DNA from: Candidatus Competibacteraceae bacterium
GTDB taxonomy: Bacteria; Pseudomonadota; Gammaproteobacteria; Competibacterales; Competibacteraceae
DNA length: 64,000 nt
Direction: 5' to 3'
NCBI GenBank assembly: GCA_003989075.1
Contig: RXIX01000004.1
Span: 1-64,000 of the forward strand
Below, in pieces: positions 1-64,000 of the stretch (the stretch's first letter is position 1; every line of letters begins with the position of its first letter). Made by a program: the position numbers and the translations under genes. Below the pieces are notes generated by a model. The model had not been told where the DNA came from. It saw only the letters and a program-made list of their open reading frames with translations, and made no database searches.

Positions 1-935
1 AAGCCATCACCGGCCAGCACCGCCCAGATCGAGGGCGGCAGTTCGTTGTACTTCTTCTGGTAATCGGCCAGGAAGGCCTTGGCCTCCGGCGTATCCAGAT
101 CCTGCGGCTGCGGCGGGCTGAGGAAATAGAAACCAGCGGCAGCCTCCTTGCCGGCGATCTTGACCAGATCGGCGTTATTGGTGGCATCGCCGCCGATGAA
201 CGGCACCATCCAGCCCATGGCCTTCTTCTGCCGCATCAGCAGGCCCGCTTCCGGGTAATAGCCGGTGAACAGCACCACCTCGGGATTGGCGCCCTTGAGC
301 TTGGTCAGAATGGCGTTGTAATCGCGCTCGCCCGGGGTGAGCGCATCGAAGAACACTACCTCGGTTCCCTGCTGCTTTTTCAGCAGCGCGTTGGCTTCGT
401 CGGCCAGACCCTTGGCGTAGGACGTGCTGTCATGCAGGATGGCGACCTTCCTGAAGCCCAGTTTGGCGATGGTCTGCGCCGCCATCCGGCCTTGTTCATC
501 ATCACGCGGCGCGGTGCGGAAGAATTTCTTGAAGCCCTTTTCCGTGAGGCGAATCGCCGTGGAGCCATTGGCAATCTGTGGGATATCCGCCTCGTCGTAA
601 ATCGCCTGGCTGGCTTCGGTCACCGCCGAGCCGTAAGTGCCAATCACCGCCGCGACACCCTGCGTGGTCAGGCGTTGCGCGGCCAGCGAGGCCGTGCGTG
701 GATCGCCACCATCATCCTCGCTCACCACGGTGATTTTCCTGCCCTGTACGCCGCCCTTGGCGTTCTGCTGCTCGGCAAGCAGTTCGACGATCTTTTTCAT
801 ACCCTGGCCTTCGCTGGCCCAGGAGCCGGTCAGCGGCGCCATCAGACCGATCTTGATCGTCTCCGCCGCCCACGCCGCACTGCCACTCATCGCCAGACCC
901 GCTGCCACCGCCATCGCTAAAAACTGTTTTTTCAT
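1..935 (-). CDS. ABC transporter substrate-binding protein, branched-chain amino-acid type (C-terminus cut by window)
   Basis: Periplasmic ligand-binding protein of the LivJ/Leu-Ile-Val-binding family (type 1 periplasmic binding fold). The start ATG at 933-935 is followed by a classical signal peptide (MKKQFLAMAVAAGLAMSG...AWA) and then the family opening ETIKIGLMAPLTG. About 311 codons are present and the frame is open to base 1, so the C-terminal end, roughly a fifth of the usual length, lies outside. The first strand-helix unit, the VAAVIGTYGS segment and the ITVVSEDDGGDP loop match the fold. A GGGAGA ribosome site precedes the start. The ligand cannot be read from sequence; LivJ-like proteins bind leucine/isoleucine/valine, urea, amides or aromatic acids. 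Partner permease and ATPase genes are not in the window. Confidence 0.9.
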   Translation of the reverse strand, partial: MKKQFLAMAVAAGLAMSGSAAWAAETIKIGLMAPLTGSWASEGQGMKKIVELLAEQQNAKGGVQGRKITVVSEDDGGDPRTASLAAQRLTTQGVAAVIGTYGSAVTEASQAIYDEADIPQIANGSTAIRLTEKGFKKFFRTAPRDDEQGRMAAQTIAKLGFRKVAILHDSTSYAKGLADEANALLKKQQGTEVVFFDALTPGERDYNAILTKLKGANPEVVLFTGYYPEAGLLMRQKKAMGWMVPFIGGDATNNADLVKIAGKEAAAGFYFLSPPQPQDLDTPEAKAFLADYQKKYNELPPSIWAVLAGDG

Positions 936-1042
936 CAGCTCGTTCTCCCAGGATTCCTGATGTTCTGCCGTGGGTACCGCCCGCCGCGCCCGATCCGGGG
1001 CTGCCGGCTCTTTTGCCCTGTCGAACTATAGCGCATCGGCCC

Positions 1043-1984
1043 TCAGGCTGGACGCAGCCGCGGCACCGGCACGTGCACCTCAGTCGGCCATGCCACGGGC
1101 GACGCGCTCGCGGCGGTCGCCCCGATCTCGGCAGCGTCCTCGTCGCTATCACGCTCACCCATCAGCCAGTCAGCAGCTTGGCCACCGTTGCGTGCGCCCA
1201 GAGTGGCGAAATCAAACAGATTCGTATCGGCCAGATGCGAAGGCGCCACGTTCTGCAGGGCGGCGAAGATGGTTTCCACCCGTCCGGGTGCCTGTTTCTC
1301 CCACTGCCGCAGCAGGGTCTTGATCGCCTGTCGCTGCAGGTTGTCCTGCGAGCCGCATAGATTACAGGGAATGATCGGAAACTGCCGGGCATCGGCATAG
1401 GCGATCAGATCGCGTTCGCGGCAATAGGCGAGCGGACGGATCACCACATGGCGGCCATCATCGCTGAGCAGCTTCGGCGGCATGGCCTTGAGCTTGCCGC
1501 CGTGAAACAGGTTCAGGAACAGGGTTTCGACAATATCGTCGCGGTGATGGCCGAGGGCGATTTTGGTCATACCGTGCGCGGCGGCGAAGGTATAAAGAAT
1601 GCCGCGCCGCAGGCGCGAGCACAGCCCGCAGGTGGTCTTGCCCTCGGGAATCACCCGCTTGACGATGCTATAGGTGTCCTGCTCGATGATGTGAAAGGGG
1701 ATGCCAATGTCACGCAGATAATCAGGCAGAACCTGTTCTGGAAAACCGGGCTGCTTCTGATCAAGGTTGACGGCGACCAGTTCGAAACGCACCGGCGCGC
1801 TCGCCTGCAGCTTGCGCAGGATATCGAGCATGGCAAAGGAATCCTTGCCACCGGACAGGCAGACCATCACCCGGTCGCCCTCCTCGATCATATTAAAATC
1901 CTGGATGGCGCGCCCAACCTGGCGCCGCAGGCGCTTTTGCAGCTTGTTGAAGTTGAATTGCTGTTTCCTGATCGCTACTGTCAT
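1043..1984 (-). CDS. ttcA: tRNA 2-thiocytidine(32) synthetase TtcA
   Basis: Thiolates cytidine 32 in the anticodon loop of some tRNAs; an ATP-dependent PP-loop enzyme carrying an Fe-S cluster. The 313-residue product has the PP-loop SGGKDS at about 44-49, the CGLC pair (C119, C122) and a second pair CNLC (C207, C210), the cysteine arrangement expected of TtcA, and GHHRDD near 145-150. Length and start agree with the family. It stands between the binding-protein gene and a divergent YdcH-type gene, so it is probably its own unit. The last 70 residues are variable and rich in Ala and Asp, as in other TtcA proteins. Confidence 0.95.
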
Positions 1985-2216
1985 GAGTCATGGTTCCCGG
2001 AACGGCTCGCGCAGGGGCCGACTTTAACCGAAATCAGCCTGCTTGCGCCAAGGTCAGCGGTGCGGGGCATCGCTTGCCGCCCGTTCGCCAGCGGACTAGA
2101 CTGCCGGCCGATGACCGTAGCCCGCGCCACGGTCGGGAATTCTGCCCGAATCCGCGCTGCCGGCCGGGACAGGAACAGCCGCTTCCATCTGCTTGAGGAC
2201 CTCCGGAGACCCCGCC

Positions 2217-2423
2217 ATGGAGATCAATAACATCGAACATTACAAGCACCGGCTCGTCGAGCTGCGCATCGAGCACCGCGACCTGGATGACGTGATCGCC
2301 CGCTTATCCAAAGACCCCCTGATTGACGAACTCGAACTGAAACGGCTGAAAAAGCGCAAACTCATGCTCAAGGACATGATTGCGCACCTCGAAAGCAAGC
2401 TCATCCCTGATCTGAACGCCTGA
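2217..2423 (+). CDS. YdcH family small protein (DUF465)
   Basis: Short (68 residues), highly charged, almost wholly helical protein of the DUF465/YdcH family, whose members are predicted helical hairpins of unknown function. The pattern of HRLVELRIEHRDLDDVI, then DPLIDELELKRLKKRKLMLKDMI, is typical. A TTG at 2193 could extend it, but the ATG at 2217 has GGAG at 2205-2208 with 8 bases of spacing, so that start is chosen. It is divergent from ttcA and convergent with the phasin gene, with a strong hairpin between the two 3' ends. Confidence 0.85.
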   Translation: MEINNIEHYKHRLVELRIEHRDLDDVIARLSKDPLIDELELKRLKKRKLMLKDMIAHLESKLIPDLNA

Positions 2424-2443
2424 GCCAGCCGCTGCAAAAGACC

Positions 2444-2477
2444 GGGGCCGCCCGGCCTTGCGGCCCGCGGCGGCCCC
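2444..2477 (-). terminator. Hairpin terminator of the phasin gene
   Basis: Nine-base-pair GC stem (GGGGCCGCC at 2444-2452 with GGCGGCCCC at 2469-2477), with a further GGCC/GGCC stem inside. Read on the minus strand it is followed by GGTCTTTTGC, a short U tract, fitting termination of the phasin transcript; on the plus strand no U tract follows. Confidence 0.5.
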
Positions 2478-2529
2478 TGCCCCCACTCCCACCACCACGT
2501 GGGTTTTGCCTGTTTCCCGCCTTTCCCGC

Positions 2530-3153
2530 CTAGCGCGGTTCCACTCCGTACTTGCTTAGGTGCAAGGTCCGGGCCTGACCGATCCAGTCATCGCGGTTGA
2601 TACGGCCGCTGAAATGGATCACTTCGGTTTCCAGACGCTCGATATCCGCCGGATTCAGAGCAGCAATCTGCTGATAGCTGCAAATGCCCGCAGCCTTCAA
2701 CTTGCCTTCCAGTACCGGGCCGATGCCATTGATCTGCTTCAGATCATCCACAGCCAGCGCCATGCTGGCGGCTTCGCGGGCTTCCGCAAGCAGGCGGATA
2801 CGCTCGTTGATTTCCTCCAGGCGCCGGGCGATCCCCTGCACATCATCCCGGGTAGGCACGCCCAGCCGCTTGAGGGCACGGGCAACGCGTTCCTCGAATA
2901 GCTGTTCCAGATTATCCAGGGTATCCCCGGCCCGGCTGCGCACGTCCTCGACCATGCCACGCACCTCATCAACCCGATCCTTCATTTCGCCGACTTTTTC
3001 CTCGGCTATCCGGCGGGTCTGATCACGGATTTTTTCCCCTTCCTTGACCAGGGAATCGACCAGCCGGCCGGTTTCCTCCTGCGCCTTGCTCACCACCGCC
3101 CGTACCTGTTCGCTCACGGTCTCGGGCAGACTTTTTTCGGTTTCATCACTCAT
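2530..3153 (-). CDS. Phasin-like (PhaF/PhaI) protein with C-terminal helix-hairpin-helix domain
   Basis: The 207-residue product has two parts. Residues 1-130 form a long amphipathic helix/coiled coil with the signature FEERVARALKRLGVPTRDDV at about 86-105, which is the hallmark of PhaF/PhaI polyhydroxyalkanoate-granule proteins. Residues 137-195 form a helix-hairpin-helix unit (LKQINGIGPVLEGKL ... GRINRDDWIGQA) of the kind found at the C-terminus of some NuoE and ribosomal L21 proteins. The start is the ATG at 3151-3153, preceded by AAGGAG; the upstream in-frame extension has no ribosome site. Inferred role: coats PHA granules and possibly bridges them to nucleic acid, as the unrelated basic tail of PhaF does. 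No PHA synthase is in the window. Confidence 0.75.
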   Translation of the reverse strand: MSDETEKSLPETVSEQVRAVVSKAQEETGRLVDSLVKEGEKIRDQTRRIAEEKVGEMKDRVDEVRGMVEDVRSRAGDTLDNLEQLFEERVARALKRLGVPTRDDVQGIARRLEEINERIRLLAEAREAASMALAVDDLKQINGIGPVLEGKLKAAGICSYQQIAALNPADIERLETEVIHFSGRINRDDWIGQARTLHLSKYGVEPR

Positions 3154-3404
3154 GTCGTGGCTCCTTCGGCGGATGGCCGATTCCCGCAGTTTATCCCGGT
3201 AGTTATGGTTAACTGTAGCAAGCGGAACTAGTGCAAACACCCTAGAGCCAGCGCGACCGAACCCGGATCAAGCGCTGTAAATCCGGCGCACACGAGCCCG
3301 GTATGCCAGGGGTATGCTAGAGTATGGATCAGCCGATCAGCCCCGCCGGATTCACCCCAGCCGTCAGGGCTTTCCCCACTCTTCCCCAGCATACCGATCG
3401 CCCC

Positions 3405-6272
3405 ATGATCCTGAGCCGTTTCCTCAAGCCCAAGTGGCAACACGCTGACCCCGAAACCCGCAAGCAGGCCGTACAGGGCTTGGATAGCGCCGATCCGACG
3501 CTGCTCGACCTGGCCCGGCAGGATACCGATCCGGCGGTGCGCCGGGCGGCTCTGGAGCGGATCGGTGATCTTGACCTGCTGCAGCACAGCGCCGCGGCCG
3601 ATACCGATCCGGCAGTGCGCGAGGCCGCTGCCACCCGCTATCGCGCGCTGATGGCCGGCACCGCTGCGGGTGCCCCGGCGCTGGCCGCGCGTCTGGACCG
3701 CCTGCGCCGCGCACCGGATACCGCCTTGATGGCCTATCTGCTGCAGCACGCCGCCGAGGCCGAACTGCGCGCCGAAGCGCTGCAGATAGTGACCACGGAA
3801 GCGGCGCTGGCCGAAATCGCGGTGAACAACGCCCACGCCGATGTGCGTCTGGCTGCCCTGGAGCGCGTCCAGGATCCAGAACTGCTGGAGCAGGTGGCCC
3901 GCAACAGCCGCAATCGCGACAAGCGTGTGCATCGTCAGGCCCGCGAACGTCTCGATAACCTGGTCGCCGAGCAGGCGCGCGCCGCCCATCTGGAGCGGCT
4001 GTGCGCCGACATGGAGGCACTGCGCTGGGATGGTGAAAGCGGCCATAACGCCGGCCACTTTCCCAAGCTGGAACAGGAATGGCGGGCCCTGGAAGACCGT
4101 GCGCCACAGGCGCTGCGCGACCGCTACGCCCAGGCCCGTGAGCGCTTCCTGGTCGAGCGTCAGGCCAGTGCCGGGCGCCGCGCCCAGCGTCTGGATCTGA
4201 TCGAAGCCCTGGAGGCGCTGCTGGAGCAGTTGCGCCAAGCCCGCGAAAGCGACGCGACCCTGGATGCGACTATCCGCGCCCATGTCGATCCCGCTCCGGC
4301 GGCCTGGCAGGCACTGGGCGTGCCGCAGGATAGTGAGGGCCGGCGCCTGGAGACTCGTTTTCAGAGCTGCCTGCAGGATATTCATGAACAGGAACGCCAC
4401 CTGCAGCGCAACCAGAGCCGCGCCGGGCGCCTGCGCGCAGTCCTGGAACAGGCGGACAATCTGCTGCAGCAGGCCAGTGAAGTGCGCGAGGCCGATCTCA
4501 AGACCCTGCGGCAGCGCTGGGATGGCCTCGAGCGGCCGGAAAACGCCACGCTGATCAGCGAGCTGCAAAGCCGTTTCGATGGCCTGCTCGACAAGCTGCG
4601 TGCGCGCCTGCAGCGCCAGGTCCAGCAGCGCGATCAGGAATGGCACGAGCTGCAGGAACTGACCAGTCAGCTCGAACTCATCGCCGGCGAAGGCGAGTTG
4701 CAGCAGGCCACCACGCTTTACGAACAGGCCCGCCAACGACTCAAGCACAACATCGGCCTGAGCCGCGCACAGATGGCCACTATTGAGGAGCGCCTGCAGG
4801 CCTGCTCCATGCGCCTTGGCGAGCTGCGTGACTGGCGGCGCTGGGGCACCCATCAGGCGCGGGAACAGCTCTGCGCCACTGCCGAACAGCTGGTCGGCCT
4901 GGAAGCCGATCCGGCCGATATCGCCCAGCGCATCCAGCAGGCGCGGGAAGCCTGGAAGGCCCTGGATCATCAGGAAGGCGCTGCGCCCAAAGCGCTGTGG
5001 AAACGCTTCAATGGCGCCTGTGAACGTGCCTACGCACCCTGCCAGGCCTATTTTGAAAACCAGGCCCGCGAGCGCCAGCAGCACCTCGCCCAGAAAATCG
5101 CGCTCTGTGAACAACTGGAACAGTTTGTCGCCGCGACCGACTGGCGCCAGCCCGACTGGCGTGAAGCCGACCGGCTGCGCCGCCGCGCTCAGGAACACTG
5201 GCACAAACTCGGACCGGTCAACCGCGCCGAGCGCAAACCCCTGGATCGCCGCTTCCAGCAGGTGCTCAAGACGCTCGACACCCATCTGGGCGCCGAGCGC
5301 AACCGCGAGCTGCAGCGCCGCCAGCAGCTCATCGAACAGGTCGAGGCACAGATCGAATCTCCCGATCTGCGCACCGCCATCGATATTGCCAAGCGCGCCC
5401 AGGCGGAATGGCATCCAAGCGTACAGGCCAGCCCCAAGCAGGAACAGGCGCTGTGGAAAGCATTCCGCGCCGCCTGCGATGCGGTCTTTGCCCGCCGCCA
5501 GGCCGAACAGCAGGCCGCTGATGCCGAGCGCCAGGGCAATCTGGTCCGCAAGGAAGCCCTATGTGCGGAACTGGAAGCCCTCAACAGCAGCGATCCGGCC
5601 CAACTGCCAGCGGTGCGCAGCCGGCTGCGCGCCATCCAGGAAGAATGGGACACACTCGGCCCGGTGCCCAAGGCCGAACAGCGTGCCCTTGGCCAGCGCT
5701 TCGAGAACGCCCTGCAGCAGTTTTCCCGCCATGAGCATGCGCTGCGCCAGCGTGATGCTCAGGAAACCTTTACGCAGTTGCAAAACCGCGCCCGGCTGTG
5801 CGCCCGCATGGAGGCATTGCTGGAAGCGCCGGAAGCAGTCGATGCCACGCTGCTGGCGGAATTGCAGCAGGAATGGGCAGCACTGCCGGCCCTGTCGACG
5901 GCACTGCTCACTCCGCTGCAGCAGCGCTTCACCGCTGCCGAGCAGGCCCTCAGCGATCCCAACATCGGGTGCGCGCTGCATGGGACCCTGAGTGGCAACC
6001 TGGCCCGCAAGCGCGTCTGGTGCGTGTGTATGGAGATCGTAGCCGGCGTGGACTCGCCCCCTGAATATGCGGCGTTGCGCATGGAATATCAGGTTGCGCG
6101 GCTGTCGGCATCGCTGGCCGGGGCGCGCGTGCAGGGTGATGCGCTGTACGACGCGCGCCAGTTGCAGGAGCAGTGGTTCCGCTGCGGCGCCCTGCCCGCC
6201 GCCGAGGCTACCGCGTTGGATAGCCGCTTCCTGCGCGCCGCACAGGCCTGGTGGCAACGGGAGAACACCTGA
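3405..6272 (+). CDS. Large DUF349-repeat protein with N-terminal HEAT-like segment
   Basis: Product of 955 residues, function unknown. The start at 3405 gives MILSRFLKPKWQHADPETR, the usual opening of this family in gammaproteobacteria; the ATG at 3324 would add 27 unrelated residues. Residues about 15-230 are Ala/Leu-rich with paired-helix HEAT-like units (DTDPAVRRAALERI, DTDPAVREAAATRY). The rest is coiled coil with repeated DUF349 units, seen as recurring W...F....C/A blocks such as ALWKRFNGACERAY and ALWKAFRAACDAVF. No signal peptide or membrane segment. Its 3' end overlaps the DMT gene by 22 bases, so translation is likely coupled. Confidence 0.85.
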   Translation: MILSRFLKPKWQHADPETRKQAVQGLDSADPTLLDLARQDTDPAVRRAALERIGDLDLLQHSAAADTDPAVREAAATRYRALMAGTAAGAPALAARLDRLRRAPDTALMAYLLQHAAEAELRAEALQIVTTEAALAEIAVNNAHADVRLAALERVQDPELLEQVARNSRNRDKRVHRQARERLDNLVAEQARAAHLERLCADMEALRWDGESGHNAGHFPKLEQEWRALEDRAPQALRDRYAQARERFLVERQASAGRRAQRLDLIEALEALLEQLRQARESDATLDATIRAHVDPAPAAWQALGVPQDSEGRRLETRFQSCLQDIHEQERHLQRNQSRAGRLRAVLEQADNLLQQASEVREADLKTLRQRWDGLERPENATLISELQSRFDGLLDKLRARLQRQVQQRDQEWHELQELTSQLELIAGEGELQQATTLYEQARQRLKHNIGLSRAQMATIEERLQACSMRLGELRDWRRWGTHQAREQLCATAEQLVGLEADPADIAQRIQQAREAWKALDHQEGAAPKALWKRFNGACERAYAPCQAYFENQARERQQHLAQKIALCEQLEQFVAATDWRQPDWREADRLRRRAQEHWHKLGPVNRAERKPLDRRFQQVLKTLDTHLGAERNRELQRRQQLIEQVEAQIESPDLRTAIDIAKRAQAEWHPSVQASPKQEQALWKAFRAACDAVFARRQAEQQAADAERQGNLVRKEALCAELEALNSSDPAQLPAVRSRLRAIQEEWDTLGPVPKAEQRALGQRFENALQQFSRHEHALRQRDAQETFTQLQNRARLCARMEALLEAPEAVDATLLAELQQEWAALPALSTALLTPLQQRFTAAEQALSDPNIGCALHGTLSGNLARKRVWCVCMEIVAGVDSPPEYAALRMEYQVARLSASLAGARVQGDALYDARQLQEQWFRCGALPAAEATALDSRFLRAAQAWWQRENT

Positions 6273-7162
6273 ATACTGCTGACCCCGCGCGTGGTGGACT
6301 GACGCCCGGTGATCTGATACTGGCGCTGCTGGCGAATCTGGCCTGGTCGCTGAATTTTCTGGCCGGCAAGATTGGCGTCAGCCACTTTCCGCCGCTGCTG
6401 TTCACCACCCTGCGCTTTAGCGTGCTGCTGCTGGTGCTGCTACCCTGGCTGCGCTGGCTACCGGGCCGCATGCGTCCGGTGCTGGTGATCAGCATCCTGC
6501 TCGGCGTGCTGCACTTTGGCATGGTGTTCACCGGTCTGGCCGCCAGCGGTGATATCACTTCGGTGGCCATCGCGACCCAGCTCTATGTGCCGTTTTCAGC
6601 GCTGCTGGCGGTGCCATGGCTAGGCGAGCGGCTGGATCGCCAGCGGGTAGCCGGTATTGCTGCGGCGCTCGGGGGCGTGCTGGTGATCGGTTTTGATCCA
6701 CTGGTGTTCCGCCATCTGGATGCGCTGGCCTGGATCACCGGCGCCTCGCTGGTGATGGCGGTCGCAACCATTCTGATGCGCCGTTTGAGCAATGTGGGTG
6801 TGCTGACGCTGCAGGCCTGGATCGGTGCAGTGGCCACACCCAGCCTGCTTCTGCTCTCACTGCTGCTGGAACAGGGACAGATGGCGGCGCTGCGCAGTGC
6901 TGGCTGGCTGGATCTGGCCGCACCGGCCTATTCAGCGATTGGCGCCTCGCTGGTCGGGCATGGCATCGTCTACCACCTGCTGACCCGCTATCCGGTGGGC
7001 CTGATCACGCCTTTAATGTTGCTGACGCCGGTGCTGGCGGTGCTGTTCGGAGTGCTGTTCTGGGGCGATCAGCCAACCTGGAAGCTTCTGCTGGGCGGTC
7101 TGCTGACCCTGATTGGTATCGCTGTCATCACGGTGCGCCCGGTCGGGCAGGCCCGCGCTTAA
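6251..7162 (+). CDS. EamA/DMT-family transporter
   Basis: Drug/metabolite transporter of about 303 residues with two EamA halves of roughly five membrane helices each (for example ALLANLAWSLNFLAGKIG and LLLGGLLTLIGIAVITV). The family exports small metabolites or amino acids through the inner membrane; the substrate cannot be inferred. A GTG at 6251 inside the preceding DUF349 gene is the longest start; no ATG lies closer to the first helix, so the exact start is uncertain. At its 3' end the stop TAA (7160-7162) interlocks with the stop of the convergent phosphoribulokinase gene in the shared palindrome TTAA. Confidence 0.85.
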   Translation: MATGEHLNTADPARGGLTPGDLILALLANLAWSLNFLAGKIGVSHFPPLLFTTLRFSVLLLVLLPWLRWLPGRMRPVLVISILLGVLHFGMVFTGLAASGDITSVAIATQLYVPFSALLAVPWLGERLDRQRVAGIAAALGGVLVIGFDPLVFRHLDALAWITGASLVMAVATILMRRLSNVGVLTLQAWIGAVATPSLLLLSLLLEQGQMAALRSAGWLDLAAPAYSAIGASLVGHGIVYHLLTRYPVGLITPLMLLTPVLAVLFGVLFWGDQPTWKLLLGGLLTLIGIAVITVRPVGQARA

Positions 7163-8028
7163 TGATCGCGGCGCACCAGTTGCTCGATCAGCGGTTGCAG
7201 AATGATTTCCATGGCGAAACCCATCTTGCCACCCGGCACTACGATGGTGTTGCGGCGTGACATGAAGGCATCGTGGATCATGTGCAGCAGATAGGCGAAA
7301 TCCGGGCGGGTCTTGCGTGGGTCGCGGAAGCGGATAACTACGAAACTCTCATCAAGGGTCGGAATGTCGCGGGCAGTAAAGGGATTGGAGGTATCCACCG
7401 TCGGCACGCGCTGGAAATTGATGTCGGTGCGCGAAAACTGCGGCACGATGTAGTGAGTGTAGTCGTGCATGCGCCGCAGGATGTTATCGGTCACTGCCTC
7501 GGCGCTGTAGCCGCGCTCGGCGGTGTCGCGGTGGATCTTCTGAATCCATTCCAGATTGACGATCGGCACCACGCCGATCAGCAAGTCGACATAGCGGGCG
7601 ACGTTAACTTTGTCGGTCACTACGCCACCGTGCAGACCCTCGTAGAACAGCAGGTCGGTGCCAACCGGCAACTGTGCCCATGGCGTGAAGGTGCCTGAGC
7701 GCTGTTCGAAGGGCTGGGCTTCCTCGGCATCATGCAGGTAATAGCGGCGCAGCCCGGTGCCGTGCTCGCTGTATTCCATGAACAGTGCTTCGAGACGGTC
7801 AAACAGGTTGCCCTCGGGACCAAAGTGGCTGAGATTGCGCCCCTCGCGCAGCGCCTGCGCCACCTGGCGGCGCATCTCCTCGCGATCATAGCGGTGGAAA
7901 CTGTCGCCTTCGATCACGGCGGCATTGATGCCATCGCGCCGAAAAATGTGTTCCATAGCCACCCGAACCGTCGAGGTGCCGGCGCCGGATGAACCGGTGA
8001 TCGCGATAATCGGATGCTGTTTCGACAT
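7159..8028 (-). CDS. prkB: Phosphoribulokinase, class I (PrkB/CbbP type)
   Basis: Phosphorylates ribulose 5-phosphate to ribulose 1,5-bisphosphate using ATP. The 289-residue product has the P-loop GSSGAGTST near the N-terminus, EGDSFHRY, SHFGPE, the FYEGLHGGVV segment, VPIVNLEWIQKIHRD, and VPTVDTSNPF, all as in bacterial class I enzymes; E. coli PrkB is of equal length. Start: ATG at 8026-8028 with GGAG five bases upstream; a GTG at 8034 is the alternative. No RuBisCO or other Calvin gene is in the window, so Calvin-cycle use is not shown; enzymes of this family also occur in non-autotrophs. It follows the mrpC gene by 67 bases on the same strand and may be co-transcribed. Confidence 0.88.
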   Translation of the reverse strand: MSKQHPIIAITGSSGAGTSTVRVAMEHIFRRDGINAAVIEGDSFHRYDREEMRRQVAQALREGRNLSHFGPEGNLFDRLEALFMEYSEHGTGLRRYYLHDAEEAQPFEQRSGTFTPWAQLPVGTDLLFYEGLHGGVVTDKVNVARYVDLLIGVVPIVNLEWIQKIHRDTAERGYSAEAVTDNILRRMHDYTHYIVPQFSRTDINFQRVPTVDTSNPFTARDIPTLDESFVVIRFRDPRKTRPDFAYLLHMIHDAFMSRRNTIVVPGGKMGFAMEIILQPLIEQLVRRDH

Positions 8029-8095
8029 GGCCACTCCGCACGCTGAAAACCCAGACTCAGGGTGCGACCATTATACGCGCGCGGGGCGCCATCAC

Positions 8096-8467
8096 TCAGC
8101 CACGCGCTGGCGTTTCCCCGGGCGATGCGCTGCCGGATGGGCCCGGCTCAACGCCATCAACATGATCGCTGCCCAGCACCGCGCGGGCGCGCAAGGCCAG
8201 CACGATCAGGAAAGCGGTCATGCCAAAGCCGATCACAATCGCGGTCAACACCAGAGCCTGCGGAATCGGGTCGGCGAAGTGCGCGCGGCCCGCTTCCAGC
8301 ACCGGTGGCTGTTGCAGGACCAAGCGTCCCGAAGCCAGCAGCAGCAGATTCACCGCATAGGACAGCAGCATCAGCCCCAGAGCCACGCTGAAGGTGCGTG
8401 CCCGCAGCAGCAGGAATACGCCGCAGGCGGTCAACAGGCCAATCAGCGCCGCCAGCAGCAGATTCAT
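8096..8467 (-). CDS. mrpC: Mrp/Mnh-type Na+(K+)/H+ antiporter subunit C
   Basis: Small NuoK-like membrane subunit of the multi-subunit cation/proton antiporter (Mrp, Mnh or Pha). Of 123 residues, about the first 100 hold three membrane helices (LLLAALIGLLTACGVFLLL; SVALGLMLLSYAVNLLLL; ALVLTAIVIGFGMTAFLIVLAL); the segment DPIPQALVLTAIVIG is the most conserved part of MrpC. The tail after 103 is polar and variable. The start ATG overlaps the stop of the A/B subunit by four bases, which implies translational coupling. Subunits D, E, F and G are not found behind it; a phosphoribulokinase gene is. Confidence 0.9.
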   Translation of the reverse strand: MNLLLAALIGLLTACGVFLLLRARTFSVALGLMLLSYAVNLLLLASGRLVLQQPPVLEAGRAHFADPIPQALVLTAIVIGFGMTAFLIVLALRARAVLGSDHVDGVEPGPSGSASPGETPARG

Positions 8468-11220
8468 ACCGCCTCCCGCCCCGGATCGCCCAAGCCCAGC
8501 AGAATCGCCAGCACCGTCGCGATCACCACCAGAAATACGCCCAGATCAAAGGCCATGGCACTGGCCAGCTCGAAATCGCCGAGCAGCGGCAGTTGCACAT
8601 GAACAAAGGTTGAAGTCAGGAATGGATAACCCAGTACCATGCTCAGTGCGCCGGTTATGGCAATCAGCAGCAGCCCGGCGGCCATGTAGCGTGGATAATG
8701 CAGCGTCAAGCGCACCGTCACCGCGCGAAAATCGTCGGCCAAATACTGGGTCACCAGTGCCAACGCCGCCACCAGTCCGGCAACGAAACCACCTCCGGGC
8801 AGGTTGTGGCCGCGCAGGAACAGATAGACCGCCATCAATAGGGTCAGCGCCAGCAGCGGCCGGACGCCGATTTGCAGCAGCAGAGCGCGCGGCAGGGATA
8901 CGACCGCCGGGGCCACCGGCTGTGGCAGGCCCCCGGCCAACAGCGCTGCGATGCCCAGCGCCGCCACCACCAGCACCGTGGTTTCGCCCAAGGTATCAAA
9001 GCCACGAAAATCAACCAGGATGACATTGACTACGTTAGTGCCGCCGCCCCCGGGCAAGCTATGGGTCAGGAAATAATCAGCCAGTGCCGGCTGCGGCGCG
9101 GTATTCAGCACACCCCAGGCCAAAGCGGCCACACCCAGACCAGCCGCCAGCGCCAGCAGCATATCGCGCCACGGGCGGTGCAGCGCATTCTGGCGCATCT
9201 CCAGCGGCAAGAAGCGCAAGGCCAGCAGCAGTAGCACGGTGGTAACCACTTCGACGGTCAATTGAGTCAGCGCCAGGTCCGGCGCAGAAAAGCGCACGAA
9301 GGCCAGGACCACCACCAGCCCGGCCCCGCCCGCTGCCAGCAGCGCCAGCAGGCGCCGCTCATGCCAGCGCACCGTCAGCAGCGCCATCAGAGCCAGCAGC
9401 AGCCCGAACACCAGGTCCAGCAGGTTGAGCGCCGGCCCCGGATGAACGGTCGCTGGCAAACCCGTCGGCCACAGCCCAACCAGGCCGGCCAGCAGCGCCG
9501 CCAGCACCAGCAGCGCCAAATAGCGCTGCAGCGCACCATTCTCCAGCCACCCCGTCAGCCAGCGCGCACCATCCAGCAAGCGGTTCAAACCGGCCGCAAA
9601 CAGCAATTGCCCGACCGGCGGCGGATAGCGTTCATGCAGACGGAACAGGATCGCGCGCTGGCTGTAGACCAGCACGCCGCCGAACAGGGCCAGGGTGCTC
9701 ATCAACAGCGGCAGATTGAATCCATGCCAGATCGCCAGACTGTAGGGCGGCAGCGCGGTACCCACCACACTGCTCGCTGCTACCGCCAGCAACGGACCAA
9801 CCGTGTAGCTGGGCAGCATGCCCACCAGCAGACACAGCGCCACCAGGATCTCCACCGGCACACGCAGATAGCGTGGCGGCTCATGCGGTAGGCGCGGCAG
9901 GTTGATCGGCTCACCGTTGAAAAACACATCGTGGATGAAACGCGCCGAATAGGCGACCGAAAACACCCCGGCCACCGTCGCCAGCATCGGGAACAGCAGA
10001 CTGATCTCGCCTAGGCGCGCCAAATGCACTGTCTCGGCAAAAAACATTTCCTTGCTTAGAAAGCCATTCAGCAGCGGCACACCGGCCATCGCCGCCGCCG
10101 CCACCATAGCCAGCAGCGCAGTCTGCGGCATGTACTTGAACAGGCCGTTGAGCTGGCGCATGTCGCGGCAGCCGCTCTCGTGCTCGATGATCCCCGCCGC
10201 CATGAACAGCGAGGCCTTGAAGGTGGCGTGGTTGATGATGTGGAACACGCCAGCAACCGCAGCCAGCGGCGTACCGATCCCCAGCAGCAGGGTAATCAGC
10301 CCAAGGTGGCTGATGGTCGAATAGGCCAACAGACCCTTGAGATCGTGCTGGAACAGGGCCATGTAGGCAGCGAACAGCAGGGTGAACAAGCCCACGCCAC
10401 CGACCAGAGAAAACCAGGCTTCGGTACCGGCCAGCACCGGGAACAGTCGCGCCAGCAGGAACACACCCGCCTTGACCATGGTCGCCGAGTGCAGATAGGC
10501 GCTCACCGGGGTTGGCGCCGCCATGGCCTGCGGCAGCCAGAAATGGAATGGAAACTGTGCCGATTTGGTGCAGACACCGAGCAGGATCAGCAGCAGAATA
10601 CCCAGGTAGGCCGGATCGCTGCGCACCACATCGCCACGCAGCAACACCGTTGACAGTTCGAAACTGCCGGCCACCTGCCCCAGCCACAGCAGACCCGCCA
10701 GCAGCGCCAGACCACCGCCCGCGGTCAGGATCAGGGCCAGGCGCGCGCCCCGGCGGGCATCGCCACGCTCGTGCCAGTAGCCAACCAGCAGGAAGGAACA
10801 CAGACTGGTCAGTTCCCAGAACAGCAGCAAAAGCAACACGTTATCGGCCAGGATAATGCCGAGCATTGCGCCCATGAACAACAGTAGCAGGGCATAAAGG
10901 CGGGCCAGATTATCGTGCGCTGCCAGATAGTAGCGGGCATAAAGCACTACCAGCAGACCAATGCCGGTGATCAGCAGGCCAAACAGTAGACCCAGACCAT
11001 CGAGACGCAGGCTCGCATTCAGACCCAGCGCCGGAATCCACGGCAAACCCCACTGCACGAGCCGGCCAGCAAACACGGCAGGCGCCAGGCCAAGCAGCAG
11101 GATCATGCTCAGCGTCACGACCAGCGCCGTACCCCAGGCACAGGCATTGCGCCCCCGGCGCTGCAGCCAAAGCGGCAGCGCGGCGCCCAGCACCGGCAGC
11201 AGAATGATCAGGGCCAGCAT
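8464..11220 (-). CDS. mrpA: Mrp/Mnh-type Na+(K+)/H+ antiporter subunit A, fused with subunit B
   Basis: Product of 918 residues. The N-terminal ~500 residues are a NuoL/MrpA-type proton-channel module (FWELTSLCSFLLVGYW; KSAQFPFHFWLPQAMAAPTPVSAYLH; AYSTISHLGLI; INHATFKASLF). A middle part has the DUF4040/MrpA hydrophobic segment, and the last ~140 residues are the MnhB domain (LLMAVYLFLRGHNLPGGGF). Fusion of A and B is common in proteobacterial PhaAB. It exchanges Na+ or K+ for H+ across the inner membrane as part of a larger complex. No good ribosome site is seen; a perfect terminator-like hairpin ends 13 bases before the start codon, so how it is expressed is unclear. Confidence 0.92.
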   Translation of the reverse strand: MLALIILLPVLGAALPLWLQRRGRNACAWGTALVVTLSMILLLGLAPAVFAGRLVQWGLPWIPALGLNASLRLDGLGLLFGLLITGIGLLVVLYARYYLAAHDNLARLYALLLLFMGAMLGIILADNVLLLLLFWELTSLCSFLLVGYWHERGDARRGARLALILTAGGGLALLAGLLWLGQVAGSFELSTVLLRGDVVRSDPAYLGILLLILLGVCTKSAQFPFHFWLPQAMAAPTPVSAYLHSATMVKAGVFLLARLFPVLAGTEAWFSLVGGVGLFTLLFAAYMALFQHDLKGLLAYSTISHLGLITLLLGIGTPLAAVAGVFHIINHATFKASLFMAAGIIEHESGCRDMRQLNGLFKYMPQTALLAMVAAAAMAGVPLLNGFLSKEMFFAETVHLARLGEISLLFPMLATVAGVFSVAYSARFIHDVFFNGEPINLPRLPHEPPRYLRVPVEILVALCLLVGMLPSYTVGPLLAVAASSVVGTALPPYSLAIWHGFNLPLLMSTLALFGGVLVYSQRAILFRLHERYPPPVGQLLFAAGLNRLLDGARWLTGWLENGALQRYLALLVLAALLAGLVGLWPTGLPATVHPGPALNLLDLVFGLLLALMALLTVRWHERRLLALLAAGGAGLVVVLAFVRFSAPDLALTQLTVEVVTTVLLLLALRFLPLEMRQNALHRPWRDMLLALAAGLGVAALAWGVLNTAPQPALADYFLTHSLPGGGGTNVVNVILVDFRGFDTLGETTVLVVAALGIAALLAGGLPQPVAPAVVSLPRALLLQIGVRPLLALTLLMAVYLFLRGHNLPGGGFVAGLVAALALVTQYLADDFRAVTVRLTLHYPRYMAAGLLLIAITGALSMVLGYPFLTSTFVHVQLPLLGDFELASAMAFDLGVFLVVIATVLAILLGLGDPGREAV

Positions 11221-11232
11221 GACACAACCAAA

Positions 11233-11263
11233 AGGGCGGTCGGGAACCGATCCCGGCCGCCCT
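11233..11263 (-). terminator. Intrinsic terminator after the nuo-DUF2818 operon
   Basis: Thirteen-base-pair stem: AGGGCGG...CGGGA (11233-11245) with TCCCG.CCGCCCT (11251-11263), one G-T pair, five-base loop. On the minus strand it is followed by TTTTGGTTG. It lies 27 bases past the DUF2818 stop and only 12 bases before the mrpA start, so it either ends the 14-gene nuo transcript or attenuates read-through into mrpA. Confidence 0.8.
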
Positions 11264-11289
11264 GCTCTTTCCTGCTCACTGATCCGCTC

Positions 11290-11610
11290 CTAGCGACTCG
11301 CATGCCCCAGCAGCCGCCGTAACTGGTAGCGGTAAATGAACCCTGGCAATGCTGCTACCGCGAACAGACAGGCGGTAACGGTATAAAACTCCCAAGCCTG
11401 CCGACTCAGGACACCTGTGGCCTTGTATTCAAAGCCAAATCCGATACCCAGAATCAGCCCATACAGCAGCAGCCATTCGAGCAGGCGCAAGCTGCCGGGC
11501 TTGACCCGATCGCGCGCCAGCACCAGCAGCCAGCGATCGCTCAGCCAGGGCAGGTTCGCAGCCAGCGCGGCCAGCGCCAGCCACAATCCTGCAACCCATC
11601 CCTGCAGCAT
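11290..11610 (-). CDS. DUF2818 membrane protein downstream of nuoN
   Basis: Small inner-membrane protein (106 residues) of the DUF2818 family with three to four hydrophobic helices (GLWLALAALAANLPWL; LLEWLLLYGLILGIGFGFEY; FYTVTACLFAVAALPGFIY) and a basic C-terminus (RYQLRRLLGHASR). Family function is unknown, but it is recurrently the gene directly after nuoN in beta- and some gammaproteobacteria, and here it follows nuoN by 27 bases and precedes the terminator. This supports a role linked to complex I, by genomic context only. Confidence 0.85.
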   Translation of the reverse strand: MLQGWVAGLWLALAALAANLPWLSDRWLLVLARDRVKPGSLRLLEWLLLYGLILGIGFGFEYKATGVLSRQAWEFYTVTACLFAVAALPGFIYRYQLRRLLGHASR

Positions 11611-11637
11611 CGCCGCCCGATTCCCGTGATTACGGCA

Positions 11638-13077
11638 TCAGCCCAGCAGCGCCGTCGAGCACAGGCTCATCAGCGCCGTCGGGTACAGACCCAGCACCAC
11701 CAGCAGCAGGCCGTTAGCACTGATGACCACTTCGGTATCACGGCTCATTTCGATCGGCGTATTGTCCTCCGGCTTATCGAAGTACAGGCACTTAACCACC
11801 CGCAGGTAGTAGAAGGCGCCGATCACCGAGAACAGCACGCCGAGAATTGCCAGCCAGACCAGGCCGATATCAACGATCGACTGCAGCACCATCCACTTGG
11901 CATAGAAACCGACCATGAACGGCACCCCAGCCATCGACATCATGATCACCATCATCAGGAAAGCCAGCCAGGGATTACGGTCATTGAGTCCCTTGAAGTC
12001 GTCGATATTCTCCGCCTCAAAGCCGGTCCGGCTCAGCACCAGCAGCACGCCGAAGGCGCCAACCGCCATCAGCACATAGACGATGGTGTAGAACATCGCC
12101 GCCGCATAGCCCTCGGGAGTGCCGGCGAGAATGCCCAGCAGCAGGAAGCCGACATGGGAAATGGTCGAGTAGGCCAGCATGCGCTTGATATTGCTCTGCG
12201 CGATGGCCACCAGGTTACCGAGCATCATTGACAGCATCGCCAGGATAATCAGCATCTGCTGCCAATCCGCCTGCAGGGTACCCAGGCCATCAACCAGAAT
12301 GCGCATCACCAGGGCAAAGGCCGCCAGCTTCGGCGCCGAACCGATGTACAAAGTCACCGAGGTCGGCGCACCCTGATAGACATCCGGTACCCACATGTGG
12401 AACGGCACCGCGCCCAGCTTGAAGGACAGGCCCACCACCAGGAACACCAGTCCGAACACCAGCACCGGATTACCCAGACCCTGCTTGGCGACGGCATCGG
12501 CCAGCAGCTGGATATCGATGCTGCCGGTGGCGCCATACACCATCGAGATGCCATACAGCAGCATGCCCGAGGCCAGAGAACCGAGCACGAAGTATTTCAT
12601 CGCTGCCTCGGAGGCCACCGGCGAGTCACGATCGATCGCCACCAGGGCATACAGCGACAGCGACAGCATTTCCAGACCCAAATACACACTGAGCAGGCTG
12701 TGCGCCGAAACCATGATCATCATGCCCAGCACGCCAAACAGCCCCAGCACGTAATACTCGCCCTTGAACAGGTCGCGCCGGCGCAGGTAGTCGCGCGAGT
12801 AGAGGAACACCGCGGCGGAAGCCAGGTAGATACACAGCTTGAGCAGATCGCCCATCGCGTCCTTGACGTAGTGACCAAACATGGTGGTCACCGGCGCGTG
12901 GGCGTAGGTGAACAGTGTCAGCAGGGCCGCACCCAACAGGGTCAGCTGCGCCAACCCGTAGGTGATATGCCGCTGCCGCTGCTCCAAGAACACGTCGACG
13001 ACCAGCACCAGACAGGTCATGGTCAGCACGAACAGTTCCGGCAGTACCGGCATGAAATCAGGGGCGACGAAGTTCAT
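11638..13077 (-). CDS. nuoN: NADH-quinone oxidoreductase subunit N
   Basis: Antiporter-like proton-pumping subunit of complex I, 479 residues and about 14 membrane helices. Family marks: [16 protein letters not shown]-type helix (here [21 protein letters not shown]), the channel helix with [20 protein letters not shown] containing the key lysine, [17 protein letters not shown], and a [12 protein letters not shown] segment. The start is the ATG at 13077, giving [14 protein letters not shown], the usual NuoN opening. It lies 39 bases behind nuoM and is the last catalytic gene of the operon. Confidence 0.97.
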
Positions 13078-13116
13078 GGGGTTTCCCTATTCTCGATTCT
13101 TCTCTGCGACAGGAGC

Positions 13117-14631
13117 CTACAGCTTCGACACGATGACGTGCTGCAGCAGATTATCCACCGAGGCATGCATCACCGAGGTCAGCGGATCCGGCCAGATACC
13201 GAGCAGCAGTACCGCTGCCGCCAGCAGGCTGAGCATGATCAGCTCCCGGGTGTTGATGTCCTCCAGTTCGGCGACATGGCTGTTGCCGATATCGCCAAAG
13301 ATGACCCGCTTGACCAGCCACAGGGTGTAGGCCGCGCCGAGGATCAGGGTGGTGGCCGCCAGGAAAGCGATCCAGAAGCTAGCCTTGAAGCTGCTCAGAA
13401 TCACCAGGAACTCGCCAATGAACCCGGATGTGCCAGGCAGGCCTGCGTTGGCCATGCCAAACAGCACCATGAAGGCGGCGAAGATCGGCATGGTGTTGAC
13501 CACGCCACCGTAGTCCTTGATCTGACGGGAATGCACCCGGTCATACAGCACGCCTACGCACAGGAACATGGCGCCGGAAATAAAGCCGTGCGACACCATC
13601 TGCACCATGCCACCTTCGATGGCCATGGTCGCACCGCCGAGGCCGCCGGTTTGACGATAGATGCCAAAGATGATGAAGAAGCCCAGCGTGACAAAGCCCA
13701 TATGCGCAATCGACGAGTAGGCGATCAGCTTCTTCATGTCCTGCTGGATCAGCGCTACCAGACCAATATAGACCACCGCTACCAGGGACATGGTGATCAC
13801 CAGCCAGTCGAGCATGCTGGCGGCATCCGGGGTAATCGGTAGGGCAAAGCGCAGGAAGCCATAGCCGCCGATCTTCAGGGTAATGGCCGCCAGGATCACC
13901 GAACCGCCGGTGGGCGCTTCAACGTGGGCATCCGGCAACCAGGTATGCACCGGCCACATCGGCACCTTGACCGCGAAGCCGAGCATGAAGGCGAAGAAAA
14001 TCAGTACCTGTTCAGTCATACCCAGCGGCAGCTTGTGGAAATCGAGAATCTCGAAGCTGCCCGCCTGGTTGTACATGTAGATCAGGGCGATCAGCATGAA
14101 CACCGAGCCGAGGAAGGTATACAGGAAGAACTTCAGGGTCGCGTAGACCCGCCGTGGGCCACCCCAGATACCGATGATCAGGAACATCGGTATCAGCATC
14201 GCCTCGAAGAACACATAGAACAGCAGCGCGTCGAGCGCGGCGAACACCCCGATCATCAGCCCTTCCATGATCAGGAAGGCGGCCATGTACTGGGCGACCC
14301 GGTATTGCACCACTTCCCAGCCCGCGATCACCACCAGCACCGTCATAAATGCGGTCAGCAGGATCAGCGGCATCGAGAAGCCATCGACGCCCAGATGATA
14401 GTTGACGTTAAACGCCGGGATCCAGGGCATGAATTCCTGGAACTGCAGCGCCGCCGTCGCAGCATCGAAGGATGAATACAGCGGGAGAGTAATCAGGAAA
14501 CTCAGGATGGCCACGGTCAGGGCCAGCGCCTTGGCGCGTCCGGGGTTTTCATCGCCCACGAACAGGACCGCGGCGCCGCCGAGAATCGGGAACCAGATGG
14601 CAAGACTCAGCAGAGGCAGTTCCGACAGCAT
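13117..14631 (-). CDS. nuoM: NADH-quinone oxidoreductase subunit M
   Basis: Second antiporter-like proton-pumping subunit of complex I; 504 residues, about 14 membrane helices. Visible marks: FYVFFEAMLIPMFLIIGIWGG (with the conserved TM5 glutamate), KVPMWPVHTWLPDAHVEAPT, QQDMKKLIAYSSIAHMGFV (loop lysines and serine) and a SGAMFLCVGVLYDRVHSR stretch before the broken helix. Starts at the ATG 14629-14631, 18 bases after the nuoL stop. Length and motifs are normal. Confidence 0.97.
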   Translation of the reverse strand: MLSELPLLSLAIWFPILGGAAVLFVGDENPGRAKALALTVAILSFLITLPLYSSFDAATAALQFQEFMPWIPAFNVNYHLGVDGFSMPLILLTAFMTVLVVIAGWEVVQYRVAQYMAAFLIMEGLMIGVFAALDALLFYVFFEAMLIPMFLIIGIWGGPRRVYATLKFFLYTFLGSVFMLIALIYMYNQAGSFEILDFHKLPLGMTEQVLIFFAFMLGFAVKVPMWPVHTWLPDAHVEAPTGGSVILAAITLKIGGYGFLRFALPITPDAASMLDWLVITMSLVAVVYIGLVALIQQDMKKLIAYSSIAHMGFVTLGFFIIFGIYRQTGGLGGATMAIEGGMVQMVSHGFISGAMFLCVGVLYDRVHSRQIKDYGGVVNTMPIFAAFMVLFGMANAGLPGTSGFIGEFLVILSSFKASFWIAFLAATTLILGAAYTLWLVKRVIFGDIGNSHVAELEDINTRELIMLSLLAAAVLLLGIWPDPLTSVMHASVDNLLQHVIVSKL

Positions 14632-14649
14632 GGTTTTTCTTCTTCCAGG

Positions 14650-16599
14650 TTAGCGGACGAACCAGGTCAGCAGGACCAGCAGGCCGATGATCATCGCGAA
14701 GGCATAGTGATACAGGTAACCCGACTGCAGGTGCCGGGTCACGGCCGCGAACCAGCCAACCAGGCGCGCCGTACCGTTCACCATCAGGCCATCAATCAGG
14801 CCCGCATCCGCATATTTCCACAGCACCGTGCCCAGGTTCTGGCTGCCACGCATGAAGACCGACTGGTAGATCTCGTCGAACAGATACTTGCGATCCATGA
14901 CATCGTACAGCTTGGCAAAACGCTGCTGGACCAAGTCCGGCAAGTCCGGCCGCATCATGTACAGGTACCAGGCTGAGCCGAAACCCGCCAGCACCAGGAT
15001 AAAGGGCAGACCGGTCAGGCCATGCAGGGCAAAGCCCAGCGCGCCATGGAAGTGCTCGGCCAGGTGTTCCAGCACATTGTGCTCGGGCAACACGAAGATC
15101 ACGCCCTTGAACACGTCGCCAAACAGCATCGGCCCGATGGTCAGGGCGCCAATCACCACCGACGGAATAGCCAGCAGGATCAGCGGCACCGTCACTACCG
15201 CCGGCGTCTCGTGCAGATGTTCCTGGGTGTGATGGTCCATCCGCTCCTTGCCATGGAAGACCAGGAAATACAGGCGGAATGAGTAGAACGAGGTCACGAA
15301 CACGCCCAGCATAACCGCGAAGTAGGCAAAGCCAGCACCCGGAATATGCGAATAATGCACCGCTTCCAGGATGCTGTCCTTGGAGTAGAAACCGGCAAAG
15401 CCCGGCGTGCCAATCAGGGCCAAGGTGCCAATCAGGAAGGTCGCCCAGGTAATCGGCATATACTTCCACAGTCCACCCATCTTGCGGATATCCTGCTCAT
15501 GATGCATAGCGATGATCACCGAGCCGGCACCGAGGAATAGCAGCGCCTTGAAGAAGGCATGGGTCATCAGGTGGAAAATAGCCGCCGAATAGGCCGACAC
15601 ACCCAGCGCCACGGTCATGTAGCCAAGCTGCGAAAGCGTCGAGTAGGCCACCACGCGCTTGATATCGTTCTGGATGATGCCCAGGAAGCCCATGAACAGC
15701 GCGGTAATCGAACCGATCACCAGCACGAAGCTCAATGCGGTCGGCGACAGTTCGAACAGCGGCGACATGCGCGCCACCATGAAGATACCGGCAGTGACCA
15801 TGGTCGCGGCGTGGATCAGCGCCGAGATCGGAGTGGGGCCTTCCATCGAATCGGGCAGCCAGACATGCAGCGGTACCTGGGCGGACTTGCCCATGGCGCC
15901 GATGAACAACAGGATGCAGGTCACCGTCATCAGCGACCAGTCGACACCCGGAATGATCTGCACGGTCGCCTTGGCCATCAGCGGCGCCGCCGCGAATACA
16001 TCAGCGTAGTCGATGCTGTTGAAGGCCATCAGGACGGCGGCGATACCCAGCAGGAAGCCGAAGTCACCAACCCGGTTGACCAGGAAGGCCTTGAGGCTGG
16101 CGAAGGTAGCGCTCGGACGCTTGTACCAGAAGCCGATCAGCAGGTAGGACACCAGGCCCACACCTTCCCAGCCGAAGAACAGCTGCAGGAAGTTGTTGGC
16201 CATGACCAGCATCAGCATGGCGAAGGTGAACAGCGCGATGTAGCTGAAGAAGCGCTGGTAGCCGTCGTCGTCGTGCATGTAGCCGATGGTGTAGATGTGC
16301 ACCATCAGGGACACGAAGGTGACGGTGGTGATCATCACCGCAGTCAGGCTATCAACCAGGAAGCCGACTTCCAGGCGAATACCTTCAACCACCATCCAGG
16401 TGTAGACGGTCTCGTTATACGGCGCAGCGCCGTCGAAAACGTGATGCCGGAGCACCACCAGCGATAGCAGGAATGCGATTGCCACGCCGATGATAGTGAC
16501 CCAGTGCGCGCCGGCACGGCCGATCTTGCGACCGAACAGACCGGCGATGATCGCGCCGATCAGGGGCGCGAGCACAATTCCGAGGTAGACGTTTTGCAT
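14650..16599 (-). CDS. nuoL: NADH-quinone oxidoreductase subunit L
   Basis: Distal proton-pumping subunit of complex I; 649 residues. It has the antiporter core (FFGWEGVGLVSYLLIGFWY with the TM5 glutamate; GKSAQVPLHVWLPDSMEGPTP, where K is the channel lysine; QNDIKRVVAYSTLSQLGYM), then TM16 and the lateral amphipathic helix region followed by a final anchoring helix ending LLVLLTWFVR. Start ATG at 16597-16599, four bases after the nuoK stop, so the two are probably coupled. Length is slightly above the common ~610-residue type but well within the family. Confidence 0.97.
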   Translation of the reverse strand: MQNVYLGIVLAPLIGAIIAGLFGRKIGRAGAHWVTIIGVAIAFLLSLVVLRHHVFDGAAPYNETVYTWMVVEGIRLEVGFLVDSLTAVMITTVTFVSLMVHIYTIGYMHDDDGYQRFFSYIALFTFAMLMLVMANNFLQLFFGWEGVGLVSYLLIGFWYKRPSATFASLKAFLVNRVGDFGFLLGIAAVLMAFNSIDYADVFAAAPLMAKATVQIIPGVDWSLMTVTCILLFIGAMGKSAQVPLHVWLPDSMEGPTPISALIHAATMVTAGIFMVARMSPLFELSPTALSFVLVIGSITALFMGFLGIIQNDIKRVVAYSTLSQLGYMTVALGVSAYSAAIFHLMTHAFFKALLFLGAGSVIIAMHHEQDIRKMGGLWKYMPITWATFLIGTLALIGTPGFAGFYSKDSILEAVHYSHIPGAGFAYFAVMLGVFVTSFYSFRLYFLVFHGKERMDHHTQEHLHETPAVVTVPLILLAIPSVVIGALTIGPMLFGDVFKGVIFVLPEHNVLEHLAEHFHGALGFALHGLTGLPFILVLAGFGSAWYLYMMRPDLPDLVQQRFAKLYDVMDRKYLFDEIYQSVFMRGSQNLGTVLWKYADAGLIDGLMVNGTARLVGWFAAVTRHLQSGYLYHYAFAMIIGLLVLLTWFVR

Positions 16600-16603
16600 G
16601 CGG

Positions 16604-16909
16604 CTAGCCCTTCAACGTATCGAGGTCGGCGACATTGATGGTGCGACGGTTACGGAACAGCACCACCAGGATGGCCAGGCCGATAGCCGACTCGGCCGCC
16701 GCCACGGTCAGGATGAAAAAGACGAAGACCTGCCCGATGGTGTCGTCGAGGAACCGTGAAAACGCAATGAAGTTGAAATTCACCGCCAGCAGCATGAGCT
16801 CGATCGACATCAGCAGGATGATGACGTTCTTCCGGTTCAGAAAGATACCGGCCACGCTGAGACAAAAGAGGATCGCTCCGAGCACGAGATAATCAGTAAG
16901 CGCGATCAT
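16604..16909 (-). CDS. nuoK: NADH-quinone oxidoreductase subunit K
   Basis: Small membrane subunit of complex I, 101 residues and three helices. The buried glutamate in [13 protein letters not shown] (TM2) and a second in [12 protein letters not shown] (TM3), both needed for proton translocation in E. coli, are present. Start gives [15 protein letters not shown], matching relatives. It is separated from nuoJ by an unusually long 98-base gap that holds a hairpin, while the gap to nuoL is only four bases. Confidence 0.97.
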
Positions 16910-16966
16910 CTATCCCCCGCCTTTAGCTTTTTGGAATGTGGAAAATCGGGTTGGGCAGCGGGCGGA

Positions 16967-16988
16967 GCACACCCGCGAGCGGGTGCGC
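16967..16988 (-). other. Hairpin in the nuoJ-nuoK gap
   Basis: Imperfect stem-loop: CACCCG with CGGGTG closing on a CGAG tetraloop, extended past one mismatch by GC pairs. It sits in the middle of the only long gap inside the nuo operon. No U tract follows on the minus strand. It could be an RNA-processing or mRNA-stability element; this is inference. Confidence 0.4.
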
Positions 16989-17007
16989 CTCCCCCCTAGA
17001 TGCCAGG

Positions 17008-17610
17008 CTACTTGTTCTTTTCCGCCGCCATGCGCACGATCCGCAAACGGTCATCGCGCGAAACCCGCACCTGTCGGGACGGATTCTGGGACTTGGTGCC
17101 CTCGCGGCGCCGCATGGTCAGCGAGATGGCGGCAATGATCGCGACCAGCAGGATCACCGAGGCGATCTCGAACGGATAGACATAGAAGGTGTAGAGAACG
17201 CTGCCCAGTTCCTTGGTGTTACTGTAATCGGCAGCATGCGACACCAGGCTGTAGCGGTCGCCACCGAAGTAGCTGGAGCTCACCATCAGCCCCATCTCAA
17301 CCACGATGATCAGCGCAACCGCCACACCAAATGGCAGATACTTGGTAAAACCTTCCTGCACCGGTGCGACATTGATGTCGAGCATCATGATCACGAACAG
17401 GAATAGCACCATCACCGCGCCGACGTAAACCAGCACCAGGGTGATGGCGAGGAACTCAGCTTCGATGAGCAGCCAGAGCGCGGCGCTGGTGAAGAACGCC
17501 AGAACCAGAAACAGCGCGGCGCGTACCGGATTGCGGACCGTGATCACGCCCACCGATGCCAGCACCAGGATGAGCGAGAAGACGTAGAACAGAAACTTTT
17601 CAAATCCCAT
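17008..17610 (-). CDS. nuoJ: NADH-quinone oxidoreductase subunit J
   Basis: Membrane subunit of complex I, 200 residues, five helices. The TM3 region with VYVGAVMVLFLFVIMMLDI carries the pi-bulge segment conserved in NuoJ/ND6, after ALWLLIEAEFLAITLVLVYVG. N-terminus MGFEKFLFYVFSLILVLASVG is typical. The C-terminus ends in a charged tail (MAAEKNK). Starts 38 bases after the nuoI stop and ends 98 bases before nuoK. Confidence 0.96.
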   Translation of the reverse strand: MGFEKFLFYVFSLILVLASVGVITVRNPVRAALFLVLAFFTSAALWLLIEAEFLAITLVLVYVGAVMVLFLFVIMMLDINVAPVQEGFTKYLPFGVAVALIIVVEMGLMVSSSYFGGDRYSLVSHAADYSNTKELGSVLYTFYVYPFEIASVILLVAIIAAISLTMRRREGTKSQNPSRQVRVSRDDRLRIVRMAAEKNK

Positions 17611-17648
17611 GAGCGGACCTGTTTGCTTTTTTTGGCAACGGAAGCCGG

Positions 17649-18146
17649 CTAGCGGTAGGCCGCGTCAGCGGCACGGTCGGCGGCGATCTGCGCTTCGCAG
17701 CGATCCCCATGAGCAAGCAGTTTCTCCTTGGTCATGATCTGCTCACCGCGTTTCTCGAAATGATAATCGAAGACCCGGGTTTCGACGATGGAATCCACCG
17801 GACAGGCCTCCTCGCAAAACCCGCAGAAGATACATTTGAACAGATCGATATCGTAGCGGGTTGTGCGACGGGTGCCATCAGCGCGCGGCTCGGATTCGAT
17901 GGTGATCGCCAGCGCCGGGCAAACGGCCTCGCACAGCTTGCAGGCGATACAGCGCTCCTCGCCATTGGGATAGCGACGCAGGGCATGCAGGCCACGGAAG
18001 CGCGGCGACTGGGGCGTCCGTTCTTCGGGAAACTGCACCGTGATCTTTTTGGAGAACAGGTAGCGACCGGTCAGCCGCATGCCGAGCAACAGCTCCCACA
18101 GCATGAAGCTTTTGAAGTAGTACCGCAGGGCGTTCAGGGTATTCAT
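17649..18146 (-). CDS. nuoI: NADH-quinone oxidoreductase subunit I
   Basis: Peripheral-arm subunit holding the N6a and N6b [4Fe-4S] clusters. Two ferredoxin motifs are intact: [13 protein letters not shown] and [16 protein letters not shown], with later extension of the C-terminus as usual. 165 residues. The ATG at 18144-18146 ([14 protein letters not shown]) is chosen because GGAGAG lies just upstream and relatives begin there; the in-frame extension to 18194 runs into nuoH. The amphipathic N-terminus anchors the subunit to the membrane arm. Confidence 0.96.
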
Positions 18147-18159
18147 CGCTCTCTCCACT

Positions 18160-19182
18160 TCAATCGAACCACGGACCCACGTGCGCCAGAACACCCAGCC
18201 CGACTACCAGCAACCAGACCAGCGTCACCGGAATGAAGACTTTCCAGCCCAGCCGCATGATCTGGTCGTAGCGATAGCGCGGAAAGGTCGCCCGGAACCA
18301 CAGGAAGAACAGCAGCATGAACGCGATCTTCAGGACCAGCCAGAGCGCGCCCGGCACCCAGGCGAACAACTCGCCCAGCACGGGAATGCCTTCGAATGGC
18401 GACAGCCAGCCGCCCAGGAACAGCGTCGCAGCCAGGGCCGCCACCAGGATCATGTTGGCATACTCGGCAAGGAAGAACACCGCGAAGGCCATGCCCGAGT
18501 ACTCGACGTGGAAGCCGGCGACGATTTCCGACTCACCCTCGGCGACGTCAAATGGCGCGCGGTTGGTTTCGGCAACCCCGGAGATGAAATACACCACAAA
18601 CAGCGGCAGCAGCGGCAGCCAGAACCAATGCAGCAGGCTGCCCTGCTGCGCCTGCACGATCTGGTTCAGATTGAGGCTGCCGGCAGCCATCAGCACGCCA
18701 ACCAGCGCAAAGCCCATGGCGATTTCGTAGGCGACGATTTGCGCCGCCGAGCGCATGGCACCGAGAAAGGCGTACTTCGAGTTGGATGCCCAGCCGGCGA
18801 TGATCACGCCATAGACGCCCAGCGAGGTCAGCGCCAGCAGATACAGCAGACCGGCATCCAGATGGGAGATCATCATGCCGTCGCCAAACGGGATCACGGC
18901 CCAGGCAGCGATCGCCGGTCCAAAGGACAGCATCGGCGCCAGCACGAACAGGAAGCGGTTGGCCCGGCTGGGGATGATGATTTCCTTGAACATCAGCTTG
19001 ACCGCATCAGCGATCGGCTGCAGCCAGCCCTTTGGGCCGACCCGGTTCGGACCAAGCCGAACCTGCATGTAACCGATGATCTTGCGCTCGGCAAAGGTCA
19101 GGTAAGCCACCCCCACCAGCAAGGGAACCAGGAGGACGACGATTTTTAACAGGATGAGAATGACCGTCAGCAGCGTTTCCAT
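18160..19182 (-). CDS. nuoH: NADH-quinone oxidoreductase subunit H
   Basis: Membrane subunit forming part of the quinone chamber; 340 residues and eight helices. Conserved marks: [31 protein letters not shown] on the first loop, [24 protein letters not shown], and [26 protein letters not shown], all with their charged E-channel residues. Start ATG 19180-19182, 18 bases after the nuoG stop; it ends 13 bases before nuoI. Length is normal. Confidence 0.97.
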
Positions 19183-19200
19183 GATCCGCGATCCTGGTTG

Positions 19201-21561
19201 TTATTGGATGACCACCGGACCCACCGAGGGACCCAGCGCCACGCTGGCGTTCAAGCCGGCCGGAATCCAGGCGCAGCCCTTGGGCAGGCTCTCATCCAGC
19301 ACCAGCGGCAGATCCACCGCTACGCCGTTGCGGGATACCTGCACCTGCTCGCGTCCCACCACACCCAGTTCCGCGGCGACATCCGGATGCAGACGCACCT
19401 CAGCGGGCTGGGCCAGCGGACTGGACTGCAGCGCGCGGGCGCGGCGCACCAGCGCATCGACTGCGTAGATCGGCACATCGGCGACCCGCTGCAGGCCCAT
19501 GGTCTGCAATGGCGCCAGCGGCTTGTCGAGAGTCGCCGTCATGTTGTCCGGCTTGACCTGTGCGCACGCGCTGCGCGCCTCGGCCAGCACGTCTTCCGAG
19601 CCCAGGTACTCGAAACTCTGTAGGCCACAGAGATTGCCCAGCACCCGCAGCACCTTCCAGGCCGGGCGTGCTTCACCAAACGGGCGACTGGCCCCGGTGA
19701 AGCTTTGCCAGCTACCCTCGGCGTTGACGTAGGTGCCGGATGTTTCGGCGAAGGTGGCCACCGGTAGAATGACGCGGGCATAGCGCTTGGTCACCGCACT
19801 GGCATAGGGACTGAGTGCTACCACCAGCTCGGCACCCTGCAGGGCGTTTAGAGCTGCTGCACCATCCCAGCAATCCAGTTCCGGCTCGATACCAACCAGC
19901 ACATAGGCCTTACGCGGATCGGCCAGCATCGCCTGCGCATCCAGACCCGCGCGGGGCGCCGGCTTGGCACCGGGCAGGCGGTGCGGCAGCGCACCAGCCA
20001 GCCAGCCGCCAGCCGAATTGGCCGCTTCCGGCAGATAGCCCAAAGTGGCACCGCTGCAACGGGCGATAAAGACTGCCAAGGCGCGCAACTGCGCATAGGC
20101 CGGGTGTGCTACCGCCAGATTGCCGAGCAGGACCGCCGCTGCAGCGTTGTTGACCAGATGGGCCGCCATGGTACGCGCAGAGTCGCTGGGCGCGAAGAGC
20201 GCCAGCGGCGCCAGCGCAGCCGGCAGTATCTCGCCCTTCAGTTCGGCCACGGCCTGCGCCACACCCGCCAGTGCCGTCACCATGCCCACCGGATCAGCAA
20301 TGACCTTGGCCGCCACCGGGAAGCGGAAGTCAAAATCGCGCGGATTGATGAACATGATCTGGCCACCGGCCAGTGCCGCCTTGCGCAGGCGATGCCCGAC
20401 CAGCGGCTGCTCCATGCGCACATTGCTGCCGATCAGCAGCGCCGCGCCCATCCGCTCCAGCGCATCCAGCGACTGGCCCAGCCACGGGAATGCCGGTGCC
20501 GTATCCTGATCGCTGAAATCGGCCTGGCGCAGGCGGTGATCGATGTTATTCACGCCCAAGCCGCGCGCCAGCTTCTGCGCCAGATACAGCTCTTCCACGG
20601 TTGCGGTCGGCGACACCAGGAAACCCACCGCATCGGCGCCGTGGCGGGCAATCACCGCCTTCAGGCCGGAGGCTGCGGCTTCGAGGGCATTTTCCCACTC
20701 ACTCTCGACGCCGCCGAGCAGGGGCTTGCTCAGCCGATCGTCGCTGTAGATGCCTTCGTAGCTGAAGCGGTCGCGATCCGAGAGCCAGGTTTCGTTAACC
20801 TGCTCATTTTCGCGTGGCACCACCCGCATCACCTGACCGCGCAGGGTGTGGATGAAGATGTTGGAGCCCACCGAATCATGCGGCGCGATGCCGGCATGCT
20901 GCACATATTCCCAGGAGCGTCCCTTGTAGCGGGACGGCTTGGCGGTCAGCGCGCCGACCGGACACAGATCGATGATATTACCCGACAGCTCCGAGGCGAC
21001 CGCCTTGGACACATAGGTGCCAATTTCCACATTTTCGCCGCGACCGGTCGCGCCCATCTCGCGCAGCCCCGCGATTTCCTCACCAAAGCGCACGCAGCGG
21101 GTGCAGTGGATACAGCGGGTCATATCGGTCGCGACCAGCGGTCCGATATCCTTGTCCTTGACCACCCGCTTGCGCTCAGCGAAGCGCGATACATCACCAC
21201 CATAGCCGAGTGCCACGTCCTGCAGTTCGCACTCGCCGCCCTGATCGCAGATCGGGCAATCCAGCGGGTGGTTGATCAGCAGGAACTCCATGGTACCCTT
21301 CTGCGCCGCGATGGCCTTGGGCGACTCGGTGTAGACCTTCATGCCCTCCATCACCGGGGTTGCGCAGGCCGGCAGCGGCTTGGGCGCGCGCTCGACCTCC
21401 ACCAGACACATCCGGCAGTTGGCGGCAATGGAGAGTTTCTTGTGATAGCAGAAACGGGGGATGGGAATACCCGCTGCATCGGTGACCTCGATGAGCATCG
21501 CGCCCTTGCGCGCCTTTAGCGGGATGCCATTGACTTCGATGTTGACCTGTTCCTCGCTCAT
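19201..21561 (-). CDS. nuoG: NADH-quinone oxidoreductase subunit G
   Basis: Large peripheral-arm subunit, 786 residues. The N-terminal ~220 residues hold the [2Fe-2S] N1b ligands (CYHKK...CRMC...CATP), the N5 set (HPLDCPICDQGGEC) and the N4 set (CIHCTRCVRFGEEIAG ... CPVG). The extra N7 cluster motif seen in E. coli NuoG is absent after CPVGALTAK, as in most species. The C-terminal part is the molybdopterin-oxidoreductase-like fold without cofactor, and is more divergent and Ala-rich than the N-terminus. It lies 38 bases after nuoF. Confidence 0.96.
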   Translation of the reverse strand: MSEEQVNIEVNGIPLKARKGAMLIEVTDAAGIPIPRFCYHKKLSIAANCRMCLVEVERAPKPLPACATPVMEGMKVYTESPKAIAAQKGTMEFLLINHPLDCPICDQGGECELQDVALGYGGDVSRFAERKRVVKDKDIGPLVATDMTRCIHCTRCVRFGEEIAGLREMGATGRGENVEIGTYVSKAVASELSGNIIDLCPVGALTAKPSRYKGRSWEYVQHAGIAPHDSVGSNIFIHTLRGQVMRVVPRENEQVNETWLSDRDRFSYEGIYSDDRLSKPLLGGVESEWENALEAAASGLKAVIARHGADAVGFLVSPTATVEELYLAQKLARGLGVNNIDHRLRQADFSDQDTAPAFPWLGQSLDALERMGAALLIGSNVRMEQPLVGHRLRKAALAGGQIMFINPRDFDFRFPVAAKVIADPVGMVTALAGVAQAVAELKGEILPAALAPLALFAPSDSARTMAAHLVNNAAAAVLLGNLAVAHPAYAQLRALAVFIARCSGATLGYLPEAANSAGGWLAGALPHRLPGAKPAPRAGLDAQAMLADPRKAYVLVGIEPELDCWDGAAALNALQGAELVVALSPYASAVTKRYARVILPVATFAETSGTYVNAEGSWQSFTGASRPFGEARPAWKVLRVLGNLCGLQSFEYLGSEDVLAEARSACAQVKPDNMTATLDKPLAPLQTMGLQRVADVPIYAVDALVRRARALQSSPLAQPAEVRLHPDVAAELGVVGREQVQVSRNGVAVDLPLVLDESLPKGCAWIPAGLNASVALGPSVGPVVIQ

Positions 21562-21599
21562 CTTTTTCCCACTGCGACCGTGTTAGTGGTTTCGCGGCT

Positions 21600-22895
21600 T
21601 TACGCGGCTTGCGCCGTCGCGCCGGCGACCAGGCTGCGCTTGTGTTCGATGTAATAGGCGAACTCGTGGCGGTAATGCTTGACGAAGCTGCGCACCGGCA
21701 TCGCCGCAGCATCGCCGAGCGCGCAGATTGTGCGGCCCTCGATGCGGCTGGCGACACTGTCGAGCAGATCAAGATCCTCAGGCCGGCCCTTGCCTTCGAC
21801 GATGCGCGTCACCATGCGGTATAGCCAGCCGGTGCCTTCGCGGCAGGGCGTGCACTGTCCACAGGATTCGGAGTAGTAGAAGCGGGAAAGGCGCTGCAGG
21901 ACCCGCACCATATCGGTGGTTTCATCCATGACGATGACCGCACCGGAACCCAGCATGGAACCGGCAACCTTGGACACGGAGTCATAGTCCATGTTGGCCT
22001 TCAGCATGATCTCGCCCGGCACTACTGGCACCGAGGAACCGCCTGGGATCACCGCCTTGAGCTTGCGCCCCTTCCAGATGCCGCCGGCCAGCGCCAGCAG
22101 TTCGGCAAAGGGAATGCCCAGCGAAACCTCAAAGTTGCCCGGTTTCTCGACATGCCCGGACACCGAAAAGATCTTGGTGCCGCCGGCATTGGCCGTGCCC
22201 AGATTAGCGAACCACTCCCCGCCATTGCGAATGATCGAGGGCACCGAGGAGAAGGATTCGGTGTTATTGATCGTGGTCGGCTTGCCGTACAGACCGTAAT
22301 TGGCCGGGAATGGCGGCTTGAAGCGCGGCTGGCCCTTCTTGCCTTCCAGCGATTCCAGCAGTGCGGTTTCCTCACCGCAGATGTAGGCGCCGGCACCCAG
22401 CGTCGGATATAGATCAAAGTCGATCCCCGAACCCTGGATATTCCTGCCGAGCAGGCCAGCGGCATACGCTTCCTTGACCGCGTTTTCAAAGCGCTGGTAG
22501 GGCTCGTCGAGGAATTCACCGCGCATGTAGTTGTAGCCGACCGTCGATCCGGTGGCGAAACCGGCGATAGCCATGCCTTCGACCAGGGCATGCGGATTAA
22601 AGCGCAGGATGTCGCGGTCCTTGCAGGTGCCAGGCTCGGACTCGTCGGAGTTGCAGACCATATACTTCTGCATCGACGTGTTGCGCGGCATGAAGGTCCA
22701 CTTCAGGCCCGTTGGAAACCCGGCGCCGCCACGACCGCGCAGGCCGGCCTTCTTGACCTCGTCAATCACCTGCTCCGCAGTCAGCTCACCGGCCAGGATT
22801 CTCTTCCAGGCCTCGTAGCCGCCCACACTTATATAGGTTTCGATGGACCATGGCCGATTCAGGCCGAGCGTCCGGTAGCACACTTCGTTGGCCAT
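21600..22895 (-). CDS. nuoF: NADH-quinone oxidoreductase subunit F
   Basis: NADH-binding subunit carrying FMN and the N3 [4Fe-4S] cluster; 431 residues. The glycine-rich FMN/NADH segment [15 protein letters not shown], the [19 protein letters not shown] stretch and the cluster motif [15 protein letters not shown] with a distal cysteine ([10 protein letters not shown]) are all present. Start gives [13 protein letters not shown]. Five bases separate it from nuoE. Confidence 0.97.
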
Positions 22896-22900
22896 CGCGC

Positions 22901-23398
22901 TTACTCCAGGCTATCGAGCACCTGATCGACCTTTTCCGGGGTCAGGTGCTCGTAGTAGACGTGATCCACCTGCATCATCGGCGCGCCGCAGCAGGCGGCC
23001 AGGCATTCTTCTTCCCTCTTCAGGTAGAACTTGCCATCTGGCGTGCTTTCACCGAGCTTGATGCCAAGTTTCCTCTCGATGTGCGCCAGAACCGCATCGC
23101 CGCCGCGCAGCATGCAGGAAATGTTGGTGCAAACCGAAACGCTGTGCCGGCCAACCGGCTTGAGCTCGTACATCGAGTAAAAGCTTGCCACTTCGTAGAC
23201 GGCAATCGGCGGCATGTCGAGATAATCGGCCACCGCATCCATCAATTCAGTCGTCAGATAGCCACCGTTTTCATGCTGGACCTCGCGCAGGGCGGCCAGC
23301 ACGGCGGACTGCTTCTGCTCAACGGGATAGCGGGCAACCCAGTGATCGATTTCCGCACGGGCGTGGCTGGATAGCAGATCGCTCTTGCGTGCACTCAT
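22901..23398 (-). CDS. nuoE: NADH-quinone oxidoreductase subunit E
   Basis: Thioredoxin-fold subunit with the N1a [2Fe-2S] cluster; 165 residues. The four ligands are in CTNISC and CLAACC, as usual. The N-terminal helical bundle ([20 protein letters not shown]) and the [18 protein letters not shown] segment are typical. Its start codon overlaps the nuoD stop by one base. Unlike some alphaproteobacterial NuoE proteins it has no C-terminal helix-hairpin-helix domain; a similar domain is instead found on the phasin in this window. Confidence 0.96.
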
Positions 23399-24651
23399 TA
23401 GCGGTCAATCTCCCCGAAAACGATATCCTGCGTGCCGATGATGGCGACCACGTCAGCCAGCATATGGCCGCGCGCCATCTCGTCCATGGCGGACAGATGC
23501 GCAAAACCGGGCGCCCGGATCTTGACCCGATAGGGTTTGTTAGCACCATCGGAGACCAGGTAAATGCCAAACTCGCCCTTTGGATGTTCGACGGCGGCGT
23601 AGACTTCACCCTCAGGCACACAATAGCCTTCCGTGAACAGCTTGAAATGGTGAATGAGGGCCTCCATATCCTCTTTCATGGTGGCCCGCGGCGGCGGCCC
23701 AACCTTGCGGTCGTCAATCATCACCAGGCCGGGATTGGCCTTGAGCCACTTGACGCACTGCTTGATGATGCGATTGGACTGGCGCATCTCTTCAACACGC
23801 ACCAGGTAGCGGTCATAGCAGTCGCCGTTCACGCCTACCGGAATATCAAAATCCAGCTGGTCATATACTTCGTACGGCTGTTTCTTGCGCAGATCCCAGG
23901 CAATCCCGGAACCGCGCAGCATCGGCCCGGAGAAGCCCAGCTGCATGGCGCGCTCGGGCGTCACCACGCCGATATTGACCGTGCGCTGTTTCCAGATGCG
24001 ATTCTCGGTCAACAGGGTTTCGTATTCATCAACCCGCTGTGGGAAGCGATCGGCGAAGGCCTCAAGAAAGTCGAGCATCGAACCCTGGCGGGTGATGTTC
24101 AGCTCATCGACATCCTTCTTGCTGTGATACTTCGAGATCTCGTACTGGGGCATCGTGCCGGGCAGATCACGGTATACGCCACCCGGACGGTAATAGGTCG
24201 CGTGCAGACGCGCCCCGGACACTGCCTCGTAGCAATCCATCAGATCCTCACGCTCACGAAAGGCGTAGAGGAAGATGGTCATGGCGCCAATATCGAGGCC
24301 ATGCGCGCCAATCCACAGCAGGTGGTTGAGGATACGGGTGATTTCGGCGAACAGGACACGAATATACTGGGCACGCAGCGGCGGCTTGATGCCGAGCAGT
24401 TTCTCGATAGCCAGAACATAGGCATGCTCGTTACACATCATCGAGACATAGTCGAGGCGGTCCATGTAACCGATACTCTGGTTAAACGGCTTGCTCTCGG
24501 CCAGTTTCTCGGTCCCGCGATGCAGCAGACCAATGTGCGGATCGGCGCGCTGCACGACTTCGCCATCCAGTTCCAGCACCATGCGCAGCACGCCATGGGC
24601 GGCGGGATGCTGCGGCCCGAAGTTCAGGGTGTAATTGCGAATCTCAGGCAT
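23398..24651 (-). CDS. nuoD: NADH-quinone oxidoreductase subunit D
   Basis: 49-kDa-type subunit lining the quinone site; 417 residues, not fused to NuoC. Opens with [20 protein letters not shown], with the quinone-site histidine in the HPAAHG loop; also seen are the [24 protein letters not shown] segment and a C-terminal DIVFGEIDR. The ATG at 24649-24651 has AAGGAAAG upstream and matches relatives; the longer in-frame version is not supported. Confidence 0.97.
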
Positions 24652-24664
24652 CGGCGACTTTCCT

Positions 24665-25375
24665 TCAGTGAGACCCGGACAGGTAGCGATTGTCCTTGCG
24701 GATGACGCGAGGCACCAACACACGCGGCTCGATGCTCACCGGTTCGTACACTACCCGGCCGCGCTCGGGGTCGTAGCGCATCTCGACATGACCGATCAGC
24801 GGGAAATCCTTGCGGAACGGGTGGCCGATAAAGCCATAGTCGGTCAGGAGGCGGCGCAGATCGGGATGGCCCTCAAAGATGATGCCGTAGAGATCGAACG
24901 CTTCACGCTCGAACCAGCTCGCCGATGACCAGATATCGAGCACTGAGGGCACCACCGGCAGTTCATCATCAGGGGCAAATACCCGGACGCGCAGACGCTG
25001 ATTATTCGTCACCGACAGCAGGTGATAAACGGCAGCGAAGCGGCCCTTGCCGGCCACAGTCCGCTCGGCGGCGTATTGGACAGCCGCCGTGGAACGGCCG
25101 GGCGCCCGTTCGACGACGCCGCGACTGAATCCCTTACTGCTGGATTCGCTGGTCGCCCACTCCGCCTCGCCATAGGTCGAGTAATCGACCCCGCAGATAT
25201 CCATCGCCAATTCAAACGCGAACGATGGCTCGTCGCGCAGGGCGGTGAACACCTCAATGGCCTTGGCCGGAGGAATTTCAATGGTGATCTCCGCGCGATC
25301 CAGCCGGCATTCCTGCAGCACGTCGCCGAACCGGGCCTGGAGTTTTTCCACGAGAGATTGGAGCGTGTCGGCCAT
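24665..25375 (-). CDS. nuoC: NADH-quinone oxidoreductase subunit C
   Basis: 30-kDa-type subunit of the peripheral arm, 236 residues. The family signature ERE(A/V)[15 protein letters not shown] is visible ([20 protein letters not shown]), with [14 protein letters not shown] and [20 protein letters not shown] following. Start at ATG 25373-25375 ([12 protein letters not shown]); the upstream TTG extension has less support. A stretch around residues 65-100 ([20 protein letters not shown]) is an insertion of low complexity compared with the shortest NuoC proteins. Gap to nuoD is 13 bases. Confidence 0.95.
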
Positions 25376-25386
25376 GGAACATTCTC

Positions 25387-25863
25387 TCAACGGGCTATGG
25401 TGTTGGTGCGCCAGATCTTGTTTTGCAACTGGATGATCCCGTAAATCAGCGCCTCGGCGGTCGGTGGACAGCCCGGCACATAGATATCCACGGGTACGAT
25501 CCGGTCACAGCCTCGCACCACCGCATAGGAATAGTGATAGTAGCCACCACCGTTGGCGCAGGACCCCATCGAGATAACCCAGCGCGGCTCGGCCATCTGG
25601 TCGTAGACCTTGCGCAGCGCAGCGCCCATCTTGTTGGTGAGGGTGCCAGCGACGATCATCACGTCGGATTGCCGCGGACTGGGCCGGAACACTACGCCAA
25701 AGCGGTCCAGATCGTAGCGGGACGCGCCAGCGTGCATCATTTCCACGGCACAGCAGGCCAGACCGAAGGTCATCGGCCACATCGAACCGGTACGCGCCCA
25801 GTTGATCAGCTTGTCGGCAGTCGTTGTCACGACGCCCTTTTCAAGAATGCCTTCTATTCCCAT
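25387..25863 (-). CDS. nuoB: NADH-quinone oxidoreductase subunit B
   Basis: Subunit with the terminal N2 [4Fe-4S] cluster; 158 residues. The adjacent cysteine pair in [10 protein letters not shown], plus GSCANGG and VPGCPP, supply the four ligands. Start at the ATG 25861-25863 ([10 protein letters not shown]), which has AAGGAG seven to eight bases upstream; the ORF can be read further but without a ribosome site. It overlaps the end of nuoA by ten bases. Confidence 0.96.
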
Positions 25864-26210
25864 TCCAAGGCTCCTTTCTTCCACTCATAGATGAACCCGA
25901 TCACCAGGATGCCGAGAAAGATCGCCATCGAGACAAAACCGAACATGCCGATTTTGTCGAGCACGATTGCCCAGGGAAACAGAAAGGCGATTTCCAGGTC
26001 GAAGATAATGAAAAGGATGGCCACCAGATAGTAGCGGACATCGAATTTCATGCGTGAATCTTCGAACGCTTCGAAACCGCACTCATAGGGTGACAGTTTT
26101 TCGCTGTCAGGGCGGCGGGGGCCGAGCAGAAAGCCAATGCCAATTACGACACCAGCCATCACGATAGCGATGATCACGAAGATCAGAACAGGAAGGTAAT
26201 TGGACAACAT
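25854..26210 (-). CDS. nuoA: NADH-quinone oxidoreductase subunit A
   Basis: First gene of the complex I operon. Membrane subunit of 118 residues with three helices; the TM1-TM2 loop [20 protein letters not shown] contains the conserved cysteine region that changes conformation in the active/deactive transition, and the second helix shows the conserved [11 protein letters not shown]. The 304 bases upstream up to tRNA-Leu form the leader or promoter region. Confidence 0.97.
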
Positions 26211-26514
26211 CAGAGTCGCACCTTCGACATGGGGAGCCGGGAGAACGCGCTACGATGGCCGGGTTTTGGACAAGGACCGGAGTACTCCGGTTTGTTGCCA
26301 CCCAGGACCGGAATTTTTCAGGATGATGCTGGATACAGCCGCTGAGGCACTTGAGTTCTTATCATTCATAAGCCGCATGGGCTTGGAACCTCGCGTCATT
26401 CTGGTGGCTGCGGCTCATTGCCTGGACCAATCCGGCACGCGGCCGCAGATTGCCCTAGGCGATGAATGGCGTCTCGCGGCTGCGCCGGAGATGCTTCTAT
26501 GTGTGCTTCTAGTC
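26211..26514 (-). other. Intergenic leader between tRNA-Leu and nuoA
   Basis: About 300 bases without a convincing gene; the small plus-strand frame crossing it runs into the tRNA and is not coding. It holds a perfect 16-base palindrome ACCGGAGTACTCCGGT at 26276-26291 and a second copy of its CCGGTCC half at about 26310. A weak minus-strand -10-like AT patch occurs near 26360-26370. The region probably carries the nuo promoter or a processing site for the tRNA, but no strong consensus was seen. Confidence 0.4.
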
Positions 26515-26599
26515 TGGTACCGATGGCCGGACTCGAACCGGCACGGCTTGCGCCACTAACCCCTCAAGCTAGCGTGTCTACCAGTTCCACCACATCGGC
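26515..26599 (-). tRNA. leuU: tRNA-Leu (anticodon GAG)
   Basis: 85 bases including the encoded CCA. The acceptor stem GCCGATG pairs with CATCGGT (G-U at the end, as in E. coli tRNA-Leu), then the D arm TGGTGGAACTGGTAGACACG, an anticodon stem CTAGC/GTTAG around loop TTGAGGG, a long variable arm as in all class II tRNAs, and the T arm with GGTTCGAGTCC. Lies 24 bases after secG, the conserved place for leuU in gammaproteobacteria. Confidence 0.96.
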
Positions 26600-26623
26600 A
26601 TGTAAAAACCCACGAGACGAACC

Positions 26624-26968
26624 CTATTGCTTCTGCGGCAGTTGCGGTACATCCGCAGGACCGCCATTAGCACGCGGCTGCTCGCTCACCGTTTCAGCCG
26701 GCTGCAGCCGCTCGACAACACTGCGCGGTGCGGTGCTTTGCGTCGCCATGTAAGCCAGGGTCAGGCTCGTCAAGAAGAACGCAGTCGCCAGGATCGCGGT
26801 CGTGCGGCTTAGAAAGGATGCGGCACCGCGCGACCCAAACATCGTCGCCGAGGAACCACTGCCAAAAGCCGCACCGGCGTCAGCACCCTTGCCCTGCTGC
26901 AACAGCACCAGGGCAATCAGGCCAATCGCGACGACAACGTGTACAACGAGAATGAGGGTGTGAATCAT
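26624..26968 (-). CDS. secG: Preprotein translocase subunit SecG
   Basis: Two-helix inner-membrane part of the SecYEG channel; 114 residues. The start ATG 26966-26968 gives MIHTLILVVHVVVAIGLIALVLLQQGKGAD, a SecG opening including the conserved VLLQQGKGAD loop, then FGSRGAASFLSRTTAILA and a second helix. The tail after residue 80 is variable and rich in Pro, Gln. The longer in-frame reading runs back through tpiA and is spurious. Ten bases separate it from the tpiA stop. Confidence 0.95.
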   Translation of the reverse strand: MIHTLILVVHVVVAIGLIALVLLQQGKGADAGAAFGSGSSATMFGSRGAASFLSRTTAILATAFFLTSLTLAYMATQSTAPRSVVERLQPAETVSEQPRANGGPADVPQLPQKQ

Positions 26969-26978
26969 GGTGTAAAGT

Positions 26979-27731
26979 TTAACAGCCCGCCTTGGCAATC
27001 GCCAGAAACTCTTTGGCATCAAGCGAGGCGCCACCGACCAGACCGCCATCAATATCCGCCATGGCCAGCAGTTCGCCAGCATTCGAACCCTTGACGCTGC
27101 CGCCGTACAGGATGCGCACCTGACTGGCCAGAACCGGGTCCTGCGCAGCCAGCTGGGCGCGAATGAAGGCATGGACTTCCTGCGCCTGGGCCGAGGTCGC
27201 AGTCCGCCCGGTACCGATCGCCCAGACCGGCTCGTAGGCAATCACGGCATCGGCGAAACTGCTGATGCCTTCCAGATCAAGCACAGCCTGGAGCTGGCGA
27301 CCAACTACCGCCTCGGTGATGCCCTGCTCACGCTCCTCAAGCGTTTCACCGACACAGAGCACCGGCTTGAGCCCGACCTTGCGCGCGGCGGCAAACTTGC
27401 GGGCCACGATCTGATCGCTCTCGCCATAGAGCGTGCGCCGCTCGGAGTGGCCGACCAGCACGTAGGCACAGCCAAAGTCATTCAGCATCGGGCCGGCTAC
27501 TTCGCCGGTATAGGCGCCGGATGCGTGCTCGGAAAGATTCTGCGCGCCCCAGACAATACTGGAACCTTCCAGCTGCTGGGCGACGCGATCCAGGTAGACG
27601 AACGGCGGAAATACCGCCAGCTCGACAGCCGAAACTTCAGAGGCACCCGCAAGAATGCCTTGCAGCAGTTCACGGATACTGCCCGCGGAACCATTCATTT
27701 TCCAGTTTCCGGCCACGAGTTTACGGCGCAT
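26979..27731 (-). CDS. tpiA: Triose-phosphate isomerase
   Basis: Interconverts dihydroxyacetone phosphate and glyceraldehyde 3-phosphate. 250 residues. Visible: N-terminal AGNWKMNG with the active lysine, VGHSERR with the catalytic histidine, [11 protein letters not shown] with the catalytic glutamate and mobile loop 6, and GGSVKGSNA and GGLVGGASL phosphate-binding segments. Its place between glmM and secG is conserved in pseudomonads and many other gammaproteobacteria. Confidence 0.97.
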
Positions 27732-27790
27732 GCTGTTCTCTCCTCCTGTAAAAACCGGGCAAGCTTACGGATTTCACCCCTGAAAATCAA

Positions 27791-29128
27791 TCACGCTGAC
27801 AAGGTATCGCGCACTATGCCGGCCAGTTCGCGGGCGTGACGTTCCACCGTGCTGGTATCAGCGCCCTCCACCATCACCCGCACAACCGGTTCGGTACCGG
27901 ATGGCCGCAGCAGCACCCGACCGGTATCGCCGAGCTGTGCCTCGATGGCGCGGATCGCTTCGACAATCGGTGGCCGGTGCAGATCCACCTCACCAGTAAC
28001 CGACACGTTGATCATGATCTGCGGATACTTGCTCATGCCAGCCTTGAGTTCATGCAGGCTGCGACCGGTGTGCAGCATCGCCGCCAGCACCTGCAATGCG
28101 GACACAATGCCATCGCCAGTTGTGGTGCGATCCAGGCAGATGATATGCCCGGAATTTTCACCGCCCAGGATCAGATTCTCGGCCAGCAGGCGCTCCATCA
28201 CATAGCGATCACCCACCTTGGCGCGCAGCAGATCCAGACCCAGCGCGCGCAGAGCCAGTTCGAGCCCCAGATTGCTCATCAGGGTGCCGACCACTGCGCC
28301 AAACCGGCTACCACTGCGCAGACGGTCGCGGGTGATGATGAACAGCAGTTCATCGCCGTCGAGCACCTCGCCGCGCTGATCGACCATGATCACACGGTCA
28401 CCGTCGCCATCGAAGGCGATGCCCAGATCCGCATTCTGCTCCAGCACCGCCGCGCGCAGATTCGCCGGGCGGGTCGAGCCGCAATCCAGGTTGATATTGA
28501 GACCATTCGGGGTAGCGCTGAGCGGAATCACCGTCGCGCCCAGTTCGTCAAACACGTCCGGGGCAATGTGATAGGTCGCGCCGTTGGCGCAGTCGACCAC
28601 GATCTTCATCCCGGCCAGACTGGTGTAGGCCGGTACCGTGCTCTTGCAGAATTCGATATAGCGGCCAGCGGCATCGACAATGCGCTCGGCCTTGCCCAGG
28701 GCATCCGGTTCCACGGTGGTCAGCGGCTGCTCGATCAGGTCTTCGATGCGGGTTTCGACGGCATCGGGCAGCTTCTGGCCATCACGGGAGAAGAACTTGA
28801 TGCCATTATCGTAGTAGGGATTGTGCGAGGCGCTGACCACGATGCCGGCGCAGGCATGCAGGGTGCGGGTCAGGTAGGCAATGCCGGGCGTTGGCATCGG
28901 ACCGAGCAGGGCGACATTGACGCCGGCAGCCGACAGACCCGCTTCCAGCGCCGATTCGAACATGTAGCCGGAAATGCGCGTGTCCTTGCCGATCACTACC
29001 TTGTTGAAGCCACGGGTCTGCAAGGCCCGGCCCACCGCCCAACCCAGCTTAAGAACAAATTCTGCGGTAATCGGATGTTCACCTACCCGGCCGCGAATGC
29101 CGTCCGTACCAAAATAGCGCTTGCCCAT
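27791..29128 (-). CDS. glmM: Phosphoglucosamine mutase
   Basis: Converts glucosamine 6-phosphate to glucosamine 1-phosphate for peptidoglycan and lipopolysaccharide synthesis. 445 residues in the four-domain phosphohexomutase order: opening [11 protein letters not shown], the active serine in [16 protein letters not shown], the metal loop [13 protein letters not shown], the sugar-binding loop GGENSGHI, and the phosphate-binding [15 protein letters not shown]. Follows folP by 77 bases. Confidence 0.97.
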
Positions 29129-29205
29129 CGCCTGATCCTCATCGTGCCTTGGCGCATTATAGCGACCGGTCTGGCCGGTCGCGAATCGCTGGCGTACCGG
29201 CGCTG

Positions 29206-30036
29206 TCAGACGGCAGCGCGCACCGCCGCGCAGACCCGCAATGCCTGTACGGTTTCGCGTACATCATGGGCGCGCACGATACTGGCCCCCTGCCAGGCAG
29301 CCAGCACCGCGCCCGCCAGACTGCCCGGCAAGCGCCCGGTCAGGGGCACATCCAGCAGCGCGCCAAACATGCTCTTGCGCGACAAACCGACCAGCACGCC
29401 CGCGGCCAGATCCGTGAAGCGCTCCACACAACGCAGCAACGCCAGATTGTGCTGCAGGGTCTTGCCAAAGCCAAAACCGGGATCAACCAGAATACGCGCA
29501 GGCGAAATGCCGGCATCCCCGCAGACGCGCACCCGCTCGGCCAGGAAGGCATGCACCTCGGCCACCACATCGCCATAAACGGGCTCCTGCTGCATAGTAA
29601 CTGGCTCACCCTGCATGTGCATCAGGCATACCGGCAGGCCGGTAGCTGCCGCTGCCGCGAGCGCGCCGGGCTGGCGCAGGGCCCACACATCGTTGATCAA
29701 GCCAGCACCGGCACTGGCTGCGGCGCGCATCACCTCGGGCTTGCTGGTATCCACCGAAATCGGTACCGGCAGCACCCGCGCCAGCCGCTCGATCACCGGC
29801 AGCACCCGCGCCAGTTCCTCAGCGACCGGGACCAGCGGCGCGCCCGGCCGGGTGGATTCACCACCAACATCGATGATCGCTGCCCCTTCCGCGACCATCG
29901 CTTCGGCCCGTCGCAGCGCGTCATCCAGTTGCGTGTAATGCCCGCCATCGGAAAAGGAATCCGGCGTCACGTTCAGCACGCCCATGACCACCGGCTGGCG
30001 TAAATCCAGCACCTTGCCCGCGCAATCCCATTCCAT
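29206..30036 (-). CDS. folP: Dihydropteroate synthase
   Basis: Joins p-aminobenzoate to the pterin pyrophosphate in folate synthesis; target of sulfonamides. 276 residues with [54 protein letters not shown] and GLSRKSMFG in order, a TIM barrel. The ATG at 30034-30036 has GGGGGAG seven bases upstream; a GTG three bases earlier is the alternative start. A short internal duplication, [17 protein letters not shown], is seen near residue 90. Confidence 0.96.
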
Positions 30037-30062
30037 CACCGCACTCCCCCGTCAAAATGCAA

Positions 30063-30092
30063 GACCCCTCTTCCATACCGGCAAGAGGGGTC
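30063..30092 (-). terminator. Hairpin between ftsH and folP
   Basis: Perfect ten-base-pair stem GACCCCTCTT (30063-30072) with AAGAGGGGTC (30083-30092), ten-base loop. On the minus strand it is followed by TTGCATTTTG, only a loose U tract. It may be a partial terminator or processing signal that lowers folP-glmM expression relative to ftsH. Confidence 0.55.
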
Positions 30093-30127
30093 GGGTTCAG
30101 GCTCTGCCGCGCCTGGCAGCGCGCGCC

Positions 30128-32047
30128 TTAATGCTGCTGGGCTGGATCACCGATTGAGCCCTTGGCGCGCTCATCATCCTTATTCAAATCAACCGGCGTC
30201 CCTGCCGAGGGTGGTGCCTGATCGGCACTGTTGTCGACCGGTTCGCGCGGCGGCCGGCCACCCATGATGTCATCAATCTGCTCGGCATCAATGGTTTCGT
30301 ACTTGATCAGCGCTTCGGCCATGGCGTGCAGCTTGTCGAAATTCTCGCGCAGCAGACGCTCGGCGCGCTGGTAGTTGCGGTCGATGGTCGAGCGGATTTC
30401 CTCATCGATCACATGTGCGGTCTCGTCGGACACGTTCTTGTGCCGGGTCACACTGCGGCCCAGGAACACCTCGCCATCATCCTCGCTGTAGGTCAGCGGA
30501 CCGAGTCGCTCGGACAGACCCCATTTGGTGACCATGTTGCGGGCGATATCGGTCGCGCGCTCGATGTCATTCTGCGCACCTGTGGTGACGAAGTCCGGCC
30601 CGAATACGATCGCCTCGGCAATGCGACCGCCAAACAGGCTGGAAATCTGGCTTTCCAGGCGCTGCTTGCTGTAGCTGTAGCGGTCACCCTCAGGCAGGAA
30701 CATGGTCACGCCCAGCGCCCGGCCGCGCGGGATGATACTGACCTTGTACACCGGGTCATGCGCCGGCACCAGGCGACCGACAATGGCATGACCGGCTTCA
30801 TGATAGGCGGTGAGCTTTTTCTCATCCTCACTCATCACCATCGACTTACGTTCGGCGCCCATCATGATCTTGTCCTTGGCCTTTTCGAAATCGTCCATGT
30901 CCACGTCACGCTTGTTGGAGCGAGCGGCGAACAGGGCGGCCTCGTTGACCAGATTGGCCAGATCGGCACCGGAGAAGCCTGGGGTGCCCCGGGCAATCAG
31001 CGCCGGCTTGACGTTACCGGACAGCGGTACCTTGCGCATGTGCACCTTGAGAATCTGCTCACGGCCACGCACGTCGGGCAGCGGCACCACGACCTGCCGG
31101 TCGAAACGGCCGGGCCGCAGCAGCGCCGGATCGAGCACGTCGGGCCGGTTGGTAGCGGCAATGACGATGATGCCCTCGTTGCCCTCGAAGCCGTCCATTT
31201 CCACCAGCAGCTGGTTCAGGGTCTGCTCGCGTTCATCATGACCACCGCCCAGACCGGCGCCGCGATGGCGGCCGACGGCGTCGATTTCATCGATGAAGAT
31301 GATGCAGGGCGCGTGCTTCTTGGCCTGCTCGAACATGTCGCGCACCCGCGAGGCGCCCACGCCGACAAACATCTCCACAAAGTCGGAACCGGAAATCGAG
31401 AAGAATGGCACCTTGGCCTCGCCGGCGATGGCCTTGGCCAGCAGGGTCTTGCCGGTGCCGGGCGAACCGACCATCAGCACGCCGCGTGGAATCTTGCCGC
31501 CGAGCTTCTGAAACTTGCCAGGATCGCGCAGGAATTCAACCAGCTCGGCCACTTCCGACTTGGCCTCGTCAACACCGGCTACATCGGCGAAGGTGACCTT
31601 GATCTGGTCCTCGCTCATCATCCGCGCTCGCGACTTGCCAAACGACATTGCCCCGCGGCCGGCACCGCCACCCTGCATCTGCCGCAGGAAGAAGACCCAG
31701 ATGCCAATCAGCAGCAGCATCGGGAACCAGCTAATGAAAATCTGCATCAGCAGACCCTGCTTCTCCGGCGGCTGGCCTTCGATGTCGACGCCGTGATTGA
31801 GCAGTTCACCAATCATGGCACTGTTGTCGGTCTCAGGGCTGTAGGTGGTGAAGCGTTCACCGCTGCCGGTGCGGCCCTGGATGGCGCGGCCATCAATGGT
31901 CACCTGGGCGATCCGCCCCTGTTTCGCTTCCTGCAGAAACTGTGAGTAGGACATCTGCGCGGAAGGCGCAACCTTCGGCCCGAAGCTGTTAAACACGGAC
32001 ATCAGCACGACTGCGATGACCACCCACAGGAGAATATTCTTGACCAT
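30128..32047 (-). CDS. ftsH: ATP-dependent zinc metalloprotease FtsH
   Basis: Inner-membrane AAA+ protease that degrades membrane and short-lived proteins. 639 residues from the ATG at 32045-32047 ([19 protein letters not shown], the standard opening). TM1 at about 4-21, periplasmic domain, TM2 at about 104-121, Walker A GSPGTGKT at 194-201, Walker B IIFIDEID at about 249-256, second region of homology [20 protein letters not shown], and zinc motif HEAGH at 416-420. The tail is polar. It lies 113 bases behind rlmE, as in E. coli. Confidence 0.97.
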
Positions 32048-32160
32048 ATCGTTCAAGGTGCGCACCTCAACCAATCTGTAATGGGAGCCAGGTGGGAAAC
32101 CGGCCAGCCCTTGCCGGGCGTAGAGAATTCAGCTGCAAAATAGTGTTTTTTTAGACCGGC

Positions 32161-32781
32161 TTAGCCCCGATAGTTCCTGGCCAGCAGGTACTGCTCGGCG
32201 CTGCGTGCCCGTGAGGCGCGCGGCTTGCGTGGCGCTACCGTACCAAACGCGGCACGCAGTTCGCGCAGGAAAAGATCAAAACCTTCGCCCTGAAACACCT
32301 TGGCCAGGAAATCGCCGCCGGGACGTAGCGTGCGCCGGGCCATATCCAGCGCCAGTTCCGCCAGGTACATGCTGTGCGGCTGATCCACGGCCTTGATGCC
32401 GCTGGTGTTGGGCGCCATGTCCGACATCACCAGATCCACCGGCCGCCCATCGAGCGTTGCCAGCAGCTGTTCCAGCACTGCAGCCTCGCGAAAATCGCCT
32501 TCGATGACGGTCACGCCGGGCAGCGCGTCCATCGGCAGGATGTCCAGGGCAATAACGGCGCCCTGTGGGCCGAGCACCTGTGCCGCCAGTTGCGACCAGC
32601 CACCCGGCGCCGCGCCCAGATCGACCACCGCCATGCCCGGACGCAGCAGGCGATCCTTTTCATGAATCTCCAGCAGCTTGTAGACCGCGCGTGAGCGATA
32701 GCCTTCCTGCTGGGCGCGCTTAACGTATTCGTCGCTGAAATGCTCGCGCAGCCAGCGGTTGCTACTCTTGCTACGCGCCAT
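32161..32781 (-). CDS. rlmE: 23S rRNA 2'-O-methyltransferase RlmE (FtsJ/RrmJ)
   Basis: Methylates the 2'-O of U2552 in the ribosomal A loop. 206 residues; SAM-binding [14 protein letters not shown], the catalytic set in the region [16 protein letters not shown] and the later lysine in [11 protein letters not shown]. Opens [36 protein letters not shown], typical. Its start overlaps the end of the upstream small membrane protein gene by 11 bases. Confidence 0.96.
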
Positions 32782-33037
32782 GCCGATCGCACTGCTCGCG
32801 TTCGAAGCGGGCCAGCACCTGGCGCACCCGGATCAGAATCCAGCCCATGCCCAGCAGGCCATAGCTGACCAGCAGCAGCAGTTGCAGGAACAGGCTGTTC
32901 ACCACCCGGCCCTGCACCAGCAACAGCAGGACACCGACTGCCAAAATGATCCCTAGATCAAGCTTGACCTCGTTCAAGGGGCTCGGGGCTACCGTCAGGC
33001 CTTTGCCAGCGGTTACACTGCCCGAATCTTTTGCCAT
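32771..33037 (-). CDS. Small two-helix membrane protein, unknown function
   Basis: 88 residues from the ATG at 33035-33037, which has a GAGGGA site upstream. A polar N-terminus of about 25 residues is followed by two hydrophobic helices ([17 protein letters not shown] and [22 protein letters not shown]) and a basic end ([19 protein letters not shown]). I do not recognise the family. Its overlap with rlmE makes it the likely first gene of the rlmE-ftsH operon, with its start only 15 bases from the divergent yhbY. Confidence 0.7.
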
Positions 33038-33052
33038 GTCCGGTCCCTCTTC

Positions 33053-33349
33053 ATGTTCAGCCTTACAAATCCACAGAAGCGCCAGCTCAAAGCTCTCGCC
33101 CACCCTCGCAAACCGGTCGTCATCATCGGCGACAATGGCCTAACCGATGCGGTCATGCAGGAAATCGAGATCGCCCTCGACCACCACGAACTGATCAAGA
33201 TCCGCGTTAATGCCGAGGATCGCGCAGCACGTGACGGCATGATCCTGGAGATCTGCGCAGCGACCTCGGCGGCGCAGATCCAGCGCATCGGTCATATCGC
33301 CACGCTGTTCCGCCGCAATCACGAAGCGCCGCGCATCGCGCTCGACTGA
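33053..33349 (+). CDS. yhbY: YhbY family ribosome-associated RNA-binding protein (CRS1/YhbY)
   Basis: 98-residue single CRM domain. E. coli YhbY associates with pre-50S ribosomal subunits. Conserved marks: LKALAHPRKPVVIIGDNGLTDAVMQEIEIALDHHELIK, with the GxxG-type loop (IGDNGL) used in RNA binding. Divergent location next to rlmE/ftsH is conserved. No purine-rich ribosome site precedes the ATG (the preceding bases are pyrimidine-rich), so it may be translated from a leaderless or very short leader. Confidence 0.93.
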   Translation: MFSLTNPQKRQLKALAHPRKPVVIIGDNGLTDAVMQEIEIALDHHELIKIRVNAEDRAARDGMILEICAATSAAQIQRIGHIATLFRRNHEAPRIALD

Positions 33350-33728
33350 GCGTGGCGGGCGCGGGCATTGGATGATAGCAGACTTCCGCAGCGCGTCAGC
33401 GGGTGTTCCAGGCCGCGATTCCAAACCGGCACGCTTGCCCTGCACGCAGGCATGATCAATTTTGCACTCGCCAAAGGGCGCGCTTGATCCGCCCTGGATT
33501 GGCATAGCCAGCGCTAACATCATCCATCGCCCGCGGCGCGCCTTTCAGGGACAGACGAATCGGGGGGTCGAGCGCGACAGTGAGGGGAGCCATTCGCCGG
33601 CTTTCGTTGATTTCCAACACCAATGTGTGGCACCAAGCGGACAGAGAACCAATCCCGGTGACCACGGACGAAATCTCCGGTAATCCGGAACGGAGAGAGG
33701 TCGACACAACAGGCCGGTGTCAGGCAAA
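33350..33728. other. Intergenic region between yhbY and the tRNA cluster
   Basis: About 380 bases between convergent yhbY and tRNA-Leu(TAA). Short overlapping frames exist on both strands (for instance minus-strand 33456-33707) but none has a ribosome site or recognisable family. No strong terminator hairpin, insertion-sequence end or repeat of the tRNA 3' end was seen here. Confidence 0.5.
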
Positions 33729-33814
33729 TGGTGCTGGTGGTGGGACTCGAACCCACAAGGCCGCGAGGCCGCAGGATTTTAAGTCCTGTGTGTATACCAT
33801 TCCACCACACCAGC
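33729..33814 (-). tRNA. leuZ: tRNA-Leu (anticodon TAA)
   Basis: 86 bases with CCA encoded. Acceptor GCTGGTG/CACCAGC, anticodon stem CAGGA/TCCTG around loop CTTAAAA, a long variable arm (CGGCCTCGCGGCCTT) as in class II tRNAs, and T arm GGGTTCGAGTCCC. Third in the Gly-Cys-Leu cluster downstream of pgsA, the same order as glyW-cysT-leuZ of E. coli. Confidence 0.96.
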
Positions 33815-33828
33815 GAAGGGATGATATT

Positions 33829-33902
33829 TGGAGGCTAGGGTCGGAATCGAACCGGCGTCCACGGCTTTGCAGGCCGCTGCATGACCACTCTGCCACCTAG
33901 CC
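33829..33902 (-). tRNA. cysT: tRNA-Cys (anticodon GCA)
   Basis: 74 bases with TCCA at the 3' end. Acceptor GGCTAGG/CCTAGCC, anticodon stem GCGGC/GCCGT around CTGCAAA, T arm CCGGTTCGATTCC. Sits 14 bases from tRNA-Leu(TAA) and 73 from tRNA-Gly, likely one transcript with pgsA. Confidence 0.96.
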
Positions 33903-33975
33903 AAAACCCGCAGATGTCCCGGCAGGCACCGGAGACATAAAAAAGCCCCGAAGAACTTCGAGGCTCGATAATTCT

Positions 33976-34051
<76 letters not shown>

Positions 34052-34114
34052 TGCGAAGACCTGCTATTCTAGCGGCAAAAGCCATGCTGTCAAGCATGGT
34101 CGCCAATTTTTTTA

Positions 34115-34672
34115 TCAGCCGTCCCGGAGCACCGGCCATGCCGCCGCCAGATAGTGCAGCATTGACCACAGCGTCAGCGCCGCCGCCGCCAGCATCAAGG
34201 CCAGACCCACTTCCAGGGTCGGAAACCCGAACAGCGGCTCCCGATACAGCAGCAACAGCACGGCGACCATTTGCACCGTAGTCTTAAGCTTGCCGATTTT
34301 CGACACTGCGACCCGGCTATGACTGCCCACCTGCGCCATCCACTCACGCAAGGCTGAAATGGCGATTTCCCGGCCAACAATGATGGTTGCTGCCACCGCC
34401 ATCAGCGGCGTGTGAATCGCCTGCACCAGCAGCACCAGCGCCGCCGCCACCATCAGCTTGTCGGCGACCGGATCGAGAAAGGCGCCAAAGGCCGAGGTCT
34501 GGCCAAGACGCCGCGCCAGATAACCGTCCAGCCAGTCGGTCAGCGCCGCCAGACCAAACAGGGCGCTGCACAGCAGATTGGCACCGCGAAAGGGCATGAA
34601 GAAAACACCCACAAATACCGGGATCAGCGCGATCCGCAACAGGGTCAGCCAGGTGGGTAGATTCAGTTGCAT
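34115..34672 (-). CDS. pgsA: CDP-diacylglycerol-glycerol-3-phosphate 3-phosphatidyltransferase
   Basis: Commits CDP-diacylglycerol to phosphatidylglycerol synthesis in the inner membrane. 185 residues, about six helices. The CDP-alcohol phosphotransferase signature is complete: DWLDGYLARRLGQTSAFGAFLDPVADK spans it, with its three aspartates in DGxxAR...G...D...D order. Start ATG 34670-34672 gives MQLNLPTWLTLLRI, matching relatives; the ORF extends 21 codons into uvrC but that is unsupported. The ribosome site is weak. Confidence 0.95.
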   Translation of the reverse strand: MQLNLPTWLTLLRIALIPVFVGVFFMPFRGANLLCSALFGLAALTDWLDGYLARRLGQTSAFGAFLDPVADKLMVAAALVLLVQAIHTPLMAVAATIIVGREIAISALREWMAQVGSHSRVAVSKIGKLKTTVQMVAVLLLLYREPLFGFPTLEVGLALMLAAAALTLWSMLHYLAAAWPVLRDG

Positions 34673-34685
34673 GATCTGAACACGA

Positions 34686-36518
34686 TCAACCATCGCCATG
34701 GAAGGCATCATAAATGCGCTGCGCCAGTTCAGCACTGATCCCCTCTATCCGGGCCAGATCATCGACGCCCGCCCGCGAGAGCTGCTTAAGCCCGCCAAAC
34801 TGCCTGAGCAGCGCCTGGCGACGCTTGGGACCAATACCGGGAATGTTTTCGAGCGCCGAGGTCTTGCGGCTGACCATGCGCCGCTGACGGTGGCCGGTGA
34901 TCGCAAAGCGGTGCGCTTCATCGCGAATCTGCTGGATCAGGTGCAAGGCGGCCGAACTGGCAGGCAGTATAAGTGGATGGTCCTGACCGGACAAGTAAAG
35001 TGTCTCCAGCCCCGGTTTGCGCTCTGGACCCTTGGCAACACCGAGCAGGGTCACGCCGGTAACGCCGCGCGCATCCAGAACTGCACGCGCCTGCGCCAAC
35101 TGTCCGCGGCCACCGTCGATCAGCACGACATCGGGCATCACCATGCCCTCTTCGCCCAGGCGCGCATAGCGCCGCTCCAATGCCTGATGCAGAGCGGCGT
35201 AATCATCACCGGGCGTAATGCCCATAATCGCATAGCGCCGATAAGCGGCTTTCAACGCGCCTTCCGTACCAAACACCACGCAGGAGGCTATCGTAGCCTC
35301 GCCACCCAGATGGCTGATATCGAAGCATTCCAGACGCGCCGGCGCTGCAGCCAGACCGAGCACCCCGGCCAGAGCAATCAGACGCTGGCGCATGCCGGCC
35401 TGACTGGATAGGCGGGCTTCCAGTGCATGCTCGGCATTACGCTGCGCCATCTCCAGCCAGCGCGCGCGCTCGCCGCGCACCCGTCCACTGAGCACCACAC
35501 GCCGCCCCAGCCGGGCCTGAAACGCCTCGGCCAACAGCGCCAGATCGGCAGGTTCGGGTGTTACCAGCAGTTCAGCCGGCACCGCCCGGTCGAGATAATG
35601 CTGGGCCAGGAACGCTGCCAGAACCGTTTTCGCTCCGACGTCATCATCCTCTTCCTCTGCGGGCAGGCGCGGAAAAAAGGCCTTGTTGCCCAGCAGGCGG
35701 CCTTCGCGGAACATGAACACCTGTACGCAGGCTACCCCGGCCCGCAGCACGCAGGCGACTACATCAAGATCGCCGCTGACGCCTTCCACATGCTGACGCT
35801 CCTGCACCTGACGCAGTTCGGCGATGCGGTCACGACATTGGGCCGCCTCTTCGAAGCGCAGCGCCGTCGCCGCCTGCTCCATACGCTGCACCAGGTCATC
35901 GATGATCTGAGCGCTGCGTCCCTCCAGAAAGCGCTCGGCATCGTCAAGCTGGCGCTGGTAGGCGGCGCGATCGACATAGCCGACGCAGGGCGCGGTACAG
36001 CGCTGGATCTGGTACTGCAGACAGGGCCGGCTGCGACCCCGGAAGAAGGCATCCTCACAGGAACGCAGCCGGAACAGCTTCTGCAGCAGATTCAGCGTAT
36101 CGCGAACCGCGCTGGCGTGCGGATAGGGGCCAAAGTAACGCCCCGGCGCTCGCCGCGCGCCACGATGCAGTTCCAGGCGCGGAAAGTCGCCCGCGGCAAC
36201 ATGGATATACGGATAGCCCTTATCGTCGCGCAACAGCACGTTATAGCGTGGCTGCAGGCGCTTGATCAGCGTGCTTTCCAGAATCAGCGCCTCGGCCTCG
36301 GTATGGGTCACGGTGATTTCGATAGCGTGAATCCGGGCCACCAGACTGCGGGTCCGCGCTGAGGCATGGTGCTCGCGGAAATAGCTGGCGACCCGCTGGC
36401 GCAGATTGCGCGCCTTGCCGACGTACAGCACCGTGCCCTGCGCATCAAGCATCCGGTATACGCCGGGCAGGGTGGTAAGCGTCCTGAGGAAGCGCTGCGC
36501 ATCAAAAGGTTCCGTCAT
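34686..36518 (-). CDS. uvrC: Excinuclease ABC subunit C
   Basis: Makes both incisions in nucleotide excision repair. 610 residues. N-terminal GIY-YIG nuclease (PGVYRMLDAQGTVLYVGKARNLRQRV), cysteine-containing RPCLQYQIQRCTAPCVG, UVR motif for UvrB contact around residues 200-235, RNase-H-like second nuclease (ECFDISHLGG...VLIDGGRGQL), and tandem helix-hairpin-helix at the end (ENIPGIGPKRRQALL; IEGISAELAQRI). The ATG at 36516-36518 (MTEPFDAQRFL) fits relatives; an ATG seven codons earlier is possible. It is followed by pgsA 13 bases later. Confidence 0.95.
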   Translation of the reverse strand: MTEPFDAQRFLRTLTTLPGVYRMLDAQGTVLYVGKARNLRQRVASYFREHHASARTRSLVARIHAIEITVTHTEAEALILESTLIKRLQPRYNVLLRDDKGYPYIHVAAGDFPRLELHRGARRAPGRYFGPYPHASAVRDTLNLLQKLFRLRSCEDAFFRGRSRPCLQYQIQRCTAPCVGYVDRAAYQRQLDDAERFLEGRSAQIIDDLVQRMEQAATALRFEEAAQCRDRIAELRQVQERQHVEGVSGDLDVVACVLRAGVACVQVFMFREGRLLGNKAFFPRLPAEEEDDDVGAKTVLAAFLAQHYLDRAVPAELLVTPEPADLALLAEAFQARLGRRVVLSGRVRGERARWLEMAQRNAEHALEARLSSQAGMRQRLIALAGVLGLAAAPARLECFDISHLGGEATIASCVVFGTEGALKAAYRRYAIMGITPGDDYAALHQALERRYARLGEEGMVMPDVVLIDGGRGQLAQARAVLDARGVTGVTLLGVAKGPERKPGLETLYLSGQDHPLILPASSAALHLIQQIRDEAHRFAITGHRQRRMVSRKTSALENIPGIGPKRRQALLRQFGGLKQLSRAGVDDLARIEGISAELAQRIYDAFHGDG

Positions 36519-36538
36519 GGCATTCACCGGCGCGGCCA

Positions 36539-36565
36539 TTGACCTGCTCGCGCCTGTTCTAGAAT
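36539..36565 (+). promoter_or_regulatory. Possible promoter of the CNBD-ZIP gene
   Basis: TTGACC at 36539-36544 and TAGAAT at 36560-36565 resemble -35 and -10 boxes, but the spacer is only 15 bases, shorter than the best 17. About 65 bases upstream of the start codon, in the gap divergent from uvrC. Confidence 0.3.
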
Positions 36566-36632
36566 GGAAATGGATGATCCGTACATACCTTAACCCTCGG
36601 CGCCGCGCCTGCAACTTCTGACACTGCATGCC

Positions 36633-37961
36633 ATGAGCTTCGACCCGACCCGTGTTTTCGGCGCTATCCTGCTGGCGGTGCTGGCCATGCTGTCGCTGCT
36701 GGCCGGCGCGGCCATTGGTCTGTTGCGCACGCCGGCGCCGCGCAGCACCGCGATTATCATGGCTTTTGGCACCGGGGCGCTCATCCAGGCCCTGGCGATG
36801 GAACTGGCCTTTGAAAGCGCGCAGCGGCTGCTGCATGAGGCCGGTCTGAGTGGCCTGAGTAGCTGGCTGTGGGTGGCGTTCGGCTTTACCGTGGGCGGGG
36901 TGCTGTATTCACTTGGCGACCGCCATCTGGAGCATTATGGCGCTGCCCTGCGCCACCCGGCGCTGGCCCGGCTGTATCTGCAGCGCCAGAAGCATGCGCA
37001 ATCCGCCGAACGGCTGGCGCAGCTGGCGCGGGTTGAATTGCTGCGCGCCCTGCCACCCGAGGAGATGGAAGGCGTGCTGCTCTGCGTCGAGCCGCTGCGG
37101 GTCAGTGCGGGCACGGTGATCTTCCGGCAGGGCGAGGCCGGTGATGCGCTCTATCTGATCGACGAGGGCGCAGTGCGCGTGCTGGACGCACCCGAGGCCA
37201 CGCCCGACGCCAGCGAACTGGCCCAGCTTGGCACGGGGCAATCATTCGGCGAGATCGCCCTGCTGACCGGTGCGCCGCGCACCGCAACCGTGGTGGCGCT
37301 GTGCGACAGCGTGCTGCTGAAAATCGCCCGCGAGCCGTTCGTGGAACTGCTGGACTGCTCGCCGCGCCTGCGCCAGGCGGTCGAAACGCTCAATTCGCAG
37401 CGCATCCTGCAGAACGTCGTCCGCCGCCACGATGCACCCGATGCCGAAAGCTGGCAGCAGATCGCCCTGGCCAATCTGCAGCGTCTGAGCCATGCCGAGG
37501 AAACCGCGCTGATGACCCGGCAGGCCTCGGCGGGCGCGCCGCTGGCCCTGTTTCTTGGCGCGATGCTGGACGGCATTCCCGAATCCGTGGTGATCGGCTC
37601 GACCTTCGAATCGCTGGCACAGTTCCGCTTTACCTTCCTGGTGGCGGTGTTTCTGTCCAATCTGCCCGAGGCGATCGCGAGCGCCGCCGGGATGAAGCGG
37701 GCCGGTTTCAGCACGCGGCGCATTGCCACCCTCTGGGGCCTGCTGGTGATCGCGGGTGCGCTGGCGGCGGCGCTGGGCAACCTGTTTCTGGTTGATGCTT
37801 CGCCCATGCTGCTGACCCTGGTCAGCGCCATTGCCGGCGGCGGCATCCTGGCCATGGTGGCCTCGGTGATGATGCCGGAGGCCTATGTTGACGGGGGTCC
37901 GGCGGTTGGACTGGCGACCATTGCCGGTTTCCTGTGCGCGTTTCTCTTCACCCTGGTCTGA
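36633..37961 (+). CDS. ZIP-type metal transporter with an inserted cyclic-nucleotide-binding domain
   Basis: 442 residues in three parts. Residues 8-97 hold three membrane helices; 135-245 are a CNBD/CAP-type domain with the phosphate-binding cassette FGEIALLTGAPRTATV (205-220, R216 the expected phosphate contact); 300-442 hold about five helices with ZIP-like sites DGIPES (313-318), NLPEAIAS (343-350) and MPEA. The histidines of canonical ZIP helices IV and V (HNxPEG) are replaced by Asp and Ser here. The CNBD thus occupies the long cytoplasmic loop after TM3, which in other ZIP proteins is a metal-sensing loop. Inferred: metal flux gated by cyclic nucleotide. Metal and nucleotide are unknown. 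Confidence 0.82.
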   Translation: MSFDPTRVFGAILLAVLAMLSLLAGAAIGLLRTPAPRSTAIIMAFGTGALIQALAMELAFESAQRLLHEAGLSGLSSWLWVAFGFTVGGVLYSLGDRHLEHYGAALRHPALARLYLQRQKHAQSAERLAQLARVELLRALPPEEMEGVLLCVEPLRVSAGTVIFRQGEAGDALYLIDEGAVRVLDAPEATPDASELAQLGTGQSFGEIALLTGAPRTATVVALCDSVLLKIAREPFVELLDCSPRLRQAVETLNSQRILQNVVRRHDAPDAESWQQIALANLQRLSHAEETALMTRQASAGAPLALFLGAMLDGIPESVVIGSTFESLAQFRFTFLVAVFLSNLPEAIASAAGMKRAGFSTRRIATLWGLLVIAGALAAALGNLFLVDASPMLLTLVSAIAGGGILAMVASVMMPEAYVDGGPAVGLATIAGFLCAFLFTLV

Positions 37962-37988
37962 ACCACAGGGGTGGACCAGCAGCGCCAC

Positions 37989-40082
37989 CTAGCGCCCCGC
38001 ACCCGATGCTGCCGGATGGGCTGCCCGCCAGGCACGCCCCAGTTGTCGCGCCTGTTCCATCTCAGCCTGACTCAGGCGACTGGCGGCGTAATCGAGCGGC
38101 TGCGCTGCATCCACATAACCGCTGGTAACCGCCAGATCCAGCCACATATAAGCCTTGACCCAGTTGCCTGCGACCCCGCGCCCGCTGCTGTAGAACAGGC
38201 CCAGTCCGTACTGCGCCAGCGGCAGGCCGCTCTCGGCAGCCTTCTCAAACCAGCGGAAGGCTTCGCGATCATCACGGGCCACACCGCGCCCACTCGCATA
38301 CGCCACCCCGAGCAGCACCTCGGCCAGTGCCAGACCCTGGCCGGCAGCCTTGCGATACCAGTTCACCGCCTGGGCATCATCGCGCGCCAGCCGGCCGCGC
38401 CCATCGGCGTACATCACGCCCAGATTGAGCTGCGCGCCAGCCAGACCGTGCTCGGCAGCCTTGCGATACCAGTTCACCGCCTGGGCGTCATCGCGCGCCA
38501 CGCCGCGCCCGGTCGCGTACAGTACGCCCAGACTGAACTCGGCCTCGGCATCGCCCTGGGCGGCGGCCTTTTCAAACCAGCCAAACGCCGCGCGTTCATC
38601 GCGCGCCGTGCCATCACCCGCCATGTACAGCGCGCCCAGGCGCGTCTGGCTGGCGGCGTGACCGTGCTCGGCAGCCTTGCGATACCAGTTCACCGCCTGG
38701 GCGCTGTCCCGCGCGCCGAGCGCACCCCGGTCGTAGACCAGCCCCAGCCGGTACTGCGCGCCGACATCATCCTGCTCGGCGGCCTTGCGCAGCCATTCCA
38801 GCCCGGCCTGCGGATTGCGCGCGACACCCTCGCCGCTGAAATAGCGCTCGGCCAGCTGCATCTGCGCCTGCGGATTGCCGCCAGTCGCCGCCTGATTAAG
38901 GAGCTGCATGCCGCGCACCGGATCAAGCACCACGCCGCGCCCGCTCAGATAGCCATTGGCCAGTTCCAGTTGCGCCACTGCCAGTTCCTGTTCAGCGGCG
39001 CGCCGGTACCATTGCAGCGCTTCGCGCTCATCGCGCGGCAGACCGCCACGCCCCTCCGCATACATGCGCCCAAGGGCATACTGCGCCAGCGCCAGCCCGG
39101 TTTCGGCAGCCTGTCGATACCAGCGCACCGCCTCACTGTCATTGCGGGCAGTGCCCTGCCCCTCGGCATACAGCCGCCCGAGGTTGAACTGCGCCAGGGC
39201 CACACCCTGCCCGGCCGACTGGCGAAACCAGCGGAACGCCTCAGCCGGATTGGCTGCCAAGCCGCGTCCGAGCAGAGCGCGCAGCGCCAGATTGTACTGC
39301 GCCTCGGCATGTCCCTGCTCGGCGGCCTGGCGATACCAGCGCACTGCTTCGGCATCACTGGCTGTGACCCCGCGCCCAGCGGCATACATCGCGCCCAAGC
39401 CGAACTGGGCAGCGGCCAGGCCCTGGCGCGCCGATCGTTCGTACCACTCCACCGCGACTTTGTCGTTGCGTGATACGCCGCGACCGCTGGCGTAAAAGTT
39501 GCCCAGTTCAAACTGAGCGCCAGGATGATTTTGCTGCGCGGCACGCTGATACCAGTTAGCGGCCTCCCGATCATCCTGCGCCATGCCCTGACCGCTGGCA
39601 TATTTGCCGCCGAGTGTATACTGGGCTTCGGGATTGCCCCGCTCGGCGGACAGTCGCAGCCAGAACAGTGCCTCGCGTTCGCTGGGTGCCGCGCCCGGAT
39701 CGGCGGCATAGATCATGCCGAGATGAAACTGGGCATCGCCATTGCCCTGGGAGGCAGCCCGGCGCAACCACTCCAGGGCGTTGCGCTGGCTTTGCGTCAC
39801 CCCCTGACCACGCAGATACATCAGGCCGATCATGGTCTGCGCACCGGGATCGCCCTGCTTGGCCCAGACCATGTAGTCCTCGAAGGCCCGGGCATAATCA
39901 CCGCGCTGATAAGCCTCGGCGGCGCTGTTCGTGGAGGCATTGGGGGCAACGGGGCGAAAGTCACCGTAATGCCAGATGCCCTTGTCATCCTGCCATTTTT
40001 TCACACCACTGCCGTTCTCGGCGGGCGGTGCAGCCTGTACCACGCCCGCCAACAGCATTGCCCACCACACCATCTTGCGCAT
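37989..40082 (-). CDS. Exported Sel1-repeat protein, 16 repeats, with N-terminal DUF4124-like segment
   Basis: 697 residues from the ATG at 40080-40082 with GGGGGA upstream. A signal peptide (MRKMVWWAMLLAGVVQA) is followed by a DUF4124-like piece (KKWQDDKGIWHYGDF) and then 16 Sel1-like units of about 36 residues, each with the pattern AQ..LG..Y..G.G...D...A..WY.KAA..G. A final helical segment ends the protein. Sel1 proteins are alpha-solenoid scaffolds for protein contacts, often in signalling, envelope stress or secretion. Several repeats are nearly identical at the DNA level (32-44 bases), pointing to recent duplication. Convergent with the CNBD-ZIP gene, divergent from terZ. Confidence 0.88.
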   Translation of the reverse strand: MRKMVWWAMLLAGVVQAAPPAENGSGVKKWQDDKGIWHYGDFRPVAPNASTNSAAEAYQRGDYARAFEDYMVWAKQGDPGAQTMIGLMYLRGQGVTQSQRNALEWLRRAASQGNGDAQFHLGMIYAADPGAAPSEREALFWLRLSAERGNPEAQYTLGGKYASGQGMAQDDREAANWYQRAAQQNHPGAQFELGNFYASGRGVSRNDKVAVEWYERSARQGLAAAQFGLGAMYAAGRGVTASDAEAVRWYRQAAEQGHAEAQYNLALRALLGRGLAANPAEAFRWFRQSAGQGVALAQFNLGRLYAEGQGTARNDSEAVRWYRQAAETGLALAQYALGRMYAEGRGGLPRDEREALQWYRRAAEQELAVAQLELANGYLSGRGVVLDPVRGMQLLNQAATGGNPQAQMQLAERYFSGEGVARNPQAGLEWLRKAAEQDDVGAQYRLGLVYDRGALGARDSAQAVNWYRKAAEHGHAASQTRLGALYMAGDGTARDERAAFGWFEKAAAQGDAEAEFSLGVLYATGRGVARDDAQAVNWYRKAAEHGLAGAQLNLGVMYADGRGRLARDDAQAVNWYRKAAGQGLALAEVLLGVAYASGRGVARDDREAFRWFEKAAESGLPLAQYGLGLFYSSGRGVAGNWVKAYMWLDLAVTSGYVDAAQPLDYAASRLSQAEMEQARQLGRAWRAAHPAASGAGR
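38344..38703 (-). repeat. Near-identical DNA repeats inside the Sel1 gene
   Basis: A 32-base block is identical at 38344-38375, 38455-38486 and 38671-38702, spaced 111 and 216 bases (37 and 72 codons). The second and third copies agree over 44 bases (38444-38487 and 38660-38703). They encode NWYRKAAxxG with the same codons, which indicates recent unit duplication or gene conversion. Confidence 0.85.
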
Positions 40083-40251
40083 ACCGCTTTCCCCCAAGTC
40101 GCGCCGGGACATCTTGAATTTCTGTAAACAGTCTCAATTCTAATGATAAGCAGCGCAGCCGTCGCGACTACCCGGTCGTGCCCGCACCGTATCCAAAGCG
40201 GACGCGCGTGTACACCATAAGACACCACCACTCATTGCAGAGGATTTCCGC
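40083..40251. promoter_or_regulatory. Divergent intergenic region of the Sel1 gene and terZ
   Basis: 169 bases with an AT-rich island at about 40110-40152 in otherwise GC-rich DNA, the most likely site of the ter and sel1 promoters. TTGAAT near 40113 and TCTAAT near 40137 could be boxes but the spacing is too long for confidence. A GAGGATT ribosome site precedes terZ. Confidence 0.35.
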
Positions 40252-40854
40252 ATGGCCATCAATCTCCAGAAGGGACAACGTATCAGCTTGGACAAGGAAG
40301 CCGGCCGGCGTCTGAATCGGGTCGTCATGGGCCTCGGTTGGGGCATGAAGCAGGTGCAGAGCCGCGGTTTCCTCGGCTTTGGCAGCGGTACGCGCCAGGA
40401 AGCGGTTGACCTGGATGCCTCCTGCCTGCTGTTCGACGGCAATGGCCAGCTCACGGATACCGTCTGGTTTCGACAACTGCGCAGCCAATGCGGCTCCATC
40501 CAGCACAGCGGCGATGACCGCTCGGGCGGGGGCGAAGCCGGTGCTGATAACGAGCGCATCGCCATCGAACTGGATCGGATTCCGCCGACCGTGCAGGTGC
40601 TGCTGTTCACGGTCAACAGCTTCAGCGGCGAGAGCTTCGCCGGTATTCCCAATGCCTTCTGCCGCCTGGTGGATGCGGCCAATGGCAGCGAGATCGCCCG
40701 CTTCGATCTGTCCCTGGAAGGCGGCCAGCATACCGGCCTGATCATGGCCAAGCTGTATCGCCATAACAGCGAGTGGAAGATGCAGGCCATCGGCGAGCAT
40801 GCCGAGGGACGCACCTTCCACGACCTGTTGCCCGCGCTGCGCCCCTACCTGTAA
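40252..40854 (+). CDS. terZ: TerD-family protein TerZ
   Basis: 200 residues, first gene of the ter operon. Closest to TerZ: it keeps the insertion GFLGFGSGT before VDLDASCLLFD, then DTVWFRQL, CGSIQHSGDDRSGGG and a C-terminal AIGEHAEGRTFHDL, all features of TerZ rather than TerD/E. The acidic residues DLDAS and the GDD site are those that bind Ca2+ in TerD. Members confer tellurite, phage and colicin resistance and are linked to membrane stress. Nineteen bases separate it from terA. Confidence 0.9.
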   Translation: MAINLQKGQRISLDKEAGRRLNRVVMGLGWGMKQVQSRGFLGFGSGTRQEAVDLDASCLLFDGNGQLTDTVWFRQLRSQCGSIQHSGDDRSGGGEAGADNERIAIELDRIPPTVQVLLFTVNSFSGESFAGIPNAFCRLVDAANGSEIARFDLSLEGGQHTGLIMAKLYRHNSEWKMQAIGEHAEGRTFHDLLPALRPYL

Positions 40855-40873
40855 GCGACGCAGGCTTTTGGTC

Positions 40874-42094
40874 ATGGATCTACAAGCGGGTCAGAACATC
40901 TCCATTTCCAGGCACAGCCCGGCACCGGCCGCCATCACCGTCGCGCTGGCCTGGGAACCGGCCACTACGGCGCTGACCCTGGATGCCAATGCCTTTGCCC
41001 TGGCAGCCTCGGGCAAGGTGCGTGGTGATGCCGATTTCATCTTCTACAATCAGCCAACACTGCCCGGCGGCGGTATCCAGCGGGCCGGGGATGGGCGCAG
41101 CTTCACCATCACTTTTGCCGCCCTGCCCGCTGGCATTGAACACATCGTGATCGCCCTGACCATCGATCAGGGCCAGCGCCGCGGCCAGTCGTTTGGACAA
41201 CTGACGCAGGTACGCACCGAGATCCGCGACGCGCAGACTCAGGCTGTGCTGGCGGCGTTTCCGCTGGCGACGCGCATGATGGCGGAAACCGCGCTGATCA
41301 TTGGCGAACTGTATCTGCGCAACGGTGAATGGAAATTCCGTGCCGTCGGCCAGGGTTTCGTCGGCGGACTGGCACCGCTGGCCCGGCAATACGGCGTTGA
41401 GGTCGCGGATGATCCGGATGTCGCTGCGCCAGCTGCACCACCAGCAGCGCCGCCCAGCGCCGCGCCATCAGCCAAGCCGCTGCGCCTGGAAAAAATCACC
41501 CTGGAAAAAAAGGGCAGCAGCATTTCGCTGGAGAAGAAAGGCGCCGGCTTCGATGAACTGGTCATCAATCTGAACTGGAACCAGGGCAGCGCCAAAAGCG
41601 GCGGCTTCTTCGGCCGGCTGACCGGCAGCGGCAGAGTGGATCTTGATCTCGGTTGCCTGTTCAAGCTGCGCGATGGCCGCGCCGGTGCCGTGCAGGCGCT
41701 CGGCGACAGCTTCGGCAGCCTGCAACAGCCGCCCTATATCCAATTAATGGGCGATGACCGCAGCGGCGCCAGCGCCGAGGGCGAATTCCTGCGCATCAAC
41801 GGCCGCGAATGGGCGCACATCGACCGGATCGTGGTCTTTGCTCTGATCTATCAGGGCGCGCCCAACTGGGCGGAAACCGATGCCGTGGTCACCCTGCGCA
41901 CGCCCCATCAGCCGACCCTGGAAATCCGCCTGGACAGCCATCGCAATGACCAGCGTATGTGCGCGCTGGCCATGCTGGAGAACCAGAGCGGCAACATCAG
42001 GGTCACAAAGCTGGTTGAATATTTCGCCGATCACCGCGTCCTCGATCAAGCCTATGGCTTCGGCCTGCGCTGGGTCGCCGGCTCCAAGGGTTAG
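40874..42094 (+). CDS. terA: Tellurium resistance protein TerA
   Basis: 406 residues with two TerD-like halves joined by an Ala/Pro/Ser-rich linker (about 180-200). The first half opens MDLQAGQNISISRH and ends GGLAPLARQYGVEV; the second begins LRLEKITLEKKGSSISLEKK and contains VDLDLGCLFKLRDG, QLMGDDRSG and DSHRNDQRMCAL, characteristic of TerA. The calcium-type acidic residues are weaker in the first half. The start is the ATG at 40874; the longer frame reads back into terZ. Confidence 0.9.
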   Translation: MDLQAGQNISISRHSPAPAAITVALAWEPATTALTLDANAFALAASGKVRGDADFIFYNQPTLPGGGIQRAGDGRSFTITFAALPAGIEHIVIALTIDQGQRRGQSFGQLTQVRTEIRDAQTQAVLAAFPLATRMMAETALIIGELYLRNGEWKFRAVGQGFVGGLAPLARQYGVEVADDPDVAAPAAPPAAPPSAAPSAKPLRLEKITLEKKGSSISLEKKGAGFDELVINLNWNQGSAKSGGFFGRLTGSGRVDLDLGCLFKLRDGRAGAVQALGDSFGSLQQPPYIQLMGDDRSGASAEGEFLRINGREWAHIDRIVVFALIYQGAPNWAETDAVVTLRTPHQPTLEIRLDSHRNDQRMCALAMLENQSGNIRVTKLVEYFADHRVLDQAYGFGLRWVAGSKG

Positions 42095-42141
42095 GCAACT
42101 CCACGCTTCACCCCTACATCAATCAACGAAGGAGAAGACAC

Positions 42142-42597
42142 ATGGCTCTCGAATGGCTCAAGCAGCGCTTCAATGAAGTCTCCACGACCCTGCAGGGCGA
42201 AGTTTCCAAGATTCGCAACAAAAGCTTCCTGGAAGCGGTCGTGGCCGGCTGCGTCCTGGTCGCCTATGCCGATGGCGTGGCCCGCGACGAGGAAAAGCAG
42301 AAGATGATCGGTTTCCTGCGCACTAACCCGATTCTTTCGGTGTACAGCACCGAGGACGTCATTGCCATCTTCGACAAGTACGCCAAGCAGTTTGATTCCG
42401 ATGTCCAGATCGGTCAGGCCAACGCCCTGCAGGCGGTTGCCAAGGTCAAGGACAAGTCCGATGAAGCACGGCTGATGGTGCGGGTGTGCTGCGCGATCGG
42501 CGCCGCCGATGGCAATTTCGACGATAACGAAAAGGCGATCGTGCGCAAGATCTGCACCGAACTGGGCCTGAACCCCCAAGACTTTGATCTGACCTGA
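42142..42597 (+). CDS. terB: Tellurite resistance protein TerB
   Basis: 151 residues, all helical. Two acidic helix-turn motifs, AYADGVARDEEKQKM (about 45-59) and GAADGNFDDNEKAIV (about 120-134), are the metal-binding pair of TerB. A GAAGGAG site precedes the ATG. TerB is a cytosolic, membrane-associated partner of TerC in E. coli. It sits between terA and terC as in plasmid ter operons. Confidence 0.95.
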   Translation: MALEWLKQRFNEVSTTLQGEVSKIRNKSFLEAVVAGCVLVAYADGVARDEEKQKMIGFLRTNPILSVYSTEDVIAIFDKYAKQFDSDVQIGQANALQAVAKVKDKSDEARLMVRVCCAIGAADGNFDDNEKAIVRKICTELGLNPQDFDLT

Positions 42598-42611
42598 GCA
42601 GCCGGGACATC

Positions 42612-43661
42612 ATGGAACAACATCTCGGTTTTCCACTGGAAACCATCGCCATTTTCGTGGCGGTGGTAGCCTTCTCGGTCTGGCTCGACCTGCGTCTGCA
42701 TAAGGACAGCGAAGACATCAGCATCCCCAATGCCGTGGCCTGGTCACTGTTCTGGATCTGCCTGGCGATTGGTTTCTATTTCTACCTGAAAATCCACCAC
42801 AGCCCGGAATTCGCCGATCTGTTCCTGGCCGGCTATATCCTGGAAAAGTCGCTGTCGGTGGATAACCTGATGGTATTCGTCGCCATCTTTGCCTCCTTTG
42901 GCATCAAGGGCGCGCTACAGCATCGGGTACTGTATTTCGGCATCCTCGGCGCGGTGATCTTCCGCATGCTGTTCATCGCTTTTGGCACCAGCCTGTTTGG
43001 CCTGAGCACCTGGATTGAATTCGTGTTCGCCGCCATCGTGGCCTGGACCGGCTGGAAGATGCTCAGCGGCGTCGGCGAGAACGACGAGATCGCCGATTAC
43101 TCCGATCACTGGTCGGTACGGGTGACCCAGAAGCTGGTACCGATCTTTCCGCGCCTGCACGGCGGGCAGTTTCTGGTCAGCCATGGCCATGTGCAAACCA
43201 TGGTGCAGCAGGATTCCAGCATCTCGGTTGCCCGCGAGGCAGCGGTCTACGCCACGCCGATGCTGCTGTGCCTGGTGTGCATCGAAGTCTCCGACATTAT
43301 TTTCGCCTTTGACTCGGTGCCGGCGGTGATCGCGGTGACCCGCGAGCCGCTGCTGGTTTATTCGGCGGTGATCTTCGCCATTCTCGGCCTGCGTTCGCTG
43401 TATTTCGTGCTGGCGGCGGCACAGCAGTATCTGGTGCACCTGGACAAGGCCGTAGCCGCGCTGCTGTTCTTCATTGCCTTCAAGCTGGCACTGCAGGCCT
43501 CCAACCACATCTTCCATTGGCCGGGTTGGGAAATTTCCGCCAACCTCAGTCTGATGATCATTCTCGGCACCCTGGCGGTGGGCGTGATTGCCTCGCTGCT
43601 ATTCCCCGGCGCTCCGGAGGAAGAGACAGAACGCGAAGCCCCGGTAAAGAAAGCGGATTAA
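42612..43661 (+). CDS. terC: TerC integral membrane protein
   Basis: 349 residues, about nine membrane helices. It has the family marks EKSLSVDNLMVFVAIF and FAFDSVPAVIAVTREP, each with aspartates inside the membrane, and a central loop DHWSVRVTQKLVPIFPRLHGGQFLV. TerC proteins are linked to tellurite resistance and, in other bacteria, to Mn2+ efflux or metalation of exported proteins. Fourteen bases follow terB. Confidence 0.95.
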   Translation: MEQHLGFPLETIAIFVAVVAFSVWLDLRLHKDSEDISIPNAVAWSLFWICLAIGFYFYLKIHHSPEFADLFLAGYILEKSLSVDNLMVFVAIFASFGIKGALQHRVLYFGILGAVIFRMLFIAFGTSLFGLSTWIEFVFAAIVAWTGWKMLSGVGENDEIADYSDHWSVRVTQKLVPIFPRLHGGQFLVSHGHVQTMVQQDSSISVAREAAVYATPMLLCLVCIEVSDIIFAFDSVPAVIAVTREPLLVYSAVIFAILGLRSLYFVLAAAQQYLVHLDKAVAALLFFIAFKLALQASNHIFHWPGWEISANLSLMIILGTLAVGVIASLLFPGAPEEETEREAPVKKAD

Positions 43662-43754
43662 TCGCATCCAATCATGCGGGCGGCCAGGAACCCTTCCCAA
43701 GCCGCCCGCCCCTTCGCCCTTCAGCGTGTTGTCGATTTAGGAAGGATGATCCCG

Positions 43755-44330
43755 ATGGCCATTTCCCTCAACAAAGGCGAGCGCCTGTCGCTCAGCAAGG
43801 AAGCACCTCACCTGAAAAAGGTACTGGTCGGTCTGGGCTGGGATGCCCGCGCCACCGATGGCGCCGATTTCGACCTGGACGCCTCGGCGTTCCTGCTCGG
43901 CATCGATGGCAAGGTGCGTTCGGAAGCCGACTTTATTTTCTATAACCAGCTCAAGTCGAGCTGTGGCTCGGTGCAGCATACCGGCGATAACCGCACCGGC
44001 GCCGGCGAAGGCGACGACGAAGCGCTGATGGTGGATTTATCGCGCGTGCCGGCCGAGGTGCAGAAAATCGCCTTCACCGTGACCATTCACGAAGCTGATG
44101 CCCGCCGACAGAACTTCGGCCAGGTTGGCAATGCCTATATCCGTCTGGTCAATGCCGAGACCAACACCGAGGTCGCCCGCTACGATCTGGCCGAGGACGC
44201 CTCGACCGAAACCGCGATGATCTTTGGCGAACTCTATCGCCATGGCAGTGATTGGAAATTCAGCGCGGTTGGTCAGGGCTATGCAGGCGGCCTGGCGGCG
44301 ATGTGCCGTCAATACGGCATCAATATCTGA
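43755..44330 (+). CDS. terD: Tellurium resistance protein TerD
   Basis: 191 residues, the canonical TerD fold: [59 protein letters not shown] (calcium sites), [17 protein letters not shown] and [23 protein letters not shown]. The start ATG at 43755 has AGGAAGG upstream; the longer frame begins in the terC-terD gap without a site. It is about as similar to terE as expected for neighbouring paralogues. Confidence 0.95.
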
Positions 44331-44369
44331 ACCTGAATCCCCCGTCGAACCCCGTGTAAGGAGTCAACC

Positions 44370-44948
44370 ATGGCTGTTTCTCTGCAGAAAGGTCAGAACG
44401 TTTCGCTGAGCAAGCAGGCGCCCGGCCTGAAAAAAGTGCGCTTTGGTCTGGGCTGGGATCTGCGCAAGACCGATGGCAGCGCCTTTGACCTGGACGCCTC
44501 GGCCTTCGTGCTGGACAGCGCCGGCAAGGTGCTCAGCGATCAGCATTTCGTGTTCTACAACAATACGCAGGATCCCTCCGGCGCCGTGGTTCACAAAGGC
44601 GATAACCGTACCGGCGAGGGCGAGGGCGATGACGAAGCCCTCGAAATCGAACTCGGGCAGATGCCCCCTAGCGCCGCCAAGGTCGCCTTCGTGGTCACGA
44701 TCCACGATGCCGAAGCGCGCCGGCAGAATTTCGGCCAGGTCGGCAATGCCTATATCCGCGCCCTGAATGTCGATGGCGAGCAGGAAATCGCCCGTTATGA
44801 TCTCTCCGAAGATGCCTCGACCGAAACCGCGATGATCTTCGGCGAGTTGTACCGGCATAACGAGGAATGGAAGTTCAAGGCCATCGGTCAGGGTTATGCC
44901 GGGGGTCTCGGCGCCGTAGCCCGCGATTATGGGGTCAATCTTGGCTAG
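44370..44948 (+). CDS. terE: Tellurium resistance protein TerE (TerD paralogue)
   Basis: 192 residues. Opens [23 protein letters not shown], with [52 protein letters not shown] and [33 protein letters not shown]. Long identical stretches with TerD show a tandem duplication. Last gene of the ter operon; a strong terminator follows 49 bases later. Confidence 0.93.
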
Positions 44949-44997
44949 CAAACTCGGTTAGAATAAGCGGCGCTTGATCGCCGCGCTGAACTGATCC

Positions 44998-45025
44998 GGC
45001 CCGCCGGTCCCACGGCGGGCCTTTT
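44998..45025 (+). terminator. Intrinsic terminator after the ter operon
   Basis: Perfect nine-base-pair GC stem GGCCCGCCG (44998-45006) / CGGCGGGCC (45013-45021) with a six-base loop, then TTTTGCTTTC. Ends the ter transcript; because it lies only 20 bases before trpB it could also act as a leader attenuator for that gene. Confidence 0.85.
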
Positions 45026-45045
45026 GCTTTCTGGACAAGACCACC

Positions 45046-46413
45046 ATGAGCGAAACTGTCAAATACCTGCTCGACGAGAGCCGGATGCCGAAGTCCTGGT
45101 ACAACCTGGTCGCCGACCTGCCCGCGCCGCCGCCACTCGTCCTGCATCCTGCTACCCACCAGCCTGTCGGTCCTGATGACCTGGCGCCGCTGTTCCCGCG
45201 CTCGCTGATCGAGCAGGAAATGGCCACCGCGCGCGAGATCGAAATTCCCAAGCCGGTGCGCGATATCTACCGGCAATGGCGACCCAGCCCGCTGTATCGG
45301 GCCCGCCGCCTGGAAAAAGCGCTCGGCACTCCGGCGCGCATCTACTACAAGTACGAGGGCGTCAGCCCGGCGGGCAGCCACAAACCCAACACCGCCGTCC
45401 CGCAGGCCTTCTATAACAGGGAAGCCGGCATCAAGCGCATCGCCACCGAGACCGGCGCCGGACAATGGGGCTCCTCACTGGCCTTTGCCGGGGCGCTGTT
45501 TGGCATTGACGTGCAGGTGTTCATGGTGCGGGTGTCCTACGGCCAGAAGCCCTATCGGCGCGCGCTGATGGAAACCTACGGCGCCCGCTGTGTCGCTTCA
45601 CCTTCCATGGAAACCGCCGCTGGCCGGGCGATCCTGGCGCAACGGCCCGATCACCCGGGCAGCCTGGGCATTGCCATTTCCGAGGCAGTGGAAGTGGCCG
45701 CCCAGCGCGATGACACCAAGTACGCGCTCGGTTCGGTGCTCAACCATGTGCTGCTGCACCAGACCGTGGTCGGCCTGGAAGCGATCGCGCAACTGGAGAT
45801 GGCCGATGATTATCCCGATATCGTGGTCGGTTGCACCGGTGGCGGCTCCAATTTTGCCGGTATCGCCTTCCCGTTCATCGGCGCGCAGTTGCGTGGCGGA
45901 CGCGCAGTGCGCATCGTGGCGATCGAGCCGGCGGCCTGCCCGACCCTGACCCGTGGCCCTTATGCCTATGACTTCGGCGACACCGCGCACTTGACGCCGC
46001 TGACCAAGATGCACACGCTCGGCTCGACCTTCACCCCGCCCGGTTTCCATGCCGGCGGCCTGCGCTATCACGGCATGGCGCCGCTGGTCAGTCACGTCAA
46101 GGAACTGGGCCTGATCGAAGCACGCGCCTATCACCAGACCGGCTGCTTCGAAGCCGGTGTGACCTTTGCCCGTGCCGAAGGCATCCTGCCGGCGCCGGAA
46201 GCCAATCACGCAGTCAAGGGCGCGATCGACGAGGCGCTGCGCTGCAAGGAGGAAGGGGTGAGCCGGGCGATCCTGTTCAACCTCTGCGGCCACGGCCATT
46301 TCGATATGCAGGCCTACATGGACTACTTCGCCGGCAAGCTCACCGATCAGGATTATGACGAGGCGGAACTGGCCATGGCCCTGTCCGGTCTGCCGTCAGT
46401 GACCACGGTCTGA
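45046..46413 (+). CDS. TrpB2-type tryptophan synthase beta-like enzyme
   Basis: PLP-dependent enzyme of 455 residues, of the long TrpB2 type rather than the ~400-residue TrpB1. The PLP lysine lies in [12 protein letters not shown], the phosphate-binding glycine loop in [12 protein letters not shown], and the indole-site segment in [15 protein letters not shown]. TrpB2 makes tryptophan from serine and indole, usually without TrpA; some members act on other substrates. No trp gene is near, so its role may be indole salvage. It stands alone behind the ter terminator and is convergent with the GNAT gene. Confidence 0.92.
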
Positions 46414-46423
46414 GACCCTGATC

Positions 46424-46456
46424 ACGCCCTCTCTCCCGCCTGTGGGAGAGAGGCGT
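46424..46456. repeat. REP-like palindrome between convergent genes
   Basis: Thirteen paired bases with one bulge: ACGCC.TCTCTCCC (46424-46437) with GGGAGAGAGGCGT (46444-46456), six-base loop GCCTGT. No U tract on either side. CCCTCTCNC...GNGAGAGGG palindromes are dispersed in many proteobacterial genomes, so this may be a REP-type element that also separates the convergent transcripts; only one copy is in the window. Confidence 0.5.
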
Positions 46457-46460
46457 GCGC

Positions 46461-47069
46461 TCAATCCAGCCGCTTCAGCCAGAACACCATCGGCTTGGGC
46501 GATTCTGTTGCTTCATCCAGATCCTGCCAGGAAAAGATCGTGTGCAGTTCGGGATGCCGGACGAACCCATGCCGGTTCCACAGCATATCCAGTGGCCGGT
46601 AATCCGCCGGGCGGCGCGGATGCTCGATCGGTCGCACCACCGCGCAGAAACAGACCATCTCGAAACCACCCAGCGCGCGTGCATGCGCCTCGCGTTCCGC
46701 CAAAAAGCGGTGGCCGAGGCCACGCCCCCGGTACTCGGGCAGCAGCACCGATTCACCATAGTAGAAGATGCGGCGTGGATCGTAGCCATGCTGGAGAAAC
46801 GGCGCGATCACATTCGGCGTTTCCGCGACCAGCGGCAATCCGCTCGCCGCGCCCACCACCCGCTCACCATCCTGAGCCAGCACCATGACACTGTCCGGCA
46901 CCGCGACGTAGCTGTGCAGGTATTTTTCCTCGTAAGCAACGCTGCCGTCATAGAGATAGGGAAATTCACGGAATACGCGAATACGCAATTGCGCCAGCAC
47001 CGGCAACCAGGCCTGGATGGCACTGCCGGAAATGCGTTGAATACGCAGGGATTCAGCCAGATCAGTCAT
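46461..47069 (-). CDS. GNAT-family acetyltransferase
   Basis: 202 residues. The acetyl-CoA-binding motif A is clear: GESVLLPEYRGRGLGHRF (Q/R-x-x-G-x-G/A), after a beta-rich N-terminus (IRVFREFPYLYDGSVAYEEKYLHSY) and before the conserved FCAVVRP segment. Substrate not identifiable. Start: ATG at 47067-47069, about ten bases from an AGAGGAC site; a GTG at 47075 is the alternative. No clear partner genes; it is divergent from a DUF4124 gene. Confidence 0.82.
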   Translation of the reverse strand: MTDLAESLRIQRISGSAIQAWLPVLAQLRIRVFREFPYLYDGSVAYEEKYLHSYVAVPDSVMVLAQDGERVVGAASGLPLVAETPNVIAPFLQHGYDPRRIFYYGESVLLPEYRGRGLGHRFLAEREAHARALGGFEMVCFCAVVRPIEHPRRPADYRPLDMLWNRHGFVRHPELHTIFSWQDLDEATESPKPMVFWLKRLD

Positions 47070-47319
47070 GCGCACGATGTCCTCTTGAAAATTGCCCGGA
47101 TTCCCAAGGCGTCAGATCCATGCCCAGTCACCATGCAAGGCCTGCTGGCCATGCGTTTCTGCAGCATCGCCGGTGGCCAGGGTCCATCACCAACTCCGCA
47201 CCAGCCCGCCGCGACAACCGGCTATAGTGTTTATCAACGCCCCCGCGCAACAGCGAGCACGCCGTTCGCTACTGCTGAAACCCTGTGCGCCTGAGCACTC
47301 GACGTACCGGAGCGCATCC

Positions 47320-47715
47320 ATGCTGCCATCCTTCTCCCTGCCCCACCCGCGCACGCGGCGACACTGGCCCTGGCTGTTGCCCGGCCTGCTGCTGGCCGCC
47401 ACGATCGCTCACGCCGAGGACGCGGTGTATACCTGGACCGATGCCGGCGGCCGCGTGCACTACAGCAACCGGCCACCTGCCAATCAGCCGGCTACGACCG
47501 TACCGCTCAACAGCGGCACCGTCAGCGTGCGCCCCACCGAGCAGATCTACACCTGGACCGATGCCGAGGGCCATGTCCATTACGGCACCCGTCCGCCCGC
47601 AGGCGTCTCAGCCAAGGCGCTCAGTGCCGAGGATGCCCCACTTTCCACCATCCACGCCGGTCAATTGCGCAGTGGCGAACAGCGCCTGCTGCGTGATATC
47701 CAGAACCACGAATAG
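47320..47715 (+). CDS. Exported protein with two DUF4124 repeats
   Basis: 131 residues. N-terminal signal or anchor ([22 protein letters not shown]), then two DUF4124 units of about 18 residues, VYTWTDAGGRVHYSNRPP and IYTWTDAEGHVHYGTRPP. DUF4124 is a short envelope-associated beta segment of unknown function. The ATG at 47320 is just upstream of the signal peptide. A similar segment begins the Sel1 protein in this window. A TATAGT at 47223-47228 could be a -10 box; no matching -35 is seen. Confidence 0.8.
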   Translation: MLPSFSLPHPRTRRHWPWLLPGLLLAATIAHAEDAVYTWTDAGGRVHYSNRPPANQPATTVPLNSGTVSVRPTEQIYTWTDAEGHVHYGTRPPAGVSAKALSAEDAPLSTIHAGQLRSGEQRLLRDIQNHE

Positions 47716-47732
47716 CCACGCCCACCCAGCAT

Positions 47733-47751
47733 GCCGGGCGACAGGCCCGGC
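47733..47751 (+). terminator. Possible hairpin terminator after the DUF4124 gene
   Basis: Seven-base-pair stem GCCGGGC (47733-47739) / GCCCGGC (47745-47751) with loop GACAG, 18 bases past the stop. No U tract follows, so it may be a mere stabilising hairpin. Confidence 0.3.
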
Positions 47752-47859
47752 GACAACGGGTGATAATAGCGGTCCGCGGCGCGCGATCCGCCATTCGCCC
47801 ACCTCATCCCATTTCGCAACGGTCCGCCACAGGGTTGGCGCCACCGGAGATGCCCCGGC

Positions 47860-48738
47860 ATGAATCCCGACACAGTCCCCGATCACTACTGCCAGAACCT
47901 GGCCGACCGGCCCGGCTCGGATTTTCATTACAGCCTGCTTGGCTTGGCGCAGCCCCAGCGCCGTGCCCTGAACGCCCTGCAGGCCTTTTACCTGGAAGCA
48001 ACCCACATCACCCAGGACTGCCGCGACCCCGGCGTCGCCCAGGCCAAGCTCGACTGGTGGCGCACTGAACTGGAACGGCTGTTCAGCGGCCATCCGCAAC
48101 ACCCGGTCAGCCGCGCCCTGCAACCGCACCTGAGCAGCTACAACCTGCCCGAGGAGTATTTCCGCGAAATCCTCGACGGCGTCGCCATGGATCTGGATTA
48201 CGACGCCTACCCAAGCTTTACCGAGCTGACCCTGTACATGCACCGCCACGGCAGCATACCCACGCTGCTGGCCAGCGAAGTGCTCGGCTATGCCGACCGC
48301 CGCGCCACGCCGCGCTTTGCCCACGAGGCCGGTGCCCTGCTGCTGCTGTTCGAACGTTTCCACGATATCCGCCATCACGCCCAGCATGGCCGCTTCTACA
48401 TCCCCGAGGATGAAATGCGCCGCTTTGGCGTCGATCCTGGTGATCTGCTGGCGGCACAGACTACTGATCGGGTGCGGCAACTGTTCGCCTTTCAGGCCGA
48501 GCGCCTCGCCGATTATCAGCGCCGGGCGCTGGAGCTGCTGCCCGAGTGCGACCGCCACGCCCAGTGCAGCCTGCTAATCCGCCTGGAACTGGTGCAGACG
48601 CTGCTGGCGGAAATCGTCGCTGATGGCTACCGCCTGCTGGAACAGCGCACCCAGTTGCCCCCGCTGCGCAAGCTCTGGCTGAGCTGGCGCCTGCGGCGGC
48701 GTGAACAGCGCCGCTACCGACAGATGGCGACCGCATAG
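47860..48738 (+). CDS. Squalene/phytoene-synthase-fold protein lacking catalytic aspartates (NDUFAF6-like)
   Basis: 292 residues with the all-helical isoprenoid synthase pattern. In true synthases two aspartate-rich motifs bind Mg-diphosphate. Here the first is replaced (AFYLEATHITQD at about 42-53) and the second reads ERFHDIRHHAQHGRFYIP (about 165-182), keeping D169 but losing the ED pair. The layout ALNALQAFYLEA ... DWWRTELERLF ... HPVSRALQPHLSSYNL resembles mitochondrial complex I assembly factor NDUFAF6, a degenerate member of the family (from memory of that family). Likely not a squalene synthase; complex I assembly is an inference helped by the nuo operon in the same window. Confidence 0.75.
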   Translation: MNPDTVPDHYCQNLADRPGSDFHYSLLGLAQPQRRALNALQAFYLEATHITQDCRDPGVAQAKLDWWRTELERLFSGHPQHPVSRALQPHLSSYNLPEEYFREILDGVAMDLDYDAYPSFTELTLYMHRHGSIPTLLASEVLGYADRRATPRFAHEAGALLLLFERFHDIRHHAQHGRFYIPEDEMRRFGVDPGDLLAAQTTDRVRQLFAFQAERLADYQRRALELLPECDRHAQCSLLIRLELVQTLLAEIVADGYRLLEQRTQLPPLRKLWLSWRLRRREQRRYRQMATA

Positions 48739-48813
48739 TAGACTAGCCGGCCAGATACCGACTCCCACGGGAGCGGTTGCCACACAACAACATAACGCTG
48801 GATACACGCCGCC

Positions 48814-49557
48814 ATGAAGGACTACCAGCCTGCCGCTGACCTCTTGAAAGATCGGGTGATCCTGGTCACCGGAGCCGGGGATGGCCTGGGCCGCGCTGCC
48901 GCGCGCTGCCTGGCCGCCCATGGTGCAACATTGATCCTGCTCGGACGCACCATCCGCAAGCTGGAGCAGGTCTATGACGACATCGAGAAGGCCGGCGGTC
49001 CGAAACCGGCGATCTATCCGATGAATCTGGAAGGCGCCATTCCCAAGGATTACCTGGATCTGGCGCAGGTGCTGGACAGCGAATTTGGCCGCCTCGACGG
49101 GCTGCTGCACAACGCGGCGCTGCTTGAAGGCCTGACGCCGATTGCCAATTACGACATTGAGCTTTGGTACCGGATCCTGCAGGTCAACCTTAACGCCCCG
49201 TTCATGCTCACCCATGCCCTGCTGGGGCTACTGCACCGCTCCGCCGATGCTTCGGTGGTGTTCACCGCCGATCAGGTCAGCGAAAGTGGCCAGGCCTATT
49301 GGGGTGCCTACGCGGTGTCCAAGGGCGGCAGCGAGACGCTGATGAAGCTGCTGGCCAGCGAACTGGAAGCCAACACCCCTATCCGCGTCAACAGCCTTGA
49401 TCCAGGCCGGGTCCGCACCGGGATGACGCTGAAAGTCTATCCAGGCCGCGATCCGGCGGAATGGCCAACGCCGGATGCGATCCTGCCTGCGTATCTGTAT
49501 CTGCTCGGCCCGGACAGTCGCGGCGTTACCGGCCAGGTCCTGCGCGCCCAGGCTTGA
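48814..49557 (+). CDS. yciK: Short-chain dehydrogenase/reductase, YciK family
   Basis: 247 residues. Rossmann motif TGAGDGLG at 19-26, HNAA at about 99-102, and the active-site pair in YAVSK (Y166, K170). The usual catalytic serine 13 residues before the tyrosine is D153 here (TADQ where relatives have SSS). N- and C-terminal regions match E. coli YciK, an uncharacterised SDR. Its last 32 bases overlap the convergent rluB gene. Confidence 0.88.
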   Translation: MKDYQPAADLLKDRVILVTGAGDGLGRAAARCLAAHGATLILLGRTIRKLEQVYDDIEKAGGPKPAIYPMNLEGAIPKDYLDLAQVLDSEFGRLDGLLHNAALLEGLTPIANYDIELWYRILQVNLNAPFMLTHALLGLLHRSADASVVFTADQVSESGQAYWGAYAVSKGGSETLMKLLASELEANTPIRVNSLDPGRVRTGMTLKVYPGRDPAEWPTPDAILPAYLYLLGPDSRGVTGQVLRAQA

Positions 49558-50710
49558 GCGGGCGCGTCGGCGCGGCGGATTTTCCAGACGCGGATCTGCC
49601 GGACGCAGGACGCGCGCCCTTCCAGGGATCGGCATCCCGGCGCGCGGGCGGCGCGGCAGCAGTACGCTGTTGATGCGCTGCCGGTGCCGGGCGTGAGCGC
49701 GGTGCAGAGCGGGTCTCCTGCGGCGCGGCCGGGCGCGCAGCCGGACCGGCATGGGCGCGGCGCGGCGCAGTCGCCTGCTGCTGCCCCGGCCCCTCCGGGC
49801 GTACCGGGCGCGGATGGGCTCGGGGTGCAGGGCTTGTTTCCCTTGTTTCCACTGCTGATTCCCGAACTGGGCGCGCCGGGCGCGGTGCCCGCTCCTCGCG
49901 TGACGCACCAGAACGCGCATTGGAACGCGCACCCGAACGCGATTGCGCAGGTGCAGGCTCTGCCGGTGCGGGAGCGGCACGCCAGCCGATAGCCTCCAGC
50001 AGTGCCGCGATCTGCTCATCCTCCAGCTCATCCCACTGCCCTGGATGCAGGCCGCGGCGCAGCATCACCGTGCCATAGCGTACCCGGGTCAGCCGGCTTA
50101 CCGTCAAACCCTGCGATTCCCACAACCGCCGCACTTCGCGATTGCGTCCCTCGCGCAGCACGACGTGATACCAGTGATTGGCGCCCTCACCGCCGATATC
50201 GCGAATTTCGTCGAAGCGCGCCAGCCCGTCGTCGAGCTGCACGCCCTCCTGCAGGGTGCGCAGCGTCTCCCGGCTCACCTCGCCGAGCACACGCACCGCA
50301 TATTCACGCTCGACCTGTGCCGAGGGGTGCATCAGGCGGTTGGCCAGTTCGCCATCATTGGTCAGCAGCAGCAGGCCCTGGGTATTCAGATCCAGGCGAC
50401 CGACCGCTACCCAGCGCCCGCCATGCAAAGCCGGCAACCGCTCAAACACCGTCGGTCGACCCTCGGGATCGCGGCGGGTGGCCACCTCGCCAACCGGCTT
50501 GTAATAAGCCAGCACGCGCCGGCGCGGCCGCAGCGCCCGCACCAGCACTGGCCGGCCATCGAGCTGGATGCGCTCGGTGCCCGTGACCTGGACACCGAGC
50601 TGAGCAATGACGCCATCGACAGTGATGCGCCCCTGGCGAATCCACGCCTCGATCTGGCGCCGGGAACCGATGCCGGCACCGGCCAGGAATTTTTGCAAGC
50701 GTTCAGCCAT
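49526..50710 (-). CDS. rluB: 23S rRNA pseudouridine(2605) synthase RluB with a long disordered tail
   Basis: 394 residues. N-terminal S4 domain (RLQKFLAGAGIGSRRQIEAWI), then the RsuA/RluB catalytic core with the aspartate in VGRLDLNTQGLLLLTNDGELANRLMHP (D107), and REGRNREVRRLWE. From about 244 on, 150 residues are almost only Ala, Arg, Pro, Ser and Gln, a basic disordered tail longer than in E. coli RluB (about 290 residues). Start ATG 50708-50710; an ATG three codons earlier is possible. Overlaps the scpB stop, so part of the trpS-scpA-scpB-rluB operon. Confidence 0.9.
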   Translation of the reverse strand: MAERLQKFLAGAGIGSRRQIEAWIRQGRITVDGVIAQLGVQVTGTERIQLDGRPVLVRALRPRRRVLAYYKPVGEVATRRDPEGRPTVFERLPALHGGRWVAVGRLDLNTQGLLLLTNDGELANRLMHPSAQVEREYAVRVLGEVSRETLRTLQEGVQLDDGLARFDEIRDIGGEGANHWYHVVLREGRNREVRRLWESQGLTVSRLTRVRYGTVMLRRGLHPGQWDELEDEQIAALLEAIGWRAAPAPAEPAPAQSRSGARSNARSGASREERAPRPARPVRESAVETRETSPAPRAHPRPVRPEGPGQQQATAPRRAHAGPAARPAAPQETRSAPRSRPAPAAHQQRTAAAPPARRDADPWKGARPASGRSASGKSAAPTRPLKPGRAGPGR

Positions 50711-51308
50711 CAGAGACATCCATGGGCGGTGAAGAGTCCGGGCTCGACGCGGCGCGGCGTTCCAGAGCAGCACTGACCGCATCCAGGTCACGCAACGCTG
50801 CCAGCGGCGGCAGATCGCCCAGACTCTTGAGGTTGAAGTAATCCAGGAACACGCGGGTGGTCGCGTATAGCGCCGGCCGGCCGGGTACTTCGCGATGGCC
50901 GATTACCTTGATCCAGCCGCGTTCCTGCAGGGTTTTCATGATACTGCCGCTGAGACTGACCCCACGCACTTCCTCGATTTCGCCGCGGGTAATCGGTTGA
51001 CGGTAAGCGATCAGCGCCAGAGTTTCCAGCAGGGCGCGCGAGTAGCTGGTAGCGCGCTCCTGCGCCAGCCGCGCTACCCAGGGCGCGAATACCGCCGGCA
51101 CCTGCAGACGAAAGCCGCTGGCCACTTCGACCAGTTCCACACCACGCCCGGCGCAGCCGGCGGCCAGCTCGGCCAGGGCCACGCGCAGCTCTTCGCGGGT
51201 CGGTCGCCCGGCGTCTGGAAATGCGTCCAGCAGGCGCTCCACGCTGAGCGGTTCGCCCGCCGCCAGCAGCAGCGCTTCGAGAATGGCCTTGAGCGCAGGC
51301 ATGGTCAT
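50703..51308 (-). CDS. scpB: Segregation and condensation protein B
   Basis: Winged-helix subunit of the SMC-ScpAB condensin. 201 residues; LEALLLAAGEPLSVERLLDAF, LETLALIAYRQPITRGEIEEVRG and LYATTRVFLDYFNLKSLGDLPPL are the conserved blocks. The C-terminal tail is short and polar. Its start lies at the scpA stop (overlap or abutting) and its stop overlaps rluB. SMC itself is encoded at the far end of this window. Confidence 0.94.
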   Translation of the reverse strand: MTMPALKAILEALLLAAGEPLSVERLLDAFPDAGRPTREELRVALAELAAGCAGRGVELVEVASGFRLQVPAVFAPWVARLAQERATSYSRALLETLALIAYRQPITRGEIEEVRGVSLSGSIMKTLQERGWIKVIGHREVPGRPALYATTRVFLDYFNLKSLGDLPPLAALRDLDAVSAALERRAASSPDSSPPMDVSDG

Positions 51309-52097
51309 TCAGGCCCGCCGCCGCACATGAATCGGCGCGAAAGGCTCGACCTGTACCAGTTCCAGCAGCGCCTCGCGCAGCAGTTCCAGCACGGCCAGAA
51401 AGGTGACTACTACGCCCCGCCGCCCTTCCTCGACGCGAAACAGGGTGGTAAAGGCGGTAAACTGGCGGGCATCCAGACGCTCCAGCAGTTGAATCATGCG
51501 CTCGCGCACCGAAAGCGGCTCACGCTGCACCTGATGGCGGCCATACAGTTCGGCGCGGACCAGCACCTCATGCAGGGCACCGAGTAGCTCGGTCAGACTG
51601 ACCGGCGGCGGCGTGCGCAGCGCCGGCAGAGGTGGCGGTGCAGCGCTGGCGCTGTGCAGATCGCGTTCCAGCCGTGGCAGGGCATCCAGGGCCTGGGCGG
51701 CCTGCTGGAAACGCTCGTATTCCTGCAGACGACGCACCAGTTCGGCACGCGGATCATCCTCGACGGTTTCGGCAAGCGCCGGACGCGGCAGCAGCAGGCG
51801 CGACTTGATTTCCGCCAGCCAGGCCGCCATCACCAGATAGTCAGCGGCCAGTTCCAGCCGCAATTCCTGCATCAGCGCCAGGTAGTCCATGTATTGCCGG
51901 GTAATCGCGGCCATGGGGATGTCGAGAATACTGATGTTCTGGCGGCGGATCAGATACAGCAGCAGGTCCAGCGGCCCCTCGAAGGTCTCCAGAAAGACTT
52001 CAAGCGCATCCGGCGGGATATATAGATCGGGCGGCAGGCGGGTGAACGGTTCGCCACCCACCCGCGCCTGCAGCAGCGCCCCGGCAGCCTCGTCCAT
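51309..52097 (-). CDS. scpA: Segregation and condensation protein A
   Basis: Kleisin subunit linking the SMC head domains. 262 residues; the N-terminal SMC-neck-binding part FLETFEGPLDLLLYLIRRQNISILDIP and the YLVMAAWLAEIKSRLLLP segment are typical, with a C-terminal winged helix (VVTFLAVLELLREALLELVQ). The ATG at 52095-52097 overlaps the trpS stop by one base (ATGA), which implies coupled translation. Confidence 0.94.
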   Translation of the reverse strand: MDEAAGALLQARVGGEPFTRLPPDLYIPPDALEVFLETFEGPLDLLLYLIRRQNISILDIPMAAITRQYMDYLALMQELRLELAADYLVMAAWLAEIKSRLLLPRPALAETVEDDPRAELVRRLQEYERFQQAAQALDALPRLERDLHSASAAPPPLPALRTPPPVSLTELLGALHEVLVRAELYGRHQVQREPLSVRERMIQLLERLDARQFTAFTTLFRVEEGRRGVVVTFLAVLELLREALLELVQVEPFAPIHVRRRA

Positions 52098-53101
52098 CAA
52101 CCCAACGGCCGGATGCCCACCGCGCGGCGCAATTCGGCCAGGAACGGCGCGCTATGCTCCCGCGCCCGTTGCGCGCCCTGCTTGAGAATCCGCTCGATGT
52201 GATCGGGGGTCTGCAACAACTCGTGATAACGCTGGCGCGGTTCACTCAGGCGCGAGTTCAGATGCTCGAACAAAATCTGCTTCATCTCGCCCCAGCCGAT
52301 ACCCTGCGCATAGCGGGCGCGAATCGCCGCAGTTTCCTCGGCGCGGGCAAAGGCCTGATAAATCTGAAACAGGGTACAGGTCTCAGGATCCTTGGGCGCT
52401 TCCGGCGGCAGCGAGTTGGTCTTAATGCGCATGATCAGCTTGCGCAGGCTCTTTTCCGGCTCGAACAGCGGAATGGTATTGCCGTAACTCTTGCTCATCT
52501 TGCGCCCATCCAGCCCGACCAGCACGGCGGTCTTTTCATCCACCACCGCTTCCGGCAGCACGAAATGCTCGCCATAAAGATGGTTGAAGCGGGCGGCGAT
52601 GTCGCGGGCCATTTCCAGATGTTGAATCTGATCGCGGCCCACCGGAATCTTGCGCGCCTTGAACATCAGGATATCGGCCGCCATCAGGATCGGGTAACTG
52701 AACAGGCCCATGGTCACGCCCTTGTCGGGGTCACCATCAGGATCGGCCAGGTTCTCGGCCACGGCCGCCTTGTAGGCATGGGCTCGGTTCATCAGGCCCT
52801 TGGCGGTGACGCAGGTGATGATCCAGGTCAGCTCCAGAATTTCCGGAATGTCGCTCTGGGCGTAGAAGATGACGTTGTCGATATCCAGGCCCAGCGCCAG
52901 CCAGGTCGCGGCCACTTCCAGCCGGGAGCGGTGCACCTGCGCCGGATCCTGGCATTTGATCAGGGCGTGGTAATCCGCCAGGAAGTAGAACGATTGCACG
53001 TCATGACGGCGGCTGGCTTCAATCGCGGGCAGGATTGCGCCGACATAGTTGCCCAGATGCGGCGTGCCGGTGGTGGTGATGCCGGTGAGGGTAATTTCCA
53101 T
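52097..53101 (-). CDS. trpS: Tryptophanyl-tRNA synthetase
   Basis: Class I synthetase of 334 residues. HIGH-like TGTPHLGNYVGA and KMSKS-like GRKMSKSYGNTI are present, and VGRDQIQHLEMARDIAARFNHLYG is the tryptophan-pocket region. It is of the shorter bacterial TrpRS type with the insertion LTWIITCVTAKGLMNRAHAYK. The ATG at 53099-53101 (MEITLTGITTTGTPHLG) is the start. First gene of the trpS-scpA-scpB-rluB operon; the M50 protease gene lies 39 bases upstream and may be joined. Confidence 0.95.
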   Translation of the reverse strand: MEITLTGITTTGTPHLGNYVGAILPAIEASRRHDVQSFYFLADYHALIKCQDPAQVHRSRLEVAATWLALGLDIDNVIFYAQSDIPEILELTWIITCVTAKGLMNRAHAYKAAVAENLADPDGDPDKGVTMGLFSYPILMAADILMFKARKIPVGRDQIQHLEMARDIAARFNHLYGEHFVLPEAVVDEKTAVLVGLDGRKMSKSYGNTIPLFEPEKSLRKLIMRIKTNSLPPEAPKDPETCTLFQIYQAFARAEETAAIRARYAQGIGWGEMKQILFEHLNSRLSEPRQRYHELLQTPDHIERILKQGAQRAREHSAPFLAELRRAVGIRPLG

Positions 53102-53140
53102 GGATGACAACGCCTGGCTCGGAAGAAAAGCAGAAGAGGG

Positions 53141-53782
53141 TCAGAAGAACAGATTCAGAATCAGGTGGCGAATGCTGTTGACGATCGGCATCAGGTTCAG
53201 CCAGCCACTGGCCAGCAGCAGCACCAGAATGATCAGCCCATAGGGCTCGATCTGGGCCATGACCTGACCGGCGCGATCCGGCAACAGGCCGGCCAGCACC
53301 CGCGAACCGTCCAGCGGCGGAATCGGCACTAGATTGAGCACACCGAGCATGACGTTAACGCTCACCCCGGACACGCCCATCAACAACAGCGGCTCGCCCA
53401 GCCAGGGCAGCATCTGCAAACCATGGCCGAGCACGGCCACCCCCGCCCAGCCCAGCGCCATCAACAGGTTGGATACCGGCCCGGCCAGCGCCACCAGCGC
53501 CATGTCGCGCTTGGGCTGGCGCAGGCGATGGTAGTTGACCGGCACCGGCTTGGCCCAGCCGAAGATGAAGCCGCCGAGTATCGCCATTACCGCCGGCACC
53601 AGCACCGTGCCGATCGGGTCGACATGGCGCAGTGGATTGAGACTGAGCCGGCCCTGAGCCTTGGCGGTCGTATCGCCACAACGCAGCGCCGCCCAGCCGT
53701 GCGCGACTTCATGCAGGGTAATCGCCAACAGCAGCGGCGGCGCCAGAACCACGAGAAGTTGAATCGTATTGAGTGCTTGCAT
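53141..53782 (-). CDS. Site-2 protease family (M50B) membrane metalloprotease
   Basis: 213 residues, about six hydrophobic segments. Zinc site HEVAHGW (about 25-31) in the first helix and the second motif NLVPIPPLDGSRV with the third ligand. No PDZ domain, so it belongs to the small, PDZ-less rhomboid-like M50 group often next to trpS/scpA in gammaproteobacteria; substrate unknown. Start at ATG 53780-53782 (MQALNTIQLLV). It is divergent from the MarR-emrAB operon. Confidence 0.9.
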   Translation of the reverse strand: MQALNTIQLLVVLAPPLLLAITLHEVAHGWAALRCGDTTAKAQGRLSLNPLRHVDPIGTVLVPAVMAILGGFIFGWAKPVPVNYHRLRQPKRDMALVALAGPVSNLLMALGWAGVAVLGHGLQMLPWLGEPLLLMGVSGVSVNVMLGVLNLVPIPPLDGSRVLAGLLPDRAGQVMAQIEPYGLIILVLLLASGWLNLMPIVNSIRHLILNLFF

Positions 53783-53867
53783 GGCGCGATTATACGCAGG
53801 CCATCGCGGCATGGACCAGAACGCACGCGGTGAATTTATGCTATCGCCCGCGCGTGAACTTTTCCCA

Positions 53868-53891
53868 TGTTATAATAACCAAAGTTATTAT
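53868..53891 (+). promoter_or_regulatory. MarR operator over an extended -10 promoter
   Basis: A perfect inverted repeat ATAATAAC-CAAA-GTTATTAT spans 53872-53891, a 20-base palindrome of MarR type. A TATAAT box at 53871-53876 with TG one base upstream (53868-53869) forms an extended -10; no -35 box is evident. It lies 18 bases before the MarR start codon, so binding would block transcription and give autoregulation. Confidence 0.85.
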
Positions 53892-53909
53892 TTAGGCGGA
53901 TTCCTTCCC

Positions 53910-54431
53910 ATGACCCTGACTTTCGCGCATTACGAGCGCTGCATCGACACGGTGCGGGCGCGGCATCCGGATATGCCCCAGCAGGCGGTGGTGCTGATGC
54001 GGCTGGCCCATCATGTGTTCCGGGCGCTGCATGAGCAGCTCGATGGTTTCTTCGCTGCACATGATTTATCCACCTCAGCCTGGGCGGTACTGATAATGAT
54101 TTACAGCATGCCGGACCGGACCATCACACCTTCGGAGGTCAGCGCAGCCGTGGTGCAATCACGCACCCACATGACCCGCGTTGCTGATGATCTGGTCGCG
54201 GCGGGCCTGATCGAACGGGCCAGCGACAGCAGCGATCGGCGGCGTGTGGTGCTGCGCTTGACGGCACAGGGCGTGGCCCGCATCGAACAGCTGTTACCGC
54301 TGACCTGGACCGCATACACAGCGGCGCTGGCTGCCTTTTCAGCCGATGAAACCGCCCAGCTCGAAACCCTGCTGCGCCGCTGGCTGGCGCATCTGGAGCA
54401 GCGTCCGACGAGCGGAGATCCGCAGCGATGA
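53910..54431 (+). CDS. MarR-family transcriptional regulator of the emrAB operon
   Basis: 173 residues with a winged-helix DNA-binding domain (about 60-135): ITPSEVSAAVVQSRTHMTRVADDLVAAGLIERASDSSDRRRVVLRLT, whose recognition helix and wing are typical. Start at the ATG 53910; the frame can be read further upstream but crosses the operator. Predicted repressor released by a small hydrophobic or phenolic ligand. Its stop overlaps the emrA start (ATGA), so it is in the same transcript. Confidence 0.9.
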   Translation: MTLTFAHYERCIDTVRARHPDMPQQAVVLMRLAHHVFRALHEQLDGFFAAHDLSTSAWAVLIMIYSMPDRTITPSEVSAAVVQSRTHMTRVADDLVAAGLIERASDSSDRRRVVLRLTAQGVARIEQLLPLTWTAYTAALAAFSADETAQLETLLRRWLAHLEQRPTSGDPQR

Positions 54432-55690
54432 GCGCACAACCGCAGGACACTGTTCCCGCGACTCCAAACGGCAGGCGTCGCCGCGCGCTGCTCATCCTGG
54501 CCACCCTGTTCACCCTGCTCGCCAGCGGCGGCGGCTATTACTGGTTTTACTACGGACGCTGGCAGGTCACCACCGACAATGCCTATGTCGGCGGCAATGT
54601 GGTTCAGATCACACCGCAGATCGCCGGCACCGTGGTCCGCGTGCTGGCCGATGACACTGATCTGGTTGAACAGGGCCAGCCGCTGGTACAGCTTGACGAC
54701 GCCGACGCTCAGGTGCAATTGCAACTGGCGGAAGCCAATCTGGCCGACGCAGTGCGCGCGGTGCGCGGCCTGTACGCCAATGACAATCAATCACGCGCCC
54801 AGATCGCCCAGCGCAGCGCCGATCTTGATCGTATCCGCTTCGAAGCCGAGCGCGCCGAGACCGCCGCCCGTCAGGCCCGTGACGAATACCAGCGGCGCGA
54901 GATGCTGTTCCAGAAGAAATTCATTTCCAGCGAAACCCTGCAGACCGCGCGCACCGCGCTCGATAGCGCCAGCGCCGCGCGCGATGCCGCTCAGGCAGCG
55001 GTTGAACAGGCCCAGGCCGCAGTGCGCGCCGCCCGCGAACAGCGTAGCGGCGCCGAAGTCCTGATCGATAACACCTCGGTCGAAACCCATCCCCGGGTCG
55101 CGGCCGCCGCGGCCAGGGTCAAGGAAGCCTTTCTGAATATCGCCCGCACCACCATCGTCGCTCCGCTGCGTGGCTATGTAGCCAAGCGCAGCGTCCAGAT
55201 CGGTGCACAAGTCGCGCCTGGCACGGCCCTGATGGCGGTGATCCCGCTCGGTGATCTGTGGGTGGATGCCAATTTCAAGGAAAGCGAACTGGAAAACGTG
55301 CGCATCGGGCAGCCGGTCACGCTGCGCGCCGATCTTTATGGCAGCGACGTGCACTACAGCGGGCGGATCGCCGGTCTGGCTGCGGGCACCGGCGGAACCT
55401 TTGCCCTGCTGCCGCCACAGAACGCCACCGGTAACTGGATCAAGATTGTGCAGCGGGTGCCGGTGCGCATCACCCTCGACCCGGTGACGGTAGCCGAACA
55501 CCCGCTGCGGATCGGCCTGTCGATGCGCGCCACTGTGGACACCCATCAGCGGGATGGCGACGTGCTCGCCCGCGAACCGAATCATGAGGCGCGCTACAGC
55601 ACACCGGTGTTCGCGGCGCAGGCGCAAGCCGCCGAGGCACGCATCGCCCGCATCATCGAGGCCAACCGGCGCGGCGGCGGCAAATCGTGA
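54428..55690 (+). CDS. emrA: EmrA-type membrane fusion protein (HlyD family)
   Basis: Periplasmic adaptor of a multidrug efflux pump. 420 residues: short cytoplasmic N-terminus, one membrane helix at about 21-41, biotinyl-lipoyl halves (TTDNAYVGGNVVQITPQIAGTV; TIVAPLRGYVAKRSVQIGAQV), a long coiled coil between them (about 115-215), and a beta-barrel (GDLWVDANFKESELENVRIGQPV). A four-base overlap with the EmrB start couples their translation. A TolC-type outer channel is not in the window. Confidence 0.92.
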   Translation: MSAQPQDTVPATPNGRRRRALLILATLFTLLASGGGYYWFYYGRWQVTTDNAYVGGNVVQITPQIAGTVVRVLADDTDLVEQGQPLVQLDDADAQVQLQLAEANLADAVRAVRGLYANDNQSRAQIAQRSADLDRIRFEAERAETAARQARDEYQRREMLFQKKFISSETLQTARTALDSASAARDAAQAAVEQAQAAVRAAREQRSGAEVLIDNTSVETHPRVAAAAARVKEAFLNIARTTIVAPLRGYVAKRSVQIGAQVAPGTALMAVIPLGDLWVDANFKESELENVRIGQPVTLRADLYGSDVHYSGRIAGLAAGTGGTFALLPPQNATGNWIKIVQRVPVRITLDPVTVAEHPLRIGLSMRATVDTHQRDGDVLAREPNHEARYSTPVFAAQAQAAEARIARIIEANRRGGGKS

Positions 55691-57234
55691 ACATTAACGC
55701 CACGGAACGCGCCCTGCCGGCAGCGATGCGCGGCGGCCAGTTGGCGCTGGCGACCTTTGCCCTTGGCCTGGGCGCGTTCATGAACATCCTTGATCTGACC
55801 ATCGCCAACGTTTCGGTGCCAAGCATCGCCGGCGATCTGGGGGTGAGCTTTACCCAGGGTACCTGGGTGATCACCTCCTACGCGGTGGCCGAGGCGATCC
55901 TGCTGCCGCTGACCGGCTGGCTGGCGCTGCGCTTTGGCGCGGTGCGCCTGTTCGTCAACGCCACCCTGCTGTTTACCCTGGCCTCACTGCTGTGCGGGCT
56001 GGCACCGAGCTTTCCCGTACTGCTCACGGCGCGGGTGATGCAGGGCGTGGTTGGCGCCTCAATGATTCCGCTGTCGCAGACCCTGCTGACCAGCGTCTAT
56101 CCGCCACAGCGGCGCGGCCTGGCGCTGGGGCTGTGGTCGATGACCACGATTCTCGGCCCGATCATCGGCCCCCTGTCGGGCGGCTGGCTGACCGAGAACC
56201 TGTCCTGGCACTGGATTTTCCTGATCAACCTGCCGATCGGCCTGATCGTTGCCGGCCTGGTGAGCTGGCTGTTTGCCGATCGGGAAACGCCGCGCCGGCG
56301 GCTGCCGGTGGATTATGTCGGTCTTGGCCTGCTGGTGATCGGTATCGGCGCGCTGCAGATTCTGCTCGACAAGGGGAATGAACTGGACTGGTTCGGCTCG
56401 CCGCTGATCATTGGCCTGGCTGCAGTTTCAGTGGTGGCGCTGGCCTTCTTCACCGCCTGGGAATTGACCGACGATCATCCAGTGGTCGATCTACGCCTGT
56501 TCGGGCGGCGCAACTTCGCGATAGGCGTGACCTGCCTGATGATCGGCTCGATCGCCTTCTTCGGCACCGTGGTGGTGCTGCCGCTGTGGCTGCAAAGCTA
56601 TCAGGGCTACACGCCACTGTGGGCGGGCAAGGTGGTGGCCTTTGGCGGCGTGCTGGCGCTGCTGCTCGGACCGATCATCGGCGCCAACATTCATCGCCTC
56701 GATGCCCGCGCCGTGGCTACCTTTGGCTTTACCGTGTTTGCGCTGGTGGCATTCTGGAGCGCGCGCTTCACGCCGGATGTCGATTACTGGACGCTGGCGC
56801 TCAGCCGGCTGTTCATGGGCGTAGGCATCAGCTGTTTTTTCCTGCCGCTGGTAACGATCAATCTCTCCGGGCTGGCGCCGGGCCAGCTCGCCGCTGCCAC
56901 CGGGCTGCAGAACTTCATGCGCAACCTCGGCTCCAGTTTCGGCACGGCGATCATGACTTCACTGTGGGATCACAAGGGTATCGAACACCACGCCCGGCTG
57001 GCCGAGCAGGTCACCGCCTACAACCCGCTGGCCACGCACTATCTGGATCAGTTGCACACCATTGGCCTAGGTGACACGCAGGCCCTGGCGCAACTCGATC
57101 GCACCCTGACCACGCAGGCCTATCTACTGTCCACCGACGCGGTGATGTGTATCAGCGGCATGCTGATGCTCAGCCTGATTGGCCTGATCTGGTGGGCCAA
57201 GCCGCCATTCACCGTGCGGGGCGGTGGCCATTGA
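55687..57234 (+). CDS. emrB: EmrB-type drug:H+ antiporter, MFS DHA2 family
   Basis: 515 residues, 14 predicted helices. DHA2 marks: LDLTIANVSVPSIAGDLGVS in TM1, the loop LALRFGAVRLF, motif C-like ILGPIIGPLSGGWL, and NLPIGLIVAGLVSW. The GTG start at 55687 overlaps the emrA stop. Pumps hydrophobic toxic compounds through the EmrA-TolC route; substrates unknown. It ends 16 bases before the convergent yciO stop. Confidence 0.93.
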   Translation: MNINATERALPAAMRGGQLALATFALGLGAFMNILDLTIANVSVPSIAGDLGVSFTQGTWVITSYAVAEAILLPLTGWLALRFGAVRLFVNATLLFTLASLLCGLAPSFPVLLTARVMQGVVGASMIPLSQTLLTSVYPPQRRGLALGLWSMTTILGPIIGPLSGGWLTENLSWHWIFLINLPIGLIVAGLVSWLFADRETPRRRLPVDYVGLGLLVIGIGALQILLDKGNELDWFGSPLIIGLAAVSVVALAFFTAWELTDDHPVVDLRLFGRRNFAIGVTCLMIGSIAFFGTVVVLPLWLQSYQGYTPLWAGKVVAFGGVLALLLGPIIGANIHRLDARAVATFGFTVFALVAFWSARFTPDVDYWTLALSRLFMGVGISCFFLPLVTINLSGLAPGQLAAATGLQNFMRNLGSSFGTAIMTSLWDHKGIEHHARLAEQVTAYNPLATHYLDQLHTIGLGDTQALAQLDRTLTTQAYLLSTDAVMCISGMLMLSLIGLIWWAKPPFTVRGGGH

Positions 57235-57250
57235 GCGTGCACCGGACGGT

Positions 57251-57871
57251 TCAGAGAAACGGGCTGGCGTCACCGAGGCCCTGGCGGACCAGTTGCGGCG
57301 CGTCCTCCGTCAAATCGAGCACGGTGGTCGGCTCGTGCTGACCGGGACCGCCATCGACGATCAGATCCACCGCGTGCGTCAGGCGATCCTCGATCTCCTC
57401 AGGATCGGACAGCGGCCACTCGTCGCCGGGCAGCAGCAGGGTGCAGCTCATGATCGGCTCGCCCAGTTCCGCCAGCAGCGCGCGCACGATGGCGTTATCG
57501 GGAATGCGCAGGCCGATGGTCTTGCGGCGCGGGTGCTGCAGACGCCGCGGCACCTCATGGGTCGCCTGCAGCAGAAAGGTGAACGGCCCCGGTGTGGCGG
57601 CCTTAAGCAGCCGATAACGCTGGTTGTCCACCTTGGCGTAGGTGGCGATCTCCGACAGATCGCGGCACACCAGGGTGAAATTGTGGTGACGGTCGGTCTG
57701 GCGAATGGCGCGGATGCGCTCGGCTGCTGCCTTGTCGCCGAGCCGGCAACCGAGTGCGTAGCTGGAATCGGTAGGATAAATAATGACATCACCGGCACGC
57801 AGCCGCGCCACCGCCTGGCTGATCAGGCGCGGCTGCGGATTGGCGGGATGAATTTGTAAAACGCGGCTCAT
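57251..57871 (-). CDS. yciO: YciO/YrdC/Sua5-family protein
   Basis: 206 residues, single Sua5/YciO/YrdC domain: VIIYPTDSSYALGCRL, HHNFTLVCRDLSEIATYA, TPGPFTFLLQAT, RRKTIGLRIPDN and DLIVDGGPG. The family makes or uses threonylcarbamoyl-AMP for t6A; YciO paralogues have a partly changed active site and an uncertain role. Start at ATG 57869-57871 with AAGGAA upstream; no C-terminal SIS-type Sua5 domain. Confidence 0.9.
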   Translation of the reverse strand: MSRVLQIHPANPQPRLISQAVARLRAGDVIIYPTDSSYALGCRLGDKAAAERIRAIRQTDRHHNFTLVCRDLSEIATYAKVDNQRYRLLKAATPGPFTFLLQATHEVPRRLQHPRRKTIGLRIPDNAIVRALLAELGEPIMSCTLLLPGDEWPLSDPEEIEDRLTHAVDLIVDGGPGQHEPTTVLDLTEDAPQLVRQGLGDASPFL

Positions 57872-58018
57872 GGCCTTATATTCCTTGAAATCACAGAGGT
57901 TCACATCGATCGGGCAAGGTGCCAGCACGTCACCCGCCGGTCAAGAGAGCGACCGCCCGCGGCCGCTTTTCTTTTGCCCGATCCCGCTCCTGGCCCGCAA
58001 CGAAAATCCGCAACCCGC

Positions 58019-58570
58019 ATGAAACTGCTGTTCGACTTCCTGCCCATCGCCCTGTTCTTCGTCGCCTACAAGCTGGCTGATATCTATGTGGCCACTGGGG
58101 TGCTGATCGTCGTCACTCTCGCCCAGGTCGGCTGGGTCTGGCTGCGCCAGCGCCGGGTCGAGAAACTGCCGCTGTTCACCGCCGGACTGGTGCTGGTGCT
58201 GGGCGGGGCTACGCTGCTGCTGCATGACCCGGTGTTCGTCAAGTGGAAACCAACGGTAGTCAACTGGCTGTTTGCCATCGCCTTCATCGGCAGCCTGTTC
58301 ATTGGCCAAAAACCGCTGCTGGCACGGATGCTGGGTGAACAACTGGAACTTCCGCTGCCGGTCTGGGTCAAGCTGACACTTGCCTGGGCAATTTTCTTCC
58401 TCGCCATGGGTGCCGCCAATCTCTACGTCGCTTTCACGTTCGATGAAAACACCTGGGTCAACTTCAAGCTGTTTGGCATGCTCGGTCTGACCCTGCTGTT
58501 CGTACTGGCGCAGGCTGCCTACATGAGCCGCCATATCAAGCCTGACGACACCTCCTCGAAGGAGCTTTGA
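58019..58570 (+). CDS. yciB: YciB/IspZ inner-membrane septation protein A
   Basis: 183 residues, five helices: LLFDFLPIALFFVAYKLADIYVATG, FTAGLVLVLGGATLLLHDPVFVKWKPTVVNWLFA and FAFTFDENTWVNFKLFG-like segment are the conserved parts. YciB influences cell-envelope synthesis and division in E. coli. Heads a tight group yciB-yciI-bolA-PPIase; yciI starts three bases after it. Confidence 0.95.
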   Translation: MKLLFDFLPIALFFVAYKLADIYVATGVLIVVTLAQVGWVWLRQRRVEKLPLFTAGLVLVLGGATLLLHDPVFVKWKPTVVNWLFAIAFIGSLFIGQKPLLARMLGEQLELPLPVWVKLTLAWAIFFLAMGAANLYVAFTFDENTWVNFKLFGMLGLTLLFVLAQAAYMSRHIKPDDTSSKEL

Positions 58571-58573
58571 GCT

Positions 58574-58876
58574 ATGCTCTATGCCATTCTCGGTCGCGAT
58601 ACACCCAACAGCCTGGACCGACGCCTGTCGGTACGGCCCGCCCACCTGGAGCGCCTGCATGTGCTGCTCAATCAGGGGCGGCTGGTGCTGGCTGGACCGC
58701 TGCCAGCCATCGACAGTCCCGATCCTGGCCCCGCCGGATTCCAGGGCAGTCTGGTGGTGGCTGAATTCGCGTCGCTCGACGAAGCCCGCGCCTGGGCTGA
58801 TGCCGATCCCTATGTGGCCGCCGGTGTTTACGCAGCGGTTGAGATCTATCCCTTTCGGCAGGTTCTGCCCGCATGA
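58574..58876 (+). CDS. yciI: YciI family protein
   Basis: 100 residues, a small ferredoxin-like fold. Conserved: [33 protein letters not shown] (with the putative active His) and [18 protein letters not shown]. Function unknown; proposed to be related to muconolactone isomerase-type catalysis. Ends in a four-base overlap with the BolA start. Confidence 0.92.
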
Positions 58877-59142
58877 GCAGTGCCCGGGTCGCCCTGATCG
58901 AGCAACGCCTGCGCACCGCACTGAGTCCAGAGCTGCTGGAGATTCGCGATGACAGCGCCGCGCACGCCGGCCATGCGGGTGCCCGCGACGGTGGCCATTT
59001 CACCGTGCGCATTATCGCCGCTGCCTTTACCGGCAAAACTCTTCTTCAGCGCCATCGCCTCGTCAATGCGGCGCTGGCCGATCTGATGCACCGGGATATT
59101 CACGCCTTGAGTATCAAGGCCAATGCCCCGGATGAAACCTGA
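58873..59142 (+). CDS. BolA family protein
   Basis: 89 residues. The signature is [25 protein letters not shown], then [27 protein letters not shown]. BolA proteins pair with monothiol glutaredoxins to handle [2Fe-2S] clusters or bind DNA. The histidine in HRLVNAAL used in cluster contact is present. Overlaps yciI by four bases and is 37 bases upstream of the PPIase. Confidence 0.92.
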
Positions 59143-59179
59143 CCTGTCCACTCTGCAAACTAGACTTCTGGAAACGCGC

Positions 59180-60100
59180 ATGAAAAAACCAAGCAAACTG
59201 ACTCTCCCCCTGCTGGCGCTGTCTTCGGCGCTGTTGCTGTCTGGCGTGGCGCTGGCTGCCGATGATAAGAAGCCCGAAGCTGCCGCTGCCGCGCCCGCTG
59301 CCGCCACGCCCAGCTTCACCATTCCCGATCCGGTCGCGGTAGTGAATGGCAAGCCGATCAGCAAGACTGCATTTGAGCTGTACGCCCAGCAGTTGCGCGG
59401 CAAGGCCAAGATCGACTCGCCCGAGTCCAGCAACGCGCTGGTCCAGCAACTGGTGCTGGAAGAACTGCTGGTGCAGGAAGCCAACAAGCAGAAACTGGCC
59501 GATGACCCGCAGGTCAAACAGCAGTTTGAAATGATTCAGCGCAGCCTGCTGGCCAGCACCGTGATTCGGCGCATGCTGAGCGAGAGCGCACCCAGCGAAG
59601 AGGCCATCAAGAAGGAATACGATAATGCCGTTGCGGCGATGAAGAGCAAGGAATACAAGGCCGCACACATCCTGGTCGATTCCGAGGATAAGGCCAAGGA
59701 GATCGTCGCCGAACTGAAGAAGGATGCCAGCAAGTTCGCCGAACTGGCCAAGACCAAGTCCAGCGACAGTTCCGCGGCCAATGGCGGCGATCTGGGCTGG
59801 TTCACGCCGGGCATGATGGTGCCGCCGTTCGCGCAGGCAGTAGCCAAGCTGGACAAGGGCCAGATCAGCGAGCCAGTACAAACCCCGTTCGGCTGGCATG
59901 TGATTCTGCTGGAAGATGTGCGCGACGCTACGCCGCCGTCGATGGATGAGCTCAAGCCGCAGATCGCGCAGATGCTGCAGAGCAAGATGGTCAACGATTA
60001 TCTGGAGAAGCTGAAGTCCGGCGCCAAGATCGAGGTGACCGAGATTCAGGTCAGCGCCGCCGTGCCGGCTGCCGATGCCGCCAAGGACGAGAAGAAGTAA
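59180..60100 (+). CDS. Periplasmic parvulin-type peptidyl-prolyl isomerase
   Basis: 306 residues. Signal peptide MKKPSKLTLPLLALSSALLLSGVALAA, an Ala/Pro-rich linker, a SurA/PrsA-like helical chaperone part (about 55-155), then one rotamase domain: KAAHILVDSEDKAKEIVAELKKDASKFAELAKTKS across 170-205 and LGWFTPGMMVPPF ... TPFGWHVILLED. It folds exported proteins. Chosen start at 59180; an ATG 19 codons upstream would hide the signal. Convergent with ligA. Confidence 0.9.
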   Translation: MKKPSKLTLPLLALSSALLLSGVALAADDKKPEAAAAAPAAATPSFTIPDPVAVVNGKPISKTAFELYAQQLRGKAKIDSPESSNALVQQLVLEELLVQEANKQKLADDPQVKQQFEMIQRSLLASTVIRRMLSESAPSEEAIKKEYDNAVAAMKSKEYKAAHILVDSEDKAKEIVAELKKDASKFAELAKTKSSDSSAANGGDLGWFTPGMMVPPFAQAVAKLDKGQISEPVQTPFGWHVILLEDVRDATPPSMDELKPQIAQMLQSKMVNDYLEKLKSGAKIEVTEIQVSAAVPAADAAKDEKK

Positions 60101-60112
60101 GCGTCTGACCAT

Positions 60113-60139
60113 GGGGAGCCGTCCACCGGGCTGCTCCCC
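60113..60139. terminator. Hairpin between the convergent PPIase and ligA genes
   Basis: Seven-base-pair stem GGGGAGC (60113-60119) / GCTCCCC (60133-60139) with a 13-base loop. It has no U tract on either strand, so its use as a bidirectional terminator is uncertain. Confidence 0.4.
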
Positions 60140-60148
60140 GGTCTGCTG

Positions 60149-63062
<2,914 letters not shown>

Positions 63063-63126
63063 GAATCACAAGCCCCGGATTGCGTCTGTCGCAATCAGAT
63101 TTCACCGCAATAAACACCGAGAATGG

Positions 63127-63164
63127 CAAACCCCAGCCGACTGCTCGGCAGTGGCGGGGGTTTG
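63127..63164 (-). other. Long hairpin in the smc-zipA gap
   Basis: CAAACCCC.GCC (63127-63138) pairs with GGC.GGGGTTTG (63153-63164), one mismatch, and an inner CTGC/GCAG stem extends it. Without a U tract on the minus strand; it would sit in the zipA leader RNA if the promoter at 63179-63207 is used, or could be an attenuator after smc. Confidence 0.5.
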
Positions 63165-63178
63165 GTTATTAATGACGT

Positions 63179-63207
63179 TATATACTAAAAGTCCGGGGTT
63201 TTCACAA
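63179..63207 (-). promoter_or_regulatory. Likely sigma-70 promoter of zipA
   Basis: On the minus strand TTGTGA (63207-63202) and TATATA (63184-63179) are separated by exactly 17 bases. It stands about 117 bases upstream of the zipA start in the gap after smc, where AT content rises. Confidence 0.6.
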
Positions 63208-63225
63208 AGGTAGCACGGCTGATAT

Positions 63226-64000
63226 TCAGCCCACGCCGGCCAGTTGCGCCGCCGCGTCGACATCGACTGCCACCAGCCGGGACACACCCGGTTCCTGCAT
63301 GGTCACGCCAATCAGGTGCTGGGCGATTTCCATGGTTGCCTTGTTGTGGGTGATGAAGATGAACTGCACCCGCGTCGACATATCGCGTACCAGCGCGCCA
63401 AAACGGCCGACATTGGCCTCATCCAGCGGTGCATCCACCTCGTCGAGCAGGCAAAACGGCGCCGGATTGAGCTGAAAAATCGCGAATACCAGAGCCACTG
63501 CAGTCAGCGCCTTCTCGCCACCCGACAGCAGGGTGATCGAGCCGATACGCTTGCCGGGCGGCTTGGCCATGATCGTGACCCCGGCCTCCAGCATATCCTC
63601 CTGGGTCAGCTCCAGATGCGCCTGACCGCCGCCGAAGAGTCGTGGAAACAGTTCCTGCAGGCCAGCATTGACCTGCTCAAAGGTTTCGCGAAAGCGGGCG
63701 CGGGTCTCACGATCCATCTTGCGCATCGCATTCTCCAGAGTGGCCAGCGCTTCCAGCAGATCGGCATCCTGGGCATCGAGATACTGCTTGCGCTCCGACA
63801 ACTGGGCGAATTCCTCGATAGCGGCCAGGTTGATCGGTCCGAGCCGCTGAATGCGCCGCTCCAGTTGCTCCAGGCGCACCAGCCAGGTGCCCTCCTCCGC
63901 CACGGCTGGCAGCGTCGGCACCAGCGCCTCGGGCGTGGTATCCAGGGCCTGCAACTGCTCACACAGATGCTGCTCGCGTACCCGGGCCTCGCCCAGCGCC
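63226..64000 (-). CDS. smc: Chromosome segregation protein SMC, C-terminal part (cut by window end)
   Basis: The frame is open to base 64000; about 258 codons are present, the last of the usual ~1160. Seen: the end of the coiled coil (RLERL-type [25 protein letters not shown]), then the C-terminal ATPase head with the ABC signature [20 protein letters not shown], Walker [17 protein letters not shown], and the switch histidine in [17 protein letters not shown]. The ScpA and ScpB partners are encoded at 50.7-52.1 kb. It is followed by zipA after 163 bases. Confidence 0.95.

What the first reader, a model, noticed from the sequence alone, without database searches (positions are those of the whole stretch)
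36633..37961. ZIP metal transporter with a cyclic-nucleotide-binding domain in its middle loop
Residues 135-245 form a CAP-type domain with an intact phosphate-binding cassette (FGEIALLTGAPRTATV, R216), inserted between a three-helix N-terminal part and a five-helix C-terminal part with DGIPES and NLPEAIAS. In known ZIP proteins this loop senses metal. Here a nucleotide sensor sits instead, which would make metal transport directly gated by cAMP, cGMP or another nucleotide. The helix IV and V histidines of the ZIP metal site are Asp and Ser, so the transported ion may differ. It is the closest thing in the window to an undescribed functional unit.
Basis: partly seen in the sequence, partly recalled or inferred. 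Interest (0 to 1): 0.68.

Follow-up and report, generated by a model that had tools for sequence, protein, structure and literature searches.

The report
ZIP-like metal transporter with cyclic-nucleotide-binding domain
This is a bacterial membrane transporter of the zinc/iron (ZIP) kind in which the short cytoplasmic loop that normally senses metal has been replaced by an intact cAMP-type sensor domain, a conserved architecture that suggests, but does not prove, that a nucleotide messenger directly controls metal transport.

Summary
ORF 36633-37961 (+) encodes 442 residues: three predicted TM helices, a complete cyclic-nucleotide-binding domain (CNBD; Pfam E 9e-21) and five TM helices. It is no assembly artefact: 29 further intact homologues (46-74% identity) occur in Competibacteraceae, the likely host family, and in Bacteroidota/Ignavibacteriota. 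The closest relatives without the insert are 250-residue "ZIP family zinc transporters" (profile comparison E 1e-45), themselves related to GufA and E. coli ZupT. The CNBD sits exactly where those have a short TM3-TM4 loop, the metal sensor of BbZIP. On a tree of the membrane part all fused forms share one branch (99/99), consistent with one insertion. One-CNBD members always keep the phosphate-cassette Glu and Arg (33/33); a related branch has two CNBDs that lost them. The host encodes two class III cyclases with adenylate-type residues. Best reading: a ZIP-type divalent-metal carrier whose TM3-TM4 junction is controlled by cAMP or a similar nucleotide. Nucleotide binding, metal transport and gating are inferred. 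The Asp/Ser metal-site changes are real, but the Asp also occurs in plain relatives. I found no published description. New variant of a known kind.

The parts
36633..37961 (+). ORF of 442 aa, ZIP-like transporter with inserted CNBD (stop included)
36645..36725 (+). predicted TM helix 1 (residues 5-31)
   Evidence: AlphaFold2 model; hydropathy
36738..36839 (+). predicted TM helix 2 (helix 36-69; hydrophobic core 38-60)
36852..36932 (+). predicted TM helix 3 (residues 74-100)
36945..37022 (+). linker helix before the CNBD (residues 105-130; R107 and H108 invariant in 30 homologues)
37023..37418 (+). cyclic-nucleotide-binding domain (residues 131-262)
   Evidence: PF00027 E 9.4e-21; PDB sequence matches 131-255; Foldseek top hits are PKA, MloK1, HCN and SthK CNBDs
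37245..37292 (+). phosphate-binding cassette FGEIALLTGAPRTATV (205-220), with E207 (37251-37253) and R216 (37278-37280)
   Evidence: F205 G206 E207 A209 R216 A218 invariant in 30 of 30; R216 written with six different codons across the set
37419..37535 (+). linker from CNBD helix C to TM4 (residues 263-301; model confidence low at 275-288)
37539..37604 (+). predicted TM helix 4 (303-324) with D313, G314, P316, E317 (LDGIPES; equivalent to HNxPEG of GufA)
37629..37700 (+). predicted TM helix 5 (333-356) with S342, N343, P345, E346 (SNLPEA; equivalent to QDIPEG of GufA)
37713..37790 (+). predicted TM helix 6 (361-386); the Glu of the GufA motif SGxxEP is not kept
37803..37871 (+). predicted TM helix 7 (391-413), followed by MMPEA
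37896..37955 (+). predicted TM helix 8 (422-441)

Best explanation
The protein is a ZIP-type (elevator) divalent-metal carrier whose cytoplasmic TM3-TM4 loop has been replaced by a cyclic-nucleotide-binding domain. In BbZIP, TM3 belongs to the static scaffold and TM4 to the mobile transport domain, and the loop between them covers the cytoplasmic exit when it binds metal. Here a nucleotide, most likely cAMP, would bind the beta-roll through E207 and R216, move the CNBD's C-terminal helices and so change the position or freedom of TM4 relative to TM3, switching metal release or the elevator step. Shown: architecture, place of the insertion, conservation of the cassette, ancestry of the membrane part, presence of class III cyclases in the genome. 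Inferred: ligand identity, binding, divalent-metal transport, and the sign (activation or inhibition) of control.
For: CNBD and ZIP matches; 30/30 aligned homologues match PF00027 and 29/30 PF02535, best E 2e-9. Fused versus plain family: hhalign probability 100, E 1e-45, with the CNBD as a clean insertion between about residues 107 and 293. Plain family versus GufA-type ZIP and E. coli ZupT: probability 96 each, motifs in register; NCBIfam ZupT matches plain relatives down to E 5e-15. Cassette Glu and Arg invariant in 30/30 and in 3/3 sister proteins, while the tandem-CNBD branch has lost them; R216 uses six codons. The membrane part is under strong constraint (TM4-8 dN/dS about 0.06-0.11 in Competibacteraceae). 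The own genome has two class III cyclases, one CHASE2-linked and one FHA-linked; both have Lys at the base-selecting position, as adenylate cyclases do (residue reading from general knowledge). 17 of 18 fusion-bearing genomes tested have class III cyclases. TM3-TM4 loop as metal sensor in BbZIP: PMC10256678, PMC11549095; scaffold/transport division: PMC9873690. Precedent for a carrier controlled through a CNBD: SLC9C1 (PMC6052114).
Against: No biochemistry exists. The window protein alone is below Pfam's Zip cut-off, and ZIP structures are not found by sequence profile. The structure model has low inter-domain confidence (pTM 0.53), and a separate TM4-8 model was too poor to test the fold. The second metal site of BbZIP (N178, D208, E240) is not kept, and four Competibacter-type members have Ala at E317. 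Cyclases are common in related genomes without the fusion, so their presence is weak evidence. No neighbouring gene is conserved that would name the metal or the signal.
Confidence: 0.55

Rival explanations
1. The CNBD is a dimerisation or structural module that does not respond to nucleotides, as the CNBH domain of the CNNM magnesium transporters.
For: CNNM CNBH domains bind no cAMP or cGMP, dimerise and are needed for transport (PMC6940986). The related tandem-CNBD ZIPs have lost the cassette Glu and nearly always the Arg in both CNBDs, so a nucleotide-independent role probably exists in this very group.
Against: CNNM domains lack precisely the Glu and Arg (PMC6940986) that are invariant here in 30/30 and 3/3 one-CNBD proteins; 6 of 8 key cassette positions are invariant where 22 of 132 CNBD positions are (hypergeometric P 2.5e-4).
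Confidence: 0.15
2. The membrane part no longer works as a metal carrier; the protein is a membrane-bound nucleotide or metal receptor, or carries another substrate.
For: Divergent ZIP: below Pfam's cut-off, His of TM4 is Asp, second metal site not kept, E317 is Ala in the Competibacter-type subclade, one genome has only a remnant without TM1-3 and CNBD.
Against: Acidic D313, E346 and E416 are invariant and E317 is kept in 26/30; D313, E317, N343 and the PE after TM7 are shared with plain relatives named zinc transporters; TM4-8 is the most constrained part even in the E317A subclade (dN/dS 0.057). In BbZIP alanine at H177 is tolerated (PMC9278863).
Confidence: 0.2
3. The CNBD senses a different ligand (for example cGMP, c-di-GMP or another small molecule) rather than cAMP.
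For: The residue after R216 is Thr or Ser in 26/30, a feature compatible with cGMP as well as cAMP; CNBD folds bind other ligands in some families (PMC2246266).
Against: The cassette matches the canonical cyclic-mononucleotide motif (PMC2246266); the two class III cyclases found in the own genome both carry the adenylate-type Lys.
Confidence: 0.15
4. Sequencing or assembly artefact, or chance fusion in one genome.
For: Most homologues come from metagenome assemblies.
Against: 29 intact homologues in independent assemblies across at least two phyla, low dN/dS, one clade.
Confidence: 0.01

Closest known systems
Plain 'ZIP family zinc transporter' of about 250 aa (e.g. Deinococcus taeanensis WP_225523609.1)
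   Same: Same 8-TM core with LDGIPES and SNLPEG motifs; 52% identical over TM4-8; direct homologue.
   Different: Short TM3-TM4 loop (HRKRSG type) instead of the CNBD; no sensor domain.
BbZIP / GufA-type ZIP, and E. coli ZupT
   Same: Homologous by profile comparison; TM4 and TM5 metal-site positions align (D313=H177, E317=E181, S342=Q207, E346=E211).
   Different: H177 is Asp, Q207 is Ser, second-site residues N178, D208 and E240 are Gly, Asn and Ala; the metal-sensing TM3-TM4 loop (PMC10256678) is replaced by a CNBD.
SLC9C1 sperm Na+/H+ exchanger
   Same: A secondary carrier with a CNBD that makes transport respond to cAMP (PMC6052114).
   Different: Unrelated exchanger fold with a voltage sensor; CNBD not inserted between scaffold and transport domain of a ZIP.
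CNNM/CorC magnesium transport mediators
   Same: Divalent-metal transport protein with a CNBD-like domain (PMC6940986).
   Different: Different membrane fold with CBS pair; the CNBH lacks the Glu and Arg and binds no cyclic nucleotide; here both are invariant.
Bacterial CNBD channels (MloK1, SthK, mechanosensitive channel-CNBD)
   Same: CNBD sequence and predicted fold are close to PKA, MloK1 and SthK domains.
   Different: Channels with the CNBD at the C-terminus; here a carrier with the CNBD in the middle.

Membership tests
ZIP family (PF02535, SLC39) | Significant match to the family profile | tested here: inconclusive
   Window protein 19.3 bits, cut-off 35.1; 29/30 homologues match, best E 2e-9; own-genome plain relative passes the cut-off (36.4 bits); profile chain fused-plain-GufA/ZupT is strong.
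ZIP family (PF02535, SLC39) | Eight TM helices with a variable cytoplasmic loop between TM3 and TM4 | tested here: met
   Model and hydropathy show 3+5 helices; most predicted cytoplasmic loops carry more Lys/Arg than the outer ones; the insert lies in the TM3-TM4 loop. Orientation itself is prediction.
ZIP family (PF02535, SLC39) | Metal-site motifs HNxPEG in TM4 and H/Q-N/D-x-PE in TM5 | tested here: inconclusive
   DGIPES and SNLPEA: Pro and Glu kept, His is Asp, Gln is Ser; the same variant is typical of the plain subfamily.
ZIP family (PF02535, SLC39) | ZIP fold in three dimensions | tested here: inconclusive
   Foldseek's 50 listed matches for the whole model are all CNBDs; the TM4-8 model was of low confidence and matched nothing.
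ZIP family (PF02535, SLC39) | Transport of divalent metal | not testable with these tools
   Needs an uptake assay.
Cyclic-nucleotide-binding domain (PF00027) | Profile match and beta-roll fold | tested here: met
   74 bits, cut-off 27.5; Foldseek E about 1e-8 to PKA, MloK1 and HCN CNBDs, TM-score to the isolated-domain targets about 0.8.
Cyclic-nucleotide-binding domain (PF00027) | Canonical phosphate-binding cassette FGE-x-AL...R with Glu and Arg | tested here: met
   FGEIALLTGAPRTATV; E207 and R216 invariant in 30/30.
Cyclic-nucleotide-binding domain (PF00027) | Binding of a cyclic nucleotide | not testable with these tools
   Needs a binding assay.
CNNM/CorC family | DUF21 membrane domain and CBS pair before a CNBH domain | tested here: not met
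   Pfam finds only cNMP_binding and Zip in the window protein; only 1 of 30 homologues shows a weak CNNM2 CNBH match.

The most novel reading that the evidence does not exclude
A class of ZIP-type metal carriers in which a second messenger directly gates the elevator, created once by replacing the built-in metal-sensor loop with a CNBD, which then split into a nucleotide-sensing branch (one CNBD, intact cassette) and a nucleotide-blind branch (two CNBDs, cassette lost).
Probability: 0.4. Interest if true: 0.75.

Novelty: new variant of a known kind. Interest (0 to 1): 0.62.

Why it matters
Bacterial cyclic mononucleotides are known mainly to act on transcription factors and channels; direct control of a divalent-metal carrier by cAMP would link signalling to metal homeostasis post-translationally. 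It would also give a tool to test how the TM3-TM4 loop controls ZIP elevators, since a ligand-switchable domain sits exactly at the scaffold/transport-domain junction. The natural contrast between one-CNBD and tandem-CNBD proteins makes the question directly testable.

Tried and rejected
Viral contigs hold no relative; plasmid records hold only separate ZIP and CNBD relatives, none covering 80% of the query. Gene neighbourhood: no conserved partner beyond local synteny (RibD_C and AI-2E transporter in Competibacter; enoyl-CoA hydratase, MacB-type permease, creatininase in Bacteroidota). CRP-like palindromes in the window are not enriched and none lies upstream of the gene; no sigma-70-like promoter found. 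BbZIP could not be found by sequence profile in PDB. Foldseek against viral models gave nothing useful. Three long open frames from the phylum search (L074-L076) were checked and are plain ZIPs with over-long frames. Literature searches for a ZIP-CNBD fusion found none; a 2007 CNB census (PMC2246266) names no ZIP, and a 2023 review (PMC10710835) mentions CNBD fusions only with MFS transporters. Public domain-architecture databases could not be searched, so a listing there cannot be excluded.

Full report
What is there. The ORF at 36633-37961 (+) encodes 442 residues. It lies beside a divergent uvrC (34686-36836 as listed; its real start is probably near 36518) and converges with a Sel1-repeat gene (37989-40112). 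Pfam finds a CNBD at 156-240 (E 9.4e-21) and a weak Zip match at 300-417 (E 7e-4, below cut-off). An AlphaFold2 model from a 30-sequence alignment shows three long helices, a CNBD beta-roll with its cassette helix and following helices, and five more long helices. Confidence is moderate (pLDDT 74, pTM 0.53), so domain orientation should not be read from it. Foldseek matches of the CNBD are to PKA, MloK1, HCN and SthK domains.

Is it real. A scan of species-representative genomes returned 34 loci. 29 encode intact or nearly intact fused proteins of 46-74% identity and were aligned with the window protein; of the rest, one is split between two frames, two are cut by contig ends, one is the remnant described below and one is an unrelated CNBD. 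They come from Competibacteraceae (Gammaproteobacteria) and from Bacteroidota/Ignavibacteriota. Within the host family 6 of 24 other genomes carry it in full, and one (G019) keeps only a remnant that has lost TM1-3, the CNBD and part of TM4. In 274 genomes sampled from the class, no other one-CNBD member appeared.

What the membrane part is. The nearest proteins without the insert are about 250 aa, annotated 'ZIP family zinc transporter' (Deinococcus, Rhizobium), and include a paralogue in the same genome (L002, G000:C141), which passes the Pfam Zip cut-off. The fused and plain families align over the whole membrane part with E 1e-45, the CNBD being a clean insertion between about residues 107 and 293. 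The plain family in turn aligns with a GufA-type ZIP (same motif type as BbZIP: HNLPEG, QDIPEG) and with E. coli ZupT at probability 96. In this register D313 corresponds to H177 of BbZIP, G314 to N178, E317 to E181, S342 to Q207, N343 to D208 and E346 to E211; the Glu of TM6 (E240) is Ala (BbZIP site residues from PMC9873690). So the main metal site survives as Asp-Glu-Ser-Glu and the second site does not. Because D313, E317 and N343 are shared with plain relatives, this site is older than the CNBD. D313, E346 and E416 are invariant in 30/30; E317 is Ala in four Competibacter-type proteins, which also have Ser for N343. In that subclade TM4-8 is nevertheless the most constrained part (dN/dS 0.057), so the protein is still under selection, perhaps with another substrate.

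What the CNBD is. F205, G206, E207, A209, R216 and A218 of the phosphate-binding cassette are invariant in 30/30, and R216 is written with six different codons, so it is kept at the protein level. Glu and Arg are the ribose- and phosphate-binding residues of cAMP receptors (PMC2246266, PMC6940986), and their absence is part of the explanation why CNNM domains bind no nucleotide (PMC6940986). The residue after R216 is Thr or Ser in 26/30, which does not separate cAMP from cGMP.

Wider family. Searching with the class sample and the TM4-8 profile revealed two further fused groups. In Bacteroidota, three proteins (L083-L085; L083 and L084 nearly identical) have one CNBD with an intact cassette on a more distant ZIP core. 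L088 (Bacteroidota) and proteins in 14 of 63 genomes of the order of G216 (same class as the host, family f55) belong to a form with two CNBDs in the same loop. In the tandem form both CNBDs have lost the Glu and nearly always the Arg. On a maximum-likelihood tree of the membrane part with the CNBD columns left out, all 44 fused proteins are one side of a branch (99/99), and the fused/plain label needs one change. That is consistent with one insertion; long plain branches make the rooting uncertain. The Competibacteraceae proteins are nested among Bacteroidota/Ignavibacteriota sequences, which suggests horizontal transfer.

Mechanism. In BbZIP TM3 belongs to the dimeric scaffold and TM4 to the moving transport domain, and metal release moves the cytoplasmic part of TM4 (PMC9873690). 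The loop joining them carries histidines that hold an egress-site metal and give negative feedback by intracellular zinc (PMC10256678, PMC11549095). Putting a CNBD there exchanges a metal sensor for a nucleotide sensor at the hinge between the two domains. The host genome has two class III cyclases (CHASE2-cyclase and cyclase-FHA), both with the adenylate-type Lys, and no class I cyclase; 17 of 18 genomes with the fusion have class III cyclases. I therefore favour cAMP as ligand. The sign of the effect and the metal are unknown. No conserved neighbour helps.

Comparison with what is known. It works like SLC9C1, a carrier modulated by cAMP through a CNBD (PMC6052114), but is not related to it. 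It is not a CNNM-type protein. It is best called a divergent ZIP-family member by homology; the direct family test is inconclusive (below cut-off) and the fold was not confirmed. I found no published ZIP-CNBD fusion in the papers searchable here, but subscription literature and domain-architecture databases were not available.

Verdict. Observation confirmed; interpretation partly supported; a conserved, apparently undescribed architecture that makes a clear, testable claim. Interest 0.62; new variant of a known kind.

Noticed in passing
L073 (1483-3327, -), L088, L090-L100: ZIP proteins of about 615 aa with two tandem CNBDs in the TM3-TM4 loop, both without the cassette Glu and nearly always without the Arg: a probably nucleotide-blind sister group worth its own study.
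   Followed up: partly
L083-L085 (Bacteroidota): Second one-CNBD ZIP group with intact cassette (GEMALVTGAPRSAT) on a more distant ZIP core, close to the tandem group.
   Followed up: partly
L011 1483-1935 (-), genome G019: Remnant of the fused gene: TM1-3, CNBD and part of TM4 deleted, rest about 73% identical.
   Followed up: partly
L038-L041 ('Ca. Competibacter' and relatives): E317 of the metal site is Ala and N343 is Ser, yet TM4-8 has dN/dS of only 0.057.
   Followed up: partly
G003:C183 (L012, L103): A plain ZIP of the same subfamily lies beside, and divergent from, a GufA-type ZIP (HNLPEG/QDIPEG).
   Followed up: no
window 33729-34735: tRNA-Gly, -Cys and -Leu genes next to a pgsA-like gene and uvrC, an order also known from E. 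coli (from memory).
   Followed up: no
window 40799-42094: Protein with two TerD stretches near the ZIP gene.
   Followed up: no
window 37989-40112: 707-aa protein with 13 Sel1 repeats by Pfam, convergent with the ZIP gene.
   Followed up: no
window 54598-54613: Best CRP-type palindrome of the window (one mismatch) lies inside a membrane-fusion-protein-like gene (54428-55690), so probably chance.
   Followed up: partly
L069, L070 (Rhizobium, Azospirillum plasmids): CNBD matches of 30-36% identity on plasmids; in Azospirillum it lies in the C-terminal part of a cation:proton antiporter, another carrier-CNBD fusion.
   Followed up: no
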